A stretch of 64,000 nucleotides of DNA from Streptomyces gossypii (GTDB lineage Bacteria > Actinomycetota > Actinomycetes > Streptomycetales > Streptomycetaceae), in contig NZ_JAJAGO010000002.1 in the NCBI RefSeq assembly GCF_025165795.1, forward strand, positions 186,001-250,000. Direction: 5' to 3'. The notes beneath the pieces were generated by a model. It worked only from the letters and a program-made list of their open reading frames with translations. It made no database searches and was not told the origin of the DNA. The position numbers were made by a program, and so were the translations under genes. Positions 1 through 64,000 of this stretch are shown here, piece by piece (the first letter of the stretch is position 1; each line of letters starts with the position of its first letter).

Positions 1-151
1 ATGCGGCAGCGGATGCCGGACCCCGGAACCAACGTGGTCAGCAGCTCGTTTTTTGCGGATTCACGCCGCCCCCTTGCACATCTTACTCTCGCACGGACTG
101 TAGACCTCTCTACAAGTCTCCGGGATTCTCGCACAGCTGACTGCAAAAAAT

Positions 152-486
152 GTGCACCTGACCATATCCGGCTCTCCGACGGGGAGTCGGCACAGCGCCG
201 ACACGGACCGGACGACCATCACCAACGGCTCCACGGACAACCTCGTCTCCAACAACGAGGCGCGGGCCACCGGCGACGACAGCTTCGCGCTCTTCTCGGC
301 GATCGACGCCCGCTACCCGATGAACGGCTTCCGGCCCGGACCGACCAGCCTTGAGGACATCACCGTCGAACGGGCGGGGGCACCTTCTGGAAGGGGCGCA
401 CCTTCCCCGGTATCCGGGCGTTCTCCGCGTCCAAAGCCTTCCGGGGAATCCGGGTGAACGCCGTCGACATCATCGACCCGACTTGA
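152..486 (+). pseudogene. Relic of a beta-helix (pectate-lyase-like) protein, C-terminal end
   Basis: The first frame reads STDNLVSNNEARATGDDSFALFSAID and then LEDITVER, the repetitive Asn-rich style of a right-handed parallel beta-helix; DDSFALFSAID resembles the TGDDALAVWANK segment of the GH87-like gene next door. The end of the protein (GTFWKGRTFPGIRAF to a TGA at 484-486) is in a different frame, so a one-base indel in the G5 run at 376-380 has broken it. No secretion signal or N-terminal domain is visible upstream. I infer a decayed extracellular polysaccharide-active enzyme; the exact family is unsure. Confidence 0.6.
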
Positions 487-493
487 ACTGGAC

Positions 494-525
494 GATGCCG
501 CCCGGGCGTGGTCCCGGGCGGCATC
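494..525. terminator. 13-bp hairpin between convergent genes
   Basis: GATGCCGCCCGGG (494-506) pairs perfectly with CCCGGGCGGCATC (513-525) around a 6-nt loop. It lies between the relic ending at 486 and the converging enzyme gene ending at 560, so it probably stops transcription both ways. No T-run, as usual in Streptomyces. Confidence 0.7.
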
Positions 526-559
526 GCCTCTGCGCCTCTCCGCCTCTCGGCCTTTGGAG

Positions 560-3529
560 CTAGTCGGCCGCCGCCTTGGCACCCCCTCCGTTGATCACGA
601 ACTGCGAGCCGGGCTCGACAAGGATGTCCCCGTCGGCCGAGTCGGTGATCGTCACGTTCTCGAGCGTCGCACTGCCACGGGCTCCGCCCATGGCGAGGAT
701 GCCGGAGCCGTTGTTGGACTTGGAGATTTTCACGTCCGTGATCTTCACGTCCGGCATGGCGCCGCCGCCGGTCTTGAACTGAATGCCGTCGTACGTCGAG
801 TCATGGATGTCGGTGTCGCGGATCGTGACACCGGGGATGTCCGGACCCTGCGCGAACAGCGTGATGGCGCCGAACTCCTGGTCCTCGTTCCAGAAGGCGC
901 CGCCCGTGCGGTAGAGGCCGTTGTTCGCGATCAGCGTCTGCCCGGAGAAGGGCAGCGGGTCGTGATCCGTCGCGAGCATGATGCCGGGGTAGTTCATCGT
1001 GTCGGAGATCAGGTTGTTCTCGATCTTGTTGCCGTACCCCCCGTACACCGCGATGCCGTTGGCGCGCCAGGGCAGCTGGACCGTGTTGTTGCGGAAGGTG
1101 TTGTCGTGGCCGACGTCCACCGAGGGGTCCTTCACGTACTTGTTGGCCCAGACCGCCAGCGCGTCGTCCCCGGTGTTGCGGAAGGAGGAGTTGAACACCG
1201 TGGAATTGCGGGTGCCGTTGGAGAAGTTCACGCCGTCCGCATAGGTGTTGCGGATCCGCATGCCGCTGAACTCCACGTTGTCGCCCGGTCCCCACAGTTC
1301 AGGGATGTTGCTGTAGTCGCGGCCGACCCACGCGGCCACGTTGGCGTGCTCGATCCACACGTTGTTGATCTTGGTGTCCTTGCCGAACCGGCCGTTGAGG
1401 CCGACCCCGCCCTCGTGGTTGCCGTCCCCGCCACGGATGGTGCCCGAGCCGAAGATGGCGAGGTCGGAGATCTTGGTGTTGTCGTCGATGTCGAAGCCGA
1501 AGTTGCCCTCGTGCGGATGGTTGATGCCGCCCGCCTCGTGCGGCGGGGTCAGCGTGTAGAGCTGGGAGTGCCACATGCCCGCGCCGCGGATCGTGACGTC
1601 ACGGATGCCCACCTGATTGAACTGGCCCCGGTTCTCTGGGTCGTCGGTGAGGATCTTCTGCTCCTGCCGCCACTGTCCGGCCGGGATCCACACGCACTCG
1701 ATGTCGCCGTTCTGGTCGGCGGTCACGGCCCGCTGGATCGCGCCGGTGTCGTCGGTCCCGTCGTTCGGGGTCGCCCCGTACTCGGTTATCGAGGTGCATG
1801 CGGCAGGCTTGCTCGCCGCCGGTGCCACCTGCTCCAGATCGACGAGATCGACGATGTAGTAGGCGGCGGAGTCGTCGGCGTCACGCTGCAGCCGGAACTC
1901 GGTGCCCGGCGGGTACGTCTGCGCGAGCAGCGCGTGCGACTCGTCGAAGAGCCGCCGTGCGTCGCCGCCCGGGGTGTTGGTCAAGCCCTCCGGACTGTCG
2001 GTGCTGCCGTAGAGCCAGCTGTGCTTGGAGGAGAGGGTCAGCTTCTGTGCGAACTCACCGTCGGCGTAGAGACTGAGTGTTGCCTCGCTGCCTCCGCCGC
2101 CCGGTGCGTCCGGGATGGAGTTGCGTACGACGATGGAATTGGACGCGCTGGTCGAGGTGAACTCCACGAACTGACCCGTGGAGCTGAGGCGTACCGACTC
2201 ACGCCCCGAGGACTCGGTGGCGAAGTTGGTGTGGCCGAAGGTGCGCTCGGCATCGGACTCGAGGAGCGTGCCCTCGTACTCGCCGTCCTCCGCCTCGTAT
2301 TCGACATAGGGCACGGCCGCCCCGCGTCCGACCACGACGGAGCGCGCGAACACGTTGTTGTCCTCGTTCGTCTCCTTCACGCTGTCGGTGGCGTCGGCGC
2401 TCGCGGTGAGCGTGGCGCCACCGCTGGTCGCGGTCCAGCTGCCGCCGATGTCGACGGTCGCCGTCCCTTGGGCGGGGATCGCCGGAGCGGTGCCGTTCAG
2501 GGTGGCGCTGCCCACCGTCAGACGTGTCACCGAGCCGGCGTCCACCGCGCTGGTCCCGCGGTTGTGGACCTTCACGGCGAACCTGACCTCCGCGCCGACT
2601 GCCGGGTTGGCCGGGTCGGAGCTGATGCCGGTGACCTCGAGATCGGGGCCCGGGCTCTGGCCGACTTTCAGTTTCGCGTCGGCGGTGCGGCTGTTGTTGC
2701 TGTCGTCCCGCTCGGGAATCGTGTCCGTCGGGTCGACGGCCGCGGAGACGGTGTAACTTCCCTGTGCCCGCTTGCCGATGGCGACCGGCACGGTCGCCGA
2801 CTCACCGGCGCCGAGCGCGGCCACCGGAGCGCTGCCCGCGACCGTGCCGTCCAGGCTGACGTTCGCCGTCGTCGCGGCCGCGGCCGCCGAGCCGGTGTTG
2901 CGCACGGTGGCGTTCACCGTTACCTCGTCGGTCTCCGTGGGCTGTGCGGGGTCCCAGGCAAGATCGGTGAGGGTCAGGTCCGGATTGGCCGCCGGGGTGC
3001 CGAGCACCTGGAACTCCGCGACCTGGCCGCCGTACCCGGAGCTGTTGCCGGAGATCTTCAGCTGTACGTCGGCGTAGCTCCCGGTGACCGGGATGGTCAC
3101 GGTGTTCTGGTTCCCCGAGGGGCTGAAGGTGTAGTCGGCACGCGCTTTCACCGAGGTGAGGCTCTCGCCGGACTGCTCGCGCCCGAGTACCTCGATGCTC
3201 TGCGTGCGCGCCGACCAGGCCGGGTCGGGGTTGAGCTTGACAACCACCGACTGGAGATCGGCGTTGGCGCCGAGCTTCACCGTCAGCGTCGACGGATGGC
3301 CGCTCGCCTCCCAGTAGGTGCTGGTGCTGTCGTCGTTGGCGTTCGTGGCGAAGTAGTTCTGCGTCGACGAAGACGCTTCGATCGGCTTGTCCAGCGCCAG
3401 ATTCGCCGCCTCGGCTTCGGGTGGCCGGGCGGCGGCTGTGCCGGAGGTCAGGGGCATGAGCCCGAGGGACAGCAATGCGGTGCTGAGCGCGGCGGTGATG
3501 AGCCGACGGCGGTGTTTCTTCCCTCTCAT
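560..3529 (-). CDS. Secreted mycodextranase-like (GH87-type) glycosidase with discoidin and CARDB domains
   Basis: 989 aa. The ATG at 3529 (MRGKKHRRR) was chosen over the longer frame because it is preceded by AGAGGA and opens a classic signal peptide (KKHRRR, hydrophobic core, cleavage near residue 34). Then come a discoidin/F5-8C module (about 42-175, NLALDKPIEASSS...), two CARDB repeats (about 183-290 and 293-400, each opening PDL), a CBM6/35-like module (about 408-530, VEYEAEDGEYEGT) and a beta-helix catalytic region (about 580-989, with GATPNDGTDDTGAIQ, DDNTKISDLAIFGSGTIRGG and HANVAAWVGRDYS). This architecture fits alpha-1,3-glucanases/mycodextranases that attack fungal wall glucan. Substrate is inference; the beta-helix class is secure. 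Confidence 0.8.
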   Translation of the reverse strand: MRGKKHRRRLITAALSTALLSLGLMPLTSGTAAARPPEAEAANLALDKPIEASSSTQNYFATNANDDSTSTYWEASGHPSTLTVKLGANADLQSVVVKLNPDPAWSARTQSIEVLGREQSGESLTSVKARADYTFSPSGNQNTVTIPVTGSYADVQLKISGNSSGYGGQVAEFQVLGTPAANPDLTLTDLAWDPAQPTETDEVTVNATVRNTGSAAAAATTANVSLDGTVAGSAPVAALGAGESATVPVAIGKRAQGSYTVSAAVDPTDTIPERDDSNNSRTADAKLKVGQSPGPDLEVTGISSDPANPAVGAEVRFAVKVHNRGTSAVDAGSVTRLTVGSATLNGTAPAIPAQGTATVDIGGSWTATSGGATLTASADATDSVKETNEDNNVFARSVVVGRGAAVPYVEYEAEDGEYEGTLLESDAERTFGHTNFATESSGRESVRLSSTGQFVEFTSTSASNSIVVRNSIPDAPGGGGSEATLSLYADGEFAQKLTLSSKHSWLYGSTDSPEGLTNTPGGDARRLFDESHALLAQTYPPGTEFRLQRDADDSAAYYIVDLVDLEQVAPAASKPAACTSITEYGATPNDGTDDTGAIQRAVTADQNGDIECVWIPAGQWRQEQKILTDDPENRGQFNQVGIRDVTIRGAGMWHSQLYTLTPPHEAGGINHPHEGNFGFDIDDNTKISDLAIFGSGTIRGGDGNHEGGVGLNGRFGKDTKINNVWIEHANVAAWVGRDYSNIPELWGPGDNVEFSGMRIRNTYADGVNFSNGTRNSTVFNSSFRNTGDDALAVWANKYVKDPSVDVGHDNTFRNNTVQLPWRANGIAVYGGYGNKIENNLISDTMNYPGIMLATDHDPLPFSGQTLIANNGLYRTGGAFWNEDQEFGAITLFAQGPDIPGVTIRDTDIHDSTYDGIQFKTGGGAMPDVKITDVKISKSNNGSGILAMGGARGSATLENVTITDSADGDILVEPGSQFVINGGGAKAAAD

Positions 3530-3633
3530 GGCGTCCTCTGTCTCATGGGGCTGAGGAGTGGGGCCTGGCAATTGCGTGAACTGACTACCGACTTTGAGTA
3601 AAATCGTCGCTCTTTTGCGGTGCCAGTACCACA

Positions 3634-3661
3634 CATTTACCACGGGTCACGGGGTTGTCAA
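3634..3661 (-). promoter_or_regulatory. Candidate sigma-70-type promoter of the GH87-like gene
   Basis: On the minus strand a perfect -35 TTGACA (3656-3661) is followed after 16 nt by TAAATG (3634-3639), about 105 nt before the ATG. The -35 is perfect and the -10 is weak, so an activator may be needed. Confidence 0.4.
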
Positions 3662-3729
3662 CGCTTCGCACATGACGGCCACCTGCCGCCGCACAACACG
3701 GCAGGTCAGCATCCTCAGTCGGACCCGGC

Positions 3730-4060
3730 GGCGGCACCCGGCGGGGCCGTGCCCACGAGCACCAAGAAAGAGCCCCCGACGCCGCGTTTCCGCAGGGCGG
3801 GGGTCAGCTGGCAAGCGGGGCCGAAGCTCAGGTACTCCGGCAGGAGCACCGGCGGCGAGTGCGTGGACACCGATGGCCGTGCGCCACGTTCTCGGCTGTC
3901 TGCACCGAATCGAAGACCGTGCTCTCCTCGACTTCACGGCCGAACAGATCGGCGAGGGCGCGGACTACCGCACGCGCGCACGCCGCGCTGGAGCCGAGCC
4001 CACGGCTGGGCGGGATCGCACAGTCGATGACCGCGTCGAGGTGCGGGCTGACGTGCGGGC
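3730..4060 (-). pseudogene. Mevalonate kinase relic (GHMP kinase)
   Basis: One frame reads PHLDAVIDCAIPPSRGLGSSAA and then TVFDSVQTAENVAHG, the ATP-binding Pro-rich loop and helix of mevalonate kinase. The continuation IGVHALAAGA (family: SGVDALA) is in another frame and FLVLVGTAPPG in the third. There is no start, no N-terminal domain and no C-terminal half. The mevalonate pathway is sporadic in Streptomyces and normally sits in terpenoid clusters; no other pathway gene is nearby, so this is a remnant of a lost cluster. Confidence 0.65.
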
Positions 4061-4180
4061 TGACGTCCACGGGCGTTGCGGCCCGCCGGGCTCGAGGGCG
4101 GCCGGTGCGCACGGGGCCGCCCGGTGAAGCCGGTCGGACCCGGGCCGACCCAGGTCCGACCGGTGGTACGGGCCGTCCGC

Positions 4181-4258
4181 TCAGGACTGCGGCCGACGAC
4201 CGTGGTTGGCCGCGTTCTTGCGGCGGGCCTTCTTCTTGCGACGCCGCTTCGATGGCAT
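4181..4258 (-). CDS. Small ribosomal protein, bL37-like (25 aa)
   Basis: ATG at 4258, preceded by AGGAGG four bases upstream; TGA at 4181-4183. The product, MPSKRRRKKKARRKNAANHG followed by RRPQS, is about half Arg/Lys and ends in the ANHG(K/R)RP signature of bL37, a tiny actinobacterial large-subunit protein. At 25 codons it is easily missed. Family assignment is from the C-terminal signature and charge pattern; it could instead be another small basic ribosome-associated peptide. Confidence 0.7.
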   Translation of the reverse strand: MPSKRRRKKKARRKNAANHGRRPQS

Positions 4259-4439
4259 GTCGCCTCCTCTCGACGGTGATGACCGCCCTACTTCTACCAC
4301 TTCACAGCAGTTTCACGCTTGCCGAGGGTGCACCCTTGCCGAGCGCGGAACCGCACCGTCGCACAAGGCTCTCCGGGGGGAAGTCCCTCGCCCTCCCCGG
4401 CCCGGTCCCTGGGTCCGCTACCCGGCCCGGTCCGGCGGG

Positions 4440-4844
4440 TCAGGGCACGCGACGAGGGTGATGGTGGCGGTAGCTCCACACAAGCAGGGCGACCAGCAGA
4501 AATCCGGAGAGGATCAGCCCCGAGCCGGTGCTCCAGCCGGCCAGCGGCAGCTCCGGCACCAGCCCCCACACCACCCCGGCGGCAACCAGTGCGGCGGCCA
4601 CGCACGCCGAGCCCACGAGGCGCCATCTCAAGGACACGCTCTCCTCGGCAGCCCGCATGGCCCGGGCCCGTACGGGGCCGACATACCGCTCCACCGCGGG
4701 GAACTCCCGGGCGAGCACCACCAGCCCCGCCAGCACCAGCAGCAGGCCGGGCCCGGGGAGGACCAGCAGCGCGGCACCGATCGCCAGCAGCACGACACCG
4801 GCCGTCAGCACCAGCAGCCGCTTGACCGACCGGGTCACTGCCAT
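4440..4844 (-). CDS. PGPGW-family transmembrane protein
   Basis: 134 aa. The ATG at 4844 has AGGAGG 7 nt upstream; the much longer open frame extending to 5510 has no ribosome site. The N-terminal hydrophobic pair contains the family motif VLPGPGLLLVLAGLVVLAREFP (about residues 28-50), then a charged cytoplasmic stretch and two more hydrophobic segments (about 78-97 and 108-125) before a basic RHHHPRR tail. Function of this family is unknown. Confidence 0.8.
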   Translation of the reverse strand: MAVTRSVKRLLVLTAGVVLLAIGAALLVLPGPGLLLVLAGLVVLAREFPAVERYVGPVRARAMRAAEESVSLRWRLVGSACVAAALVAAGVVWGLVPELPLAGWSTGSGLILSGFLLVALLVWSYRHHHPRRVP

Positions 4845-5081
4845 GTGCGGGCCTCCTGTCATTGCCGTGACATGCGGGCTCACGGTAATCCAGGCACCAG
4901 CGGGGGAGCGGCTGCCGCTCCCGGCGGGGCCCGCGCCGGCCGCCGGGCGTCCGCCGTCCGAGTCACCGGCGGGCCCCGGTGCCTCCGCCCGGAGATTCCT
5001 GGCTCCGCTCGGGGTTCCGGCCGACCGGCGAGGTCCGCCCTCGGTTACCGTGGAGGTCGCCGCTTCAGGAGGTGGACCACC

Positions 5082-5228
5082 GTGTCCGGTCTGATCAACA
5101 GGATCAAGGAGTTCAGTCGGAGCCCACAGGGGCGGAAAGCTGTCGACTCCGCCCGGCGGGCGGCTGCCGACCCCAGGAAGCGCGCGCAGGCCATGCGGCT
5201 GCTGCGGCGGCTGCGCGGTCGGCACTGA
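5082..5228 (+). CDS. Small conserved basic protein (48 aa)
   Basis: GTG at 5082 with a perfect AGGAGG (5067-5072) 9 nt upstream; product VSGLINRIKEFSRSPQGRKA... ends RRLRGRH. It looks like one amphipathic helix (LINRIKEF) followed by an Arg/Ala-rich helix. No function can be read; the strong ribosome site and the compact basic sequence argue that it is real. It is divergent from the PGPGW gene. Confidence 0.65.
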   Translation: MSGLINRIKEFSRSPQGRKAVDSARRAAADPRKRAQAMRLLRRLRGRH

Positions 5229-5373
5229 CCCGCTCCCCCGCCCGGCGACCTCCGCCCCGCCCCCGCTCCAACTCGCGGTCCCGGCCCCGCCGGAGGCGAA
5301 CTCTTGGCGTCGAGTAGGCGAACCCCTGCCCTTTTGGTATGCAGCGGGCGAATCATCTGCTGGGCTGCCGGGC

Positions 5374-6306
5374 ATGCCCTCTCTCGGCTCCACTGCCGCA
5401 GGCCGCAAGGCGCTGCGACCGATCATCCGATACCTGGACCGCCACATCGAGCGCGTCGTTCGCAAATCGAACGCCGACGAGGTCAAGGAGCTGCACTCGC
5501 GGCTCGACACGATGTCCGAAGAGCTCCAGGAGGCCCGGGTGTCCCGCTACACCCTGGAGCTGCTGTTCGGCAAGGAGGGGCGGCCCTCGCCCCGGATGCC
5601 GACCAAGGGGTCCATCGACACCCTGGTCAAGGAGGTGGAGGCCGCGACGGGGGAGCGGAACGCCCGCCCGTACGTCGCCGCGGCCTTCCGGACGCTGGCC
5701 GAGGTGGAAATGCGCGGCGTCGGCCGGATCGCCGGCGGAACGCCCAACATCCTCGGCAAGCTCGTCACCCCCCAGCTGCTCGGCCCGCCGAACGCCGACG
5801 TACTGGAGATCGGCACCCTGTACGGCCTGTTCTCCTCCGCGCTCGCCCGGCAGTTCTCGCGCAGCGGGCAGCGCTGCTCGCTGACCATCGTGGACCCGCT
5901 GGCCGAGGTGCAGCTCCAGCCCGGCACCGACAACCCCAAGGACCCCTCGGGCTCGCCGGTCAGCGAGGCTGTCGTCCGGGCGAACCTGGAACTCGCCGGG
6001 GTACCGCCGGAGCGGGTCCGCCTGCACCAGGGCTTCTCCGGCGACCCGGCTATCCGCCAGGCGGTGTCCGACCGCTCGTACGGCGTGGTCGTCGTGGACG
6101 GTGACCACTCGGCCGAGGGCGTGCGCGCCGACCTGGAGTGGGTCGAGGGGATCATCGCACCCGGGGGCGTGGTGATCGTCGACGACTACGGAGACCGCAC
6201 CTGGCCGGGGGTGAAGCTGGCGGCGGACGAGTACCTCACCGCGGAGACCCGGTTGGAGCTGGTGGGGGCCGTGTCCACGAGCGCCTTCCTGCGGGCCAAG
6301 GCATGA
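5374..6306 (+). CDS. Class I SAM-dependent methyltransferase (Methyltransf_24 type)
   Basis: 310 aa. A basic N-terminal helical region (IIRYLDRHIERVVRKSNADEVKELHSRLDTMSEELQEAR, coiled-coil-like, about 17-55) precedes the Rossmann methyltransferase fold: VLEIGTLYGLFSS is the SAM-binding motif I (about 144-156), SLTIVDPL motif II, and VVVVDGDHSAEGVRADLEW ... GGVVIVDDYGD the catalytic/metal part seen in O-methyltransferases acting on sugars or lipids. Start is uncertain: ATG 5374 lacks a clear ribosome site. Substrate unknown. It stands alone, ending at a strong hairpin. Confidence 0.75.
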   Translation: MPSLGSTAAGRKALRPIIRYLDRHIERVVRKSNADEVKELHSRLDTMSEELQEARVSRYTLELLFGKEGRPSPRMPTKGSIDTLVKEVEAATGERNARPYVAAAFRTLAEVEMRGVGRIAGGTPNILGKLVTPQLLGPPNADVLEIGTLYGLFSSALARQFSRSGQRCSLTIVDPLAEVQLQPGTDNPKDPSGSPVSEAVVRANLELAGVPPERVRLHQGFSGDPAIRQAVSDRSYGVVVVDGDHSAEGVRADLEWVEGIIAPGGVVIVDDYGDRTWPGVKLAADEYLTAETRLELVGAVSTSAFLRAKA

Positions 6307-6574
6307 GCGCGAAGCCGCTCCAGGTGCGCGTGGACGGCTGACGCGGCGGGCGGCGTCGCTTTGGGTCGCGTCGCAGCTGAGCGGTGTCTCCGCGACCGCT
6401 TCAACGAGACCACCTGTTTCCGTCCTGCTCGATCCCGCTGCCCCGACGCGGTGTGCCCACCAGTGGGCATACCGCCAGGAGCCGTTGCGGGGGCAATTCG
6501 AGACGACCACTTGAGGCACTTCTCACCAGCAGTATTCCAGAGGCTGACGAAGCCGAGGGGCCCGGTCTCCGACT

Positions 6575-6616
6575 CCCGCCGCCCGCATGCCCACCCAATC
6601 GCATGCGGGCGGCGGG
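6575..6616. terminator. 16-bp perfect hairpin, bidirectional terminator
   Basis: CCCGCCGCCCGCATGC (6575-6590) and its exact complement (6601-6616) flank a 10-nt loop and are followed on the plus strand by TTCATTT. It separates the methyltransferase and the converging TatA gene. The rest of 6307-6674 holds no recognisable gene. Confidence 0.8.
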
Positions 6617-6674
6617 TTCATTTCCCTCGCGGCAAACAGTCCGCTCGCGGTCGACCGCGACGACAAAGGGCGCG

Positions 6675-6821
6675 TCATTCGTCCCTTTTCAACGCCTTCT
6701 TCTCGCTCTTGAGGATCCGCGCCGCCTTGCCTGCCGAACGCGTGAGCTCTGGCAGTTTCTTGATTGCGAGGACGACGACGACCACGAGGAGGATCAGGGC
6801 CAGTTCACCGAAACCGAACAT
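6675..6821 (-). CDS. tatA: TatA-family twin-arginine translocase subunit (48 aa)
   Basis: ATG at 6821; an upstream in-frame extension lacks Tat character and was dropped. MFGFGELALILLVVVVVLAIKKLPELTRSAGKAARILKSE shows the full TatA layout: a short periplasmic N-terminus with FG, one membrane helix (about 6-20), a hinge KLPEL, and an amphipathic helix (RSAGKAARILKSEKK). At 48 aa it is shorter than housekeeping TatA (about 90 aa), so it is probably a second, accessory copy. The BlaI-type dyad at 6872-6887 lies in its promoter region. Confidence 0.8.
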   Translation of the reverse strand: MFGFGELALILLVVVVVLAIKKLPELTRSAGKAARILKSEKKALKRDE

Positions 6822-6871
6822 CAGGTCAGCTCTCTCCTCGGAAGGCGCGGCGAGCCGACGACGCACCGGAA

Positions 6872-6887
6872 TCTACAGCGATGTAGA
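6872..6887. promoter_or_regulatory. BlaI-type operator 1 (tatA)
   Basis: Perfect dyad TCTACA-GCGA-TGTAGA, 51 nt before the tatA start. Identical hexamer arms with the same 4-nt spacing occur at 7951 and 11095. It may also serve the gene relic starting at 6976. Confidence 0.75.
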
Positions 6888-6975
6888 AGTATCCCTGGGA
6901 GTGGGAGGACTCAACAAGCCCGCATTCCAGCCCGGTTGACCGGAAACAGTGCGCCGCACGGAGGAACAGAACAGG

Positions 6976-7422
6976 ATGACGGACCGCACGGCCGGTGTGG
7001 TTCCCACCCGCGAGATCCTGGCGCGGACGTGCCGCGGGGTCACGGAAGCGCGCTGGTTCGCCGTCACCGTCTTCACACTGATCCTCGCCAACGCCGCCTT
7101 ACTCGGAGTCCAGACGTACTCGGGGCAGGCCGAGGACTGGCAGCGCTGGTTACGCGTCGCCGAGCACACCTGCGTCGCCGCCTACGGTATCGGCGACGCG
7201 GTCCGTGCGGGCCTGGAGATCTCCCGCTGGACCATCCTCTACTACGCCTCCTACGTCCTTCTCGCTTCCTTCGTCAGAGCTCTGCCCAAGAGGGCCTACA
7301 GGTGGCTGGCGATAGTAGGCATCAGGTCCTGGAAGGTGCGGCCATTGGCCGGTTCTCCCATAGCGGACATGTGCCAGGTACCGCCGGAGCGGTGGACCTT
7401 GGCCATGATCTGGGCGGTGTAG
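6976..7422 (+). pseudogene. Internally deleted voltage-gated ion channel relic
   Basis: ATG 6976 with GGAGG upstream. TEARWFAVTVFTLILANAALLGVQTYSG matches the first membrane helix of bacterial ion-transporter channels. After about 45 residues the frame jumps to WTILYYASYVLLASFVRAL, which looks like the inner pore helix, so S2-S5 and the pore loop are gone. From about 7296 the frame merely reads antisense through terD. I therefore call it a deletion remnant, not a functional channel. Confidence 0.55.
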
Positions 7423-7877
7423 GCGCCGCCGCCGGAGAGGGTGTAGCGAGCCAGCTCCTGACCGGTGTTCTCATCGATGAGACGGCAGAAGGCGTTCTCC
7501 ACCTCGGCGAAGGTCTGGCCGGTGAAGGAGTTGACGGTGAAGACGATCTGCTCGACGTGGACGGGCACACGCGACAGGTCCACAAGAATCGACTCGTCGT
7601 CGCCGCCTTGCCCGGCACCGCCGACGAGGTTGTCGCCGGTGTGGCGGACCGAACCGTCGTCGCTGACCAGGTGCTGGAAGAAGACGACATCGACCGCCTT
7701 GCCCTCGGCGAAGAGCACCGCCGAGGCGTCGAGATCGATCTCGCGGGCCCTGAGCTTGGCAAGGAAGCCCTTGCGGGGTGCGGCCTGCCAGCCCAGCCCC
7801 ATGCGTACGACGCTGAGCCCCGGCCCTCCGGTCTTCTCCAGGCTGATCTGCTGGCCCTTGGTCAGCGTGACTCCCAC
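7296..7877 (-). CDS. terD: TerD-family (tellurite/stress) cytoplasmic protein
   Basis: 193 aa, the usual TerD length. The GTG at 7877 (VGVTLTKGQQISLEK) has AGGAGG at 7885-7890, spacing 7; the longer frame upstream is not needed. The body shows the TerD/TerX beta-sandwich pattern: ASAVLFAEGKAVDVVFFQHLVSDDGSVRHTGDNLVGG, DDESILVDLSRVPVHVEQIVFTVNSF and ENAFCRLIDENTGQELARYTLSGGG. Acidic Ca-binding residues are present (GDD, DD). These proteins act in membrane and metal stress. A BlaI-type operator at 7951-7966 lies in its promoter. Confidence 0.88.
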   Translation of the reverse strand: MGVTLTKGQQISLEKTGGPGLSVVRMGLGWQAAPRKGFLAKLRAREIDLDASAVLFAEGKAVDVVFFQHLVSDDGSVRHTGDNLVGGAGQGGDDESILVDLSRVPVHVEQIVFTVNSFTGQTFAEVENAFCRLIDENTGQELARYTLSGGGAYTAQIMAKVHRSGGTWHMSAMGEPANGRTFQDLMPTIASHL

Positions 7878-7950
7878 CGGTTTTCCTCCTGGCATTGGGG
7901 GCGGGCCGGAGAGTACCGGCCGAGTAACACACCGGCATGACCCATGTGTA

Positions 7951-7966
7951 TCTACATCACTGTAGA
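7951..7966. promoter_or_regulatory. BlaI-type operator 2 (terD)
   Basis: TCTACA-TCAC-TGTAGA, perfect dyad 73 nt upstream of the terD GTG; on the minus strand it overlaps a -10-like TAGATA. It lies in the divergent gap before the regulator gene at 8173 and could also give autoregulation. Confidence 0.75.
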
Positions 7967-8172
7967 GGACGCGAGCGGGGGTCGTAACCGGCGACGGAGG
8001 AACCGAATCAACCCACGCTCGATCAGGGCCTGACACCACCTGGCGTGGGCCCGGGCAAGAGTGGCGGCATTGGTCGGCCAAGGCGTCGTTGACGGGGCAG
8101 GACCGGCCGCACGCTTGAGTACGATGAACCACCCGCAGCAGCACGCGGGCCAGGAGGCAGGAGGCTGACGGC

Positions 8173-8580
8173 ATGACGGACCAGAACAAAGGTGGTGCCG
8201 ATCAGCATCCCCGGCGGCGCGGACAGGGCGAGCTGGAGGGACAGGTGCTGGCCGTTTTGCGCCAGGCCCCCAAGGCGGTCACCGCGGCCTGGGTCCAGGA
8301 CCGGCTGAGCGGCGATCTCGCGTACACCACGGTGATGACCATCCTGACCCGGCTGCACGCCAAGGATGCGGTCGCCCGCCAGCGGGTCGGCCGGTCCTTC
8401 GAATGGACGCCAGTCGCCGACGAGGCCGGGCTCGCAGCCCTGCGTATGCGGCGGGTGCTGGATGCCGAGACGGACCGGGGGGCGGTCCTGGCGAGCTTCG
8501 TGACCGTACTCTCGCCGACGGATGAGAGGCTGCTGCGCGACCTGCTCGTCCAAGCCCCCGGTGAGGAGGAAGACCGGTAG
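8173..8580 (+). CDS. BlaI/MecI/CopY-family repressor
   Basis: 135 aa. ATG 8173 with GGAGG 8 nt upstream. After a basic tail (PRRRGQGELEGQVLAVLRQAPKAVTAAWVQDRL) comes the winged helix of the family: LAYTTVMTILTRLHAKDAVARQRVGRSFEWTPV (about 52-85), where YTTVMTILTRL is the recognition helix hallmark. The C-terminal part would dimerise. BlaI proteins bind TACA/TGTA dyads and are released when a partner membrane protease cleaves them; such a protease gene follows 2 nt downstream. Likely targets are the three local dyads. Confidence 0.88.
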   Translation: MTDQNKGGADQHPRRRGQGELEGQVLAVLRQAPKAVTAAWVQDRLSGDLAYTTVMTILTRLHAKDAVARQRVGRSFEWTPVADEAGLAALRMRRVLDAETDRGAVLASFVTVLSPTDERLLRDLLVQAPGEEEDR

Positions 8581-8582
8581 TC

Positions 8583-9515
8583 ATGGGGGTCTTCGTCTTC
8601 CTCCCGCTGGTACTGCCCCTGACGGCCTGGCCGATCGCCCGCCTTGCCGAACAGCGCCTGCATCCCAAGGCAGCGACCTGGCTGCTGACCGGCGTTACCG
8701 CTGTGTTCGCGGTGTGCAGCACTCTCTGCCTGGCGCTGCTGATGGTGGTCGGCACCGCACAGTTGCCCGGTAACCCGCTGCCCGACGGCTGGTCGGACCC
8801 GGAGGTCCGTGAGGCGGTGCCCTATGAGGAGGTCGCGGGCAGGGCCGCCATCCCCGCCCTGATCGCGGTGCTCGCGGCGTGCACCTGCGCGGCTTGGCAG
8901 CACCATCGGGTACGCCGCCGGGCCGCGAACGCTCTTGCGGGACTGCCCGCCACGTCGGTGGCGGTGCTGCCCGACCCGACGCCCTACGCGTACGCGCTCC
9001 CCGGCAGGCGGGACCGGATCGTGGTCACGACCGGAATGCTGGCCGGGCTCAAACCGTCCGAGCGGCGCGCCCTGTTCGCCCATGAACGCGTGCATCTGGC
9101 CCGCCGCCACCACCGGTTCCTGCTCACCGTGCAGCTCGCGGCGCGAGCCAACCCGTTCCTGCGGCCGCTGCGGACCGCCGTCGCCTACACCGCTGAGCGG
9201 TGGGCGGACGAGGAGGCGGCCGCCGCTGTCGGCAGCCGGCACACCATGGCACGGGCGATCGGCAAGTCGGCACTGCTCTCCCGGGGTGCGCCGCTCGCCA
9301 CGCTCGCGCACTTCGCCGCCGCAGCGGGGCCGGTGCCGCGCCGGGTTGCCGCCCTGCTGGGACCGGCTCCTGCGGGAGCGAACTGGCCGCCGGTCTTCAC
9401 CACGGTCGGTCTGGCCACCTGGGGAGCCGCGGCCGGCACCACCGTCTCAGCGCTGTCCTCCGCGAACTCGACCGTCACGCTGATCCTCATCCTGCGCGCG
9501 GCCACCCCTATGTAG
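8583..9515 (+). CDS. M56 (BlaR1-like) membrane metalloprotease
   Basis: 310 aa. Hydrophobic helices at the N-terminus (about 2-22, 35-60, 95-115) precede the zinc motif HERVH (residues 167-171) within ALFAHERVHLARRHHRFL; the third ligand is expected in AERWADEEAAA. A final hydrophobic segment lies near 265-285. No extracytoplasmic penicillin-binding sensor domain is present, unlike true BlaR1, so the signal must be sensed otherwise. It directly follows the repressor gene and probably cleaves that repressor. Confidence 0.82.
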   Translation: MGVFVFLPLVLPLTAWPIARLAEQRLHPKAATWLLTGVTAVFAVCSTLCLALLMVVGTAQLPGNPLPDGWSDPEVREAVPYEEVAGRAAIPALIAVLAACTCAAWQHHRVRRRAANALAGLPATSVAVLPDPTPYAYALPGRRDRIVVTTGMLAGLKPSERRALFAHERVHLARRHHRFLLTVQLAARANPFLRPLRTAVAYTAERWADEEAAAAVGSRHTMARAIGKSALLSRGAPLATLAHFAAAAGPVPRRVAALLGPAPAGANWPPVFTTVGLATWGAAAGTTVSALSSANSTVTLILILRAATPM

Positions 9516-9583
9516 CCGGAGCGGCAGGCATTGAGGAGGGCTGCCGCCGAGGCAGCAGCACCCCGGGGCGGGGCACAGGCTCC

Positions 9584-10633
9584 TTACCCCTCGTCTTCTT
9601 CTTCGTCGTCGCCTTCGAAGAAGTCACCGACCTCGTCGACAGCTTCTGCCGCGACCATGCCGCCGACCACACCGACGGCGAGGCCCGCCGCACCGGCTGC
9701 GACCACGGTGCCCATTCCCGGACCGGACCGGTGCCCGTGACCGTCGCCGTGCTCATCCTTGTGGGTGTGGCTGCTGTGGGCGCCGTGGGGATCGCCGTGC
9801 CCGTCGTATCCGCCGGGGTGCGAACCGCCGTGCCCGTACGAGCCATGCGGCTCACGGGAGGCGTGGTTCTCGACCAGCTGGCGGATCCAGCCATCGACTT
9901 CGGCGTGCCAGTTGAGCTGCTCGACACCGTCGTGGCTGACGGTGTAGCGGGTCACGGCGTCGTGGCCCTCGGTGAAGAGACCGCCACGCTTGTCGGCCTC
10001 CAAGACCACGTCCAGCCCTCCCGGGCCGGCGAGGAAGGTCACCTCGATCTCGTTGATCCGGTGCGCGTACTGCGCAGAAGGGGAGAGCTCGATCTCCTGG
10101 TAGAAGGGCAGCTGCTGTCCGGTACCCCCGATGTGTCCCAGCTCCAGGTCTGCGGACCTGAAGCCGAAGCCGAGCTGCCCGAGCGCTTCGAGGATGGCCT
10201 CCTGGGCGGGCAGCGGGTGCACGGACAGGGGGTCGAGGTCGCCCTTGTCCTTCGCGCCCGCGACCGCCAGTCCGGTACGTACCCCGAGCAGGATGCCCAG
10301 GGGCTGCCCGTACAGCTCGGTGACCGGGGTCTCCCACGGCAGCATCACGCTGAAGGGCACGCTGTGCAGCTCACCGGCGGCGAGGCGGAAGTTCCCGCCC
10401 ACGCTGAACCGGTCGAAGACGACCGCGCCCTCGGATTCCCCGCCATCGTGCTCTGCCTCGACGCGGGCCACGAGCTCCAGGGTGAGGTGATCGATCGTGA
10501 AGTCGGTGTCACCGCCCTTGAGATTCACCTCCCCGCTCAAGGTGCCGCCGGGCAGCACACCACCCTGGGCAAGGACCGTGTCCACCGTGGGGCCACCCAC
10601 ACCGAGCGAGCCAAGCAACCGCCTGAACACCAT
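9584..10633 (-). CDS. Spo0M-family sporulation/stress protein
   Basis: 349 aa. ATG 10633 (MVFRRLLGSLGVGGPTVDTVL) with AAGGAGG upstream; the longer frame is not needed. The arrestin-like Spo0M domain covers about 1-240 (LPGGTLSGEVNLKGGDTDFTIDHLTLELVARVE ... FSVMLPWETPVTELYG). A His/Gly-rich linker (HGSYGHGGSHPGGYDGHGDPHG) follows, then a Gly/Ala hydrophobic segment (VVAAGAAGLAVGVVGGMVAAEA) and an acidic tail EGDDEEEDEG. The His-rich part might bind metal. Second gene of a unit with the small gene at 10730-10951. Confidence 0.85.
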   Translation of the reverse strand: MVFRRLLGSLGVGGPTVDTVLAQGGVLPGGTLSGEVNLKGGDTDFTIDHLTLELVARVEAEHDGGESEGAVVFDRFSVGGNFRLAAGELHSVPFSVMLPWETPVTELYGQPLGILLGVRTGLAVAGAKDKGDLDPLSVHPLPAQEAILEALGQLGFGFRSADLELGHIGGTGQQLPFYQEIELSPSAQYAHRINEIEVTFLAGPGGLDVVLEADKRGGLFTEGHDAVTRYTVSHDGVEQLNWHAEVDGWIRQLVENHASREPHGSYGHGGSHPGGYDGHGDPHGAHSSHTHKDEHGDGHGHRSGPGMGTVVAAGAAGLAVGVVGGMVAAEAVDEVGDFFEGDDEEEDEG

Positions 10634-10729
10634 CGTGGCGTTCCCTCCTTCATATGTGCGTGGGGGTTCCTTCCACCGCTGACCGGTGGGCTCCATGGAG
10701 GCGGAGCCCACCAGCAGACGGGGCGAGGA

Positions 10730-10951
10730 CTACTTGGCGGAGGCGTCCAGCGAGGCCAGTGCCCGCGCCCAGCGCGCGTACTTCAACTCGGCCAGGTCGG
10801 CGACCGTCTTGACGCCGAACGCCTCCTGAAGGAGCTCACCGTCCCGGTCCGAGACTCCCTTCAGCGCCGCCACCGGCGCGGCGAGGATCTCCGGCAGACT
10901 CTTGTCCGCCCACGCCTTGTCCAGCATCTTGTCCAGGTCGATTGAAGCCAC
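10730..10951 (-). CDS. Small helical protein upstream of spo0M (73 aa)
   Basis: GTG at 10951 preceded by GGGAGG at 6 nt. VASIDLDKMLDKAWADKSLPEILAAPVAALKGVSDRDGELLQEAFGVKTVADLAELKYARWARAL: the segment ALKGVSDRDGELLQEAFGVKTVADLA has the shape of a helix-hairpin-helix motif (GVSxxxxxxLxxxGVKTVxDLA), as in DNA-binding or TfoX-C/DUF4332-like domains. Function unknown. It is the first gene after BlaI-type operator 3, so it should share regulation with spo0M 96 nt downstream. Confidence 0.72.
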   Translation of the reverse strand: MASIDLDKMLDKAWADKSLPEILAAPVAALKGVSDRDGELLQEAFGVKTVADLAELKYARWARALASLDASAK

Positions 10952-11094
10952 GACAGCCCTCCCAGGGAAACGACGGATGGATAGTCCAGGCGACTCGCTG
11001 CTCCGGCGATCCGGTGCCCTGCTCAATGCGGCGACCCCTCCCGGCTGCCGTCGCCCGCACCGCGCCAGGAACATCCGAGCCGTCCCTCACGTTC

Positions 11095-11110
11095 TCTACA
11101 CGCATGTAGA
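11095..11110. promoter_or_regulatory. BlaI-type operator 3 (small gene plus spo0M)
   Basis: TCTACA-CGCA-TGTAGA, a perfect dyad 143 nt upstream of the GTG at 10951; on the minus strand a CTATGCT sequence abuts it. Same arms and spacing as operators 1 and 2. Confidence 0.72.
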
Positions 11111-11383
11111 AGCATAGGGGTGGCGTGCCCCGCCCGGGCGGCATCCCGGCGGCTCGCCGGCGGAACGTCCGAAAAGCGCCCCGCCAGGCGGGGCAAGATC
11201 GCCCCCCAAGGGACTTTGCCGGTCCTTTACCATCTATCCGGGGCGCCGCCGCCTCACCGACCTGCCCAGGATCCACCGACCCGATGAGCCGAGAAGGAGC
11301 ACCAGACCCGCGATGGGTGAACCTCCCAGTCCCAGCCGTGCCCTACCCAGTCATCCGCAGAGCAGTGGAGCGGGGGTGGCACG
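11111..11383. other. Gene-free gap before the CNNM operon
   Basis: No ORF with coding character. A perfect 17-bp palindrome, GCCCCGCC-A-GGCGGGGC (11178-11194), followed by other C-rich tracts, could form a leader hairpin for the downstream transporter genes. I see no recognisable magnesium riboswitch. Confidence 0.4.
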
Positions 11384-12718
11384 GTGACCGAAATCCTGCT
11401 GCTGCTCCTGGCCCTGGCGCTCACGCTGGCGTGTGCGGTGTTCGTCGCTGCCGAGTTCTCGCTGACCACGATCGAGCGCGGTGAGCTGGAATCCGCCGCC
11501 CAAGCGGGCGAGCCCGGTGCCGAGGGCGCTTTGAAGGCCGTACGCAAGCTGACCTTCCAGCTGTCCGGTGCCCAGCTGGGCATCACGGTGACCTCGCTGG
11601 TGATCGGCATGCTCGCCGAGCCCTCGCTCGCCGTTCTGCTGCGCGGCCCGCTTGAAGCCGTCGGCCTTCCCTCCGGGGCCGTCTCCACTCTCGCGACAGT
11701 CCTGGGCGTCGGCGTCTCGACGGTGGTGCTGATGGTGGTCGGTGAGCTGGTGCCAAAGAACTGGGCGATCTCCAACCCGCTGGCCGTGGCCAAGGTCGTG
11801 GCAGGCCCGCAGCGCGGATTCACGGCCGCGTTCGCACCGCTGATCCGGCACCTGAACAACACCGCGAACCGTCTGGTGCGCCGCATCGGTCTGGAACCAC
11901 AGGAAGAGCTCGCCTCGGCGCGGACCCCGGAGGAGCTGGTCGCCCTGGCCCGGCACTCCGCACGCGAGGGGGCGATAGAGGCCGACTCGGCCGAGCTGTT
12001 CGTGAAGACCCTGCACCTGGGTGAGCTGACCGCCGAGAACGTCATGACCCCCCGTGTGGACGTCCAGGCACTTGAGGCCCATGCCACCGCCGCGGACACG
12101 GCGAACCTCACCCTGGCCACCGGCCTGTCCCTCTTTCCTGTCTACCGCGACAGCCTGGATCAGGTCATCGGCACCGTCCACATCCGCGACGTCCTCGCCC
12201 TGGAAGAGGACGAGCGGACCGACACGGCGGTCACGGACCTTGTCACCGAAGCACTGCTGGTGCCGCACTCACTGCCGGTCGACAAGATCCTTCGCCAGTT
12301 GCGCCAGGCGCGCACCATGGCCGTGGTCGTCGACGAATACGGCGGGACCGCAGGCGTCGCCACGGTGGAGGACATCGTCGAAGAGGTGGTCGGCGAGGTC
12401 CGCGACGAACACGACCCGCAGGAGGAGCTGGACCTGATGCCCGTGGCGCCGGCTGCCGACGGGCGGCCGACGTGGGAGGCGGACGGCAGTGTCCGCCTGG
12501 ACCAGCTCAGCGAAATCGGCTTCGAGGCCCCGCCGGGCCCGTACGAGACCCTGGCCGGACTGGTCGCGACCCGCCTGGAGCGCATCCCGGCCGTGACCGA
12601 CCGGGTCCACGTGGACGGATGGCAGCTGGCCGTGCTCCACATCGAGCACCACCGGGCCGACCGGCTCCACCTCACCGCCCCGACCGCCGATCAGACCGAC
12701 AGGCAGGACGCCCGATGA
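11384..12718 (+). CDS. CNNM/CBS-domain transporter (hemolysin-family), first of a pair
   Basis: 444 aa, GTG start at 11384. N-terminal DUF21/CNNM membrane domain (about 1-190; helices at about 3-25, 60-80, 95-120) with LTTIERGELES and the conserved VVGELVPKNWAISNP. Two CBS domains follow (VMTPRVDVQALEAH...; MAVVVDEYGGTAGVATVEDIVEEVVGEVRDEHD, about 210-345), then a CorC_HlyC C-terminal domain. The family handles Mg2+/Co2+ efflux. Its stop overlaps the start of a homologous gene (ATGA), so the two probably form a heteromer. Confidence 0.88.
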   Translation: MTEILLLLLALALTLACAVFVAAEFSLTTIERGELESAAQAGEPGAEGALKAVRKLTFQLSGAQLGITVTSLVIGMLAEPSLAVLLRGPLEAVGLPSGAVSTLATVLGVGVSTVVLMVVGELVPKNWAISNPLAVAKVVAGPQRGFTAAFAPLIRHLNNTANRLVRRIGLEPQEELASARTPEELVALARHSAREGAIEADSAELFVKTLHLGELTAENVMTPRVDVQALEAHATAADTANLTLATGLSLFPVYRDSLDQVIGTVHIRDVLALEEDERTDTAVTDLVTEALLVPHSLPVDKILRQLRQARTMAVVVDEYGGTAGVATVEDIVEEVVGEVRDEHDPQEELDLMPVAPAADGRPTWEADGSVRLDQLSEIGFEAPPGPYETLAGLVATRLERIPAVTDRVHVDGWQLAVLHIEHHRADRLHLTAPTADQTDRQDAR

Positions 12719-13731
12719 CCACGCTCCAGCTGCTGATCGGCGCGCTCACCCTGATCACCAACGCGTTCTTCGTAGGCGCCGAGTTCGCCCTGATCTCGGT
12801 ACGCCGCAGCCAGATCGAACCGGCCGCGCATAAGGGCAACCGGCGTGCGAAGACCACCCTGTGGGGCGTGAAGCACCTGTCCGCGGTGATGGCCACCGCA
12901 CAGCTCGGCATCACCGTCTCCTCCCTCGTGCTGGGCGCGGTCGCCGAACCGGCCATCGCCCACCTGCTGGAGCCGCCGTTCCACGCGGTCGGCGTGCCTG
13001 ATGCCCTGATCCACCCGATCGCCTTCGTGGTCGCACTCACGGCGGCGACGTATCTCCACATGCTGATCGGCGAGATGGTGCCGAAGAACATCGCGCTCGC
13101 TGCCCCCGCACCGACCGCGCTGCTGCTCGGTCCGCCGCTCGTCGCCCTCACCCGCGCCCTCAAGCCCGCGATCTTCGGCATCAACGCCTTCGCCAACGCC
13201 CTGCTGCGGCTGCTGAAGGTCGACCCGAAGGACGAAATCGCCTCCGTCTTCACCGACGACGAACTCGCCCGCCTGGTCAAGGACTCCAGCGAGGCCGGAC
13301 TGCTCGACGCCGAGGACGGCGAACGCCTCCAAGACGCCCTGGAACTGGGGACTCGCCCGGTGGGTGAGGTGATGGTGCCGGTGAGCAGGACGGTCACAGT
13401 GGATCACCACATCACCTCGCAGCAACTGGAGCGTGCCGCTGTCGCCTCGGGCTTCTCCCGGCTGCCGGTCACCGGTCCCGGCAAGGAGGTGCTGGGCTAC
13501 CTCCACATCAAGGACGCCCTGGGGGTCGCCGACCGTACCCAGCCGTTCCCGCCCAGCGCCCTTCACCCGGTCATCAAGGTCGAGATCGACACCCCGCTCG
13601 ACGACACCATGACCGCCATGCGCGCCGCCGGCACCCACCTGGCCGCCGTCACCGGCAAGAAGGCAACCGTCATCGGCTTCGTGACCATGGAAGACGTCCT
13701 GGGAGAACTGGTCGGCCCCACACCCACCTGA
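12715..13731 (+). CDS. CNNM/CBS-domain transporter, second of a pair
   Basis: 338 aa, ATG 12715 overlapping the previous stop by 4 nt. Same layout as its partner: DUF21 domain with AEFALISVRRSQIEPAA and LIGEMVPKNIALAAPAP, then two CBS domains (GEVMVPVSRTVTVDHH; AVTGKKATVIGFVTMEDVLGELVG). It lacks the CorC_HlyC tail present in the first protein, which explains its shorter length. The paired arrangement is common in actinobacteria. Confidence 0.88.
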   Translation: MTTLQLLIGALTLITNAFFVGAEFALISVRRSQIEPAAHKGNRRAKTTLWGVKHLSAVMATAQLGITVSSLVLGAVAEPAIAHLLEPPFHAVGVPDALIHPIAFVVALTAATYLHMLIGEMVPKNIALAAPAPTALLLGPPLVALTRALKPAIFGINAFANALLRLLKVDPKDEIASVFTDDELARLVKDSSEAGLLDAEDGERLQDALELGTRPVGEVMVPVSRTVTVDHHITSQQLERAAVASGFSRLPVTGPGKEVLGYLHIKDALGVADRTQPFPPSALHPVIKVEIDTPLDDTMTAMRAAGTHLAAVTGKKATVIGFVTMEDVLGELVGPTPT

Positions 13732-13831
13732 CCAGGTTGTACGGCGCGATCGCGATTCGAATCCTCCTGCGTAGCCCTGCCGACTTCGAGCGCTGCGTAG
13801 ACGGCGACGCCGGGGTACGCCGCCGGGCGTC

Positions 13832-14476
13832 TCACCCACGCGAGGGGGAGGAGGTGATGGGGAAATCGAAGTAGGTGTCCGGATACGGTTCGTCGGCCAG
13901 CGTGTAATGCCACCACTCGCAGTCGTATGCGATGAGACCGCAGGCCTCCATGAGGGTACGGAGGTGCCGGCGGTTTCTCGCTTCGGCTTGCGTGATCCCT
14001 TGTGCTCCGTGGTGGGAGAGGGCATCCATCAGGTCATGGCCACCGCCCATGGGGACGATCTCCCGGGAAGCGAGGTCGTAGAGCGTGAGGTCGACGGTGC
14101 TGCCCCGGCTGTGACCCGACTTGGCGGCGACGTATCCCTGCTCGAACATCTCGGCCCGGCCGATGTTCGGATGGTGCCGTGCCTTCGTGCGGCCGTCTTC
14201 CGGCTGCTGTGACCAGCGCACGAAGCAGTCGACGGCGCGCTGCGGGCGGTAACCGTCCCAGAGAAGCAGGCCGAAGCCCTGGGTTTCGGCCCGCTCGCGC
14301 GCTCGTTCCAGGGCTTCGCACAGCGCCCTCGTGCCGACGATCCGATTGGCCAGGTACCCGTCCACGGGTTTGCCGGTAAAGTTGTCCCATGTGGCGTACT
14401 TGGCGTCCCAGCGCATTCCGGCTGTTCCGGCTGTTCCGGCTGGAAGCTCGTCGATGAAGACGAAGTCGTCCTTCAT
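13832..14476 (-). CDS. vanX: VanX D-Ala-D-Ala dipeptidase
   Basis: 214 aa; ATG 14476 with a purine-rich AAGGGGGAAAGG ribosome site. It hydrolyses D-Ala-D-Ala so that only D-Ala-D-Lac is built into the wall. Zinc ligands are visible: SGHSRGSTVDLTL (the SxHxxGxxxD motif) and CEWWHYT, which supplies the catalytic Glu and third His. Usual family length about 202; the extra dozen residues are at the C-terminus (FDFPITSSPSRG). Last gene of the vanHAX unit, 14 nt after vanA. Confidence 0.95.
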   Translation of the reverse strand: MKDDFVFIDELPAGTAGTAGMRWDAKYATWDNFTGKPVDGYLANRIVGTRALCEALERARERAETQGFGLLLWDGYRPQRAVDCFVRWSQQPEDGRTKARHHPNIGRAEMFEQGYVAAKSGHSRGSTVDLTLYDLASREIVPMGGGHDLMDALSHHGAQGITQAEARNRRHLRTLMEACGLIAYDCEWWHYTLADEPYPDTYFDFPITSSPSRG

Positions 14477-14490
14477 CGGCCTTTCCCCCT

Positions 14491-15537
14491 TCACCGGCTC
14501 TTTCCCGTCAAGGCCAAGGACAGGATCCGGTCGAGGACTTCGCCGAGCGGCACTCCTGCGGCCGCCATCATGCGCGGGTAGCGGCTGTACGACGTCATGC
14601 CGGGGAAGGTGTTCACCTCGTTGAGGACCACTGCTCCGTCCTCCTTGAGGAACATGTCCACCCGTGCGAGACCGCTGCACCCCAGGGCGCGGTATACGGC
14701 CATGGCCGTCTCCTGGGCGGTCAGGCGCGATTCCGCCGGAATATCGGCGGGAACGATCGCCGTCGAGTTGTCGGAACCGTTCTCCGGTGCGTCCTCCTGA
14801 TGGATCCGGAAGAAACCGTGGGAGAGCGCGATCCGGTCCACTTCGCCCGCCATCAGGTCGAGTTCGTTGCCCAGGACGGCGCATCCGATCTCGCTGCCGA
14901 CGACGGCCTCCTCGATCAGCACCTTCGCGTCGTACTGCCGTGCGGTCTCCACCGCGCTCTGCAGTTCCTCTGCCCGGGGCACCTTGGTGACCCCGAAGGA
15001 CGAGCCCGAACGCGCCGGCTTCACGAACACCGGATAGGTGAGTTGCTCGGGGTCGATGTCCTGGTCGGCCGCGACCGTCCAGAAATTCGGCGTGGCGATT
15101 CCCGCGCTTCTGGCGACGACGTAGGCGAGGGATTTGTCCATGCACAGGGCGGAACTCTGCACATCGCAGCCCACGTAGGGGATGCCGGAGAGCTCAAGGA
15201 GCCCTTGCATCGCACCGTCCTCGCCGCGCTTGCCGTGCAGCACGGGCAGCACGACGTCGAGGGGGATCGTCTCGTACCGCTCCTGCCCCTGTTGCTTGAC
15301 GAGCAGTCCGTGCACGGTGCTGTCCGGTGACAGTGCGGCCGGACGGCAGTTGCTGTTCTCCCACTCCGCATCGGGGCCCTCGCAGAGCTTCCAGGCGCCG
15401 TCCTTCGTGATACCGATGTAGAACGGTTCGTACTTCTCGGCGTCGAGGTTCCGGGCAACCTCTTGCGCGGACTTGACGGAAATGGGGTGCTCTTCGGAGC
15501 ATCCGCCGAAGACGATGCCGACCTTCAACTTATCCAT
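14491..15537 (-). CDS. vanA: D-alanine:D-lactate ligase (VanA type)
   Basis: 348 aa ATP-grasp ligase. GGCSEEHPISVKSA is the N-terminal Ddl signature, VFVKPARSGSSFGVTKV the nucleotide-binding region, and LNEVNTFPGMTSYSRYP the C-terminal Mg/ATP motif. The omega-loop reads FRIHQEDAPENGS: the His that VanA-type enzymes use in place of the Tyr-Lys pair of D-Ala-D-Ala ligases, which supports depsipeptide (D-Ala-D-Lac) specificity. Its start lies inside vanH (8-nt overlap), so translation is coupled. Confidence 0.95.
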   Translation of the reverse strand: MDKLKVGIVFGGCSEEHPISVKSAQEVARNLDAEKYEPFYIGITKDGAWKLCEGPDAEWENSNCRPAALSPDSTVHGLLVKQQGQERYETIPLDVVLPVLHGKRGEDGAMQGLLELSGIPYVGCDVQSSALCMDKSLAYVVARSAGIATPNFWTVAADQDIDPEQLTYPVFVKPARSGSSFGVTKVPRAEELQSAVETARQYDAKVLIEEAVVGSEIGCAVLGNELDLMAGEVDRIALSHGFFRIHQEDAPENGSDNSTAIVPADIPAESRLTAQETAMAVYRALGCSGLARVDMFLKEDGAVVLNEVNTFPGMTSYSRYPRMMAAAGVPLGEVLDRILSLALTGKSR

Positions 15538-16507
15538 GCTGGCTCCCGTTTTCGAATTTCAGGCAGTTGGTGAGGGAGTTTTCGACCGTGTCCCGCAGCG
15601 CGTGGTCCGTGTAGTAGGCGGTGTGCGGGCTGATGAGCACATTCGGCAGCTCTTGCAGCCGCAGCAGTGACTTGCTTTCCACCGGCCTCCTACGGCAGTC
15701 GGCGTAGAAGATTCCTTCCTCGCCCTCGACGACATCCAGTGCCGCGCCGCCGAGCCTGCCGCTTTCCAGTGCCGACACCAGGGCCTCGGTGTCGATGAGC
15801 GCCCCACGTCCGGTATTGACGACGAGTGCACCCTGTTTCATCTGCTCGATACGCTGCCGATCCAGCAGGTGATACGTGTCCGGGGTGAGCGGCGCGTGGA
15901 GCGTGACCATGTCGCTCTGCTGCAGCAACTCGTCGAGAGAGACGTATTCGGCAGGGGCCTTGGGGTGATTGTCGTGGGCGAGTATTCGGCAGCCGAAGCC
16001 CCGCAGCCTGTCCACGACCGCGGTGCCGATGCGGCCTGTGCCGATCACACCCACGGTCAGATCGCGCAGTTCCCTGCCGCGCACTTCGTTCAGCCGGTAG
16101 TCGTGCACATCCGCGCTCCGGACGATGGATTTCGCGTCTCGCACCGCCATCAGCATCTGCATCAGCGTGAAGTCGGCCACGCTGTCCGGCGAGTAGCTGA
16201 CGTTTCCCACGGTGATTCCGACGCTGTCCGCGTATTCCACATCGATGTGGTTGCACCCGATGCTCCGCGTGGACATGTACGTCACGCCGGCCCGGCCCAG
16301 CGCGAGGAGAGCAGAATTGGCGATGGAGGTCTTGTGGCCGACGCTGATGGATCGACTTCCGGATGCCAGGTCGGCATTCGCTTCGGATACCGGTGCGTCC
16401 GTGATGACCGGCGTCACACCGAAGCGAGGCGCCAACTCTCGGAACAAGGCGGCCTCATCCGGGCCGCACCCATAGACGGTGATGCAGGACGGTTCGCTGT
16501 ACGTCAT
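15530..16507 (-). CDS. vanH: VanH D-lactate dehydrogenase
   Basis: 325 aa. ATG 16507 ([22 protein letters not shown]) was chosen because it aligns with the leaders of vanK and the VanY/J relic and has GGAG upstream. It reduces pyruvate to D-lactate for VanA. The NAD-binding motif [14 protein letters not shown], substrate Arg in [10 protein letters not shown], Glu in the following region and the catalytic His in [13 protein letters not shown] are all present. First gene of the vanHAX operon, controlled by the VanR box at 16554-16569. Confidence 0.93.
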
Positions 16508-16553
16508 GTCTCCAGTCAAGGCGGCATGGTGTTGCCGGAACATATGTAGTTTT

Positions 16554-16569
16554 CGATATGCCGCCGATA
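16554..16569 (-). promoter_or_regulatory. VanR box 1 (vanH)
   Basis: Direct repeat CGATA-N6-CGATA (plus-strand reading), 11-bp period, one helical turn, as expected for an OmpR-family dimer. The proximal repeat ends 46 nt before the vanH ATG, and a CATATG stretch follows where a -10 should be. Confidence 0.8.
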
Positions 16570-16613
16570 CACCGCGGCACATTGACTGGAGGCATGACCT
16601 ACAAGGAACCAGC

Positions 16614-17957
16614 GTGATCCCCCTCAGCCTCGGCGAGATCGCCGAAGTCGTCGGCGGGACGGTCGAGGGCGACAGCTCCGCGACAGTGACCGCGCCGGCC
16701 GTGCTCGACGGGCGGCAGGCCGAGCCGGGCAGCCTCTTCGTCGCCTTCGCCGGCGAGCGCGTCGACGGCCACGTCTACGTTGGCCAAGCGGGCCGGGCCG
16801 GCGCGGTGGCCGTGCTCGGCTCCCGGCCCACGCCGCTGCCCACCGTCGTCGTCCAGGACGCCCAGGCCGCGCTGCAGTTGCTCGCCGCCCACGTCGCGGC
16901 CCGGCTGCGCGACGGGCTGACCGTGGTCGGGGTGACCGGCTCCCAGGGCAAGACCGGCACCAAGGACCTGCTGGCGGCCGTGCTGTCGAGCGCCGGGCCG
17001 ACCATCGCCACAATCGGCTCGCTCAACAACGAGCTCGGTGTGCCGCTCACCATGCTGCGCGCGGACGCAGCCACCCGTTTCCTCGTCCTGGAGATGGGCG
17101 CCCGCCATGTCGGCGACATCGCCGAGCTCACCAGCCTGGTCGCGCCCGACATCGGCGTCGTCCTCAACGTCGGACAGGCCCACCTCGGCGAGTTCGGGTC
17201 GCGCGCGGCCATCGCCGAGACCAAGGGCGAGCTGGTACGAGGGCTCGCGCCCGGCGGCACCGCCGTCCTCAACGCCGATGATTCCCTCGTGGACACGATG
17301 CGTGCGCTCGCCGACGGCTCCGTGCTGACCTTCGGCCGGGCGGAGCACGCCGACGTACGGGTGCTCGGTCTGGACCTCGACCGGCTCGGCCGGCCGTCCT
17401 GCACACTGCGGACAACCAACGCCTGCGCACCCGTCGCACTGCCGCACGTGGGCGCCCACCAGGCGCTCAACGCGTCGGCCGCCGCTGCTGCCGGACTGGC
17501 GGCCGGAGTACCCCTCGACCTGGCCGCGGCGGCGCTGGCCACCGCCTCCCTGTCGCAGTGGCGCATGGAGCGGCGCGTCCTCGCCGGTGGCGCGACACTG
17601 CTCAACGACACCTACAACGCCAACCCCGACTCCACCCGCGCCGCCCTGGACGCGCTGGCGGCGATCGAGGGCGGGCGCCGCATCGCCGTACTCGGCGAGA
17701 TGCTCGAACTCGGCGACGACAGTGCGGCCGAGCACCGTGCTGTCGGGGCGTACGCCGCCGCCCGGGCCGACGTGGTGGTCGCGGTCGGCGAGGCCGCCCG
17801 AGCGATCGCCGACGGCGCGGGCGAGCGCGCGGTGATGCTGGCCGACAACGACGCGGCCGTCGACTGGCTGCGCGGCCGCCTCGTCGCCGGCGATGTGGTG
17901 CTGGTCAAGGCCTCCCGCGGGGCGTTCCTCGACGAGGTCGCCGCCGCGCTCGCGTAG
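16614..17957 (+). CDS. murF: MurF-type UDP-MurNAc-tripeptide ligase, resistance paralogue
   Basis: 447 aa. GTG 16614 ([15 protein letters not shown]). Mur-ligase features in order: N-terminal UDP-binding domain, P-loop [14 protein letters not shown] (about 145-158), [36 protein letters not shown], and [18 protein letters not shown] in the C-terminal domain. MurF adds the terminal dipeptide; a copy inside a van cluster is best explained as one that accepts D-Ala-D-Lac, as proposed for glycopeptide producers. It is divergent from vanH and preceded by a copy of the van leader reading MTYKEPA and stopping on the GTG. Confidence 0.9.
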
Positions 17958-17985
17958 CCGGTCAGGCCGAAGGCCACCTTGAGGC

Positions 17986-19143
17986 TCAGCGCCCCCGCCG
18001 CCACATGTGGAGGTTGAAGGCCCGGTAGACCATCGGCCGCAGCGGCAGGTCCCACTCGCCGACGTACCGCACCGCCTGGCCGCCGGTGCCGACTTTGAAC
18101 CGGACCAGGCCGACGTGCGGGTCGTCGGCGTCGAGGGTGGGGGTGATGCCGCGCAGGTCGTAGACGTCGCAGTCGGCCGCGAGCGAGTGGCGGATCATTG
18201 CCCACTGGCAGGCGTTGGAGCCGCGGACCTCGCGCTTCTCGGTGGAGGAGGCACCGTAGGCGTACACCGCGTGGGCTCCGGCGCGGACCAGGATGGTGGC
18301 GGCGACCAAGTCGCCCTGGTGGTGGGCCAGGTAGAGCTTGATCCGCTCGGGGTCCTCGGCGCTCAGTGCCGCGAACATGGTCTCGAAGTAGCGCAGCGGC
18401 CGGGGTGTGAAGCGGTCGCGCTCGGCGGTGTGGACGTAGAGGTCGTGAAACGCTTTCAGGTCTTCCGGACCCCCGTCGCCGACCGTGACCTCGACGCCCT
18501 CCTTGGCCGCCTTCTTGATGTTGCGGCGCCACTGCTGGTTCATGCCCCTGAGCAGCTCGTCCCCGGTCCTGCCTGCCAGCGGGACCTCGTACTTGAACTG
18601 CGGATGCCCGACCCCGAACCCGTCCTGCGGGTTCTGCGGCAGCCATCCCGCGTCCTTGAGCCTGCTGCTCACGCGGGCGCCGACCGGGTCGCCCCACTGT
18701 CCTGGCAGATCGGTCAGCCGCCGGATGCCCGGATCGGCGATGCCCTCCTTGACCTGGGCGGCGCTCCACGTGTCCGTGACCACCGGCGGGCCGAGCCGGA
18801 TCGCGAACGCGCCGTGCGCCTTGAGATACGCCGCCAGCGGATTGAGCCACGCACCGATCTCGCCGCTCCAGTCGATGACCGGGCCCTCGGGCAGATACGC
18901 CAGCGTGAAGCGGTCCAGCCGCGGCACCGGGCGGTGCAGGACGAGCCCGGCACCGACCAGGCGCCGGCCGTCGAACCAGCCGAGGGACTCGCTGCGCCAC
19001 TCGGTCTTGACGCGGCCCCACGCCGGGGTCTGCAGAAAGCTGACCGACCGCTGGGCCCGCACGAACGCCAAATGCCCGGCGGCGCTGATCGGCCTGACGA
19101 CCGGATTCCCGGCTGCTGCTCGTACTGGTTCGCTGTAGGACAT
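17986..19143 (-). CDS. vanK: FemX-like peptidyltransferase VanK
   Basis: 385 aa FemABX family. ATG 19143 (MSYSEPVRAAAGNPVVRPI). Two GNAT-like lobes are separated by a basic helical segment: FLQTPAWGRVKTEWRSESLGWFDGRRLVGAGLVLHRPVPRLDRFTLAYLPEGP; MNQQWRRNIKKAAKEGVEV; YFETMFAALSAEDPERIKLYLAHHQGDLVAATILVRAGAHAVYAYGASS; GSNACQWAMIRHSLAADCDVYDLRGI. In S. coelicolor VanK adds the Gly branch to D-Lac-ending precursors and is essential once resistance is on. It ends 28 nt from murF, converging, and has its own VanR box. Confidence 0.92.
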   Translation of the reverse strand: MSYSEPVRAAAGNPVVRPISAAGHLAFVRAQRSVSFLQTPAWGRVKTEWRSESLGWFDGRRLVGAGLVLHRPVPRLDRFTLAYLPEGPVIDWSGEIGAWLNPLAAYLKAHGAFAIRLGPPVVTDTWSAAQVKEGIADPGIRRLTDLPGQWGDPVGARVSSRLKDAGWLPQNPQDGFGVGHPQFKYEVPLAGRTGDELLRGMNQQWRRNIKKAAKEGVEVTVGDGGPEDLKAFHDLYVHTAERDRFTPRPLRYFETMFAALSAEDPERIKLYLAHHQGDLVAATILVRAGAHAVYAYGASSTEKREVRGSNACQWAMIRHSLAADCDVYDLRGITPTLDADDPHVGLVRFKVGTGGQAVRYVGEWDLPLRPMVYRAFNLHMWRRGR

Positions 19144-19189
19144 GCCACCAGTCAAGGCGGCGGGGTGTTACCCGGGTGTATGCAGTTCT

Positions 19190-19205
19190 CGATACGCCGA
19201 CGATA
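19190..19205 (-). promoter_or_regulatory. VanR box 2 (vanK)
   Basis: CGATA-N6-CGATA in the same orientation as box 1; the proximal repeat ends 46 nt before the vanK ATG. The flanking leader (TTGACTGG...CATG) also matches vanH. Confidence 0.8.
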
Positions 19206-19233
19206 TGCCGCCACCCGGCGGCTCACGCGGCGT

Positions 19234-19789
19234 TCACCAGCTGATTCCGGCCGCCACCGGCAGGTGGTGACTGCCCGTGGCCGGCAGCAGCCACGCGCTC
19301 GTCGGCTCCGCGCCTCTAACCAGGACCTGGTCGATCCGCGCCACCGGGAACGATCGTCGATGGTGCCGTTGAAGTCACCGAGCACCAGCACCCGCTCGCT
19401 GCGCTCGACGGCGACCCGACCGTGCCCTGCACGGTGTGGTGCGGAGACGTCGTCGGCCAGCCGCTGTTGACGTAGGAAGTGGCGCCACTGTTCGCGGCAT
19501 CCGGCGCAGCTTGGCGGAGGGCCTTCAGCAGATCCGGATCAAGCTTGGCCACGGCCGGACACGCGTCATCGAAGACCGTCACTCCGTCGGGGACGGCACC
19601 ATCGGCCTCACTGGCGGCACCACCGAGCCCACCGCGAGGCGTAGCCGAGGACTTCGACGTCTGATGGCCGAGAACCGCGGCGAACCCCGCCATAACACCT
19701 ACCACGGCCATGACGGCTATCAGGCCGCTGACAATCAGCCAGCGAACCCGCCGGGTCATTGTTCGTACTGAGGGCTGGGTTCGTGACAT
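19234..19789 (-). pseudogene. VanY/VanJ hybrid relic
   Basis: The N-terminal part (ATG 19789) reads MTRRVRWLIVSGLIAVMAVVGVMAGFAAVLGHQTSK, a membrane anchor, then VTVFDDACPAVAKLDPDLLKALRQAAPDAA...YVNSGWPT, typical of an actinobacterial D,D-carboxypeptidase VanY. Near the zinc motif it breaks (TSPHHTVQG). Downstream, in other frames, come VLVLGDFNGTIDDRSR and VRGAEPTSAWLLPATGSHHLPVAAGISW, the C-terminus of an endonuclease/exonuclease/phosphatase-fold protein like VanJ. The promoter with VanR box 3 is intact. This is a deletion fusion of two neighbouring resistance genes plus a frameshift. Confidence 0.75.
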
Positions 19790-19835
19790 ACCGCGAGTGA
19801 AATCAACCGAGTGTTGCCAGCACGTAGGCGATTTT

Positions 19836-19851
19836 CGATACGAGGACGATA
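19836..19851. promoter_or_regulatory. VanR box 3 (VanY/J relic and vanRS)
   Basis: CGATA-N6-CGATA, orientation as boxes 1 and 2; ends 46 nt before the relic ATG at 19789. It also lies 24 nt before vanR. TATCCT (19864-19869) six nt before the vanR ATG looks like a -10, and no Shine-Dalgarno is visible, so vanR may be on a leaderless mRNA. Confidence 0.7.
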
Positions 19852-19875
19852 TGTGGCGGCTCGTATCCTTGCTGC

Positions 19876-20571
19876 ATGCGTGTGTTGATTGTCGAGGACG
19901 AGCCCTTTATGGCCGAAGCGATTCGCGATGGCCTGCGTCTGGAGGCGATCGCAGCCGATATCGCCGGTGACGGTGACACCGCTCTGGAGCTGCTGAGCAT
20001 CAACGCCTACGACATCGCCGTCCTCGACCGCGATATCCCAGGACCTTCCGGCGACGAGGTCGCCAGACACATCGTCGCCTCAGGCGGCGGCATGCCCGTC
20101 CTCATGCTCACCGCCGCCGACCGTCTCGACGACAAGGCATCCGGGTTCGAACTCGGCGCCGACGACTACCTCACGAAGCCCTTCGAACTCCTGGAGCTCG
20201 TGCTCAGGCTCAGGGCCCTCGACCGCCGGCGCGCCCACAACCGGCCTCCCGTACGAGAGATCGCGGGCCTGCGCCTCGACCCGTTCCGCCGCGAGGTCTA
20301 CCGTGACAACCGCTACATTGCGCTCACCCGCAAACAGTTCGCGGTCCTTGAAGTGCTCGTCGCCTCCGAAGGCGGTGTCGTCAGCGCCGAAGAGCTTCTG
20401 GAGCGGGCGTGGGACGAGAATGCCGATCCGTTCACCAACGCCGTGCGCATCACGGTCTCCGCCCTGCGCAAACGCCTCGGTGAACCCTGGATCATCGCCA
20501 CAGCGCCGGGCGTCGGCTACCGCATCGACACACCAACCGTCACCGGGCATGGGGGTGGTGACCGTGCATAG
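19876..20571 (+). CDS. vanR: VanR response regulator (OmpR family)
   Basis: 231 aa. Receiver domain about 1-115: acidic pocket VEDEP, phospho-acceptor Asp in IAVLDRDIPGPSGDEVARH, conserved Thr in MLTAADR and Lys in ADDYLTKPFELLEL. Winged-helix effector about 130-222: LTRKQFAVLEVLVASEGGVVSAEELLERAWDENADPFTNAVRITVSALRKRLGEP. It activates the van transcription units; the three CGATA-N6-CGATA repeats are its likely sites. It overlaps vanS. Confidence 0.94.
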   Translation: MRVLIVEDEPFMAEAIRDGLRLEAIAADIAGDGDTALELLSINAYDIAVLDRDIPGPSGDEVARHIVASGGGMPVLMLTAADRLDDKASGFELGADDYLTKPFELLELVLRLRALDRRRAHNRPPVREIAGLRLDPFRREVYRDNRYIALTRKQFAVLEVLVASEGGVVSAEELLERAWDENADPFTNAVRITVSALRKRLGEPWIIATAPGVGYRIDTPTVTGHGGGDRA

Positions 20572-21634
20572 GCGGCACGGATTGAGCGTCCGCCGCAAAC
20601 TCACCCTCAGCTACGCCGGATTCCTCATGGTCGCCGGCGTCCTGCTGCTCGCGGCGGTGTGGGTGTTCCTCCTGCGAAGCTACCCATCGGGCATGCTGAT
20701 CCGCTCCGTCCTCCTGCGGGGCTTCGGCCCAGCGGTAGGCGCAATACTGGCATTCCTACTGGTATTCGGCCTCCTGGGAGGATGGATCCTCGCCGGCCGC
20801 ATGCTCGCCCCGCTGGCTCAGATCACCAACGCCACGCGCATGGCCACGAACGGATCGCTCTCTCATCGAATCCGGCTACCGGGCCACAAAGATGAGTTCC
20901 GCGACCTCGCCGACGCCTTCGACACCATGATCGCGCGACTCGAAGCACACGTCGCCGAACAGCAGAGATTCGCAGCCAACGCATCTCACGAGCTGCGCAC
21001 CCCGCTGTCGGTTTCGAAGTCACTGCTCGACGTGGCCCGCGCCGATCCGAACCGCGCCACCGACCCACTCATCGACCGCCTCCACACCGTCAACACCCGA
21101 GCCATCGACCTCACTGAAGCATTGCTCCTGCTCAGTCGCGCCGGCCAGCGCTCCTTCACCCGCGAACACGTTGACTTGTCCCTCATGGCGGAAGAAGCCA
21201 CCGAAACACTCCTCCCCCTCGCGGAAAAGCGCGGCGTCATCCTCGAGACCGACGGCGAAATCGCCCCCACGATCGGATCGCCGACGCTCCTGCTGCAGCT
21301 GACCACGAACCTCGTACAGAACGCGATCGTCCACAACCTGCCGGGCCGGGGCACCGTCTGGGTCCACACCGACGTCTGCCCCAAGACCGCGGTGCTCACT
21401 GTCGAGAACACCGGCGAGCAGCTCACTCCACAGCTGGTCGCGACCCTCACCGAACCCTTCCAGCGCGGCACCGAGCGCATCCACGCCGACCAGGCTGGCG
21501 CCGGCCTGGGCCTGGCCATCGTCAAGACCATCACCGATGCACACGACGGAACCCTCACGCTTACCCCTCGCTCTGCCGGCGGGCTCCGCATCACTGTGGA
21601 ACTACCCGCGCCGGCCCCGCACACCGACAGGTAG
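20549..21634 (+). CDS. vanS: VanS sensor histidine kinase
   Basis: 361 aa from ATG 20549; GTG 20564 (VHRRHGLSVRRKL) is a plausible alternative. Two membrane helices (about 22-42 and 58-80) enclose a short external loop LRSYPSGMLIRSVLLRG, as in S. coelicolor-type VanS that senses the antibiotic. HAMP follows, then the H-box NASHELRTPLSVSKSLLDVA, N-box TTNLVQNAIVHNL and G-box QAGAGLGLAIVKTI. Overlaps vanR by 23 nt. It phosphorylates VanR, or dephosphorylates it without drug. Confidence 0.93.
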   Translation: MGVVTVHRRHGLSVRRKLTLSYAGFLMVAGVLLLAAVWVFLLRSYPSGMLIRSVLLRGFGPAVGAILAFLLVFGLLGGWILAGRMLAPLAQITNATRMATNGSLSHRIRLPGHKDEFRDLADAFDTMIARLEAHVAEQQRFAANASHELRTPLSVSKSLLDVARADPNRATDPLIDRLHTVNTRAIDLTEALLLLSRAGQRSFTREHVDLSLMAEEATETLLPLAEKRGVILETDGEIAPTIGSPTLLLQLTTNLVQNAIVHNLPGRGTVWVHTDVCPKTAVLTVENTGEQLTPQLVATLTEPFQRGTERIHADQAGAGLGLAIVKTITDAHDGTLTLTPRSAGGLRITVELPAPAPHTDR

Positions 21635-21699
21635 CGAGTCAGGGATTCGGCTTCGACTCCGACACCACTGAAGCGGATGGGATGCTCGTGACCAGCGCT

Positions 21700-22038
21700 G
21701 CCCCGTCAGGTACGCGCCGCCGCCGTGGTCACGGGCTATCCGGTGCGGCCGGAGATTCTCACCGGCAACGCGGTCAAGGCCGTCACCGCCTCGGGCCTGA
21801 GCGGTTTCGACCGACGGCTCCCCGCCCGGTACGTCACGGGCGGCGCACGGCGCAGTTGCCGCGTCAGGCGCAGGCCCGCTACCACCGGTCAGGGTATATC
21901 GGCGGCGAGCTGCCAGATGTACTCGCCCTGGCCGACGTCGTCGTCTCAGGCAGCGGGGCGGGCACGCTCGCAGACGCCGGACCCTCGCCGATGTTGTATG
22001 TCGTCTCGAACATACCCCCGGTTTCGACAGACGAGTAG
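21700..22038 (+). pseudogene. MurG-like glycosyltransferase relic
   Basis: One frame gives AAAVVTGYPVRPEILTGNAVKAV ... LPARYVTGGAR, like MurG VTGNPVRPEI...YVTGGAQGS. The rest, ARYHRSGYIGGELPDVLALADVVVSGSGAGTLAD, the UDP-GlcNAc-binding region, is in another frame, and the remaining C-terminal domain is missing (stop at 22036-22038). The N-terminal domain is absent too. A MurG paralogue would fit a wall-remodelling resistance island; this one is dead. Confidence 0.6.
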
Positions 22039-22158
22039 AAAATCCGACAGTCCAGATCCGCCACCCCCTCGCCGCCTTCGGCCAGCCATGAAACCTGGGG
22101 GATCAGCGGGGGAGCAACGAGCTCCGCAAACCCCCAAGAAATCGGGACCTCTGGGGCA

Positions 22159-22184
22159 CATGTCAGCACCACCGTGCTGACATG
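22159..22184. repeat. 11-bp perfect inverted repeat (CATGTCAGCAC)
   Basis: CATGTCAGCAC and its complement flank a 4-nt loop, and TGTCAGCAC recurs immediately after (22183-22191). It sits downstream of tRNA-Ala among relics; it might be an operator or an old attachment/recombination site. No gene reads from it. Confidence 0.45.
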
Positions 22185-22197
22185 TCAGCACACAAAA

Positions 22198-22231
22198 CCC
22201 CTCCGACCCGCGTTTCTGCAGGTCGGAGGGG
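22198..22231 (-). terminator. tRNA-Ala terminator
   Basis: CCCCTCCGACC pairs with GGTCGGAGGGG (11 bp, 12-nt loop); on the minus strand it is followed by TTTTGTG, just past the tRNA 3' end. Confidence 0.85.
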
Positions 22232-22240
22232 CTATACGGG

Positions 22241-22313
22241 TGGAGCCTAGGAGAGTCGAACTCCTGACATCCGCCATGCAAAGACGGCGCTCTACCAACT
22301 GAGCTAAGGCCCC
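22241..22313 (-). tRNA. tRNA-Ala (TGC)
   Basis: Begins GGGGCCTTAGCTCAGTTGG and closes with AGGCTCC plus discriminator A; anticodon loop TTTGCAT gives TGC. The acceptor stem contains the G3:U70 wobble that identifies tRNA-Ala. No CCA is encoded. Accessory DNA lies on its 3' side. Confidence 0.95.
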
Positions 22314-22445
22314 GCTGCCGACCAGAGTACCGGGTCCGGGGGATGAATTCCGACCGGGTATCGCCCTGCGACCATCACCCTCCGTAGGATGCTCCGCAAC
22401 TTCGCGCCAGCGAAGCGACACCGGGGAGTCCAGGGGAGAGACGTG

Positions 22446-22997
22446 ATGGACGCAGCACAGCAGGAAGCCGCCGCCAAGGCGCAGGAACTGCAAAGTCAGT
22501 GGTACGGAGAGCCGCTCGGGACGTTGTTCCGCCGGCTGATCGACGATCTCGGGCTCAACCAGGCCCGGTTGGCGACCGTGCTCGGTCTGTCGGCACCGAT
22601 GCTGTCGCAGTTGATGAGCGGCCAGCGGGCCAAGATCGGAAACCCGGCGGTCGTCCAGCGGGTACAGGCGCTCCAGGATCTGTCGGCGGACGTCGCACGC
22701 GGCGATGTGAGCGCCGCCGACGCCACCCAGCGAATGGACGAGATCCGGCGCACAGCAGGAGGAAGTGTGCTGAACCACACATCGCAGACCTCCTCCTCCG
22801 GCGCCACGCAGACCCCGGTGAAGCGGGTGGTCCGGGAGATCCAGTCGCTGCTGAGGTCGGTCTCCGACGCCGGGGACATCCTGGAGGCGTCCGCCGCGCT
22901 GGCGCCCACCCATCCGGAGCTGGCAGAGTTCCTGAAGGTGTACGGCGCGGGCCGTACCTCTGACGCGGTGAAGCACTACGAGGAGCACCAAAGCTGA
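22446..22997 (+). CDS. XRE-like helix-turn-helix protein
   Basis: 183 aa. ATG 22446 after GGGGAGA. HTH at about 28-60: LFRRLIDDLGLNQARLATVLGLSAPMLSQLMSGQRAKIGNP, the classic Q-A-x-LA...GLS...S.IM pattern. The C-terminal half (VKRVVREIQSLLRSVSDAGDILEASAALAPTHPELAEFLKVYGAGRTSDAVKHYEEH) is helical and without known domain. It is immediately followed by a Ser/Thr kinase gene (TGA then ATG with no gap); co-expression suggests it may be a kinase substrate. Confidence 0.85.
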   Translation: MDAAQQEAAAKAQELQSQWYGEPLGTLFRRLIDDLGLNQARLATVLGLSAPMLSQLMSGQRAKIGNPAVVQRVQALQDLSADVARGDVSAADATQRMDEIRRTAGGSVLNHTSQTSSSGATQTPVKRVVREIQSLLRSVSDAGDILEASAALAPTHPELAEFLKVYGAGRTSDAVKHYEEHQS

Positions 22998-24548
22998 ATG
23001 GGTGAGATCTTCGCGGGTCGCTACGAACTGGCGGACCCTATCGGGCGCGGTGGTGTGGGCGAGGTCTGGCGCGCCTGGGACCACCGGCGCAAGCGCTACG
23101 TGGCGGCCAAGGTGCTGCAGCAGCGCGACGCCCATACGCTGCTCCGCTTCGTACGGGAGCAGGCGCTGCGCATCGACCACCCGCACGTTCTCGCCCCCGC
23201 CAGCTGGGCGGCCGACGACGACAAGGTGCTCTTCACGATGGACCTGGTGAGCGGCGGCTCGCTGGCCCACCTGATCGGCGACTACGGCCCGTTGCCTCCC
23301 TCGTTCGTGTGCACCCTGCTGGACCAGCTGCTGTCCGGGCTCAACGCGGTGCACGCCGAGGAGGTGGTGCACCGCGACATCAAGCCCGCCAACATCCTGC
23401 TGGAGCCGACGGGTACGGGCCGCCCACATGTGCGGCTGTCGGATTTCGGCATCTCCATGCGCAAGGGCGAGCCCCGGCTGACCGACACCAACTACGTGGT
23501 GGGTACGCCCGGTTACTTCTCACCGGAGCAGATGCGCGGCGCCGAACCGGACTTCACGGCGGATCTGTACGCGGTGGGCCTTGTCGGGCTCTATCTGCTC
23601 ACCGGGCAGAAACCCGACTCACTGGGCATGGTGGAGCGGTACGAGAACGGCGGTGGCGTGCCGAGCGCGCCGGAGCGGGTCCCGGAGCCGCTGTGGCAGG
23701 TGCTGGGCACGCTGCTGCAGCCGGACCCGCAGGCCAGGTTCCGTACGGCGACGGGGGCGCGCAAGGCGCTCGCAGGGGCCGCGGAGATGCTGGTCCTCGA
23801 GGGGACCCTGGAGCGGGAGATCGTGGAGGTCTTCGAGCATCTGGGGCCGCTGCCGGAGGGGTTCGGGCCCGACGGGCCTGCCGGGCGTGAGAAGCCGCAG
23901 ACGGACGCCGTGGGCGGCGCGGGCGCTGTCCCCGGGGCTACGGGGGTCCCCGTCGCCCCAGCCGCCTCTGAGGCCGCTCAGGGCTCTGGTGTTTCTGATG
24001 TCTCTGATGTCTCTGGTGCCTCTGCGGCCGCTGCTGGAGCCCCGGGCGCTGCCGGGGGCAGCGGTACGGGCACAGCCGGCGGCACGGGCACCGGCGCCGC
24101 GGGCGCAGCGGAGGCCTCCGGAACGGACGGCTTCCCGCTGGCACCGCCGCTGAGCGGTACGGGCAGCGCGACCGGCGGACAGCCGCAGTCGCCGCCCCCG
24201 CACCCGCAACAGGCACACCAGGCACACCAGGCACCGGCGTATCCCCAGCCGGCATCCACACCCAGCGGCACCTTCGGCCTGGTACCAGGCGGCCCGCCCG
24301 TCGCCCAGCCCTTCGGTCCGCCCTCGGCGGAACCTGACACCCCTCCCACACCGACCCAGCCCTACACGACGTACGCGGGGCAGCAGCAGCCGTCCGGCAC
24401 TGTTCCGCCGCCTCCGCCTCCGCCGCCTCCGGCCACCGCGCAGGGGCCCGTACGGCGGCCCGGACCGTCCCCGAAGGTGGCGGTCACGGTGCTGATCGCC
24501 GCCCTGCTGTGTTTCGCCGTGGGGATCTGGGCGCTTCTCGCGGGCTGA
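22998..24548 (+). CDS. Membrane-anchored Ser/Thr protein kinase (PknB-like)
   Basis: 516 aa. Kinase domain about 8-270: glycine loop IGRGGVGEVW, ATP Lys in YVAAKVL, catalytic loop VVHRDIKPANILL with Asp127, DFGIS, activation segment GTPGYFSPEQM (APE motif as SPE). A long Pro/Gly/Ala-rich linker (about 300-485) includes GASAAAAGAPGAAGGSG and polyproline runs. One membrane helix VAVTVLIAALLCFAVGIWALLAG ends the protein, with no external sensor domain, so any signal comes from partners. In an operon with the XRE gene. Confidence 0.9.
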   Translation: MGEIFAGRYELADPIGRGGVGEVWRAWDHRRKRYVAAKVLQQRDAHTLLRFVREQALRIDHPHVLAPASWAADDDKVLFTMDLVSGGSLAHLIGDYGPLPPSFVCTLLDQLLSGLNAVHAEEVVHRDIKPANILLEPTGTGRPHVRLSDFGISMRKGEPRLTDTNYVVGTPGYFSPEQMRGAEPDFTADLYAVGLVGLYLLTGQKPDSLGMVERYENGGGVPSAPERVPEPLWQVLGTLLQPDPQARFRTATGARKALAGAAEMLVLEGTLEREIVEVFEHLGPLPEGFGPDGPAGREKPQTDAVGGAGAVPGATGVPVAPAASEAAQGSGVSDVSDVSGASAAAAGAPGAAGGSGTGTAGGTGTGAAGAAEASGTDGFPLAPPLSGTGSATGGQPQSPPPHPQQAHQAHQAPAYPQPASTPSGTFGLVPGGPPVAQPFGPPSAEPDTPPTPTQPYTTYAGQQQPSGTVPPPPPPPPPATAQGPVRRPGPSPKVAVTVLIAALLCFAVGIWALLAG

Positions 24549-24554
24549 GTCACC

Positions 24555-24584
24555 GGTGGGCCGGGCCCACCGGCCCGGCCCACC
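24555..24584. terminator. 11-bp hairpin between convergent genes
   Basis: GGTGGGCCGGG (24555-24565) and CCCGGCCCACC (24574-24584) form a perfect stem with an 8-nt loop between the kinase gene and the converging gene ending at 24591. Confidence 0.75.
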
Positions 24585-24590
24585 GTCTGA

Positions 24591-25991
24591 CTATCCCCAG
24601 CCCTGCGGCGGCTGCTGCCCCGGGTACTGCTGCGGATACTGCTGTGTCCCGTACGGGCCCGGCGCGCCGGCCGGGTAGGGCACCGCGTCGGCGGGCGCCG
24701 CGCGCCGCCGGGCGGTGAGCGTCCAGACGCCGAGGACGAGCAGAAGCACGGTCCCGGCGCCGATCCCGCCGTAGGCGAGCAGGTTCAGGCCGTCGTCACC
24801 GCTCTCCTTCGCCTCGTCGGCGGTCACGCCGTCCGTGGCCTGTTCCTTGTCTTCGTCGGTGACGCCGAAGCCCGCCTCGGCGGCGTCGCCCTCGTAGGAC
24901 GGCCCCTCCTCGGCCTTGCCGGTGACGCTGGTGCGCAGGGTGACCGGCACCGAGCCCTTGACGAAATCGCCCAGTTCGGCCTTCGCGTGCACCGCAACGT
25001 AGTACCAGCCGGCGACGCCGGTCTGGGAGGCGGCGCCGTCATACGAGTAGCGGTTCACGTAGTCGACGGGGGCCGCAGCGAACGGCACCGCGGCCGGATC
25101 GTCGGCCTGGTACATGGCACCCTCACCGCCGACGTAGCCGCGCGCCGGGTTGTAGACGTCGACGCGCACACCGCCGCTCGCGTAGGCGTTCTCGTCGCTG
25201 GTCTGGGCGGTGCCGAACTCGGCGCTCAGCATGAGCCGCTGGCCCCAGTCGACGGGCACCCGGTAGAAGCGGGTCTCGCCGGGCCTGAGGCGGTCCTTCC
25301 AGACCCCCTCGTCCATTCCGACGGCGTCGTTGAAGCCGGTGCCGCCCTTGATCTTCTCCGGCTCGCCGGTCGGCGGGTCGGGTGCCGCGGTCGGCAGGTT
25401 CCCGGTCTCGGGCGGGGTGGTGGGGACGGTGCCCTTGACCGGGGGCTCCTGCATGAAGCGCAGTTCGACCGGCCACACGCTGGGGTCGGAGGTGTTCTCG
25501 CTCTCGCGCTCGACGGAGAAGTTGTAGACCCCGGCGTCCTGGCAGCCGTCGTCCGGTTTGATGACCCGGCCCGCGTTGGCGGCGAGCGGCCGTGCCGTGC
25601 CGTCGGCGCCGAAGGTGACTTCCTCGTTCGAGCATCCGGTGCCGTCGGTGTCCTCCAGGACCACGGAGATCCCGTCGCCGAAGGCGACCTTGCTGCCCGT
25701 CCGCGGCTGGGCGACGGCGGAGAGCCAAGCGCTGGACTTCGCGTCCAGTTCGACGCTGTAGTACTTCTTCTCGCCGGGGGCGAGTGTGTCGGTGTAGACG
25801 CCGCCCTTGGCGAGCCGTGGGCCGTCGGCGCTGCTGGCGGTGCCCTTGCGGGGCTTCGCGTCGTCGGCCGTGCGGTACGGGGGCAGATCACCTGGTTCCG
25901 CGCTCGCGGTGCCCGGCAGCGCCAGCACGGCGCACAGCGCTGCCGCGAGGGCGAGGGCCTGCCCCGGGGTTCCCGTCGTCCGCCGCTTCAC
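24591..25991 (-). CDS. Secreted, C-terminally anchored protein with module shared with the VWA neighbour
   Basis: 466 aa. GTG 25991 overlaps the upstream stop (GTGA) with GGGAGG 6 nt before it. Signal peptide VVKRRTTGTPGQALALAAALCAVLALPGTASA. The region TGEPEKIKGGTGFNDAVGMDEGVWKDRLRPGETRFYRVPVDWGQRLMLSAEF (about 210-265) is clearly homologous to one in the upstream VWA protein. A C-terminal helix LLAYGGIGAGTVLLLVLGVWTL, an RRR stop-transfer and a Gln/Pro/Tyr-rich tail (QQYPQQYPGQQPPQGWG) follow. Function unknown; probably a partner of the VWA protein at the cell surface. Confidence 0.78.
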   Translation of the reverse strand: MKRRTTGTPGQALALAAALCAVLALPGTASAEPGDLPPYRTADDAKPRKGTASSADGPRLAKGGVYTDTLAPGEKKYYSVELDAKSSAWLSAVAQPRTGSKVAFGDGISVVLEDTDGTGCSNEEVTFGADGTARPLAANAGRVIKPDDGCQDAGVYNFSVERESENTSDPSVWPVELRFMQEPPVKGTVPTTPPETGNLPTAAPDPPTGEPEKIKGGTGFNDAVGMDEGVWKDRLRPGETRFYRVPVDWGQRLMLSAEFGTAQTSDENAYASGGVRVDVYNPARGYVGGEGAMYQADDPAAVPFAAAPVDYVNRYSYDGAASQTGVAGWYYVAVHAKAELGDFVKGSVPVTLRTSVTGKAEEGPSYEGDAAEAGFGVTDEDKEQATDGVTADEAKESGDDGLNLLAYGGIGAGTVLLLVLGVWTLTARRRAAPADAVPYPAGAPGPYGTQQYPQQYPGQQPPQGWG

Positions 25992-28027
25992 CACGCGCCT
26001 CCCGTTGTCGATCCCGGTCCTGAGCCCGGTCCTGAAGCCGGCCCCGATCCCGCGGCCGGTCCGTTGTTCCCGCGCCGTGCCCGTGCGTAGGCGAAGGCGA
26101 GGCCGGCCAGCAGTGCGATGCCCGTGCCGCCCGCGACCGCGGCGACGACCGGGCCGGTCCATCCTGCACTGTCGTCGTCGGCGCCCGTCGCGGCGGTCCC
26201 CTCGTCGCCGCCACCGTCCTCACCGGCGCCGCCGTCACCGCCTCCGTCGCCCTGCTTACCGTCCGCGGCCTTCACCGGCGCGTTGTGCTGCGGTCCGGTC
26301 TTCTCCCGGCCCTTCACGTCGACGCGCAGGACGACACCGATTGCGGTGTTCTCGGCGATCTCGACGGCGTCGGCGCCGAGGGTGACGGCGATGTAGTAGT
26401 CGCCGTCGCGGTGTACGGGGGTGACGCTTCCCGCGATCTCGTACCGGTTGGTCCAGGAGACCGGGACGCTGCCGAGCGAGACGGCGGTCGGCTCACCGGT
26501 GTACAGCTTCTGCTGGGTGAACTCGCTGCTGCTGAGCGGAGCGCGGCTGGGGGAGTACGCGGCGGTGCGTACGAAGGAGAACTCGCCGGCGCCGTCGTCC
26601 AGGGTCGGCTCGTTGGCGAACTCCGCGTCGTAGCGGAGCTGCTGACCCCACCCGACCGGCACCTTGTACCAACGGGTCTGGGCGGGCAGCAGTTTGTCGC
26701 GGTAGACGCCCTTGCCGATTTCCTTCGCGTCGTTGAAGCCGGTGCCCCCCTCGATGTCCTCGGGCGCGCCGGTGGGCAGTTCGGCCTCCTTGCCACCCGC
26801 TCCGTACTCGGGCTGCGACTGGGCGGGTGTGACGCCCTTCTTCAGCGGCTCCTCGACGCTGTGGCGCAGTTCCAGCGGCCAGCGGCCCTGGTCCGAGGAT
26901 GCCTCGCTGTGCCGGGTTACCGAGAAGCGGTACGTGCCCGCCTCGTCGCATCCGGCGCCGCCGTCCTCGGAGGGGATACGGGAGGCGGCGGCGGGCAGTG
27001 GGAAGGCGCCCTCGTCCTGTCCGAAGCGGGCACGGTCCTGGCCACAGGTGGGCGTGTACTCGCCGGGGCCGGTCAGCTTGACCTCCAGGCCGTCCAGGCT
27101 CCCCACCGGAACTCCCGGCTGCGGCACCGCCGTTGCCGAGAATCCGGCGGTGGAGGCGCTGTCCAGCGGTGCGGAGTACCAGCGGGTCTCACCCGGTCCG
27201 ATGGTGTCCAGGTACTGGCCGGGGGCGATCTCCTCGGCCTGGTCGGCGGCGTCGCCGCCGGTGATCTGCTCGCCCTCGAAGCGGTAGCCGTCGGCGGACA
27301 GCTGTGCGGCGCGCTGGAGTTGGCGGGCGAGCGCCTTGGCGTCCGGGGCGTCGTAGTAGGAGCCGTGGCCGGCCTCGGCGATGCACTGGAGTTCCTTGCG
27401 CGCCTTGCCGCCGACCTGGAAGCCGATGGCGTCGATGCGCAGGTCGATGCCCTGCCCGCCGAGCTGTGCGGCGACCTCGCACGGTTCGGGGGTGCCGCAG
27501 GTGTCCTCGCCGTCGGAGACCAGCAGGATGCTGCGGCGGCCGATGGCTCCGTCGGGGGTCTTCGGGAGGTCCTCCCCCGCTTTGCGCAGGGACAGGCCGA
27601 TGGGCGTGTCGCCCTTGGGCTCCACCTCGGCGACCGCCTGCTTGATGCCCTCGCGGTCGAGTGCCTCCACGGGCTTGGCCAGCCGGGTGTCGTCGCAGCC
27701 GCGCGCCTTGTCGGCGCCGTACACGCGCAGTCCGGTCGGGTAGCCGTCCGGGAGGCTGTCGACGACGGTGCCGACGGCCTTGCGGGCGGCGGCGATCCGG
27801 GTGCTGCCCGCTCCGTCGCCGTCGGCCATGGAGCCGGAGGAGTCCAGCACCATCACCATCGAGCTGTCGCCGTCCGCCGCGTCGCCGTCCGACTTGTTGT
27901 CATCCGCAACGACTGACCGGGCCGCTGTTGTCTGCGGCAGCGCCGCCCCCGGCGCCCCCAGGGCGGCCAACAGGGCGATTGCCCCGCTAACAACGGCGCT
28001 CACCCGCATCGTCTGGTGTCGTGCCAT
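25988..28027 (-). CDS. Surface VWA-domain protein with C-terminal anchor
   Basis: 679 aa from ATG 28027 (GAGGGGG upstream). Signal peptide with core VSAVVSGAIALLAALGAPGAAL; VWA domain about 50-240 with a complete MIDAS: VMVLDSSGSM, a Thr in KGDTPIGLSL and Asp in LLVSDGEDTCG. Then a long beta-rich region with a copy of the GGTGFNDAKEIGKGVYRDKLLPAQTRWYKVPVGWGQQL module, an acidic Gly/Asp-rich linker and a membrane helix VVAAVAGGTGIALLAGLAFAYARARR. MIDAS proteins bind ligands through a metal; the ligand is unknown. Translationally coupled to the next gene. Confidence 0.85.
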   Translation of the reverse strand: MARHQTMRVSAVVSGAIALLAALGAPGAALPQTTAARSVVADDNKSDGDAADGDSSMVMVLDSSGSMADGDGAGSTRIAAARKAVGTVVDSLPDGYPTGLRVYGADKARGCDDTRLAKPVEALDREGIKQAVAEVEPKGDTPIGLSLRKAGEDLPKTPDGAIGRRSILLVSDGEDTCGTPEPCEVAAQLGGQGIDLRIDAIGFQVGGKARKELQCIAEAGHGSYYDAPDAKALARQLQRAAQLSADGYRFEGEQITGGDAADQAEEIAPGQYLDTIGPGETRWYSAPLDSASTAGFSATAVPQPGVPVGSLDGLEVKLTGPGEYTPTCGQDRARFGQDEGAFPLPAAASRIPSEDGGAGCDEAGTYRFSVTRHSEASSDQGRWPLELRHSVEEPLKKGVTPAQSQPEYGAGGKEAELPTGAPEDIEGGTGFNDAKEIGKGVYRDKLLPAQTRWYKVPVGWGQQLRYDAEFANEPTLDDGAGEFSFVRTAAYSPSRAPLSSSEFTQQKLYTGEPTAVSLGSVPVSWTNRYEIAGSVTPVHRDGDYYIAVTLGADAVEIAENTAIGVVLRVDVKGREKTGPQHNAPVKAADGKQGDGGGDGGAGEDGGGDEGTAATGADDDSAGWTGPVVAAVAGGTGIALLAGLAFAYARARRGNNGPAAGSGPASGPGSGPGSTTGGAW

Positions 28028-28221
28028 GGCCCACGTCCCCCTCGCACAAACTGCTTCGAAGCTTTGCTCAGCACCGTATTTCTTTGCATGAGCACACTTC
28101 AAGGGTGGCGGTGTCACGGTCACGCAACACATGACGAGGCCCCGACCGCCTCACGCGATCAGGGCCCCGCACGGACCTGCTGTGACTGCTGCGACTCTCT
28201 GACCGCTGTGCGTCCGGAGAG

Positions 28222-28356
28222 TCACACACCCGAACCCGCGGGCACGGAGTCGGTCGCCTCCGTCCACAGATCCTGCTCGGCGCGATCCGCCTGGATCTGG
28301 CGGTACACGAGGAGCCCGCCGATGGCGGCCAGTGCGACCAGGAGAAGCTTCTTCAC
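28222..28356 (-). CDS. DLW-39 family protein (44 aa)
   Basis: GTG 28356 with GAGG 7 nt upstream. VKKLLLVALAAIGGLLVYRQ is one membrane helix, followed by IQADRAEQDLWTEATDSVPA: the DLW motif that names this tiny actinobacterial family, which normally sits near gyrA and tRNA-Ile. Function unknown. Its place marks the original chromosome left of the integrated element. Confidence 0.85.
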   Translation of the reverse strand: MKKLLLVALAAIGGLLVYRQIQADRAEQDLWTEATDSVPAGSGV

Positions 28357-28480
28357 CGCGCTACCTCGTCCTTCATAGACTCATGGACCATCTGCGGCCC
28401 GATGATACCCAACCACATGTACGCACGAGCCGAATGGCCCACACCGCTGCGACGGCGGCCACGGCGCGGCCCATGCCAAA

Positions 28481-28505
28481 GGCCCCCGGCGGATCGCCGG
28501 GGGCC
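28481..28505. terminator. 11-bp hairpin at the left element boundary
   Basis: GGCCCCCGGCG-GAT-CGCCGGGGGCC, perfect. Before integration this was probably the terminator of tRNA-Ile; its right-hand counterpart is at 44879-44905. Confidence 0.75.
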
Positions 28506-28560
28506 TTCGCACGCTGGTGGGGCTAAGAGGACTTGAACCTCTGGCCTCATCCTTATCAGG
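28499..28560. repeat. attL, 62-bp direct repeat
   Basis: Identical over 62 bp to 44899-44960: 19 bp outside the tRNA plus the tRNA-Ile 3' portion up to the anticodon loop (ends CCTTATCAGG). Only a tRNA fragment here; the intact gene is at attR. Confidence 0.95.
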
Positions 28561-28705
28561 TCGATCACGGCAGTTCTGTGGCCTCGCAGAACCGCTCCCG
28601 ATCCGCGCTGGCCAACCGCCGAGGTTCAGCGTTGATCGAGATGGGTCGCGCCCGTTGGTGTCAAGAACTGATGTCAGAAGGACTGCGCCGTTTGACAGAT
28701 TCAAG

Positions 28706-28951
28706 TCAGCCCACTGCGGAACCGCTGCTGTCGGCCGGACGCCGTGACCATCGGTGCCATCGACCGGTCAGAGCCCGGTTGCACGCCATGAGGAGAGCAA
28801 GGCACAGCACTAGCAAGGCCAGCCCCTTGAACAGCTCAACGCTCAAGCCACGATGATCTACGACAAGCAGGCCGCAGGCTAGAAAGAGAAGCACGAAAGC
28901 CAAGGCAAGAACCCTCGCGAAGAACACAAACAGGGGACGCATTCCTTGCAT
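28706..28951 (-). CDS. Small two-helix membrane protein
   Basis: 81 aa from ATG 28951, preceded by GAGAGGT. MQGMRPLFVFFARVLALAFVLLFLACGLLVVDHRG and FKGLALLVLCLALLMACNRAL are two hydrophobic helices; the tail is basic and Ser-rich. No family recognised. Lies just inside attL. 28561-28705 holds nothing I can identify. Confidence 0.5.
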   Translation of the reverse strand: MQGMRPLFVFFARVLALAFVLLFLACGLLVVDHRGLSVELFKGLALLVLCLALLMACNRALTGRWHRWSRRPADSSGSAVG

Positions 28952-29197
28952 GCTCACCTCTCTGTTCGACTCAGATGCGGACCCTAGCAGCCGGGCTACT
29001 TGCTGGGCACGGCCTCCCACATCGGCCCACCCACGTCTCTCGTCGCACGCCACGATGAGCTTGCACATGCGCGCAGCGCCCCTCCCACCAGGACCAGCGG
29101 CCGACTCCAGATAATCCCGTCAACTGCGCATTGCCCGCCCCCGGCGGCACAGTGGTGTCAGTGCGGCCGAGGGCGAGTGGCTCCGGTCAGGCGATCG

Positions 29198-29690
29198 CTA
29201 GGCAGCGGCCCGCGGGCCGCCGGTGCGTATGGCGTCCAGCAGCATGTGGTGCTCGTACGGTTCGCCGTGGCAGTAGGCGAACCGTTCGGCGAAGAGGGAG
29301 CCGAGGTGCGTGGTCAGGCGGCTGTCGCCCGCGTCGAGCAGGAGCCGATGAAATACGCGGTCGGTGTCGGCTGACGCCGGAAGGACAGTCCACCGCAGAA
29401 GGGACTCACGTCCCGGTCCAGCAGCGACCATGAGCTGTACGGGGCGACGACCGTACCGAAATTCGGGGCGGCCTGGATCATGCCTTTGCCCGCCAGGGCT
29501 CGTACCGCTTCCCGGAAGATCGTGCGCGAGAGGCCGAGCTCTTCTCCGATCACGACCCCGCTCAGTACATACCCCGGCCCGTACCTGACGCAGCGTGCGC
29601 CGAGTTGCTGGACAAGCTGATCACTTTGCTGCGCAATGCTGTTCTCCGGTCGTTGCTGTCGAAGAGGCCATGAGGGTCATGAAGAGAACG
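29198..29690 (-). pseudogene. FadR-type GntR regulator relic
   Basis: The frame above 29314 gives QQLGARCVRYGPGYVLSGVVIGEELGLSRTIFREAVRALAGKGMIQAAPNFGTVVAP, a winged helix of the GntR/FadR type. After DRDV it is interrupted; another frame continues FHRLLLDAGDSRLTTHLGSLFAERFAYCHGEPYEHHMLLDAIRTGGPRAAA, the end of an FCD ligand domain. About 100 residues between are missing and no start codon is in frame, so this is dead. Confidence 0.65.
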
Positions 29691-29726
29691 ATGTGGTCTG
29701 CGGCCGTCATCGGGGGCGGGCTGGGC

Positions 29727-30176
29727 TTACAAGGGCCGCAGGCGCGAGCAAGAGCGACGGTCGCTCTCCCGATACGCCTCCTTTGCTGGGTGGGAGACCG
29801 CGGGTTCCTTGTCGCTGGGATGGGCGCGGGAGAAGTACTCGATCTCCCCGTCGTCGTGCTCGGTCAGCCGGGCACCCCTGCTGTCGGCGATCCGCAGGAC
29901 GTCCGCGAGGGCGGTGGCGGTGGCCGTGAGGATCAGGCGGAGCGACTGCTTGCTCACCCTGTGATCGCTCAGTGCTGCGAGGGCGCACTTGAGGATCTCG
30001 TCACCTTCGCTCAGCCGTGCTTCCTCGGCCCTGTCCGCGAGCTGGGAGAGCATGCCGTCGCTTCGGTCCGTGCTGAGGTAGCAGGGTTTGCCGGTGTCGC
30101 TTTCCCAGGGCAGCAGGCGCAGCCCCGCCCCGGGGCGGGGAGTGTCGTCTCGGATGTAGCTCACGATCGGCCCCAC
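29727..30176 (-). CDS. AICE hypothetical protein (149 aa)
   Basis: GTG at 30176 or 30164. Sequence VSYIRDDTPRPGAGLRLLPWESDTGKPCYLSTDRSDGMLSQLADRAEEARLSEGDEILKCALAALSDHRVSKQSLRLILTATATALADVLRIADSRG looks like a normal folded protein with helical C-terminal half; no domain recognised. It overlaps the upstream small gene by 16 nt, so the two are co-translated. Accessory element protein of unknown role. Confidence 0.65.
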   Translation of the reverse strand: MGPIVSYIRDDTPRPGAGLRLLPWESDTGKPCYLSTDRSDGMLSQLADRAEEARLSEGDEILKCALAALSDHRVSKQSLRLILTATATALADVLRIADSRGARLTEHDDGEIEYFSRAHPSDKEPAVSHPAKEAYRESDRRSCSRLRPL

Positions 30177-30382
30177 CCCTCAGCGGTGCGCAGGACCGTC
30201 AGCGTGGTGGTGGGGGCGATGGTCAGTATGTCGCCACTGGCGAACTTGATCCGCTTGGCCCCTCCCGGCACGTGCTGGAGGTCCTGAACACACATGGACT
30301 GGCCGCCGACCCGGATCTCGTCTCCGGTCCGGACCGTGCTGGCCATCACGTCGATAGCGACTTGTCTCGGACTGCGTGCCAT
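30161..30382 (-). CDS. AICE small hypothetical protein (73 aa)
   Basis: ATG 30382 with AAGGAG 6 nt upstream. MARSPRQVAIDVMASTVRTGDEIRVGGQSMCVQDLQHVPGGAKRIKFASGDILTIAPTTTLTVLR: the alternating hydrophobic pattern (EIRVGG, MCVQDLQ, RIKFASGDILTI) suggests a small beta-barrel. No family is recognised. Overlaps the next gene. Confidence 0.65.
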   Translation of the reverse strand: MARSPRQVAIDVMASTVRTGDEIRVGGQSMCVQDLQHVPGGAKRIKFASGDILTIAPTTTLTVLRTAEGWGRS

Positions 30383-30554
30383 CACTGACTCCTTGCGGTG
30401 CTGCGCCGGACTGATGTGACCGGGGTGGCGGCCGGTGGGCGATGGCACGGGCAGTCGCATGCCTCGTAGGTCACGGGGATACCCACGGGCTGTTTGGGGT
30501 GCGCGTGACGGCACTCGGCGTGGCTCCCGAGTACGCACTCGGGGGACCGGTAGC

Positions 30555-30845
30555 TCACGTGTACTCACCGCCCCAGGGCTCCGCTCCCAGGTGCAGGCAG
30601 ACGAGCAGTGGACGTTGAGGGACGTGGTCCAACAACAGAGCAGCTTCATGAGCCAGCACGTACGGGCGGACAAGGGTGCTGTCGTCCATGAACGGCGGCG
30701 GTGTCCGCCGGCGCGGTGCGGCGAGGGGGGAGTTGGCGTGCTCGCTGACCGGCGAAGTTGCGCGTGCGGTCGACCGGTGGTGTCCGGATGCGGGAAAGAG
30801 CCAACGCACCATGCGTTCCACGGCTCTGATGAGGTGCTTGGTCAC
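30555..30845 (-). CDS. AICE small conserved protein (96 aa)
   Basis: GTG 30845, one base after the preceding stop. Arg/Pro-rich N-terminus (RAVERMVRWLFPASGHHRSTAR), then MDDSTLVRPYVLAHEAALLLDHVPQRPLL; the STLVRPYVLAHE string is recurrent in Streptomyces mobile-element proteins that also carry basic N-termini. Function unknown. Confidence 0.6.
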   Translation of the reverse strand: MTKHLIRAVERMVRWLFPASGHHRSTARATSPVSEHANSPLAAPRRRTPPPFMDDSTLVRPYVLAHEAALLLDHVPQRPLLVCLHLGAEPWGGEYT

Positions 30846-30846
30846 G

Positions 30847-31134
30847 TCATTCAGCTCCCTGCTGAGGGCGTTCGTCGCGGGGATCCGGGCGGGGGCTCGG
30901 AACCTCGGTGAAGATGACGGCCCACGCGGCAGCGCCTTGGCCGTCGGCGCTGAGCCCGAACTCGTCGCCTTGCTCCAGTGCGGCTAAGAGGGCGCCCCAC
31001 GCCACCGATGCCGGTGAGGCAGGCGGTTCGACCTCGATGCGGATGTGGTCGGGGTGGCGTCGTAGCCGAGGTTCGAAGCCAGCGGTGGTGAGGCACGCAG
31101 CGATGGACCGTGCGCGGATCATGGATTTGGGCAT
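30847..31134 (-). CDS. AICE small hypothetical protein (95 aa)
   Basis: ATG 31134 with GGAGG. MPKSMIRARSIAACLTTAGFEPRLRRHPDHIRIEVEPPASPASVAWGALLAALEQGDEFGLSADGQGAAAWAVIFTEV: a compact alpha/beta pattern of unknown family. First gene of a minus-strand unit that starts next to the operator at 31170 and may run through 30555. Confidence 0.65.
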   Translation of the reverse strand: MPKSMIRARSIAACLTTAGFEPRLRRHPDHIRIEVEPPASPASVAWGALLAALEQGDEFGLSADGQGAAAWAVIFTEVPSPRPDPRDERPQQGAE

Positions 31135-31169
31135 GGCGTTCCTCCGCCACCAGGTGCTCACGTGGAGTG

Positions 31170-31206
31170 AATCTAGTTAACTAGATTAGGGCTAGTGGAC
31201 TAGATT
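31170..31206. promoter_or_regulatory. Operator pair between divergent AICE genes
   Basis: AATCTAGTTAACTAGATT (31170-31187) is a perfect 18-bp palindrome; a second, imperfect copy CTAGTGGACTAGATT follows at 31192-31206. They lie directly before the GntR gene and 36 nt before the divergent unit, the layout of a self-regulating KorSA-type repressor. Confidence 0.75.
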
Positions 31207-31212
31207 TTCCAC

Positions 31213-31980
31213 ATGGCTGCTCAACCGCCCTACCTCCGCATCGCTGACCTGTTCCGACAGCGCATCGCCAACGGCGAGTGGTCGCCCGGAGATCGCCTCG
31301 ACTCCCGCGCACGACTGGCCGCCGAATACGGGACTGGTGAGAACGTCATCCGACGGGCGCAAGAACTGCTCATCTCCCAGGGCCTCTTGGAGGGCCGGGC
31401 GGGCTCGGGCACCTACGTCGCCGAGCCGCGCCAGCGGATGCGCATGGTGCGCTCACTGAGCCGCGAACGCCGTGACGGTTCACCGTTCCGCGCGGACATG
31501 GCCGACCTCGGCCGCACCGGCACGTGGGAACACCACACCGATGCCAAGGTGACACCGCCGCCCGAGATCGCCGCTCGCCTCGGCCTCGCGGAGGGCGAAC
31601 TCTGCGTTCGTACCCGCTATGAATTCCTGACCGAGAGCAGGCCCGTGCAGCTCTCGACCAGTTGGGAGCCGTACGCCCTCACCAGCGGCACGATCGTGGT
31701 CCTGCCGGAGGGCGGGCCGCTCGCGGGGCGTGGCGTTGTGGAACGGATGGCGGAAATCGGCATCGAGATCAGTCACGCCGTCGAGCAGCCGGAGCCCGGA
31801 CAGGCAACGGCCGAGGAGGCACAGCTCCTCGGCGTCCAACGCGGCTCCCTGGTCACCCGCATCCAGCGCACGTACTACGGGTGCGACGGACGCCCCGTCG
31901 AAACGGCCGACATCGTCGTCCCCGCCGCACACTGCGAGATCGTCTACGAGGTGCAGATCAGTGCCGGGGAATACTCCTGA
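31213..31980 (+). CDS. GntR/HutC-family regulator (KorSA-like)
   Basis: 255 aa. N-terminal winged helix: YLRIADLFRQRIANGEWSPGDRLDSRARLAAEYGTGENVIRRAQELLISQGLLEGRAGSGTYV (about 7-70). UTRA ligand domain about 95-250 (LGLAEGELCVRTRYEFLTESRPVQLSTSWEPYALT ... SLVTRIQRTYYGCDGRPVETADIVVPA). In pSAM2 a GntR protein of this type, KorSA, represses the activator of replication and transfer; the palindromes 7-43 nt upstream suggest autoregulation here. Confidence 0.85.
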   Translation: MAAQPPYLRIADLFRQRIANGEWSPGDRLDSRARLAAEYGTGENVIRRAQELLISQGLLEGRAGSGTYVAEPRQRMRMVRSLSRERRDGSPFRADMADLGRTGTWEHHTDAKVTPPPEIAARLGLAEGELCVRTRYEFLTESRPVQLSTSWEPYALTSGTIVVLPEGGPLAGRGVVERMAEIGIEISHAVEQPEPGQATAEEAQLLGVQRGSLVTRIQRTYYGCDGRPVETADIVVPAAHCEIVYEVQISAGEYS

Positions 31981-32161
31981 CACGGTCTCGGCTCAGTTCT
32001 TTGCACCCACCTCACGTGCTGGTCCCGTTCAAGGGTTGCGAACCGACCAGCGGCCGTTCCCTTCTGCCGCAAGTCGTACACGTGGCGTGTTCCCCGTACT
32101 ACGATACGTGGTACGACTGGGCCAATGATGGCGCACCTTGAAGCAGGGAGAACACGGCAGA

Positions 32162-32998
32162 ATGGTGCGACGAGACTTCTCCGCCAACGCCTTGATTCCG
32201 CACGGTCATCACCAGGACTGGGATCTAATCGAGGAAATCTTGCAGGAAATCGAGCGAGTCACCAGTCAGTGGGTGCATGCCGAGACTGAAATCTCCGTGG
32301 ATGGGGTGAATAGTCTATACGGTAGGTACAGCTCGGTAATTGACGCAAAGATTGACCTGGGTGACGATCAGCGAGATGTCACGGAAGTTCATATCTTACG
32401 TACCGATCGGGACAGTGACTCGGATTCGACTATATATGTGACGCTCGCTAAGAGTCAGCGTGATACGTCATGGGTCTTGGTCTCTGGCCCAAAGAAAAAG
32501 GTTTGCGATGATCTCGCCCGCAGCCTTCAGTCGTTCATCCTGCAATTAATCAAGCACCCCCAGGCAAAAGAGGGAACCGCTCGGGTGCAAGGTGGCCTAG
32601 AGGTTCGCCTCCAGCACTTGCATCCCATAATCAAGCAGGGGGCACTGACGCGTCTCATAAATGGGCATGGCGACGAAGCCGTGGAAGAGGCGTGCAAGAG
32701 CATTGGGGCCAGGGTTCGGAAAATGAGCGGGTTGGATGAGGATGGTGCTTCCCTGATCGGAAAAGCGTTCGGGAAGAATGCATATATCGCCATCAACCCC
32801 GGTACGACGACATCAGGAGTCAGCGAGCAAGAAGGCTACATGTACTTGGGTATGGCTCTCTATCGAGCCGCGCGTAATCCTCGTGCCCACAGGCCATCTG
32901 ATCCGAACTTCGACATTGATGAAGTTATAGAGTGGCTTTCCGTTGCCAGCGCTTTACATCGAGCAATCGACAGATCTACCGTTAGGCGGTCGGCATAG
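32162..32998 (+). CDS. TIGR02391/Ymh-domain protein, possible defence factor
   Basis: 278 aa from ATG 32162. The C-terminal third, VRLQHLHPIIKQGALTRLINGHGDEAVEEACKSIGARVRKMSGLDEDGASLIGKAFG ... QEGYMYLGMALYRAARNPRAHR, carries the hallmarks of the TIGR02391/Hypoth_Ymh family (HP.I, EA...I..RVR, G..L...AF, GMA...RNP.AH), which is common on mobile elements. The N-terminal part is novel. It contains three TTA codons (32396, 32546, 32954) and is visibly less GC-rich than its neighbours, so it is recently acquired and potentially bldA-dependent. Role in phage defence is inference. Confidence 0.7.
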   Translation: MVRRDFSANALIPHGHHQDWDLIEEILQEIERVTSQWVHAETEISVDGVNSLYGRYSSVIDAKIDLGDDQRDVTEVHILRTDRDSDSDSTIYVTLAKSQRDTSWVLVSGPKKKVCDDLARSLQSFILQLIKHPQAKEGTARVQGGLEVRLQHLHPIIKQGALTRLINGHGDEAVEEACKSIGARVRKMSGLDEDGASLIGKAFGKNAYIAINPGTTTSGVSEQEGYMYLGMALYRAARNPRAHRPSDPNFDIDEVIEWLSVASALHRAIDRSTVRRSA

Positions 32999-33034
32999 CG
33001 GAAGAGATTTCAATCGCCAGAATTAAGGTAGGGG

Positions 33035-33505
33035 CTATTCTTTCGGCGTGCCCTTGCCGAGCAGATGACTGTTAGTCAAGGTGGCCTCTTCTGCTAGATG
33101 CAAGAGCTCATCGACTCGTACGCCTGACGCCTTCATCGTGGCAACTCCCGCAGTGCCAATTACGAAGAGATCCGGCTCGCGCCAGGCGATGACCACGCGT
33201 GGAATGCCCGCCTTCAGGATGAGTTGAGTGCAGGTCAGAGGGCGGGACTTACGCTTGGCACAAGGTTCCAGGGTGCTATAAATCGTGGCCGAGGAGAGGC
33301 GGGGGTCGTCCGCCGTGAGCTTCGCGAGTGCGGATTCTTCTGCGTGGACATGTGTGTCCGTCTCGCGTGAGTAACCGTTCGCGATCTCCTCGCCTGCTGC
33401 GTCCACGATGACGGCGCCGACGGAGAACGCGGTCTCGCTCGGCGGGCAGCGGCGCGACAGCTCGATTGCGCGTCGCATCCACGCCTCGTCTTCGCTCTGG
33501 CTCAT
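33035..33505 (-). CDS. Cytidine/deoxycytidylate deaminase-family protein (RibD deaminase-like)
   Basis: 156 aa. Zinc motifs: HVHAEESAL (HAE) and TLEPCAKRKSRPLTC (PC...C, with a longer than usual gap). MRRAIELSRRCPPSETAFSVGAVIVDAAGEEIANGYSRE is the typical N-terminus. It overlaps the preceding RibD-type reductase gene by 4 nt; together they look like a split bifunctional RibD. As riboflavin genes are essential core genes, an element-borne pair probably works on a related pyrimidine. Confidence 0.82.
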   Translation of the reverse strand: MSQSEDEAWMRRAIELSRRCPPSETAFSVGAVIVDAAGEEIANGYSRETDTHVHAEESALAKLTADDPRLSSATIYSTLEPCAKRKSRPLTCTQLILKAGIPRVVIAWREPDLFVIGTAGVATMKASGVRVDELLHLAEEATLTNSHLLGKGTPKE

Positions 33506-34185
33506 GTGTCGCTCTCTTGTTTGGGAAGGTAACGCATGAAAACGACGTCCCCGATGGCGCGTGCTTCGGCCAACTGCATCCGCCGACCGGACGACCAGGG
33601 ATAGTTGGAGGGGTGGAGGAAGCGCGGAGCGTCGGATTCGCCGACGACCAGTGGCGCGACGGCGAGATGAATCTCGTCCACGAGTCCTCGCGAGAGGAAC
33701 GCCGTGTGGACATGGCCGCCGCCCTCGACCATGAGCCGCCCGATTCCCCGCTTCCCCAAGTCGTCTAGCAGCGCGCCGAAGTCGAGTTCAGAGCCGGTCG
33801 ACACGACGTCGGCGAGGCCGGCCAGGCGCTCCCGCAGCTTCGCTGCTGAGGGGTCGGTCGTGTACGCGACCTTCTCGCCACCGTGGTGCCAGAACTTCAG
33901 CTCCGGGTCCAGATCGCCGCTCCCGGACACAGTCACCTTCAGCGGATACGCGGGCTTCCCGTTCGCCTCGCGGGCCGCTCGCCGCTCCTCGCTGTTCACG
34001 AGCAGCCTCGGATTGTCGGCCCGCATGGTCCCGGCGCCGATGAGGATCGCGTCGGACTCCGCACGTACTTGGTCGACACGGTCGAAGTCCGCACTGTTGC
34101 TCAGGAGCAGGCGGGATGGGCTGGTGTCGTCGATGTAGCCGTCTATCGAGGTCGCAACGCTGAGTAGAACATAGGGGCGCGGCAC
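33502..34185 (-). CDS. RibD C-terminal/dihydrofolate-reductase-like reductase
   Basis: 227 aa. VLLSVATSIDGYIDD is the NADPH-binding start of the RibD_C fold; DAILIGAGTMRADNPRLLV and IGRLMVEGGGHVHTAFLSRGLVDEIHLAVAPLVVGES are its other signatures. It catalyses NADPH reduction of a ribosylamino-pyrimidine in true RibD. Located between the XRE-TPR gene (36 nt) and the deaminase (overlap), in one minus-strand operon. Confidence 0.85.
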   Translation of the reverse strand: MPRPYVLLSVATSIDGYIDDTSPSRLLLSNSADFDRVDQVRAESDAILIGAGTMRADNPRLLVNSEERRAAREANGKPAYPLKVTVSGSGDLDPELKFWHHGGEKVAYTTDPSAAKLRERLAGLADVVSTGSELDFGALLDDLGKRGIGRLMVEGGGHVHTAFLSRGLVDEIHLAVAPLVVGESDAPRFLHPSNYPWSSGRRMQLAEARAIGDVVFMRYLPKQESDT

Positions 34186-34221
34186 TGCGGATCTCCTTGC
34201 CAGAGCGATATGGGCAGAGCT

Positions 34222-35634
34222 TCATGCCTGCTTGAGAACAGCGTCTCTCATGGCGTCCTGAAACTCATTCACGGTAATCACGCTATGCCACTTGCCCAGG
34301 TCCTCATCGAGGCGGGCGAGCTCTCGTGTGATGCGGCTCGAACCCGTCTCCACACCGATCTGGAGAGCCTGCAACCCGGCTGTCCCGGCCTGTTCGGCCT
34401 CCCCCGCTCCTGCGAGTGCGACCGCCTGGCGGGCGAGGTAGACCCCTCGGTCCCGGTGGAATCCGGCGGGAAGATCGGTGATCGCGCGGCCGAAGCCTTC
34501 GATCGCGGCTTTGTGGTCGCCGAGAGCGCTGAGGCTATGTGCTCGGTGCACCTCGATATACGCGGAGTCGAGCCACACGCCCCACGGAGAAGCTGGATTC
34601 GGGTCCAGCGCCTGGTAGAGATCGTGGGCGTGGTCGTAGGCCCGTTTACAGGCGTCGGTGTCCCCGCGCAGCGCATGACCGTGTGCACCGAAAGTCGCCG
34701 CCACGGCGGCCAGCCGACTACCCGGCTCGGCCCGGTCCTCCGCTGCCTCGGCCACGTCCAGGGCCTCAATCGCGTCGTGCATGTCACCGGCCAACTGGCT
34801 TCGTCGGACGAGGATGTACGTCGTCAGCTCCGGGTCACCGGAGAGGTGCGAGAGTTCCAGCCCTTCACGCGTCCAGTGCTGCGCGGCGCGGAAGTTCCCG
34901 GCGTCCTGGTGGAACCACCCGGCGAGCTCCGCGTACTGGGTCTGGAGCTGGACGAGCTGTTGCCGGTCCGTCCCGCGTAGTTCCCGGCGCAGGGACTTCA
35001 TTGCGGCCATCTGCCGCTCGACAATCGGAATGCTCTGGTACGGGCCGAACAGGTTGTCGTTGTCGATCAGGACTCGGCGGGTGGCCTTCAGGTGCTCAAT
35101 AGGGTTCAAGGCGGGCAGCGTCCCAGAGGTCGGCGAGGCGGCGGCAGCGGACGCATCACTGAATGCGGCTGCCGCCGCTGCCGTACCGAGGGTGCCGAGC
35201 AGGGCGCGGCGCGATATCGACACGAAGATGATCCTTCCGTCGTCGGTTCGGGCGGGGACGGAAATCCCCTCCGACGACGGTGCCTCAATACCTGTTTCGT
35301 CATCCAGGGGCACATGGTCGCTGGACACATGAGGCCCCGGATGGGACACATGGACAGATGAGGCAGGGCGAGGCTGAGCCGTCTCGTGAAGGCGCCGGTA
35401 CTTGCGGACCAGGGTTCCCTCAGCCCTTAACGCGTGGTCGTAAGCACTGATCAGGTCGGCGGAAGCGGCCTGGTCACCTCGCTCGGCCCGCGCCATGTAG
35501 CTGGGACTGAAGTTGATCCGCGTCCCCAACTTGCTCAGCGACAGACCACGATGCGTGCGCCAGTCCCGCATCTCGGCGCCGAGATAGTGATCCGGCCCCG
35601 CGTGTGGTGTCAAAATCCTGGGCTTCTGCCCCAC
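34222..35634 (-). CDS. XRE helix-turn-helix regulator with TPR region
   Basis: 470 aa. HTH near 20-75: LGAEMRDWRTHRGLSLSKLGTRINFSPSYMARAERGDQAASADLISAYDHAL. A middle hydrophobic stretch SRRALLGTLGTAAAAAAFSDASAAA resembles a Tat-like or membrane segment. From about 210 to the end run TPR-like helices (YAELAGWFHQDAGNFRAAQHWTREGLELSH; AHSLSALGDHKAAIEGFGRAITDLP). This class of Streptomyces regulator is typically found with small biosynthetic or stress genes; here it heads the reductase-deaminase operon. Confidence 0.85.
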   Translation of the reverse strand: MGQKPRILTPHAGPDHYLGAEMRDWRTHRGLSLSKLGTRINFSPSYMARAERGDQAASADLISAYDHALRAEGTLVRKYRRLHETAQPRPASSVHVSHPGPHVSSDHVPLDDETGIEAPSSEGISVPARTDDGRIIFVSISRRALLGTLGTAAAAAAFSDASAAAASPTSGTLPALNPIEHLKATRRVLIDNDNLFGPYQSIPIVERQMAAMKSLRRELRGTDRQQLVQLQTQYAELAGWFHQDAGNFRAAQHWTREGLELSHLSGDPELTTYILVRRSQLAGDMHDAIEALDVAEAAEDRAEPGSRLAAVAATFGAHGHALRGDTDACKRAYDHAHDLYQALDPNPASPWGVWLDSAYIEVHRAHSLSALGDHKAAIEGFGRAITDLPAGFHRDRGVYLARQAVALAGAGEAEQAGTAGLQALQIGVETGSSRITRELARLDEDLGKWHSVITVNEFQDAMRDAVLKQA

Positions 35635-35832
35635 GCCTGACCTCCCGGTGTGTCCTACGTGACCAACTCAGCGGAACCACATGGACCGTCTTCTGATCCA
35701 CCGTCGATCGCCGTACAACAGATGCACAGGCCGCAATCAGCCTATCGACGCTGAGTGCTCGCCGCAGCGACTCGGACAGGAGAGGAGTGAGCGATGACGA
35801 AGAATGAGGCGAGGCAGGGGGAGGTGACGATG

Positions 35833-36219
35833 CTACGAGTCGGTACCGTCAGCCAGGTGCTTTTCGAGGGACTGCACCCGCTCGGCCAACTCCACGAACT
35901 GAGCTTTGAGTTCAGCGAAATCCTCCGCTGTCACGGGGGTGGTGGTCGGGCCCGTGGGAGCGTCCGGGTCCGGGACGAAGCTCCCGCGCCCGGTGGTGAA
36001 GATCCATCCCTCGTTCCGCAACACCCCCAGCGACTTCTGCACAGTCGCCGACACGAAGCCCGACCGCTCGGACAGCTCCCGTACGGAAGGAAGCTTCTGA
36101 CCGGGCCCGATGGCAGCGCTTCTGATCTGTTCGCGCAGGTCATCAGCTAGTTGCTCGAAGGGCGCCCTGGGGTCGTTCTCAGCTCTCGTCACACCTTCGA
36201 GCGTACCCGCGCCTGACAC
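35833..36219 (-). CDS. Small GntR regulator (YtrA type)
   Basis: 128 aa from GTG 36219; GTG 36192 (VTRAENDPRAPFEQL) is an alternative. Winged helix: APFEQLADDLREQIRSAAIGPGQKLPSVRELSERSGFVSATVQKSLGVLRNEGWIFTTGRGSFV. Then a short helical dimerisation tail AEDFAELKAQFVELAERVQSLEKHLADG, which lacks a ligand domain. The inverted repeat at 36256-36289, just upstream and before the plus-strand transfer operon, is its likely operator. Confidence 0.8.
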   Translation of the reverse strand: MSGAGTLEGVTRAENDPRAPFEQLADDLREQIRSAAIGPGQKLPSVRELSERSGFVSATVQKSLGVLRNEGWIFTTGRGSFVPDPDAPTGPTTTPVTAEDFAELKAQFVELAERVQSLEKHLADGTDS

Positions 36220-36255
36220 GTCCTAGCACGGTTCGTGAGCTAGCAGGCTTGCGAA

Positions 36256-36289
36256 TTGATACGTGATGCTACAAGCTACTACGTATCAA
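36256..36289. promoter_or_regulatory. Inverted repeat TTGATACGT-N16-ACGTATCAA
   Basis: Perfect 9-bp arms in the divergent gap between the YtrA-type repressor gene and the transfer genes. Probable repressor binding site. Confidence 0.6.
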
Positions 36290-36343
36290 CAAACCATCGC
36301 CCGGAGGGCCCCGTGAAACGGGTCCGAAGGAAGCGACTGCTTC

Positions 36344-36466
36344 TTGAGAACTCAACAGTGTGTTGAAGCCGAGTGATTTTGGTCCGCGATGCCGCCTGTG
36401 CTGGGGCGTCGCGGTCCATGACCACTCGTCTGCGACGAGTCGTCGCGCCGTCCGGCCGGACGGCGC
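36344..36466 (+). promoter_or_regulatory. Structured leader start: TTGAGAACTCAA box and two hairpins
   Basis: The palindrome TTGAGAACTCAA (36344-36355), within GAGAACTCAACAGTGTG, resembles the processing/antitermination leader seen before rRNA genes of Streptomyces. It is followed by a 7-bp hairpin (ACTCGTC/GACGAGT, 36424-36440) and a 22-bp perfect palindrome (36445-36466). Together with the element at 36506 this forms a long untranslated leader of the transfer operon. Confidence 0.5.
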
Positions 36467-36505
36467 CCCAGGGGCCGCGTCCGCGTCTGACGCGGACACC
36501 AGCCC

Positions 36506-36596
36506 GGCAGCGGGCCACGACCAACCGACCACCACCTTGCCCGTGGCCCGCTGCCCCCTTCTTCCACTCCCGACCAGGACACAGGAGCTCCGAGAC
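36506..36596 (+). ncRNA. Candidate leader RNA motif, copy 1
   Basis: A perfect 14-bp stem (36506-36519 with 36542-36555) carries the 22-nt loop ACCAACCGACCA...TGCC, followed by CCACTCCCGACCAGGACA and CAGGAG, then the ATG at 36597. Copy 2 at 39642 has the same loop start and end and the same 3' segment, but a different stem sequence. Confidence 0.6.
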
Positions 36597-36911
36597 ATGA
36601 CCATGAAAGCCTTCATCGGCCAGCACGAGATCGTCACCGACGACGACGCCCTTGAACTCATGCTGGGCACGCCGCTGGACTTGTGGCTCGGCCCCGCTGA
36701 GGAGACCGGCGAGGAGCGCGCGGCCCGGCTGGACGCGGCCCGCGACATCCTCACCGAGGACCCGGAGCTGACCGAGCGGGTCAGGCGTGCGGTGCTGCTG
36801 GCGCTCGCGAACCTCTCGGCGGAGCTGCTGCACGCCACGTGGTTCAACCAGTACACCGCGCACCGTGCCGGTCGCATTCACGCTGGCGCTCCGGCTCAGG
36901 AAGCGGCATGA
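36597..36911 (+). CDS. AICE conserved small protein (104 aa)
   Basis: ATG 36597, AGGAG 9 nt upstream. MTMKAFIGQHEIVTDDDALELMLGTPLDLWLGPAEETGEERAARLDAARDILTEDPELTERVRRAVLLALANLSAELLHATWFNQYTAHRAGR: acidic then helical; no domain recognised. It begins the plus-strand operon leading to traB and follows leader motif copy 1. Its stop overlaps the next start (ATGA). Confidence 0.7.
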   Translation: MTMKAFIGQHEIVTDDDALELMLGTPLDLWLGPAEETGEERAARLDAARDILTEDPELTERVRRAVLLALANLSAELLHATWFNQYTAHRAGRIHAGAPAQEAA

Positions 36912-37291
36912 GCGCCAGCTACCGGTGTGAGGCCGCGCACCCCGAGGACCCCACCGGGTGCGAGGGACCGCCCGACGTGGTCCGCGTGACCGACTCGCGG
37001 GGCGGCATGGCGTGGGCCTGTGTGCATCACGGGGCGCGGATGTACGCCTCGCTTCACCGGGCGCGTGTCTACCCCGAGCCCGGTCAGGTCTGCGCCGCCC
37101 GCTGGGCTGTGTGTGGCCCGACTCCGACCCCAGCGAGCACGAGGGACGGCTCATCCTGTGGGTGGGAGACAAGGACCTCTCCAAGACCGGGGCGGTCAAG
37201 TGGACGCTCACTCACGCCGAGCGGCACGACATCTTCCAGCAGATCCCCTTCGGCGTCGATCCGCGCGGCCGTGCGCAGTCGGTGCCGATGA
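36908..37291 (+). pseudogene. Small Cys/His protein fused to out-of-frame traB sequence
   Basis: ATG 36908. The first about 60 residues (MSASYRCEAAHPEDPTGCEG ... MAWACVHHGARMYASLHRARVYPEPGQ) look authentic, with a possible C..H..C...C..HH metal site. From about 37090 the frame reads traB DNA out of frame (VCGPTPTPASTRDG) to a random stop. A deletion has joined the front of this gene to the middle of traB. Confidence 0.5.
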
Positions 37292-38367
37292 TCCAGCACA
37301 ACGTGCTGCTGGGCTCGCTCCCCGGGCAAGGGAAGACCTCAGCGGTGCGGGTGCTGGCCTGTGGCGCCGCCCTGGACCCGAGCGTGGAACTGTGGCTGCA
37401 CGAGAACAAGGGCACCGGCGACCTGGACGCGTTGGAGACCTGCTCACACCGCTTCGTCTCCGGCATCGATGACGACTCCATCGCCTACGCCGCCAACTCC
37501 CTGAAGCTGCTGCGCAAAGAGGTGATGCGCCGTGCGGCGGCCATCAAGAAGCTGCCGCGCGACCTGTGCCCGGACAAGCGGGTCACCCGCACCATCGCCG
37601 ACAAGCGTTCGCTGAAGCTGTGGCCGCTGCTCGGAGTCTTCGACGAGTGCCAGAACGTCTTCGCTCACCCCAAGCACGGCAAGCAGGCCGGGGAGGACGC
37701 GGAGTTCATCATCAAGGTCGGCCGCGCCCTGGGCGTGATCCTCATCCTGGCCACGCAGCGCCCGGACAAGGATTCCCTGCCCACCGGGATCAGCGGCAAC
37801 GTCTCCATCCGGTTCTGCCTCAAGGTCGCGGGCCAGGTGGAGAACGACATGATTCTCGGCACGAGCGCGTACAAGAACGGCATCCGCGCCACGATCTTCC
37901 GTCCTGAGATCGACGCAGGAAACGGCTACCTGTCAGGCGCCACCGCCACCCCCAGCGTGGTTCGTGTCGCCTACCTCAACAGCCACGCCACCGAGAAGAT
38001 CGCTGAACGGGCCCGCAAGCTGCGCCGGGCGGCGGGCACCCTGTCCGGGCATGCCCTGGGCGAGGAAGCCGAGGGCGAGACCGGCCCCGGATACGACCTG
38101 CTCGCCGACATCCTCTCCGTAATCCACGACGACGAAGAGCGGATCTGGAACGAGCGGATCGCCATCCGCCTCGCCGAACTGCGCCCCACCGTCTACGCCG
38201 GGTGGAAGGGCGAGGTGGTCACCGCCGCGCTCAAGCCCCACGGCATCAAGGCGCGGGACGTAGCCGGGATGACCGAGAGCGGAGACCGCACCACCCGGCG
38301 CGGCATCGTCCGCGAGCACATCATCACCGCGATGACGGAACGTGACGAAAATCGGGACGTTGCCTGA
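37111..38367 (+). CDS. traB: TraB/FtsK-SpoIIIE DNA translocase, N-terminally truncated
   Basis: 418 aa from GTG 37111, the first plausible in-frame start (VWPDSDPSEHEGRLILWVGDKDLSK). Walker A GSLPGQGKTS (about 66-75), Walker B LLGVFDECQNVF, arginine-finger region ILATQRPDKDSLPTGISGNVSIRFCLKV, and a C-terminal winged helix (VVTAALKPHGIKARDVAGM...GIVREHIITAM) that should bind the clt repeats. AICEs move double-stranded DNA with this single hexameric pump. The usual N-terminal membrane helices are absent, matching the deletion at about 37090; a soluble TraB is unlikely to work. Confidence 0.8.
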   Translation: MWPDSDPSEHEGRLILWVGDKDLSKTGAVKWTLTHAERHDIFQQIPFGVDPRGRAQSVPMIQHNVLLGSLPGQGKTSAVRVLACGAALDPSVELWLHENKGTGDLDALETCSHRFVSGIDDDSIAYAANSLKLLRKEVMRRAAAIKKLPRDLCPDKRVTRTIADKRSLKLWPLLGVFDECQNVFAHPKHGKQAGEDAEFIIKVGRALGVILILATQRPDKDSLPTGISGNVSIRFCLKVAGQVENDMILGTSAYKNGIRATIFRPEIDAGNGYLSGATATPSVVRVAYLNSHATEKIAERARKLRRAAGTLSGHALGEEAEGETGPGYDLLADILSVIHDDEERIWNERIAIRLAELRPTVYAGWKGEVVTAALKPHGIKARDVAGMTESGDRTTRRGIVREHIITAMTERDENRDVA

Positions 38368-38374
38368 CGGTGAC

Positions 38375-38430
38375 GGGCCGCTACCGGTAGCAGGACCCCC
38401 TGCTACCGGTAGCACCCCCGCTAGCGGCCC
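38375..38430. repeat. Nested inverted repeats after traB
   Basis: GCTACCGGTAGCAGG (38380-38394) pairs perfectly with 38399-38413 over a 4-nt loop; each arm itself contains the palindrome GCTACCGGTAGC. Outer arms GGGCCGCTA (38375-38383) and TAGCGGCCC (38422-38430) add an alternative fold. It could be a terminator, a transfer locus (clt) or a repressor site. Confidence 0.65.
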
Positions 38431-38506
38431 ACACATCCCGCCACCAGCGATCTAGTACATAGCAACTCGCCTGCCCGAAACCCGGAACCGCCCCTGGGAG
38501 GGCTCC

Positions 38507-38761
38507 ATGACCTCTGCTCTGAACGCTATACCCGGCATCATTTTCATCACTCTGAGTTACGCAGCGCTGTGCGCTGTCTCCCCCTTCGGTACCTGCCGCA
38601 AGTGCCAGGGCTTCGGCTGCCAGATCCGCGAGTCACGGCTGACCGGGCGTCTCAAGGCCGGTCGCGTCTGCCGACGCTGCCAGGGCTACGGGCGCCGTCT
38701 CCGCTTCGGCCGCTGGCTCTACAACCATGCCTCGCGACTGCACCGCGACGGCACCCGCTGA
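38507..38761 (+). CDS. AICE small membrane protein with CxxC zinc-ribbon pairs
   Basis: 84 aa; ATG 38507 with GGGAGGG. One N-terminal helix (NAIPGIIFITLSYAALCAV) then CRKCQGFGC and VCRRCQGYGRR, a DnaJ-like CxxCxGxG pair. This type of small protein is common between traB and spdB genes of Streptomyces elements; role unknown, possibly in plasmid spread. Confidence 0.75.
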   Translation: MTSALNAIPGIIFITLSYAALCAVSPFGTCRKCQGFGCQIRESRLTGRLKAGRVCRRCQGYGRRLRFGRWLYNHASRLHRDGTR

Positions 38762-38784
38762 TCCAACGCAGAAGGGGCACGACC

Positions 38785-38862
38785 GTGCACTTCCTCGTGC
38801 TCCCGCCTCAACGCCTCAACCCCCTTGTCCGCACCACCCAGCAGAAGGGTGACCAGCCGTGA
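38785..38862 (+). CDS. Possible 25-aa peptide ORF
   Basis: GTG 38785 after GAAGGGG (7 nt); VHFLVLPPQRLNPLVRTTQQ and five more residues; stop overlaps the next GTG (GTGA). The ribosome site and overlap favour translation, perhaps only to couple the next gene. No independent evidence of function. Confidence 0.35.
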   Translation: MHFLVLPPQRLNPLVRTTQQKGDQP

Positions 38863-39053
38863 CCATCTCCGTCTCCGTCGTTCTCTTCCTCGGCATCGCG
38901 CTTGCCGTCGTGCTCAAGCTCCGCTCCGCGACCGTCGGCGGTGCCGTTATCGCCGCACTGTTCGGCTTCTATCTCGCCTCGACCGACGCAGCCCCCGCCG
39001 TCCACGACGCGGTGGCCAGCCTCGCCACCGCCATAGCCGACATGGGCACCTGA
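38859..39053 (+). CDS. AICE small two-helix membrane protein (Spd-like)
   Basis: 64 aa, GTG 38859. MTISVSVVLFLGIALAVVLKLRSATVGGAVIAALFGFYLASTDAAPAVHDAVASLATAIADMGT: two hydrophobic helices joined by a KLRS turn. Small proteins like this act with SpdB in spreading of the element between mycelial compartments; assignment is by position and topology only. Confidence 0.65.
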   Translation: MTISVSVVLFLGIALAVVLKLRSATVGGAVIAALFGFYLASTDAAPAVHDAVASLATAIADMGT

Positions 39054-39089
39054 CCCCACCCGCCACACCTCGTGAGAAAGGACAGACCC

Positions 39090-39635
39090 TTGTTGGAGAT
39101 CCGCATCATCTGTGACCCGCCCGAGGAAACCGGCGTTCTCGACGCCCTGCGCATGGTCTTCGAGCTGGACCCGGTACGCCGCTACCCCACCCGCGGCCAG
39201 ACCCGCATCCGGCTCTACACCACGGCCGCACCCATCCGCGAGACCGAGACCGCGACGGTCCGGCGCATCCACCCCGGACCGGACCCCCAGGCCGCGTACA
39301 CGGAGGCGCCGAGCCTCATCATCGAACTCGACTGGGTGGCGGACCAAGCTGCGGCCCGCGCCAGCGGCGCGCACATGGGCCGCGAGTTCTGGCTCCGCAA
39401 GGCCGCCCTCCTCGACCGCATCGCGCTCCACGGGACCGAGAATTACATCCCCGAAGTCGCCGCCCGCACGGTCGAGAACGCGGACAGGGCGGCTGCCTGG
39501 CTCGCGGACTTCGATCACACCCACGGCACAACGCGGGGCCCGCTCATGGCTCTGGTGGCCCCGGAAAGTCTGTCCTACCGCCCGTACGTCCGCCAGGAAT
39601 ACCTGGCCTGGAACACCCAACGCACCGAGTCCTAG
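39090..39635 (+). CDS. AICE conserved hypothetical protein (181 aa)
   Basis: TTG 39090 (LLEIRIICDPPEETGVLDALRMVF) fits the AAGGAC ribosome site better than the earlier GTG at 39072. An N-terminal alpha/beta part (EIRIICDPPEETGVLDAL, TRIRLYTTAAP) is followed by a helical part (AAARASGAHMGREFWLRKAALLDRIALHGT...ARTVENADRAAAWLADFD). No domain recognised. It lies between the small membrane genes and the replication gene. Confidence 0.65.
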   Translation: MLEIRIICDPPEETGVLDALRMVFELDPVRRYPTRGQTRIRLYTTAAPIRETETATVRRIHPGPDPQAAYTEAPSLIIELDWVADQAAARASGAHMGREFWLRKAALLDRIALHGTENYIPEVAARTVENADRAAAWLADFDHTHGTTRGPLMALVAPESLSYRPYVRQEYLAWNTQRTES

Positions 39636-39641
39636 CTGTGC

Positions 39642-39723
39642 CCGGAGGCGGCGACCAACCGACCAAGGAATGCCCGCCGCCTCCGGTCTCCCACTCCCAA
39701 CCAGGAAACAGGAGGCTCCCAGG
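39642..39723 (+). ncRNA. Candidate leader RNA motif, copy 2
   Basis: Perfect 12-bp stem (39642-39653 with 39675-39686), 21-nt loop ACCAACCGACCA...TGCC, then CCACTCCCAACCAGGAAA and CAGGAGG before the ATG at 39724. Stem sequence unrelated to copy 1. Confidence 0.6.
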
Positions 39724-41696
39724 ATGCCATCCGATCCCCTTGAAGCGCTGCATGGCAATGTGCGCGCCCTTCCCGGGCACGGCGAACACGGCGGACCCCC
39801 CGCCGATTTGGAGGCGGAGGCCGCAGTCCTCGGCGCCATGCTGCTGGCCGCCGACGCCATCGCCGATGTTGTCGTGAGCATCACTCCAGAGGATTACTAC
39901 CGGCCTGCGCACGAGACGATTCACCGCACGATCGTGGCCCTGCGCGAGCAGGGCCAGCCCGTGGACCCCATCACCCTCACCCATCACCTCGACAGCCTCG
40001 GCGAGCTGAACCGAGTCGGCGGGCCGGCTACATCCACAGCCTTGTGGATGCCGTGCCGACAACGGCGAACGCTGGCTACTACGCCGAGATCGTGCACGAA
40101 CTCGCCGAGCGCCGACGGCTGATCGAGGCCGGCACGCGGCTCGTACAGGCGGCGTCCACCCCGGACGCCTCCGCTGCCGAGGTGCGCGAAGCACTCGCGC
40201 TCGGGGAGACGAAGCTCCCCGAGACGTGGCAGGAGCCCATCCCCCTCAGCTCCCGCCCACCGCTGCCGCCCTTCCCGCTGCACGCTCTCCCCGGCTGGCT
40301 CGCGGACTTCACCGTTGCCCTCGCGGAAGAGACGCAGACGCCGGTGGACATGGCTGGCTCCCTCGCGCTGAGCGTGCTCGCCACCGCCGCCGGTGGCCGC
40401 AGCATCGTGCAGGTACGGGGCCGCTGGCGGGAGCCGACGAATCTGTTCCTGGTCGTCGCGCTGCCTCCGGCGAACCGTAAATCGGCTGTCTTCTCGGCCA
40501 TGACCGGCCCGCTCTACCAGGCGGAGAAGAAGCTCATGGACGAGGCGGCAGGGCGCATCGTGGAAGCGGAACTGACGGCCAAGATGGCGCAGGAGGCAGC
40601 CGACAAGGCAACGGCCAAGGCCACCAACGCGGAGGGCCCGCAGAAGGATGAGTTGGTCGCCGAGGCTATCGGCCTGGCACAGACTGCGCAGTCGCTGACC
40701 GTGCCGTGCTGTCCTCGGCTGCTCGCCGACGACGCGACACCCGAAGTCATTTCCTCACTGCTTGCCGAACAGGGTGGTCGGCTGTCGGTGATGTCGGCGG
40801 AAGGTGGCATCTTCGACATCATCGCCGGGCGCTACTCCGGCAGCCCCAACATGGAGGTGTTCCTCAAAGGCCACGCGGGCGACCGGCTCCGCGTGGACCG
40901 CCGCAACCGTGAGGAGTTCATCGAGGCCCCGGCGCTCACCATGGGTCTGGCCGTTCAGCCCAGCGTGCTGGAGGACATCGGAAAGAACCGCGGCTTCGAC
41001 GGGCGCGGCCTGCTGGCCCGCTTCCTGTACGCGCTGCCCGCCTCCCTCGTCGGCTACCGGAAGATCAATCCCGATCCCGTCCCGGATGACGTCGGGACGC
41101 GCTACGAGCGCAACGTCATCACGCTCACACTCTCCCTCGCGGACTGGACGGACCCGGTTGTCCTTCGGCTCACCGAGGCGGCCAGTACGGCTCTCATCGC
41201 GTATGAGAAGCGACTTGAGCCACAGCTCCGGGTGCGGGGCGGCAAGTTCGGTCACATCGACAAGTGGGCGGGCAAGCTCGTCGGAGCCGCCGCTCGCATC
41301 GCCGGACTGCTACACCTTGCCGCGCACCTGGAGGACGGCGACGGCCATCCGATCGCTGAGGCGACCATGGCGGCGGCCATCGAAGTTGCCGAGTATTTCG
41401 CCACGCATGCGCTGACGGTCTTCGACCTCATGGGCGCGGACGCGACCCAGGCGCGCGCCCGCTCACTGTTGGAGGTACTGGCCGCGAACGGCTGGGAGAC
41501 CGTGAGCCGTCGTGATCTGTTCGCCAAGCTGTCGCGCTCGGAGTTCCCCACGGTCGCCGACATGGAACCGGCCGTCGCGCTGCTGGAGGATCACGGCTAT
41601 CTCCGCAGCCACACCCCTCCCCGGAACGGGAAGCGGGGCCGCCCCCTGGCCCCGCGCTACCTCATCCACCCGCAGGTGCGGGAGGGCCGGGTATGA
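39724..41696 (+). pseudogene. DnaB-N/DUF3987-type replication protein, split by a frameshift
   Basis: ATG 39724 with AGGAGG. Frame 1 gives the DnaB N-terminal domain (DLEAEAAVLGAMLLAADAIADVVVSITPEDYYRPAHETIHRTIVALREQGQPVDPITLTHHLDSLGELNRVGG); at 40024-40027 one G is missing, and the protein continues in the next frame (GYIHSLVDAVPTTANAGYYAEIVHELAERRRLIEAG ...) to 41696. The rest is a DUF3987-like helicase/primase-associated region (LFLVVALPPANRKSAVFSAMTGPL, MSAEGGIFDIIAGRYSG) and a C-terminal winged helix. It should be the AICE replication initiator/helicase. A reinitiated C-terminal product from about 40044 is possible. Confidence 0.75.
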
Positions 41697-42118
41697 GGGC
41701 CCGCACGGCTCTGCGCGCGGCTCCTCGGCCGCACAAACCGCAGAAAGATCAAAAGTCTGGGACCACCCAGACCGACCAGCAGCGGAACGCCTCCCGGACT
41801 GGCGCAGCCCGTCCGCCGCACAAATCCGCGAAACAGCCGCAGAAACGCGGTGCGGCCCGCCCGCCCCACCACGGCCGCTCTGCCGCAGCTGATTTGTGCG
41901 GCACTTCCGGCGCATTCTGCGGCAGCGAGTCGCATCACCCCAACGCCGCAGGTCACAGCAGAAACGCGCGCCATTCTGCGGTTTCTGCGGTTTCTGCGGC
42001 GGAGGTCCGTCGCCTTCCCGGCCCGGACACCGTCCTCGTCGCCGACATCCACACCACCCGCGAGACCGCCCGCGAAGCCCTGCACGACCTCCGCGCACAG
42101 GAAGGAGCCGAACAGTGA
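41693..42118 (+). CDS. Low-complexity ORF spanning the iteron array
   Basis: ATG 41693 overlaps the upstream stop and the end overlaps the xis start, so it fits an operon of coupled genes. The product is unusual: Arg/Pro/His/Lys/Gln-rich (PHKPQKDQKSG, PHKSAKQPQKRG) because the DNA consists of CCGCAGAAA-like 9-mers; only the last 35 residues (VRRLPGPDTVLVADIHTTRETAREALHDLRAQEG) look folded. It may be a basic DNA-binding protein or simply a readable origin. Uncertain. Confidence 0.45.
   Translation: MRARTALRAAPRPHKPQKDQKSGTTQTDQQRNASRTGAARPPHKSAKQPQKRGAARPPHHGRSAAADLCGTSGAFCGSESHHPNAAGHSRNARHSAVSAVSAAEVRRLPGPDTVLVADIHTTRETAREALHDLRAQEGAEQ
41729..41999. repeat. Iteron-like 9-mer array (CCGCAGAAA), candidate origin
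   Basis: Copies of CCGCA(G/C)AAA: 41729, 41738 (adjacent), 41816 and 41837 on the plus strand; inverted copies at 41893 and 41914, and three in perfect tandem at 41973, 41982 and 41991. They follow the replication gene directly, the usual place for an AICE double-strand origin. Confidence 0.6.
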
Positions 42119-42303
42119 CCACCGCAACCGAGGAACTGCTCACCGTGCCGGAAGTCATGCAGCGGCTCAAGGTCGGCCGCTCCACGGTCTACGACCTCAT
42201 CCGAACGCAGCGTCTCCCCTCCCTGACCATCGGCCGCAGTCGCCGGGTCCCGGTCGAGGGCCTGCGTGCCTACCTGCTCACACGTCTCGAAGAGGCAGCC
42301 TGA
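42115..42303 (+). CDS. xis: Excisionase (Xis, MerR-like HTH)
   Basis: 62 aa, GTG 42115. LLTVPEVMQRLKVGRSTVYDLIRTQRLPSLTIGRSRRVPVEGLRAYLL is a complete HTH_17 domain (VPEV...L.VSR.TVY.LI..G.LP...IGR..R.P...L..YL). It directs the integrase toward excision. Start and stop overlap the flanking genes (GTGA, TGATG). Confidence 0.9.
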   Translation: MTTATEELLTVPEVMQRLKVGRSTVYDLIRTQRLPSLTIGRSRRVPVEGLRAYLLTRLEEAA

Positions 42304-43460
42304 TGGCCAAGCGTCGCCCCAACGGTGGGGGCACTGTCACGAAGCGCAAGGACGGCCGCTATCAGGGGGCCGCGTACGTCACAGACACGGACGGGCATCG
42401 GGTGCGGAAGTTCGTGTACGGCTCGACGTACGACGAGACCGCCGAGAAGCTGAGCAAGCTGCAAGATCAGGAGCGTAACGGGGTGCCCGTTCCGTCACGG
42501 TCCTGGAAGGTCGGCGAGTGGCTGAGCTACTGGCTTGAGCAGATCATCAAGCCGAACCGGGAGCACAACACCTATCTGAAATACGAGTCCAAGATCAGGC
42601 TCTACCTCGTCCCTCACCTCGGCAAGAAGCCGCTCATCCGGCTCACCCCCGCTCAGCTGCGGACCTTCATGGCAGCGCTCAACCGCGAGGGAGTGCCCGC
42701 CGCGACGCGGTTCGAGGTCCTGCGAGTGCTACGCAACGCCCTGAACCGTGCCCGGCGGGAGGAGATCATCACGCGGAACGTCGCTGAACTGGTCGACATG
42801 CCAAAGGTCAGCAAGCAGGAGCGCAAGCCGTGGACAGCAAAGGAGGCGATCACCTTCCTGCGTACGGCACGGGCGCACCGGCTGTACGCCGCGTGTGTCC
42901 TCGTGCTCGTCCTCGGCCTGCGGCGCAGTGAGGTCCTGGGACTGCGCTGGCAGGACATCGATTTCGACAACGACCAGTTCACCCCGGTCAAGCAGGTGCA
43001 GCGCGAGGATGACGGGCTCGTCCTCAAGGCCCTCAAGACGGACTCGTCACAGGCTGCGCTGCCGATGCCGAAGTTCTGCGCGGATGCCCTCGAAGAACGG
43101 CGGTACCTGCAAGGACTGGAGCGGCACATCGCAGGCGCCGACTGGCACCAGAAGGAAGACGAGGATCTGGTCTTCTCAGAACGGAACGGGGGGATGATCG
43201 AGCCGCGCGGCTTCTCCCGGAGCTTCGAGGCGCTCGTCAAGCGGGCCAAGGTCCGCCCTGTCACGGTCCGGCTGGCCCGGCACACCTGCGGGACCCTGCT
43301 GGCCTTTCTGAAGGTGCATCCGAAGGTGGCTCAGGCCATCCTCCGCCACAGCCAGATCAGCATGACCATGGACATCTACACACACGTAGTGGACGAAGAT
43401 CAGCGGGATGCGGCGACGCTGCTGGCCGACCTGCTAAAAGGTGATCCCTCGGGTGGCTGA
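42303..43460 (+). CDS. int: Tyrosine site-specific integrase
   Basis: 385 aa; ATG 42303 shares bases with the xis stop. N-terminal AP2-like arm-binding region (NGGGTVTKRKDGRYQGAAYVTDTDGHRVRKFVYGSTYDEA-like), SAM-like core-binding domain (about 65-155), catalytic domain with Arg207 (GLRRSEVLGLRW), Arg326-His327 (RLARHTCG) and nucleophile Tyr359 (MDIYTHV). The first position of the usual HxLRH box is Arg here. It should recombine attP with tRNA-Ile. The terminator that should follow is cut in half at about 43490. Confidence 0.93.
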   Translation: MAKRRPNGGGTVTKRKDGRYQGAAYVTDTDGHRVRKFVYGSTYDETAEKLSKLQDQERNGVPVPSRSWKVGEWLSYWLEQIIKPNREHNTYLKYESKIRLYLVPHLGKKPLIRLTPAQLRTFMAALNREGVPAATRFEVLRVLRNALNRARREEIITRNVAELVDMPKVSKQERKPWTAKEAITFLRTARAHRLYAACVLVLVLGLRRSEVLGLRWQDIDFDNDQFTPVKQVQREDDGLVLKALKTDSSQAALPMPKFCADALEERRYLQGLERHIAGADWHQKEDEDLVFSERNGGMIEPRGFSRSFEALVKRAKVRPVTVRLARHTCGTLLAFLKVHPKVAQAILRHSQISMTMDIYTHVVDEDQRDAATLLADLLKGDPSGG

Positions 43461-43518
43461 TGCCACCCATGGACACCAAAGGCCCCCAGGCTTAAAAGAG
43501 GAGCACATCATGGCCGCG

Positions 43519-43554
43519 GCCTCCTGTGTCCCACTGGAGCGGGGCACAGGAGGC
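43519..43554 (-). terminator. Hairpin after the minus-strand small genes
   Basis: GCCTCCTGTG (43519-43528) pairs with CACAGGAGGC (43545-43554), and flanking C and G runs extend the stem. It lies 10 nt past the stop of the gene at 43564. Confidence 0.6.
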
Positions 43555-43563
43555 CTGGCGGGA

Positions 43564-43734
43564 TCAGACGTCGCTGCGCTCGATGAGGAAGGCCGTCTCC
43601 TTGCGGACGCTCATCACCTTCTGCTTGGTGCTGTCAAGGAAGTGGACGTAGTCGCCCTCGACGGTGTACATCTGCGCTTCCACGTGACGCTCATGCGTCC
43701 CCCGGATATCCCTGTTGATCCAGAAGTGGGCCAT
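43564..43734 (-). CDS. Small hypothetical protein (56 aa)
   Basis: ATG 43734, five nt after the DUF2188 stop. MAHFWINRDIRGTHERHVEA and on through MYTVEGDYVHFLDSTKQKVMSVRKETAFLIERSDV: beta-rich, sensible codon use, ends just before a hairpin. Too short to classify. Coupled to the DUF2188 gene. Confidence 0.6.
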   Translation of the reverse strand: MAHFWINRDIRGTHERHVEAQMYTVEGDYVHFLDSTKQKVMSVRKETAFLIERSDV

Positions 43735-43739
43735 GGCAG

Positions 43740-43979
43740 TCAGCCCTTCGGAGGATGCGGGTCGTTGCCGGGGGCGATGGTGCGCTTGTCCTTGATACTA
43801 CCGTCGCGGCCATGGCGAATGACCTCGCCACCACCGCTATTGCGGGAGATCTCAGCAGCGCGCCTATCGGCAGCGGCCTGGGTGTCCGTCACGGCTGAGG
43901 CGTGCGCAGCCCCCTCCGCCCTGGCCTGCCACTTTCCGTCCGGACGCTGCGTGACGTGGTACGTCTTCGGTCTGGTCAT
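43740..43979 (-). CDS. DUF2188-domain protein
   Basis: 79 aa. TYHVTQRPDGKWQARAEGAAHASAVTDTQAAADRRAAEISRNSGGGEVIRHGRDGSIKDKRTI matches the DUF2188 pattern (YHV.P..dGW.V+..G..RAS..hdTq.eA...A+ela.+.gGEl.iHgrDG+I+...). AGGA lies just before the ATG at 43979. Function of the domain is unknown. It sits between the intact int and the int relic. Confidence 0.82.
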   Translation of the reverse strand: MTRPKTYHVTQRPDGKWQARAEGAAHASAVTDTQAAADRRAAEISRNSGGGEVIRHGRDGSIKDKRTIAPGNDPHPPKG

Positions 43980-44117
43980 CGTTCCTCATAATCGAGAGCA
44001 CCCACCCCGGCCCCTCTTGGGCTTCCGAGCCGGCAGAGGTAGGGTCCGAAAGCGCAGCCAACGCATCAGGCCCCTGACTCGGGATGGGCACACTCTGTGT
44101 CGACCCCGTGTAGGGGC

Positions 44118-44323
44118 CTGCTCACTTTGAGCAGCAACAGTGAACCACTTGCCCTCACTCTCCGCAAACCCCTGCGATCACCACATGTGGGGGGTGTTGT
44201 CCACAGGACCACTACATGTGGATCCACAGGCTTGATCAGGGCATTCCTCACACTCAGGACGTCCGTCCACAAGTTGATCCACAGGGAACAGTGAACCTTT
44301 TGTCATCTTTTGCATATATAATG
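44118..44323. other. Cluster of TCCACA/TGTGGA sites beside an AT-rich stretch
   Basis: A 7-bp hairpin (44118-44134), CCACATGTGG (44181-44190), a perfect DnaA box TTGTCCACA (44197-44205), the palindrome TGTGGATCCACA (44217-44228), GTCCACAA and TTGATCCACA (to 44283), then TGCATATATAATGC (44311-44324) with a TATAAT. The pattern is like a replication or transfer origin. No gene is apparent in 43980-44560. Confidence 0.45.
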
Positions 44324-44564
44324 CCTCAGTGGTGACTTGCATCACATTCTCGTCACGCCGCCACTTTCCCAGCTCAACGCCACTCCAGGCCCGCAGTCGG
44401 CGACGGCTCCCCCCTCTCTCCCGGTGTCGGTCGATCCCCTGCCGGAGGCATTGCCTTGACCGCCGGCCGTTTCATGCGGTGTTTGACTCATGGCTTCCGG
44501 CTCCTATCCACATGTGGGCGGAAGATTGCCGGTGAGCACTGGTTGCAGGAGCCGGACCCATGAC

Positions 44565-44858
44565 CTGAGCTTCTCCTCCGAGTACCGCGGCATGATCGAT
44601 CCGGTGGGCTTCTGCCGCATCATCGAGGCGCTCGTCAAGCGGGCCAAGGTCCGGCCTGTCACGGTCCGGCTCACCTGGCACACCTGCGGGACCGTGCTGG
44701 CCTTTCTGAAGGTGCATCCGAAGGTGGCTCAGGCCATCCTCCGCCACAGCCAGATCAGCATGACCATGGACATCTACACGCACGTAGTGGACGAAGATCA
44801 GCGGGATGCGGCGACGCTGCTGGCCGACCTGCTGAAAGGTGATCCCTCGGGTGGCTGA
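44565..44858 (+). pseudogene. Second integrase, 3' end only
   Basis: FSSEYRGMIDPVGFCRIIEALVKRAKVRPVTVRLTWHTCGTVLAFLKVHPKVAQAILRHSQISMTMDIYTHVVDEDQRDAATLLADLLKGDPSGG: nearly identical to the end of int at 42303-43460 over the last 75 residues but diverged before that, so it is from a related element rather than a fresh duplicate. The catalytic Arg (RLARH in the intact copy) is Trp here (RLTWH). It is followed by its intact terminator and attR. Confidence 0.85.
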
Positions 44859-44878
44859 TGTCACCCATGGATGTCAAA

Positions 44879-44905
44879 GGCCCCCAGGCTGCTCGCCTGG
44901 GGGCC
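44879..44905. terminator. 11-bp hairpin shared by int relic and tRNA-Ile
   Basis: GGCCCCCAGGC-TGCTC-GCCTGGGGGCC, perfect stem. The same left arm follows the intact int (43481-43491) but its right arm is missing there. Confidence 0.8.
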
Positions 44906-44960
44906 TTCGCACGCTGGTGGGGCTAAGAGGACTTGAACCTCTGGCCTCATCCTTATCAGG
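44899..44960. repeat. attR, 62-bp direct repeat
   Basis: Identical to attL (28499-28560); contains the 3' 43 nt of the intact tRNA-Ile. Confidence 0.95.
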
Positions 44961-44991
44961 GATGCGCTCTAACCATCTGAGCTATAGCCCC
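44918..44991 (-). tRNA. tRNA-Ile (GAT)
   Basis: Starts GGGGCTATAGCTCAGATGG and ends TTAGCCCC plus discriminator A; anticodon loop CTGATAA gives GAT. 74 nt, no encoded CCA. The 3' half is supplied by the integrated element, which restores the gene. Confidence 0.96.
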
Positions 44992-45121
44992 GCGCTGCAC
45001 GGAAAGATTAGCGCACATGGGGCCGGGTCCCAAAATCGGATTCCGCGCCGATTCCAGGACCCGGTCGCAGCCTTGGCCGCGCACCACCGGCGGGCAGCTC
45101 AGCCGCCCGCGCCCGACGCTG

Positions 45122-45799
45122 TCACTCGTCCTCGGCCAGGGTCACTTCCACGCCGCCCACGAAGCCGGCGGAGAGGTTGTAGATGAAGGCGCCCAGTGTT
45201 GCCAGCGCGGTCGCCAGCACCACATCGATCAGCGCCACGACGGAGGTGAACAGCACCACCCTCGGCAGCGACAGGAACGCCTCCAGGTCGAACCCGCCGC
45301 CCTCGTCCGAGGAGGTGGCCTCGCTGATGGTCTCGCCCACGGCGGAGAAGACCCCCATGGAGTCCATCACCATCCACAGCACCGAGACCGCCACGACGGT
45401 GCACACGCCCAGCGCGATGGACAACAGAAAGCTGACCTTCATCACCGACCAGGGGTCGGTCTTCGCCACACGCAACCGCGCCATACGCGTCCGCGGCACC
45501 GTACGGGCGCCGGTGCGCGGGCGGCGGCGCGCCGCCGCCCCGGCATCTCCGCCCGTGTCCGCCGCCGCGCCCAAAGCGCCGCCCGCACCGCCGACCGTGG
45601 CGTTCCCGCCCAGCGTCCCGCCCTGCTGGGGCGGGGGCTGGGCGCCGGAACCGCCGGCACCGGGCTGCGGGGCCGGATAGGCCCGTGGCGGATGGTGCGG
45701 CTGAGGCGGCCCCGGAGGGGCCTCCTGCCCCTTCGGCTGCGATGGTGACTGCGCCTGAGGCTGTGGCTGCGCCCGCTGCTGGGGCTGGGCACCACTCAC
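45122..45799 (-). CDS. DUF3566 membrane protein
   Basis: 225 aa. GTG 45799; its GAGGAG lies in the last codons of gyrA, so translation is coupled. Pro/Gln-rich N-terminal third (QPQPQAQSPSQPKGQEAPPGPPQPHHPP), then RLRVAKTDPWSVMKVSFLLSIALGVCTVVAVSVLWMVMDSMGVFSAVGETI and LFTSVVALIDVVLATALATLGAFIYNLSAGFVGGVEVTLAEDE, the two-helix DUF3566 domain. It is always next to gyrA in actinobacteria; role unknown, perhaps envelope-linked. Confidence 0.92.
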   Translation of the reverse strand: MSGAQPQQRAQPQPQAQSPSQPKGQEAPPGPPQPHHPPRAYPAPQPGAGGSGAQPPPQQGGTLGGNATVGGAGGALGAAADTGGDAGAAARRRPRTGARTVPRTRMARLRVAKTDPWSVMKVSFLLSIALGVCTVVAVSVLWMVMDSMGVFSAVGETISEATSSDEGGGFDLEAFLSLPRVVLFTSVVALIDVVLATALATLGAFIYNLSAGFVGGVEVTLAEDE

Positions 45800-45802
45800 G
45801 CC

Positions 45803-48463
<2,661 letters not shown>

Positions 48464-48507
48464 CGCTGGTTCAAGTCCTTGTCTGTGGTGCGGCGGGGGA
48501 AGCCGAC

Positions 48508-50589
48508 TCAGATGTCGAGGAAGCGGACGTCCTTGGCATTGCGCTGGATGAACGACCTGCGTGCCTCGACGTCCTCGCCCATCAGGATCGAGAACAGGTC
48601 GTCGGCGGCGGCCGCGTCGTCCAGCGTCACCTGGCGCAGCACCCGGTGGTCGCTGTCCATCGTGGTGATCCGCAGCTCCTCGGCGTTCATCTCACCCAGG
48701 CCCTTGAAGCGCTGGATCGCGTCGTCCCGGATTCGCTTGCCCTGCTCACGGCCGAGCTGGATCAGGCTGTCGCGCTCCCGGTCGGAGTACGCGTACTGGT
48801 GCTCGTCCCGGCCCCACTTGACCTTGTAGAGCGGCGGCTGCGACAGATACACCCGCCCCTGCTCGACCAGCGGGCGCATGAAGCGGAACAGCAGCGTCAG
48901 CAGCAGCGTGTTGATGTGCTGACCGTCGACATCGGCGTCCGCCATCAGAATGATCTTGTGATAGCGGAGCTTCTCGCTGTCGAAGTCCTCGTGGATGCCC
49001 GTGCCGAAGGCCGAGATCAGCGCCTGCACCTCGGCGTTCTGGAGCACCTTGTCGATGCGCGCCTTCTCGACGTTCAGGATCTTTCCGCGGATCGGCAGAA
49101 TCGCCTGGTACTGCGGATTGCGCCCCGACTTCGCCGAGCCGCCCGCCGAGTCGCCCTCGACGATGAAGATCTCGCACTTCGAAGGGTCGTTCGACTGGCA
49201 GTCCGAGAGCTTGCCCGGCAGCGACGCCGTCTCCAGCAGCCCCTTGCGCCGGGTCAGGTCCCGCGCCTTACGCGCCGCCACCCGCGCCGTCGCCGCCTGG
49301 ACACCCTTGCGGATGATGTCCGCCGCCTCGTTCGGATGCCGGTCCAGCCAGTCCGTCAGCTGCTCGTGCACGATCCGCTGCACGTACGTCTTCGCCTCGG
49401 TGTTGCCCAGCTTCGTCTTCGTCTGGCCCTCGAACTGCGGCTCACCCAGCTTCACCGAGATGATCGCCGTCAGACCCTCGCGGACGTCCTCACCCGTCAG
49501 GTTGTCGTCCTTCTCCCGCAGCAGCTTCTTCTCCCGCGCGTACCGGTTGATCAACCCGGTCAACGCCGCACGGAAGCCCTCCTCGTGCGTGCCGCCCTCA
49601 TGGGTGTGGATCGTGTTCGCGAAGGAGTACACACCCTCGCTGTACTGGGTGTTCCACTGCATCGCGATCTCGAGCGAGAGCATCCGCTCCTTGTCCTCGG
49701 CCTCGAAGTCGATGACCGTGGGGTGGACCAGCTCGCCCTTGCGCGAGTTGAGATAGCGGACGAAGTCCGAGATCCCGCCCTCGTAGTGGTAGCGGACGGC
49801 GTTCTGGTTGCCGTCCTCGTCCACATGCTCCGCGCGCTCGTCCCGCAGGGCGATGGTCAGGCCCCTGTTCAGGAACGCCATCTCCTGCAGCCGCCGCGAC
49901 AACGTCTCGAACGAGTAGTCCGTCGTCTCGAAGATGTCGGGATCGGCCCAGAACGTGACCGTCGTGCCCGTCTCATCCGTCGGCTCGTTCTTCTCCAGCG
50001 GCGCCGTGGGCGTGCCCAGCTTGTACTCCTGCGTCCAGCGGAAACCGTCCGTCTTGACCTCCACCGCGACCCGCTGCGACAGCGCGTTCACGACGGACAC
50101 ACCCACACCGTGCAGACCGCCGGAGACCGCGTAACCGCCGCCGCCGAACTTGCCGCCCGCGTGCAGCACCGTCATCACGACCTCGAGGGCCGGCTTCTTC
50201 TCCGACGCCACGATGCCGACCGGGATGCCGCGCCCGTTGTCGACGACCCGGACACCGCCGTCGGCCAGCAGCGTCACATCGATGAAGTCGGCATGGCCCG
50301 CGAGCGCCTCGTCCACGGAGTTGTCGACCACCTCGTACACAAGGTGGTGCAGCCCACGCTCACCGGTGGACCCGATGTACATGCCGGGCCGCTTCCGGAC
50401 CGCGTCCAGACCCTCGAGAACGGTGATGTCGCTGGCGTCATAGGACGGCGCGCCCGGCACCGGCACGACCTCCGGAGCGGGAGCGGGGACGGGAACCTGT
50501 GGCGGCACCGGCGGGGCCACCTGCGCTGCCCCGTCCTGGAGACCGTCATCGGACGTATTGCTCTGGTTTGGGTCGCCGGAATCGGCCAC
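48508..50589 (-). CDS. gyrB: DNA gyrase subunit B
   Basis: 693 aa from GTG 50589 ([15 protein letters not shown]), with AAAGGG 7 nt upstream; the frame continues to 50829 but without gyrase similarity. GHKL ATPase domain: [39 protein letters not shown]. Toprim metal site [34 protein letters not shown] and DADVDGQHI. An N-terminal Pro/Val-rich extension ([21 protein letters not shown]) precedes the core, as in related species. Target of aminocoumarins. Confidence 0.98.
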
Positions 50590-50956
50590 GAAGCGCCCTT
50601 TCTGGCACAGCACAGGCCGTCTCCGGGACATAACGGAGCGGCTGCGTCGTTCGACATGTTCCGCAACGGGGCGGCTTAGGATCCAGTGTACCGGTGGCGC
50701 GGCCATGAATGGGGCTTTGCCGGTACCTGAGTCCTCACGTGCCGCCCTGGGGTGCCATCCGGCGACTCCCCATATGCGGACCGGGGGCCCCAGCGGCTCA
50801 CAGCGCCACTCAGCGCTTCGGGTTGTCAACGGTCCGCACCTGTGTGTGTTCCCTCACCCTCACGTGCAAGCGGCGGCATGCACACACCGATGCGACGGAG
50901 GCACGAGCGTGCGAACGGAGGCACGAGCGGGGCGCGGAGAGCGAGCACCGACCCGC
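50590..50956. other. gyrB upstream gap
   Basis: No coding sequence. A TACACT hexamer on the minus strand near 50690-50695 could be a gyrB -10. A 15-bp direct repeat ACGGAGGCACGAGCG occurs at 50895 and 50915 (20-bp period). Nothing else recognised. Confidence 0.4.
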
Positions 50957-51529
50957 TCAGCCGTACGTGTCCCCCGGCCCCTTGCTCCCCGGAGCGCGCA
51001 GCGGACCGGATCTCGCCGGAGCCTCCGGACCGCGCACCTTGATCATCCGGACCGTCCCCTGCCCCAGCTCACTGTTCAGCCGCGCCACCAACCGCGGCGC
51101 CAGCAACCGCAGTTGCGTGGCCCACGCCGTCGAGTCACAGCGCACCAGCAGACTGCGCTCCTCCTCGTCGTACCGCAACGGCGCACAGTGCTGCGCCACC
51201 TCCGCACCCACCAGCTCCGGCCACCGGCCCATCACCCCGCCGACCGCCGCCGGCGCCTCCCAGCCCCGCTCCGTGATCAGCCGGCCGACCGCCGCACCCA
51301 GCGACAGCGGATCCCGGCCGTCCCGCCCAGCCCCCGAACGCAGACCACCGCGGCGCGCCTGCTTGCGCTGCTGCACCGCCGCACCGCGCTCACGCGCACG
51401 CTCCTTCGCCGCACGCAGCGCCACCCGGGCAAGGTCCACGCCCGTCGCCTCCGGCACCGCAGCCCGCTCCGCGGACGACCCGGACTGCTGCTCCGGGAGA
51501 CCGGGCTGCTCCGGCAGCGGGTCACTCAT
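50957..51529 (-). CDS. DUF721 (DciA-like) protein
   Basis: 190 aa; ATG 51529 overlaps the recF stop (ATGA). Basic Arg/Ala-rich N-terminal half ([25 protein letters not shown]), then the DUF721 domain: [91 protein letters not shown]721 members include DciA, the replicative-helicase loader/operator of bacteria lacking DnaC, which suits its place in the dnaA-recF region. Confidence 0.93.
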
Positions 51530-52641
51530 ACCCGCGACACCTCACCCTCGGCCACCGAGAAGCGCGCACCCGCGAGCGCCGCGGGCACATCCTCCGCCAC
51601 CGCCGCCGTCACCAGCACCTGCTCGCCGGGCGCCACCAGCTCCGCCAGCCGCGCGCGGCGCCGTACATCCAGCTCCGCGAAGACATCGTCAAGCACCAGA
51701 ACCGGCTCACTGCCCTCACTCTTGAGCAGGTCATAGGACGCCAGCCGCAACGCCAGCGCGAACGACCACGACTCCCCGTGACTCGCGTAACCCTTCGCGG
51801 GCAACTCACCCAGGTTCAGCACCAGATCGTCCCGATGCGGCCCCACCAGCGTGACCCCACGCTCGATCTCCCGCTGCCGGGCCTCCCCCAACGCCTCCCG
51901 CAGCTGCCCGAACAGCTCCTCCCGCGCACCCGCGTCCACCGGGGAGCGGTACTCCAGGCCCACCGGGCCGCCACCGGGCGCCAGCTGCTCATAAGCCTTG
52001 TCCGCCAACGGCCGCAACACGGCGATCAGATCCAGCCGCTGGGCCAGCAACTCCGCACCCGCCCGCGCCAGATGCTCGTCCCACACGTCCAGCGTCGCCA
52101 GATCGCCCCCGCGGCCGCCGTGCCGGCGCGCCATCGCCGCCGACTTCAAAAGCGTGTTCCGCTGCTTGAGCACCCGGTCGTAATCCGCACGCACCCCGGC
52201 CATCCGCGGCACCCGCGCCGTCATCAGCTCGTCCAGAAAACGCCGCCGCTCGCCCGGGTCGCCCTTCACCAGGCTCAGATCCTCCGGCGCGAACAGCACC
52301 GTACGCACGATCCCCAGCACATCCCGGGGCCGCACCTGCGACGAACGGTTGATCCGCGCGCGGTTCGCCCGCCCCGGGTTCAGCTCCAACTCGACCAGCT
52401 GCTGCCGCTCCCCCTGCCGCACCGCGGCCCGCAACACAGCACGCTCGGCACCCATGCGCACCAGCGGCGCGTCCGAGGAGACCCGGTGGCTGCCGAGCGT
52501 GGCCAGATAGCCGACCGCCTCGACCAGATTCGTCTTGCCCTGGCCGTTCGGCCCGACGAAAGTCGTGACGCCCGGCTCGAGTGCGACCTCGACCCGGGCG
52601 TACGAGCGGAAGTCGGCGAGCGACAGATGCGTGACATGCAC
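51526..52641 (-). CDS. recF: DNA repair ATPase RecF
   Basis: 371 aa. Walker [10 protein letters not shown] (about 30-38) after [27 protein letters not shown]-type signature region [19 protein letters not shown] and Walker [20 protein letters not shown]. Loads RecA at gaps with RecO/RecR. Coupled to the DUF721 gene and 36 nt downstream of gnd. Confidence 0.97.
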
Positions 52642-52677
52642 GGTTGCGCGCTGACCTCCCTGAACAGCTTTCGCCTG

Positions 52678-53556
52678 CTACTTGGTGCTCTGCACCGCAT
52701 GACCACCGAACTGGTTCCGCAGCGCGGCGATCATCTTCATCTGCGGCGAATCCTCCTGGCGCGAGGCGAACCGCGCGAACAGCGACGCCGTGATCGCGGG
52801 CAGCGGCACCGCGTTGTCGATCGCCGCCTCCACCGTCCAACGGCCCTCACCCGAGTCGGACGCGAAACCGCGCAGCGCCTCCAGGTGCTCGTCGTCGTCC
52901 AGCGCGTTGACCGCCAGATCCAGCAGCCAGGAACGGATGACCGTGCCCTCCTGCCAGGAGCGGAAGACCTCCCGCACGTCGGTGACCGCGTCCGCCGCCT
53001 CCAGCAGCTCCCAGCCCTCGGCGAAGGCCTGCATCATCGCGTACTCGATGCCGTTGTGGACCATCTTCGCGAAGTGGCCCGCACCGACCTTGCCCGCGTG
53101 CACGGCGCCGAACTCGCCCTCCGGCTTCAGCGCGTCGAAGACCGGCTGCACCCGGGCGACATGCTCGGCGTCACCGCCGTACATCAGGGCGTAGCCGTTC
53201 GCGAGGCCCCAGACGCCACCGGAGACACCGCAGTCGACGAAGCCGATGCCCTTCTCGGCCAGCTCCCCCGCGTGCTTCTCGTCCTCCGTCCAGCGGGAGT
53301 TCCCGCCGTCCACCAGGACGTCGCCCGGCGAAAGCAGCTCGGACAGCTCGTCGACGGTCGACTGAGTCGCGGCACCGGCGGGGACCATCACCCACACCAC
53401 CCGCGGGCCCTTCAGCCTGCCCACCAGTTCAGCGAGGCTGGGCACATCAGTGAGGCCCGGGTCGCGGTCGTAACCGACGACGGTGTGGCCGGCACGGCGG
53501 ATGCGCTCGCGCATGTTCCCGCCCATCTTGCCCAGGCCGACGAGTCCGAGCTCCAT
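52678..53556 (-). CDS. gnd: 6-phosphogluconate dehydrogenase, short (GndA-like) type
   Basis: 292 aa, much shorter than the 470-480 aa common form. N-terminal GLVGLGKMGGNMRERIRRAGHTVVGYDRD is the Rossmann motif; the Asp after VVGY favours NAD over NADP. Catalytic KMVHNGIEYAMMQAFAEGWELL carries the family Lys. DCGVSGGVWGLANGYALM binds substrate. Converts 6-phosphogluconate to ribulose-5-phosphate. It is a constant guest between dnaN and recF in Streptomyces. Confidence 0.94.
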   Translation of the reverse strand: MELGLVGLGKMGGNMRERIRRAGHTVVGYDRDPGLTDVPSLAELVGRLKGPRVVWVMVPAGAATQSTVDELSELLSPGDVLVDGGNSRWTEDEKHAGELAEKGIGFVDCGVSGGVWGLANGYALMYGGDAEHVARVQPVFDALKPEGEFGAVHAGKVGAGHFAKMVHNGIEYAMMQAFAEGWELLEAADAVTDVREVFRSWQEGTVIRSWLLDLAVNALDDDEHLEALRGFASDSGEGRWTVEAAIDNAVPLPAITASLFARFASRQEDSPQMKMIAALRNQFGGHAVQSTK

Positions 53557-53681
53557 CTGTGTGCCTTCTTTCGGTGTTGCTGGCTGTCCGTATACGCGTA
53601 CGAGCCTACGCCCGTGCCCTCGTGCACACCTGTGGGCTCATCCCGCTCAGCTGTGCACTGCGGACCCCGCGCAGCACGCGC

Positions 53682-54812
53682 TCAGCCGCTCAGCCGCACC
53701 GGCATGATCAGGTACTTGTACGCGTCGTCCGCCTCGGCGTCCTTCGCGGGCCTGCCACTGAGCAGCGCGGGCTTGGTCGAGGTGGTGAAGGACAGCTGGG
53801 CCACCGGGGAGTCGATCGCGCTCAGCCCTTCGAGCAGGAAGCCCGGGTTGAAGGCGATCGAGACGTCGTCGCCCTCGAGGTCGGAGTCGACCCGCTCCAC
53901 AGCCTGTGCGTCGTCGCTGGAGCCCGCCTCGAGCGTCAGCACGCCCTGCTCGAAGCTCAGCCGCACCGGGGTGTTCCGCTCGGCGACCAGCGCGACGCGC
54001 TTCACGGCCTCGACGAACGGCGCCGTCTCGATCACCGCGACCGAGTTGAACTCCGTCGGGAAGAGCGTGCGGTACTTGGGCAGGTCGCCCTCCAGCAGCC
54101 GCGTCGTCGTACGCCTGCCGGAGCCCTCGAAGCCGATGAGGCCCTCGCCGGAGCCGGAGCCGGACAGCGCCAGCGACACGCTGTCACCGCCGCTCAGCGA
54201 CTTCGCCGTGTCCAGCAGCGTCTTGGCGGGGACCAGGGCGACCGCCGAGGTGTCCGGCGTCTCCGGCTTCCACAGGAACTCGCGCACCGCGAAGCGGTAG
54301 CGGTCGGTGGACGCCAGCGTGACGGTGTCGCCCTCGATCTCGATCCGGACACCGGTGAGCACCGGCAGCGTGTCGTCCCGCCCGGCGGCGATGGCGACCT
54401 GCGCGACGGCGGAGGCGAAGACCTCGGCCGGGACGGAGCCGGTGGCGGTCGGCATCTCCGGCAGCGCCGGATACTCCTCCACCGGCAGGGTGTGGAGGGT
54501 GAACCGCGAGGAGCCGCAGACCACCGTGACCCGCACACCGTCGGTGGAGATCTCGACGGGGCGGTTCGGCAGCGAGCGGCAGATGTCGGCCAGCAGGCGG
54601 CCGGAGACCAGCACCGTGCCGTTCTCCTCGACCTCGGCCTCGACCGAGACCCTCGAAGAGACCTCGTAGTCGAAGCCCGACAGGCTCAGTGCCCCCTCCT
54701 CGGCCTTCAGCAGCAGTCCTGCCAGGACCGGCACCGGTGGACGAGCGGGGAGGCTCTTGGCAGTCCACGCCACCGCCTCCGCGAGTACATCGCGCTCTAC
54801 CCGGATCTTCAC
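53682..54812 (-). CDS. dnaN: DNA polymerase III beta sliding clamp
   Basis: 376 aa; GTG 54812 (VKIRVERDVLAEAVAWTAKSLP) with AGGAGG 9 nt upstream. Three repeats of the clamp fold (RPPVPVLAGLLLKAEEG; RDDTLPVLTGVRIEIEGDTVTLASTDRYRFAVREF; SIAFNPGFLLEGLSAI) and the conserved C-terminus YKYLIMPVRLSG that forms the partner-binding pocket. Target of griselimycin. Transcribed away from oriC. Confidence 0.98.
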   Translation of the reverse strand: MKIRVERDVLAEAVAWTAKSLPARPPVPVLAGLLLKAEEGALSLSGFDYEVSSRVSVEAEVEENGTVLVSGRLLADICRSLPNRPVEISTDGVRVTVVCGSSRFTLHTLPVEEYPALPEMPTATGSVPAEVFASAVAQVAIAAGRDDTLPVLTGVRIEIEGDTVTLASTDRYRFAVREFLWKPETPDTSAVALVPAKTLLDTAKSLSGGDSVSLALSGSGSGEGLIGFEGSGRRTTTRLLEGDLPKYRTLFPTEFNSVAVIETAPFVEAVKRVALVAERNTPVRLSFEQGVLTLEAGSSDDAQAVERVDSDLEGDDVSIAFNPGFLLEGLSAIDSPVAQLSFTTSTKPALLSGRPAKDAEADDAYKYLIMPVRLSG

Positions 54813-54959
54813 CTTCAGCCGCCTCCTGCTGTTGCTGCTGGCCTGTTTGCCGGGACCAGTCTGACGCACACCACTGACAGCCAGGGCCCACGCGGGTCAA
54901 GTCGCTGCGAGCGGGGTAGGACCACCGCAAGCCGACTTGTGCACAGCACCCACTTCCAA

Positions 54960-55545
54960 ATGAATCCCGGGCTCTCTCTATGTAGTCGTAGTAGTAGGGC
55001 TTGTGGAAACGGGGGATAACTGTGTTTCTCCAGGTCAGACCCCAGATTTTGTCCACCGGGCCTGTGGGCGGAGCGGTGGACGGAAGCGGGCCTCCTGTGG
55101 ACGGCGAAAAGTTCTGCACACCCGGTACACAGGCCAGCCCTACTTCCCCACAGGTCCGCCCACAGGAATCTGCGACTTCTCAACAGGGCTCCGGTGGGGG
55201 TCGGTGTGACCTGATTCACTCGGACCGGTGAGGCGGCGCGTTGCGTTGCCGAACAGTGGACAAGGGTGTGGAGAAGCTGGGGACAACCCACCTTTTGCTG
55301 TGGGCAGGCGGTGGACAACTCGACTGTCGCTCCCGGCGCCGTCGACTCGTCCACAGGCTGTGGAGATCTTTAACCCACAGATCCACAGCCCTCCGACCTC
55401 GGACGATCATCCTCCGAAGCGGCTGCCTGTGGAGGCTTTCGGGACAACTCGGCGGTCCCCAGGGTGTGGACGTCGGTGCGAGCCGTTTCCTGTGGAGTTC
55501 TCACCCCTCGCGGCAGGGAATCGAACAGAGTGATCTGCCCATCGC
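54960..55545. other. oriC: Chromosomal replication origin oriC
   Basis: The 817-bp dnaN-dnaA gap holds many DnaA boxes in both orientations, for example TTGTCCACC (55049), AGTGGACAA (55255), GGTGGACAA (55310) and TCGTCCACA (55347), plus a dozen looser TGTGGA/TCCACA sites. They fall in clusters around an area without ORFs, as in the well-studied Streptomyces oriC. Confidence 0.93.
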
Positions 55546-55550
55546 CCCAC

Positions 55551-55586
55551 GCACTGAGCCCCCGACACGGGTCGGGGGCTCAGTGC
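55551..55586 (-). terminator. dnaA terminator, 16-bp stem
   Basis: GCACTGAGCCCCCGAC-ACGG-GTCGGGGGCTCAGTGC is a perfect hairpin 43 nt past the dnaA stop; it insulates oriC from dnaA transcription. Confidence 0.88.
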
Positions 55587-55629
55587 GGTGCGTGAGGCGT
55601 GGAGCCAGCAGGGGGCGCCAGCAGCGGTA

Positions 55630-57423
55630 CTAGCCGTTCTTGATGCGGTTGGTGAGCTCGGTGACCTGGTTGTAGATGGATCGCCGCTCCGCCATCAGCG
55701 CGCGGATCTTGCGGTCGGCGTGCATCACCGTCGTGTGGTCACGGCCGCCGAACTGGGCGCCGATCTTCGGCAGCGACAGGTCGGTCAGCTCCCGGCACAG
55801 GTACATCGCGATCTGCCGCGCCGTCACCAGGACACGGCTGCGCGAGGAGCCGCACAGATCGTCGATGGAGAGCCCGAAGTAGTCGGCGGTGGCGGCCATG
55901 ATGTCGGTCGCCGTGATCTCCGGGGACGCGTCCTCACCGCCGGGGATCAAGTCCTTGAGCACGATCTCGGTGAGACCGAGATCGACGGGCTGGCGGTTGA
56001 GGCTGGCGAAGGCGGTGACCCGGATGAGCGCCCCCTCCAGTTCCCGGATGTTGCGCGAGATCCGGGACGCGATGAACTCGAGCACCTCGGGCGGAGCGTT
56101 GAGCTGCTCCTGCACTGCCTTCTTCCGCAGGATCGCGATGCGCGTCTCCAGCTCGGGCGGCTGCACGTCCGTGATGAGGCCCCACTCGAAGCGGTTGCGG
56201 AGCCGGTCCTCCAGCGTGACCAGGGCCTTCGGCGGCCGGTCGGAGGAGAGCACGATCTGCTTGTTCGCGTTGTGCAGGGTGTTGAAGGTGTGGAAGAACT
56301 CCTCCTGCGTGGACTCCTTGCTCGCCAGGAACTGGATGTCGTCGACGAGCAGGATGTCCATGTCCCGGTAGCGCCGGCGGAACGCGTCCGCCTTGCCGTC
56401 GCGGATGGAGTTGATGAACTCGTTGGTGAACTCCTCGGAGCTCACGTAGCGCACCCGGGTGCCCGGGTAGAGGCTGCGGGCGTAGTGGCCGATCGCGTGC
56501 AGCAGATGCGTCTTGCCCAGCCCTGACTCCCCGTAGATGAACAGCGGGTTGTACGCCTTGGCCGGTGCCTCGGCGACGGCGACGGCCGCGGCGTGGGCGA
56601 AGCGGTTGGAGGCGCCGATGACGAAGGTGTCGAAGAGGTACTTCGGATTGAGCCGTGCCGTCGGCTCGCCGGGGCCGGTCGCGGGGGCGGGCTGTGCGGC
56701 GAGCGGGCCCGGGGCACCGGACTGCGCGGGGAGCTGGGCCGGGCCGTCGTAGCGAGGGGGCTGCCGCTGCTGGTGCTGTGGCTCGTACTGGTCGTACGAG
56801 GGCTGCCGGGGGGGCGGCTGGCCGTAGCGGGACTGGGGGTCGTAGTGCTGCGCCCCGTACTGCTGGTGCTGCTGGTGTGGGTACTGCTGTGGCTGCTGCT
56901 GATGCGGATACGGCTCGGGGGGCGGCTGCTGCTGCCACGCACCGGGCTGGTGCTGCTGCGGGGGCGGCTGGGTGCGGGGGGCCTGCGGGTAGTCGGGGTA
57001 GGCGGCGCGGGGGCTGGGCAGCTCGCGCGCCTCATAGCGCTCGGGCGAGCCGGGGCCCTGCCCCTGGTTCTGCCCCTGGTTCTGATCTTGCGGTGCGGCC
57101 TGCGCACCGATGCCGGGCTGCCCGGCCGGCGGACCCTGCGGAGGAACCGGGGGTGCCGGGCCGGTCACGGTGACGGCGAGCCGGATCGACTGCTGGCACT
57201 CGCGGCTGAGCGCATCGCTGATCAGGGGAGCGAGCCGGCCCTCCAGTACGCCCTTCGCATATTCGTTGGGCACCCCGAGCAGGGCGGTGCCGGATACCAG
57301 GACGAGGGGCTGGCAGTCCTTGAGCCACCGCTGGTCCTTGGCCTCGACGCCCTGGCCCTCGGTGAGGAGTTGCTCCAGGACGCGTGGCCACACTGCGGCT
57401 AGATCGGCAGGCAGGTCGGCCAC
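55630..57423 (-). CDS. dnaA: Replication initiator DnaA
   Basis: 597 aa, GTG 57423. Domain I (1-90, [13 protein letters not shown]...) binds partners; domain II is a very long Gln/Pro/His/Tyr-rich linker (about 95-255, [22 protein letters not shown]), a Streptomyces hallmark. AAA+ domain with Walker [19 protein letters not shown], Walker [12 protein letters not shown]. Domain IV ends in the DnaA-box signature [20 protein letters not shown] perfect DnaA box at 57580-57588 upstream implies autoregulation. Confidence 0.98.
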
Positions 57424-57579
57424 GGGGCACGCTCTCTCACTCGCTGGACGGCGTTGGCTCCGAGGAGGCGACGCTCCGGGGAGGCGACTGAGTCCCTGGG
57501 AAGGTGTGATCCTCGGGACGGTCGGGAAGATAGGGAAGTTGGGCCACGGTAGTCAGGCCGACCTGCACCATTCAAGTCG

Positions 57580-57663
57580 TTGTCCACAGCCTGTGCACGA
57601 CGGGGGCGAAGGGCTGGTCCGGGGTGCTCTGGTTTGACCGAATGACGCGGCCGCGCGTACCGT
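57580..57663. promoter_or_regulatory. Divergent dnaA/rpmH promoter region
   Basis: TTGTCCACA (57580-57588) is a consensus DnaA box between the dnaA and rpmH starts. On the plus strand TTGACC (57634-57639), 18 nt, TACCGT (57658-57663) is a fair promoter for rpmH-rnpA. The gap 57424-57825 has no other gene. Confidence 0.6.
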
Positions 57664-57825
57664 GTCGAGGTCGAGTTGTCGATGGCTGCTGCCGCCTGCC
57701 TCCGATGGGCATGATGCTGCGGTGCACACTCGGGCGTTAACGAGCTACTCGTGGGCGCACGGTGACAGCCAGTTGACACCCCACATCCCGTCTCAATGAG
57801 ACTCAAGTATTCCTGGAGCCCCCGA

Positions 57826-57963
57826 GTGAGCAAGCGCACCTTCCAGCCGAACAACCGCCGCCGCGCCAAGACCCACGGTTTCCGCCTGCGCATGCGTACG
57901 CGTGCCGGTCGCGCGATCGTGGCGAACCGGCGTAGCAAGGGCCGCTCGCGCCTGTCGGCCTGA
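57826..57963 (+). CDS. rpmH: Ribosomal protein bL34
   Basis: 45 aa, GTG 57826 after [25 protein letters not shown] is the invariant bL34 N-terminus, followed by [23 protein letters not shown]. Head gene of the rpmH-rnpA-yidD-yidC-jag-rsmG series. Confidence 0.97.
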
Positions 57964-57987
57964 GCAGCTTGATCCCAGGTCCATGAC

Positions 57988-58353
57988 GTGCTGCCTACCG
58001 AGCACCGGCTGAGGCGGCGCGAGGACTTCGCGACCGCGGTACGACGAGGACGCAGGGCGGGCCGCCCGCTGCTGGTCGTCCATCTTTACCGTCGCACGGA
58101 CCCGCACGAGGCGGGGGAGATCGCTTCCCCCGCGCGTGCGGGTTTCGTCGTCAGCAAAGCCGTTGGCGGCGCGGTCGTGCGCAACCTGGTGAAGCGGCGT
58201 CTGCGTCATCTCATGGGCGATCGGCTCGGTTCACTTCCTGCGAGTAGCCTGGTGGTCGTACGGGCGCTGCCCGGTGCGGGCGCGGCGGGTCACGACGAGC
58301 TGGCCCGCGACCTGGACACCGCGCTGCAGCGGTTGCTGGGGAGGGCACCGTGA
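57988..58353 (+). CDS. rnpA: RNase P protein component
   Basis: 121 aa, GTG 57988. [24 protein letters not shown], then [24 protein letters not shown], the RNR motif that contacts the RNase P RNA. Processes tRNA 5' ends. Overlaps yidD by 4 nt. Confidence 0.96.
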
Positions 58354-58640
58354 AATACCCGCTGCTCTGGTTGATCAAGCTCTATCAGTGGACCATCAGC
58401 CCGCTCCTGGGGCCGGTCTGCAGGTATTACCCGTCGTGTTCGCACTACGGGTACGGGGCTATTGACCGGCATGGAGCGGTGAAGGGCACGGTGCTCACCG
58501 CCTGGCGCATCCTGCGCTGCAATCCGTGGTCGCCCGGTGGCGTCGATCACGTCCCCGCCCGGAAGCGTCCGGTGTGGCATCAGTGGCTCCGCAGCCGCTG
58601 GCAGCAGCACCGGACCCAGTCCCACGCCCAAGGAGTCTGA
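58350..58640 (+). CDS. yidD: Membrane-insertion factor YidD
   Basis: 96 aa, GTG 58350 overlapping the rnpA stop. [65 protein letters not shown] is the complete YidD domain with three Cys. The short basic tail is species-specific. Assists YidC. Confidence 0.95.
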
Positions 58641-58643
58641 TTC

Positions 58644-59834
58644 GTGGACACGATCCTCGGTCCTCTCTATACCGCTGTCTCCTGGATCATCGTCCAGTTC
58701 CATTCGCTGTACAGCCTTGTGCTCGACGAGGACAGCGGCTGGGCCTGGGGTCTGTCCATCGTTTCGCTGGTGGTCCTGATCCGCATCTGCCTGATCCCGC
58801 TGTTCGTCAAGCAGATCAAGTCGACGCGGAACATGCAGGCGCTTCAGCCACGGATGAAGGCGATCCAGGAGCGCTACAAGAGCGACAAGCAGCGTCAGTC
58901 CGAAGAGATGATGAAGCTGTACAAGGAGACGGGCACCAACCCGCTCTCCAGCTGTCTGCCGATTCTGGCGCAGTCGCCGTTCTTCATCGCGCTCTTCCAG
59001 GTGCTCAACAAGATCGCCAGCAACAAGCCCGTCGGTGTGCTGGACGCGGAGCAGGTCGACAGCGCCCGTAACGCGCACGTCTTCGGTGCGCCGATCGCCG
59101 CGAAGTTCCTGGACAGCTCCAGCAAGGTCGAGGCGCTGCACGCCACGCTCACCGATGTGCGCGTCGTCACCGTCATCATGATCCTGCTGATGTCGGCATC
59201 GCAGTTCTACACCCAGCGTCAGCTGATGACGAAGAACGTCGACCTCACGGTCAAGACGCCGTTCATGCAGCAGCAGAAGATGCTGATGTACATCTTCCCG
59301 ATCATGTTCGCCGTGTTCGGCATCAACTTCCCCGTCGGTGTCCTGGTCTACTGGCTGACCACCAACGTGTGGACGCTCGGCCAGCAGATGTTCGTGATCA
59401 AGCGCAATCCGACGCCCGGCAGTGTCGCGTACCAGCAGCGTCAGGAGAAGCTGCGGGCGCAGGGCAAGATCACCGAGGATCCCGCGGAGATCGAGGCGAA
59501 GCAGGCTGTCGAGGAGGCTCGGGCCAGGCGTACTCAGCCCAAGCGGCAGAGCAAGTCCCAGCGGCAGACCGGGGCGGCTCAGTCCGCTGAGAAGCCTGAT
59601 CTGACCAAGGAGCCGCAGAAGCCGGCCGCGAAGAAGACCGCGGCGAACAAGACCGCGGCGAAGAAGACCGCGGCGGGCCAGAAGACGGCGGCGCAGAAGT
59701 CTGCACCCCAGAAGACCTCGACGCAGAAGACCTCGACGCAGAAGGCCGGGGACTCCACGGCGAAGTCGGGCTCCCCGCAGAAGAAGTCTCAGGGCAGCAA
59801 GAAGAAGCAGCAGTCCGCGAAGTCCAAGAAGTAA
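58644..59834 (+). CDS. yidC: Membrane protein insertase YidC
   Basis: 396 aa, GTG 58644. About five membrane helices including [40 protein letters not shown] (with the hydrophilic-groove Arg), [47 protein letters not shown] and [28 protein letters not shown] long Lys/Ala/Thr/Gln tail (about 310-396, [23 protein letters not shown]) probably binds ribosomes. Confidence 0.97.
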
Positions 59835-59848
59835 GAAGGAGTCCGTCA

Positions 59849-60385
59849 GTGACGGAGACGACCGCCGCAGAGGGCACCGAAGAAGGCGTCGGCGAGGGCG
59901 CCGGTGAAGAGACTGACACCCTCTCCCGCCTGGAGCAGGAGGGGGAGATCGCTGCCGACTACCTCGAGGGACTGCTCGATATCGCCGACCTGGACGGCGA
60001 TATCGATATGGATGTGGAGGCGGACCGCGCCGCCGTGTCGATCATCAGTGACGGCTCCGGGCGCGATCTGCAGAAGCTCGTCGGCCAGGACGGTGAGGTG
60101 CTGGAGGCGCTCCAGGAGCTGACCCGGCTGGCTGTCCACCGTGAGACCGGTGACCGCAGCCGGCTGATGCTGGACGTGGGCGGTTTCCGGGCCCGGAAGC
60201 GCGAAGAGCTGACGGTGCTGGGTACCAAGGCGTGCAAGGAGGCCAAGGAGGCGGGTGAGCCGGTGAAGCTCCGTGCGATGACCCCCTTCGAGCGCAAGGT
60301 CGTCCATGACGCGGTAGCGGCGGCGGGGCTGCGCAGCGAGTCCGAAGGCGAGGAGCCGGAGCGCTGCGTGGTCGTACTGCCGTGA
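59849..60385 (+). CDS. jag: Jag/KhpB RNA-binding protein
   Basis: 178 aa, GTG 59849 with AAGGAG. Acidic N-terminus (EGTEEGVGEGAGEETDTLSRLEQEGE), KH domain (VSIISDGSGRDLQKLVGQDGEVLEALQELTRLAVHRETGDRSRLMLDVGGFRARKREEL) and R3H domain (EPVKLRAMTPFERKVVHDAVAAAGLRSESEGEEPERCVVVLP). RNA chaperone linked to envelope growth. Overlaps rsmG by 4 nt. Confidence 0.96.
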   Translation: MTETTAAEGTEEGVGEGAGEETDTLSRLEQEGEIAADYLEGLLDIADLDGDIDMDVEADRAAVSIISDGSGRDLQKLVGQDGEVLEALQELTRLAVHRETGDRSRLMLDVGGFRARKREELTVLGTKACKEAKEAGEPVKLRAMTPFERKVVHDAVAAAGLRSESEGEEPERCVVVLP

Positions 60386-61119
60386 GTGAGCAGCCGCAGC
60401 AGGAGAGGCAGGAGCTTCCTCCCGCGCCGGAGGTGGCAAGAGAGTTCTTCGGTGCGGCCCTTCCGGACGCGGTGCGTTACGGGGAGTTGCTGGCGGAGAC
60501 GGGGGTGCGGCGCGGCCTGATCGGGCCGCGTGAGGTGCCGCGGCTGTGGGAGCGGCACCTGCTGAACTGTGCGGTGCTCTCGGAGGTCGTGCCGGACGGC
60601 GTGACGGTGTGCGATGTCGGGTCCGGGGCCGGGCTGCCGGGGATTCCGCTGGCTCTGACGCGGCCGGATCTGACGATCACGCTGCTGGAGCCGCTGCTGC
60701 GGCGGACGATGTTCCTGCAGGAGGTCGTGGAGCTGCTCGGCCTTGATCACGTGACGGTGGTCCGGGGCCGGGCAGAGGAGGTGCTGGGCACGCTGCCGCC
60801 GGTGCAGGTGGTGACGGCCCGTGCGGTGGCGCCGCTGGACCGGCTGGCCGGCTGGGGGGTGCCACTGCTGCGCCCGTACGGCGAGATGCTGGCGATCAAG
60901 GGTGACACCGCCGTGGAGGAGCTGAAGGGTGCGCGCGCGGCGTTGCACAAGCTCGGGGTGGTGAAGACCTCGGTGGTGCAGGTCGGTACCGGTGTGGTGG
61001 ATCCCCTGTCGACGGTCGTGCGTGCCGAGGTCGGGGAGAGCCCCGGTGGTGTCCGGTTCGCGGCGAAGCGGGTGAAGGCTGCCAAGGCGGAGCGCGCCAG
61101 GCGGCGCCGGGGGCGCTGA
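60382..61119 (+). CDS. rsmG: 16S rRNA m7G methyltransferase RsmG (GidB)
   Basis: 245 aa, GTG 60382 (GTGA overlap). SAM-binding motif TVCDVGSGAGLPGIPLALTRPDL; LLEPLLRRTMFLQEVVELLGLDHVTVVRGRAEEV and TARAVAPLDRLAGWGVPLL follow in the family order. Methylates 16S rRNA G527 in the streptomycin site; loss gives low-level streptomycin resistance. Confidence 0.97.
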   Translation: MSEQPQQERQELPPAPEVAREFFGAALPDAVRYGELLAETGVRRGLIGPREVPRLWERHLLNCAVLSEVVPDGVTVCDVGSGAGLPGIPLALTRPDLTITLLEPLLRRTMFLQEVVELLGLDHVTVVRGRAEEVLGTLPPVQVVTARAVAPLDRLAGWGVPLLRPYGEMLAIKGDTAVEELKGARAALHKLGVVKTSVVQVGTGVVDPLSTVVRAEVGESPGGVRFAAKRVKAAKAERARRRRGR

Positions 61120-61203
61120 CCGCATGGTCGTTACTCCATAAAAGCGCTTAGCGTACGCACGGCGGAGTGTCGCCGCGACCGGTGCCGGTCGCGGCGTCAT
61201 GGT

Positions 61204-61217
61204 GTTTCACGTGAAAC
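61204..61217. other. parS: parS site
   Basis: Perfect 14-bp GTTTCACGTGAAAC upstream of parA; binding site of ParB near oriC. Confidence 0.95.
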
Positions 61218-61357
61218 GACGCTCTCTGCTGCAGGGAATCATCGGCCGTGGCCGTGCCGCGGCTGCCGCCCCACATGGCCGCCGGTCCCGAGATTCGCGA
61301 TCCGAGGCCGATTCATCCACAGGTAAGCGGGGCTCGCTGGTTCACGACCCCGAAAGC

Positions 61358-62464
61358 ATGGCAGGCTTTGAGCTTCAGGAAGATCCTGCCGAGGAGAGTG
61401 AACCGTTGCGGTCCGACGCCAACATCGCGGGGGCGATGGCCGATCCGGTCCCCGGTCCCCGTACCGAGTCCACTGAAGTTCCACGTGAAACGCCACTTCC
61501 CATGGACGGCTTCGGTGGTGAGATTCCCCCTGCTGCTGCGGTCCGTGAGGGTGAGGGGTCCGCGCCACCCGTCGGGCGGGCGGCGCAGCAGGTGATCGAG
61601 GCGATGAACCGGGCCGGCGAGGGGCTTCCCCGGCCCGAGCGGACCAGGGTGATGGTCGTCGCCAACCAGAAGGGCGGCGTCGGCAAGACCACGACGACGG
61701 TCAATCTCGCGGCGTCGCTGGCGTTGCATGGCGCCCGCGTCCTGGTGGTGGATCTGGATCCGCAGGGCAATGCCTCCACGGCATTGGGGATCGATCACCA
61801 CTCCGATGTGCCGTCGATCTACGACGTTCTGGTGGAGAGCAAGCCGCTGTCCGAGGTCGTGCAGCCGGTGCCGGATGTGGAGGGGCTGTTCTGTGCTCCC
61901 GCCACGATCGATCTCGCCGGTGCGGAGATCGAGTTGGTGTCCCTGGTGGCGAGGGAGAGTCGTCTGCAGCGGGCGATCGAGGCGTATGAGCAGCCGCTGG
62001 ACTACGTGCTCATCGACTGCCCGCCCTCGCTGGGGCTGCTGACGGTCAACGCGCTTGTCGCCGGTGCCGAGGTGCTCATCCCGATCCAGTGTGAGTACTA
62101 CGCGCTGGAGGGTCTGGGGCAGCTGCTGAGGAATGTGGACCTCGTGCGCGGGCACCTCAACCGCGATCTGCATGTGTCGACGATCCTTTTGACGATGTAC
62201 GACGGGCGGACTCGGCTGGCATCCCAGGTGGCCGAGGAGGTGCGGAGCCACTTCGGCAACGAGGTGCTGCGGACCAATATCCCGCGTTCGGTCCGGATCT
62301 CGGAGGCTCCGAGCTATGGGCAGACGGTTTTGACTTACGATCCCGGCTCCAGTGGCTCGCTCTCCTATCTGGAGGCGGCCAGGGAGATCGCCCTGCGTGA
62401 TCCGGGCGCACAACTGGAACAGCAACAGCGGCAGCGGCACAGCCTGGCGGAGGGGAACCAATGA
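61358..62464 (+). CDS. parA: Chromosome-partitioning ATPase ParA (Soj)
   Basis: 368 aa from ATG 61358 ([25 protein letters not shown]), chosen because Streptomyces ParA proteins begin here; an upstream in-frame ATG at 61199 would place the parS site inside the gene. Deviant Walker [22 protein letters not shown], Walker [19 protein letters not shown]. Organises origin clusters during sporulation. Ends overlapping parB (ATGA). Confidence 0.96.
61478..61491. other. parS: parS-like site within parA
   Basis: GTTCCACGTGAAAC differs from consensus parS by one base; lies in the parA reading frame (EVPRET). Confidence 0.8.
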
Positions 62465-63642
62465 GCGATCGACGCAGAGGGCTGGGCCGGGGGCTCAGTG
62501 CCCTGATTCCGGCGGCTCCGCAGCCGGCGGACCAGGCGGAGAACGTACCAGCGGTGGGCCTGGGTGCCACCTCGCCCGCGGCGGTCCCGTTGCTGGTTCA
62601 AGAGCGAGGGGTCGCGGCGGCCGCGGTCACCGGCCTTCCCGATGCCGGGGTGTCGCCCGAGGCCGTGCGTGAGCCTTCCGCAGCGGAGCCGGAACGGGCG
62701 GCGGGTTCAGAGGACGGCGCGGAGACGTCGGACCGCGCCGAGGGGAAGAGTCCGGGGGCGTACTTCGCGGAGCTGCCACTGGATTCGATCACTCCCAACC
62801 CCCGGCAGCCGCGCGAGGTGTTCGATGAGGACGCGCTCGCGGAGCTGGTCGCCTCCATCAAGGAGGTCGGTCTGCTTCAGCCTGTCGTCGTGCGGCAGTT
62901 GGCGCCGGGTCGCTTCGAGCTGATCATGGGAGAGCGGCGTTGGCGTGCCTGCCGTGAGGCCGAGCTGGAGGTGATTCCGGCGATCGTCCGGGCGACGGAC
63001 GACGACAAGCTGCTGCTGGACGCCTTGTTGGAGAACCTGCACCGGGCTCAGCTGAATCCGCTGGAAGAGGCGATGGCGTACGACCAGCTTCTGAAGGACT
63101 TCAACTGTACGCATGATCAGTTGGCCGACCGGATCGGGCGCTCGCGGCCCCAGGTGTCCAACACGCTGCGACTGCTGCGGCTTTCGCCGTCGGTGCTGCG
63201 CCGGGTGGCGGCCGGGGTGCTCTCGGCCGGGCATGCTCGGGCGCTGTTGTCGGTCGAGGACGGCGAGGAGCAGGACCGGTTGGCCCATCGCATCGTGGCC
63301 GAGGGGCTGTCGGTGCGGGCCGTGGAGGAGATCGTGACCCTGCTGGGCACGAATCCCCAGAAGGCGTCGAAGTCGAAGGGACCGCGGGCGGGTAAGCGCC
63401 TCTCCCCCGCGCTGGATCAGCTGGCCGGTCGGCTGTCGGACCGCTTCGAGACCCGGGTGAAGGTGGATCTCGGGCAGAAGAAGGGGAAGATCGTCGTCGA
63501 GTTCGCGTCGATGGATGATCTGGAGCGGATTCTGGGGCAGCTGGCTCCTGGTGAGGGCCGGGTGTTCGAGCAGCAGCAGGCTCAGGAGCCTTCGGGTGAC
63601 ATGGAGGCGGGCGATATGGAGGCGGGTGAGGACGGGGCCTAG
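62461..63642 (+). CDS. parB: Chromosome-partitioning protein ParB (CTPase)
   Basis: 393 aa. N-terminal [14 protein letters not shown] binds ParA; a variable Ala/Glu-rich linker (about 20-100); CTP-binding core [41 protein letters not shown] and [59 protein letters not shown] for parS; C-terminal dimerisation [29 protein letters not shown]. The tail has a near-repeat [15 protein letters not shown]. Confidence 0.97.
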
Positions 63643-63673
63643 CGGTCCCGGTCTGGCACAGCGAGTCGCGGCG

Positions 63674-63700
63674 CCCCATGGATACGATGTATCCATGGGG
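63674..63700. promoter_or_regulatory. 27-bp perfect palindrome straddling a start codon
   Basis: CCCCATGGATAC-GAT-GTATCCATGGGG: 12-bp arms, 3-nt loop. The ATG of the downstream gene is in the right arm. It could be a repressor operator or an mRNA hairpin hiding the start. Confidence 0.65.
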
Positions 63701-64000
63701 CGTCAGCTCGTTCCGCTCACGCTGGACAATCTGCCGGATCTGCCGAAGCGCTGTCGTGACTGCGTCTTCTGGGAGCTGGATCCGGTTAGTGGCGCGGCTG
63801 CGGTCAGGTCGGGGCAGCCGAGTGTCGAGAAGGAGGCCTGGATCTCCGCGGTGCTGCTGGAGTGGGGCTCCTGTGGCCGTGTCGTCCAGGTCGACAGCGT
63901 GCCGGTCGGCTTCGTGCTCTATGCGCCTCCGGCGTATGTGCCGCGCTCCGCGACGTTCCCCACCAGTCCGGTGTCGCCTGACGCCGTGCAGCTGATGACG
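63695..64000 (+). CDS. GNAT N-acetyltransferase, cut by window end
   Basis: ATG 63695; 102 codons visible. MGRQLVPLTLDNLPDLPKRCRDCVFWELDP opens many actinobacterial GNAT proteins near parB, with a CxxC pair, and EAWISAVLLEWGSCGRVVQVDSVPVGFVLYAPPAYVPRSATFPTSPVSPDAVQLMT enters the acetyltransferase fold (GFVLYAPP as a beta strand). The acetyl-CoA motif lies beyond the window. Substrate unknown. Confidence 0.82.
   Translation, partial: MGRQLVPLTLDNLPDLPKRCRDCVFWELDPVSGAAAVRSGQPSVEKEAWISAVLLEWGSCGRVVQVDSVPVGFVLYAPPAYVPRSATFPTSPVSPDAVQLMT

Follow-up and report, generated by a model that had tools for sequence, protein, structure and literature searches.

Just ahead of the transfer genes and the replication genes of integrative and conjugative elements in Streptomyces lie hairpin leaders that, as judged from sequence, form a large family of cis-acting RNA structures, apparently not described before. 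In this family the loop behaves like a name tag, usually common to the leaders inside one element and different between elements. The structure, its covariation, its placement and the matching of loops within elements can be read from the aligned leaders. Two members lie in the window, the whole 64,000-nucleotide stretch of Streptomyces gossypii DNA that was analysed (Table 1).

Direct reading of the sequence confirmed the two hairpins, with unrelated stems and matching tails before the start codons at 36597 and 39724, that a first-pass annotation had described. In copy 1, GGCAGCGGGCCACG (36506-36519) is joined to CGTGGCCCGCTGCC (36542-36555) by 14 Watson-Crick pairs, and in copy 2, CCGGAGGCGGCG (39642-39653) is joined to CGCCGCCTCCGG (39675-39686) by 12. 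Both tails read CCACTCCC(G/A)ACCAGGA(C/A)ACAGGAG, followed by ATG. The annotation had called the loops identical, which holds for their common start (ACCAACCGACCA) and end (TGCC), but the full-length loops differ, with an edit distance of 0.29. Folding z-scores of the RNA are -3.18 for copy 1 and -2.90 for copy 2. Perfect hairpins with stems of 12 bp or more and loops of 6-25 nt number 10 in the window, compared with 0.15 on average in 20 shuffles, so a perfect hairpin by itself is nothing special here. The unusual part is the common loop start and tail with differing stems, together with the family beyond the window. An exact 12-mer is found at only two places in the window, which are the two leaders, and a search of the 7.5 Mb genome for this 12-mer with CCAC at 15-45 nt gave just two places.

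Table 1. Leader hairpins and neighbouring genes in the window (position 1 is its first letter)
Feature	Positions	Strand	Basis
GntR-type regulator, adjoins copy 1	35833..36219	-	
Leader hairpin copy 1, 14-bp stem, 22-nt loop ACCAACCGACCACCACCTTGCC	36506..36555	+	sequence, RNA fold, models R1/R2
Copy 1 tail: CCACTCCCGACCAGGA, ACAGGAG ribosome site, ATG	36556..36599	+	sequence, alignment with other leaders
orf98 homologue, 104 aa, first gene of the transfer region	36597..36911	+	
FtsK/TraB-like transfer gene, 469-aa open frame	36958..38367	+	FtsK_SpoIIIE 23.7 bits, just below the cut-off of 24
84-aa membrane and CxxC protein, common to many of the elements	38507..38761	+	
Gene 5' of copy 2, TAG stop 6 nt before the hairpin	39072..39635	+	
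Leader hairpin copy 2, 12-bp stem, 21-nt loop ACCAACCGACCAAGGAATGCC	39642..39686	+	sequence, RNA fold, models R1/R2
Copy 2 tail: CCACTCCCAACCAGGA, ACAGGAG ribosome site, ATG	39687..39726	+	sequence, alignment
Replication gene, DnaB N-terminal domain then DUF3987, two frames	39724..41696	+	
Tyrosine integrase of the element, open frame as listed	41850..43460	+	

Among the genes of Table 1, the orf98 homologue matched no Pfam, NCBIfam or PHROG family. The FtsK/TraB-like gene looks truncated at its N-terminus compared with relatives of about 740-760 aa, and a search for a leader of its own found none. The replication gene has a frame break near 40020, while its relative in the element L097 is a single 645-aa frame. 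Among leaders of orf98 and of replication genes, the loop type of the window is otherwise found only in L097.

Model R1, which was built with the window sequences, scored copy 1 at 34.0 bits and copy 2 at 59.7 bits. Model R2, from which the window sequences and L097 had been left out, ranked copy 2 first in the window (46.1 bits, E 8.5e-9) and copy 1 second (24.9 bits, E 6.1e-4). In the whole genome at E <= 0.001, R2 listed copy 2 (E 1.0e-6) and not copy 1, so copy 1 is a divergent member. Both window hairpins belong, as divergent members, to a leader family that is widespread. The window loop type is rare: across 199 genomes of the genus, the exact loop plus CCACTCCC pattern turned up nowhere but in the window pair and at a single unrelated position (G014) with no hairpin, and in viral contigs only in three A+T-richer contigs where the hairpin is absent. 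The route to the family was homologous genes, not loop sequence.

Of 121 genomes of the genus, 94 gave a covariance-model match to the motif at E <= 0.001, and with a window-free model the count was 41 of 61; some genomes contain at least 10 leader copies. Leaders are generally built alike: a long, G+C-rich stem whose sequence is free is topped by an apical region of about 15-20 nt, and then come a pyrimidine-rich tail, the ribosome site and the start codon, which lies 26-45 nt from the stem. In an alignment of 52 leaders made by MAFFT and not fitted to structure, changes on both sides were found in all 11 stem pairs and 94.9% of cells were paired, compared with 38-52% in slid controls, while double-change cells numbered 106 versus 21.1 in shuffles. 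The proposal of a selected RNA structure with compensatory stems is thus borne out, and the further copies in other elements on which it depended are present in many of them.

Inverted repeats of this kind might instead act as DNA, either as targets of a DNA-binding protein or as sites for replication or transfer, and an inversion of the loop between unchanged arms, as a few loops show, would be neutral for such a site. A similarly placed precedent is the extended start-associated sequences (ESAS) of cluster K mycobacteriophages, described in PMC3203893 as an inverted repeat just 5' of a conserved ribosome-site sequence, and judged there by the authors to be likelier DNA-binding sites. Like the leaders, ESAS are repeated before several genes per genome and their consensus varies between subclusters; unlike them, they have conserved 17-bp arms and a variable spacer, with departures that, according to the authors of PMC3203893, give no support to RNA pairing. 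In the leaders it is the arms that change, with compensating partners, and the loop that stays conserved inside an element. Free variation of the arms with pairing kept is the opposite of a DNA operator, and the orientation and the distance to the start codon are fixed, with 194 of 197 matches in 81 loci on the strand of orf98 for a model that itself ends at the start codon. We regard a DNA-level role as very improbable.

Family members stand in front of the genes that open the transfer region and the replication region, a position that supports the link between replication and transfer genes suggested by the annotation. The genes behind the leaders are non-homologous, including prim-pol, DnaB/DUF3987, methylases, an HTH xis-like gene and an integrase-like gene. 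Among 75 replication leaders examined, 67 of the 70 with a called stop start 5-7 nt past the stop codon of the preceding gene, while a gene ends within 150 nt upstream in only 12 of 69 orf98 leaders. The strong G+C stems past a stop codon in replication leaders would suit intrinsic terminators of the preceding gene. But the longest T run in the 15 nt after the stem is 3 in the 52 leaders, no terminator was called in 36200-39800 of the window, most orf98 leaders lack a gene that ends just 5' of them, and the tail and ribosome site are conserved, all of which makes termination hardly credible.

First-gene and replication-gene leaders were paired in 61 of 81 loci; of the 20 unpaired loci, about 12 result from a different, short-looped hairpin before orf98. 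In the 61 loci, the loop distance is 0.066 within elements versus 0.297 between elements, which was reached in none of 10,000 permutations. Tails track the gene, with a distance of 0.344 within elements and 0.211 between replication leaders, and for stems these distances are 0.247 and 0.190. By loop classes defined after the loops had been seen, the two leaders agree in 60 of 61 loci (chance, 0.17). Moreover, among element pairs with TraB more than 85% identical but a different class, both leaders differ in 53 of 54. Pairs are in general not independent of one another, since close relatives are among the elements. The loop pairs change together in evolution while the genes between them stay nearly identical. 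The same loop is found on orf98 and the replication gene, and in some elements also on methylase, xis and integrase genes; TraB leaders have loops that differ from the other leaders of the same elements. The conserved loop claimed by the annotation therefore stands within an element, but between elements the loop is replaced and is not family-wide.

Such matching could also arise if the hairpins were mRNA stabilisers or processing barriers whose loops were homogenised by recombination over short stretches. The long perfect G+C stems would suit a stabiliser or barrier, the 5-7 nt spacing of replication leaders (67 of 70) would suit an intercistronic barrier, and stems, inner ones included, are also somewhat matched inside elements (z -6.7 and -7.3). 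Loops, however, agree over 15-20 nt, a match not seen in the stems and tails beside them, and a tract of this length is shorter than ordinary homologous recombination needs. Co-resident elements also keep distinct loops. We consider this explanation unlikely.

The same loop on several leaders of an element makes one element-specific trans factor the most likely reader, and the different loops often carried by co-resident elements in one genome speak against a host-encoded one. We therefore lean, with some reserve, towards leaders as sites for an element-specific trans factor that would coordinate transfer and replication. The stem would present the loop and the loop would hold the information; a single factor, probably an RNA-binding protein, would recognise it and switch orf98, replication and the other leader-bearing operons together, at translation or by antitermination. 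What is inferred here is that such a factor exists, what it is and in which direction it regulates. As a more tentative extension, the private loop of each element, read by its own factor, may form an RNA-level identity code by which related co-resident elements are switched independently, resembling the repressor/operator specificity of heteroimmune phages but at the mRNA level.

Pairing of the loop with RNA, whether an antisense RNA that the element encodes or the leader's own ribosome site, is quite unlikely. By inspection, CUCC or CUCU in some loops could pair with GGAG, and some inverted loops are complementary to other loops. However, in 61 elements the longest reverse-complement match to the loop averaged 8.31 nt in the own element versus 8.28 nt for loops of other elements, and a trans-acting antisense RNA was rejected for this lack of excess; one transcribed from the strand opposite a leader could still be made. 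The ribosome site (CAGGAG) is constant while loops vary, and loops of the window type have no CUCC; sequestering of the ribosome site by the loop was ruled out, by inspection only, on this constancy.

A comparable arrangement of hairpin leaders on several operons of one mobile genome may be boxB of the lambdoid phage nut sites, where the loop is bound by the N protein of the phage with phage-dependent specificity. The boxB hairpin, in contrast to the leaders, is short, has a loop of five bases, lies beside boxA and is not directly before a ribosome site. No N-like protein for the leaders was found among element protein families. Using rank correlation, nearest-neighbour agreement, single-column association and near-identical-pair tests, no element protein family in our own, incomplete gene calls approached the 60 of 61 agreement of loops. 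For example, in pairs with TraB less than 80% identical and the partner more than 85% identical, the loop class was common in 72% of 36 pairs for prim-pol, 77% of 22 for DUF2637 and 72% of 25 for GntR; the methylase family gave 5 of 5, a number of pairs too small to rely on. As an N-like candidate, orf98 itself gained no clear support: an arginine-rich tail is present in most homologues (weak in the window copy), but the tail shows no link with loop class. A structure model of one orf98 relative (L072) is helical, with a mean pLDDT of 71.5 and a tail below 50.

Most sampled Streptomyces genomes carry the leader, yet in the stretches scanned no Rfam family overlapped a leader at its gathering score. 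In the window (36200-39900, E <= 10) the best overlap was CC3552 at 39644-39728, with 20.2 bits against a gathering score of 50, and no match overlapped a leader in 15 loci scanned at E <= 0.5 or in 7 scanned at gathering score; the existing Rfam family that would have refuted the annotation's proposal was thus absent at gathering score from these stretches. The gntR-DTE RNA (RF02989) lies just upstream of some orf98 leaders, at 1188-1313 in L017 and 9685-9810 in L034, where the hairpins start at 1430 and 9928. It lies 114-117 nt 5' of the hairpin with no overlap, belongs to a separate model, and had no match in window stretch 36200-39900.

The leaders may offer a direct handle on how replication and transfer of an element are switched on jointly. 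On that question, the known case is pSAM2, with an activator of the replication operon (PMC8584621): the element-encoded Pra controls the replication, xis and int operon under the GntR repressor KorSA (PMC8584621, PMC3218068). Pra differs in being a transcription activator, and the available portions of these two papers mention no RNA leader. Matched loops could make the regulator findable, since the specificity element of an RNA bait would then be known and could be swapped. Against plasmids, blastn of the leader returned just three short chance-like pieces, and tblastn of an orf98 relative returned one plasmid, an 18-kb circular record.

The two hairpin leaders of the window represent a real and large family of leader RNAs with an unusual loop-matching pattern, apparently uncatalogued so far. 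They lie in an integrative and conjugative element, whose tyrosine integrase adjoins a tRNA-Ile gene. As the first-pass annotation had read from the sequence, they have a common loop start and a common tail on different stems. Perfect hairpins of at least 12 bp are common in the window (10, vs 0.15 per shuffle), so a hairpin by itself proves little, and the noteworthy part is the common loop start and tail despite the different stems.

Features of the element that carries the two leaders
Feature	Position in window	Remark
Integrative and conjugative element	34-45 kb	GntR regulator, FtsK/TraB-like gene, DnaB/DUF3987 replication gene, tyrosine integrase
Leader hairpin before orf98	36506-36555	ATG at 36597
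orf98	36597-36911	104 aa, first gene of the transfer region
Transfer gene	36908-38367	
Perfect 14-bp hairpin of CTACCGGTAG units	38380-38413	directly 3' of the transfer gene
Replication-side leader hairpin	39642-39686	ATG at 39724
Frame break	near 40020	between DnaB N-terminal domain and DUF3987
Integrase	41850-43460	
Short second copy of integrase C-terminus	44490-44858	near the tRNA-Ile gene

Searching for the exact window loop gave almost no matches, and the family was reached through orf98, which has homologues in 14 of 100 related genomes and on one circular 18-kb plasmid record (NZ_CP107792); 80 of 146 loci in genome contigs were kept. Most loci contain, directly before orf98, a long G+C hairpin with a loop of 15-20 nt, followed by a UCCCUGUCCCUUCGA-like tail and a ribosome site. 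Several kb further downstream, a second leader built in the same way precedes the first gene for replication (prim-pol, DnaB/DUF3987, methylase or a short open frame), and traB is preceded by a third, weaker one. Perfect Watson-Crick stems (at least 10 bp, loop 10-24) occur in 23 of 81 stretches upstream of orf98, vs 41 of 2,025 stretches drawn at random from these loci; G-U pairs or mismatches are present in most leader stems.

When 52 leaders, among them the two of the window, are aligned with MAFFT, they show one helix of 11 pairs, in which 94.9% of cells are paired and all 11 pairs are changed on both sides; the compensatory stem change proposed from the two copies is thereby borne out. 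Double-change cells number 106, vs 21.1 after shuffling; not one of 500 shuffles attains any of five covariation measures, and pairing falls to 38-52% when the partner is slid by 1-3 columns. The stem lies 26-45 nt from the start codon (median 37). Seven leaders, taken from different loop classes, also suggest a short three-pair helix at the apex; two of its pairs have compensated changes, but each of the three is broken in 2 or 3 of the seven sequences. The structure of the leaders is firm; their function we infer.

A covariance model including the window copies gave 197 matches in 81 loci at E <= 0.1, 194 of them on the orf98 strand. At E <= 0.001, the genomes with a match were 94 of 121 in the genus, 94 of 147 in the order (two outside the genus) and 24 of 197 in the class (12 outside the genus); a single genome holds 14 matches. 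The 14 inspected matches outside the order comprise 8 with a convincing loop and stem, two uncertain ones and four that are chance-like. A second model, built without the window sequences and the related locus L097, matched 41 of 61 genomes and gave the two copies its top two ranks within the window. Of its 20 weaker matches inspected, all but that in locus L204 end at a start codon, and the downstream genes are mostly element-like: among 10 searched against Pfam, FtsK, GGDEF, Prim-Pol and DpdA were at or above the cut-off in 4, and FtsK and DnaJ-like below it in 2.

The loop follows the element, while the flanks follow the gene. With the best 150 matches, orf98 and replication-side leaders could be paired in 61 of 81 loci, where the loop edit distance is 0.066 within elements vs 0.297 between them, a matching reached by none of 10,000 permutations. 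Loops are identical in 25 of the 61 pairs, and the own partner is nearest or tied in 87%. For tails, the within-element distance (0.344) exceeds that of replication tails between elements (0.211), and stems show the same trend (0.247 vs 0.190). Fine loop classes, defined after the loops had been seen, agree in 60 of 61 pairs, with L039 the sole exception. TraB is more than 85% identical in 100 element pairs, which are not independent because the same elements are reused; the replication loop class differs in 54, and the orf98 loop differs likewise in 53 of these.

Some of the 20 unpaired loci are cut by contig ends, and L097 stayed unpaired under the 5-kb rule although both its loops match. 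In about a dozen (L033, L036, L056, L057, L066, L069, L071, L078, L082, L098, L100, L107), the leader before orf98 is of another type, its loop being about six bases long; this type has a 12-14 bp stem, a loop of about 4-6 nt and an outer GGGCCGTT arm, and may constitute a structured leader family of its own. All six loci with the class F replication loop (L033, L056, L057, L071, L082, L107) have it before orf98, so their orf98 and replication leaders share no loop. In four other loci (L117 and L118, on C12 of the window's own genome at about 557.9 kb and 412.3 kb, L202 and L196), unchanged stem arms carry the usual loop, or a sister loop, in reverse complement. This could reflect spacer inversion by template switching, irrelevance of orientation, or pairing of loops with each other.

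Several elements may share one genome, and 45 leaders were inspected in five genomes, the window's own among them. For the 38 with a neighbour within 12 kb, the loop distance is 0.14 in mean and 0.06 in median within elements (29 pairs), vs 0.32 and 0.35 between elements of one genome (103 pairs). For example, three leaders of one element in genome G058, those of orf98, of a DnaB-like gene and of a small HTH gene, share a loop private to that element, and on one contig of G018 a single loop type recurs in four leaders, among them that of an integrase-like gene. Some distinct elements within a genome have the same loop, such as two in G069. Six within-element pairs exceed 0.3, each pairing the leader of a TraB-like gene (identified by family membership for the two of the window's own genome, by N-termini for the others) with another leader.

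As elements within one cell have different loops, a host-encoded factor is unlikely. Loop class is matched by no element protein family to the degree that the loops match each other, and the arginine-rich tail, found on the orf98 product in most homologues, bears no relation to it. Reverse-complement matches to the loop show no excess length in the own element (8.31 nt, vs 8.28 for foreign loops). The comparison system is nut/boxB. In the stretches scanned against Rfam, no family attained its gathering score on a leader, and searches of literature outside subscription journals showed no description of the leaders in the titles and abstract openings listed (by passages: PMC8584621, PMC3218068, PMC3203893, PMC2864571).

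Upstream, 70 of 75 replication-side leaders have a called reading frame, which ends 5-7 nt before the hairpin in 67. TAG accounts for 61 of these 67 stops, vs 290 of 1,315 called open frames across the loci; BLAST links 59 of the 70 upstream proteins into a single cluster, so the pattern partly reflects shared ancestry. The consensus TAGnTACGC at the start of replication leaders, absent from orf98 leaders, could be a promoter -10 element, the hairpin then lying at the 5' end, or mark termination coupled to the hairpin. In L075, L084, L086 and L095, a palindrome like AGATTGACATAGGTCAATCT follows a TTGACA-like box upstream of the orf98 leader and is probably the operator for the element's repressor.

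The 35 traB-side loops inspected are of the tcAACCGACCAaagcagc kind, the cccacctctcacagcg kind, or others. The tcAACCGACCAaagcagc kind is the window's loop; the window orf98 and replication leaders thus use a loop found on traB elsewhere. The traB gene of the window lacks a leader and appears truncated. Relatives of this transfer gene are about 280 aa longer and come with a DUF2637 gene and a traB leader, both absent here; an internal deletion is likely. The frame break in the replication gene, which is one 645-aa frame in L097, is decay or a sequencing error. The second integrase C-terminus is almost identical to the end of the integrase and may be what is left of another insertion. At the position matching the hairpin behind the transfer gene, L033 has a comparable repeat of CTATCGATAG; we take the CTACCGGTAG and CTATCGATAG repeats to be, possibly, transfer recognition repeats of TraB.
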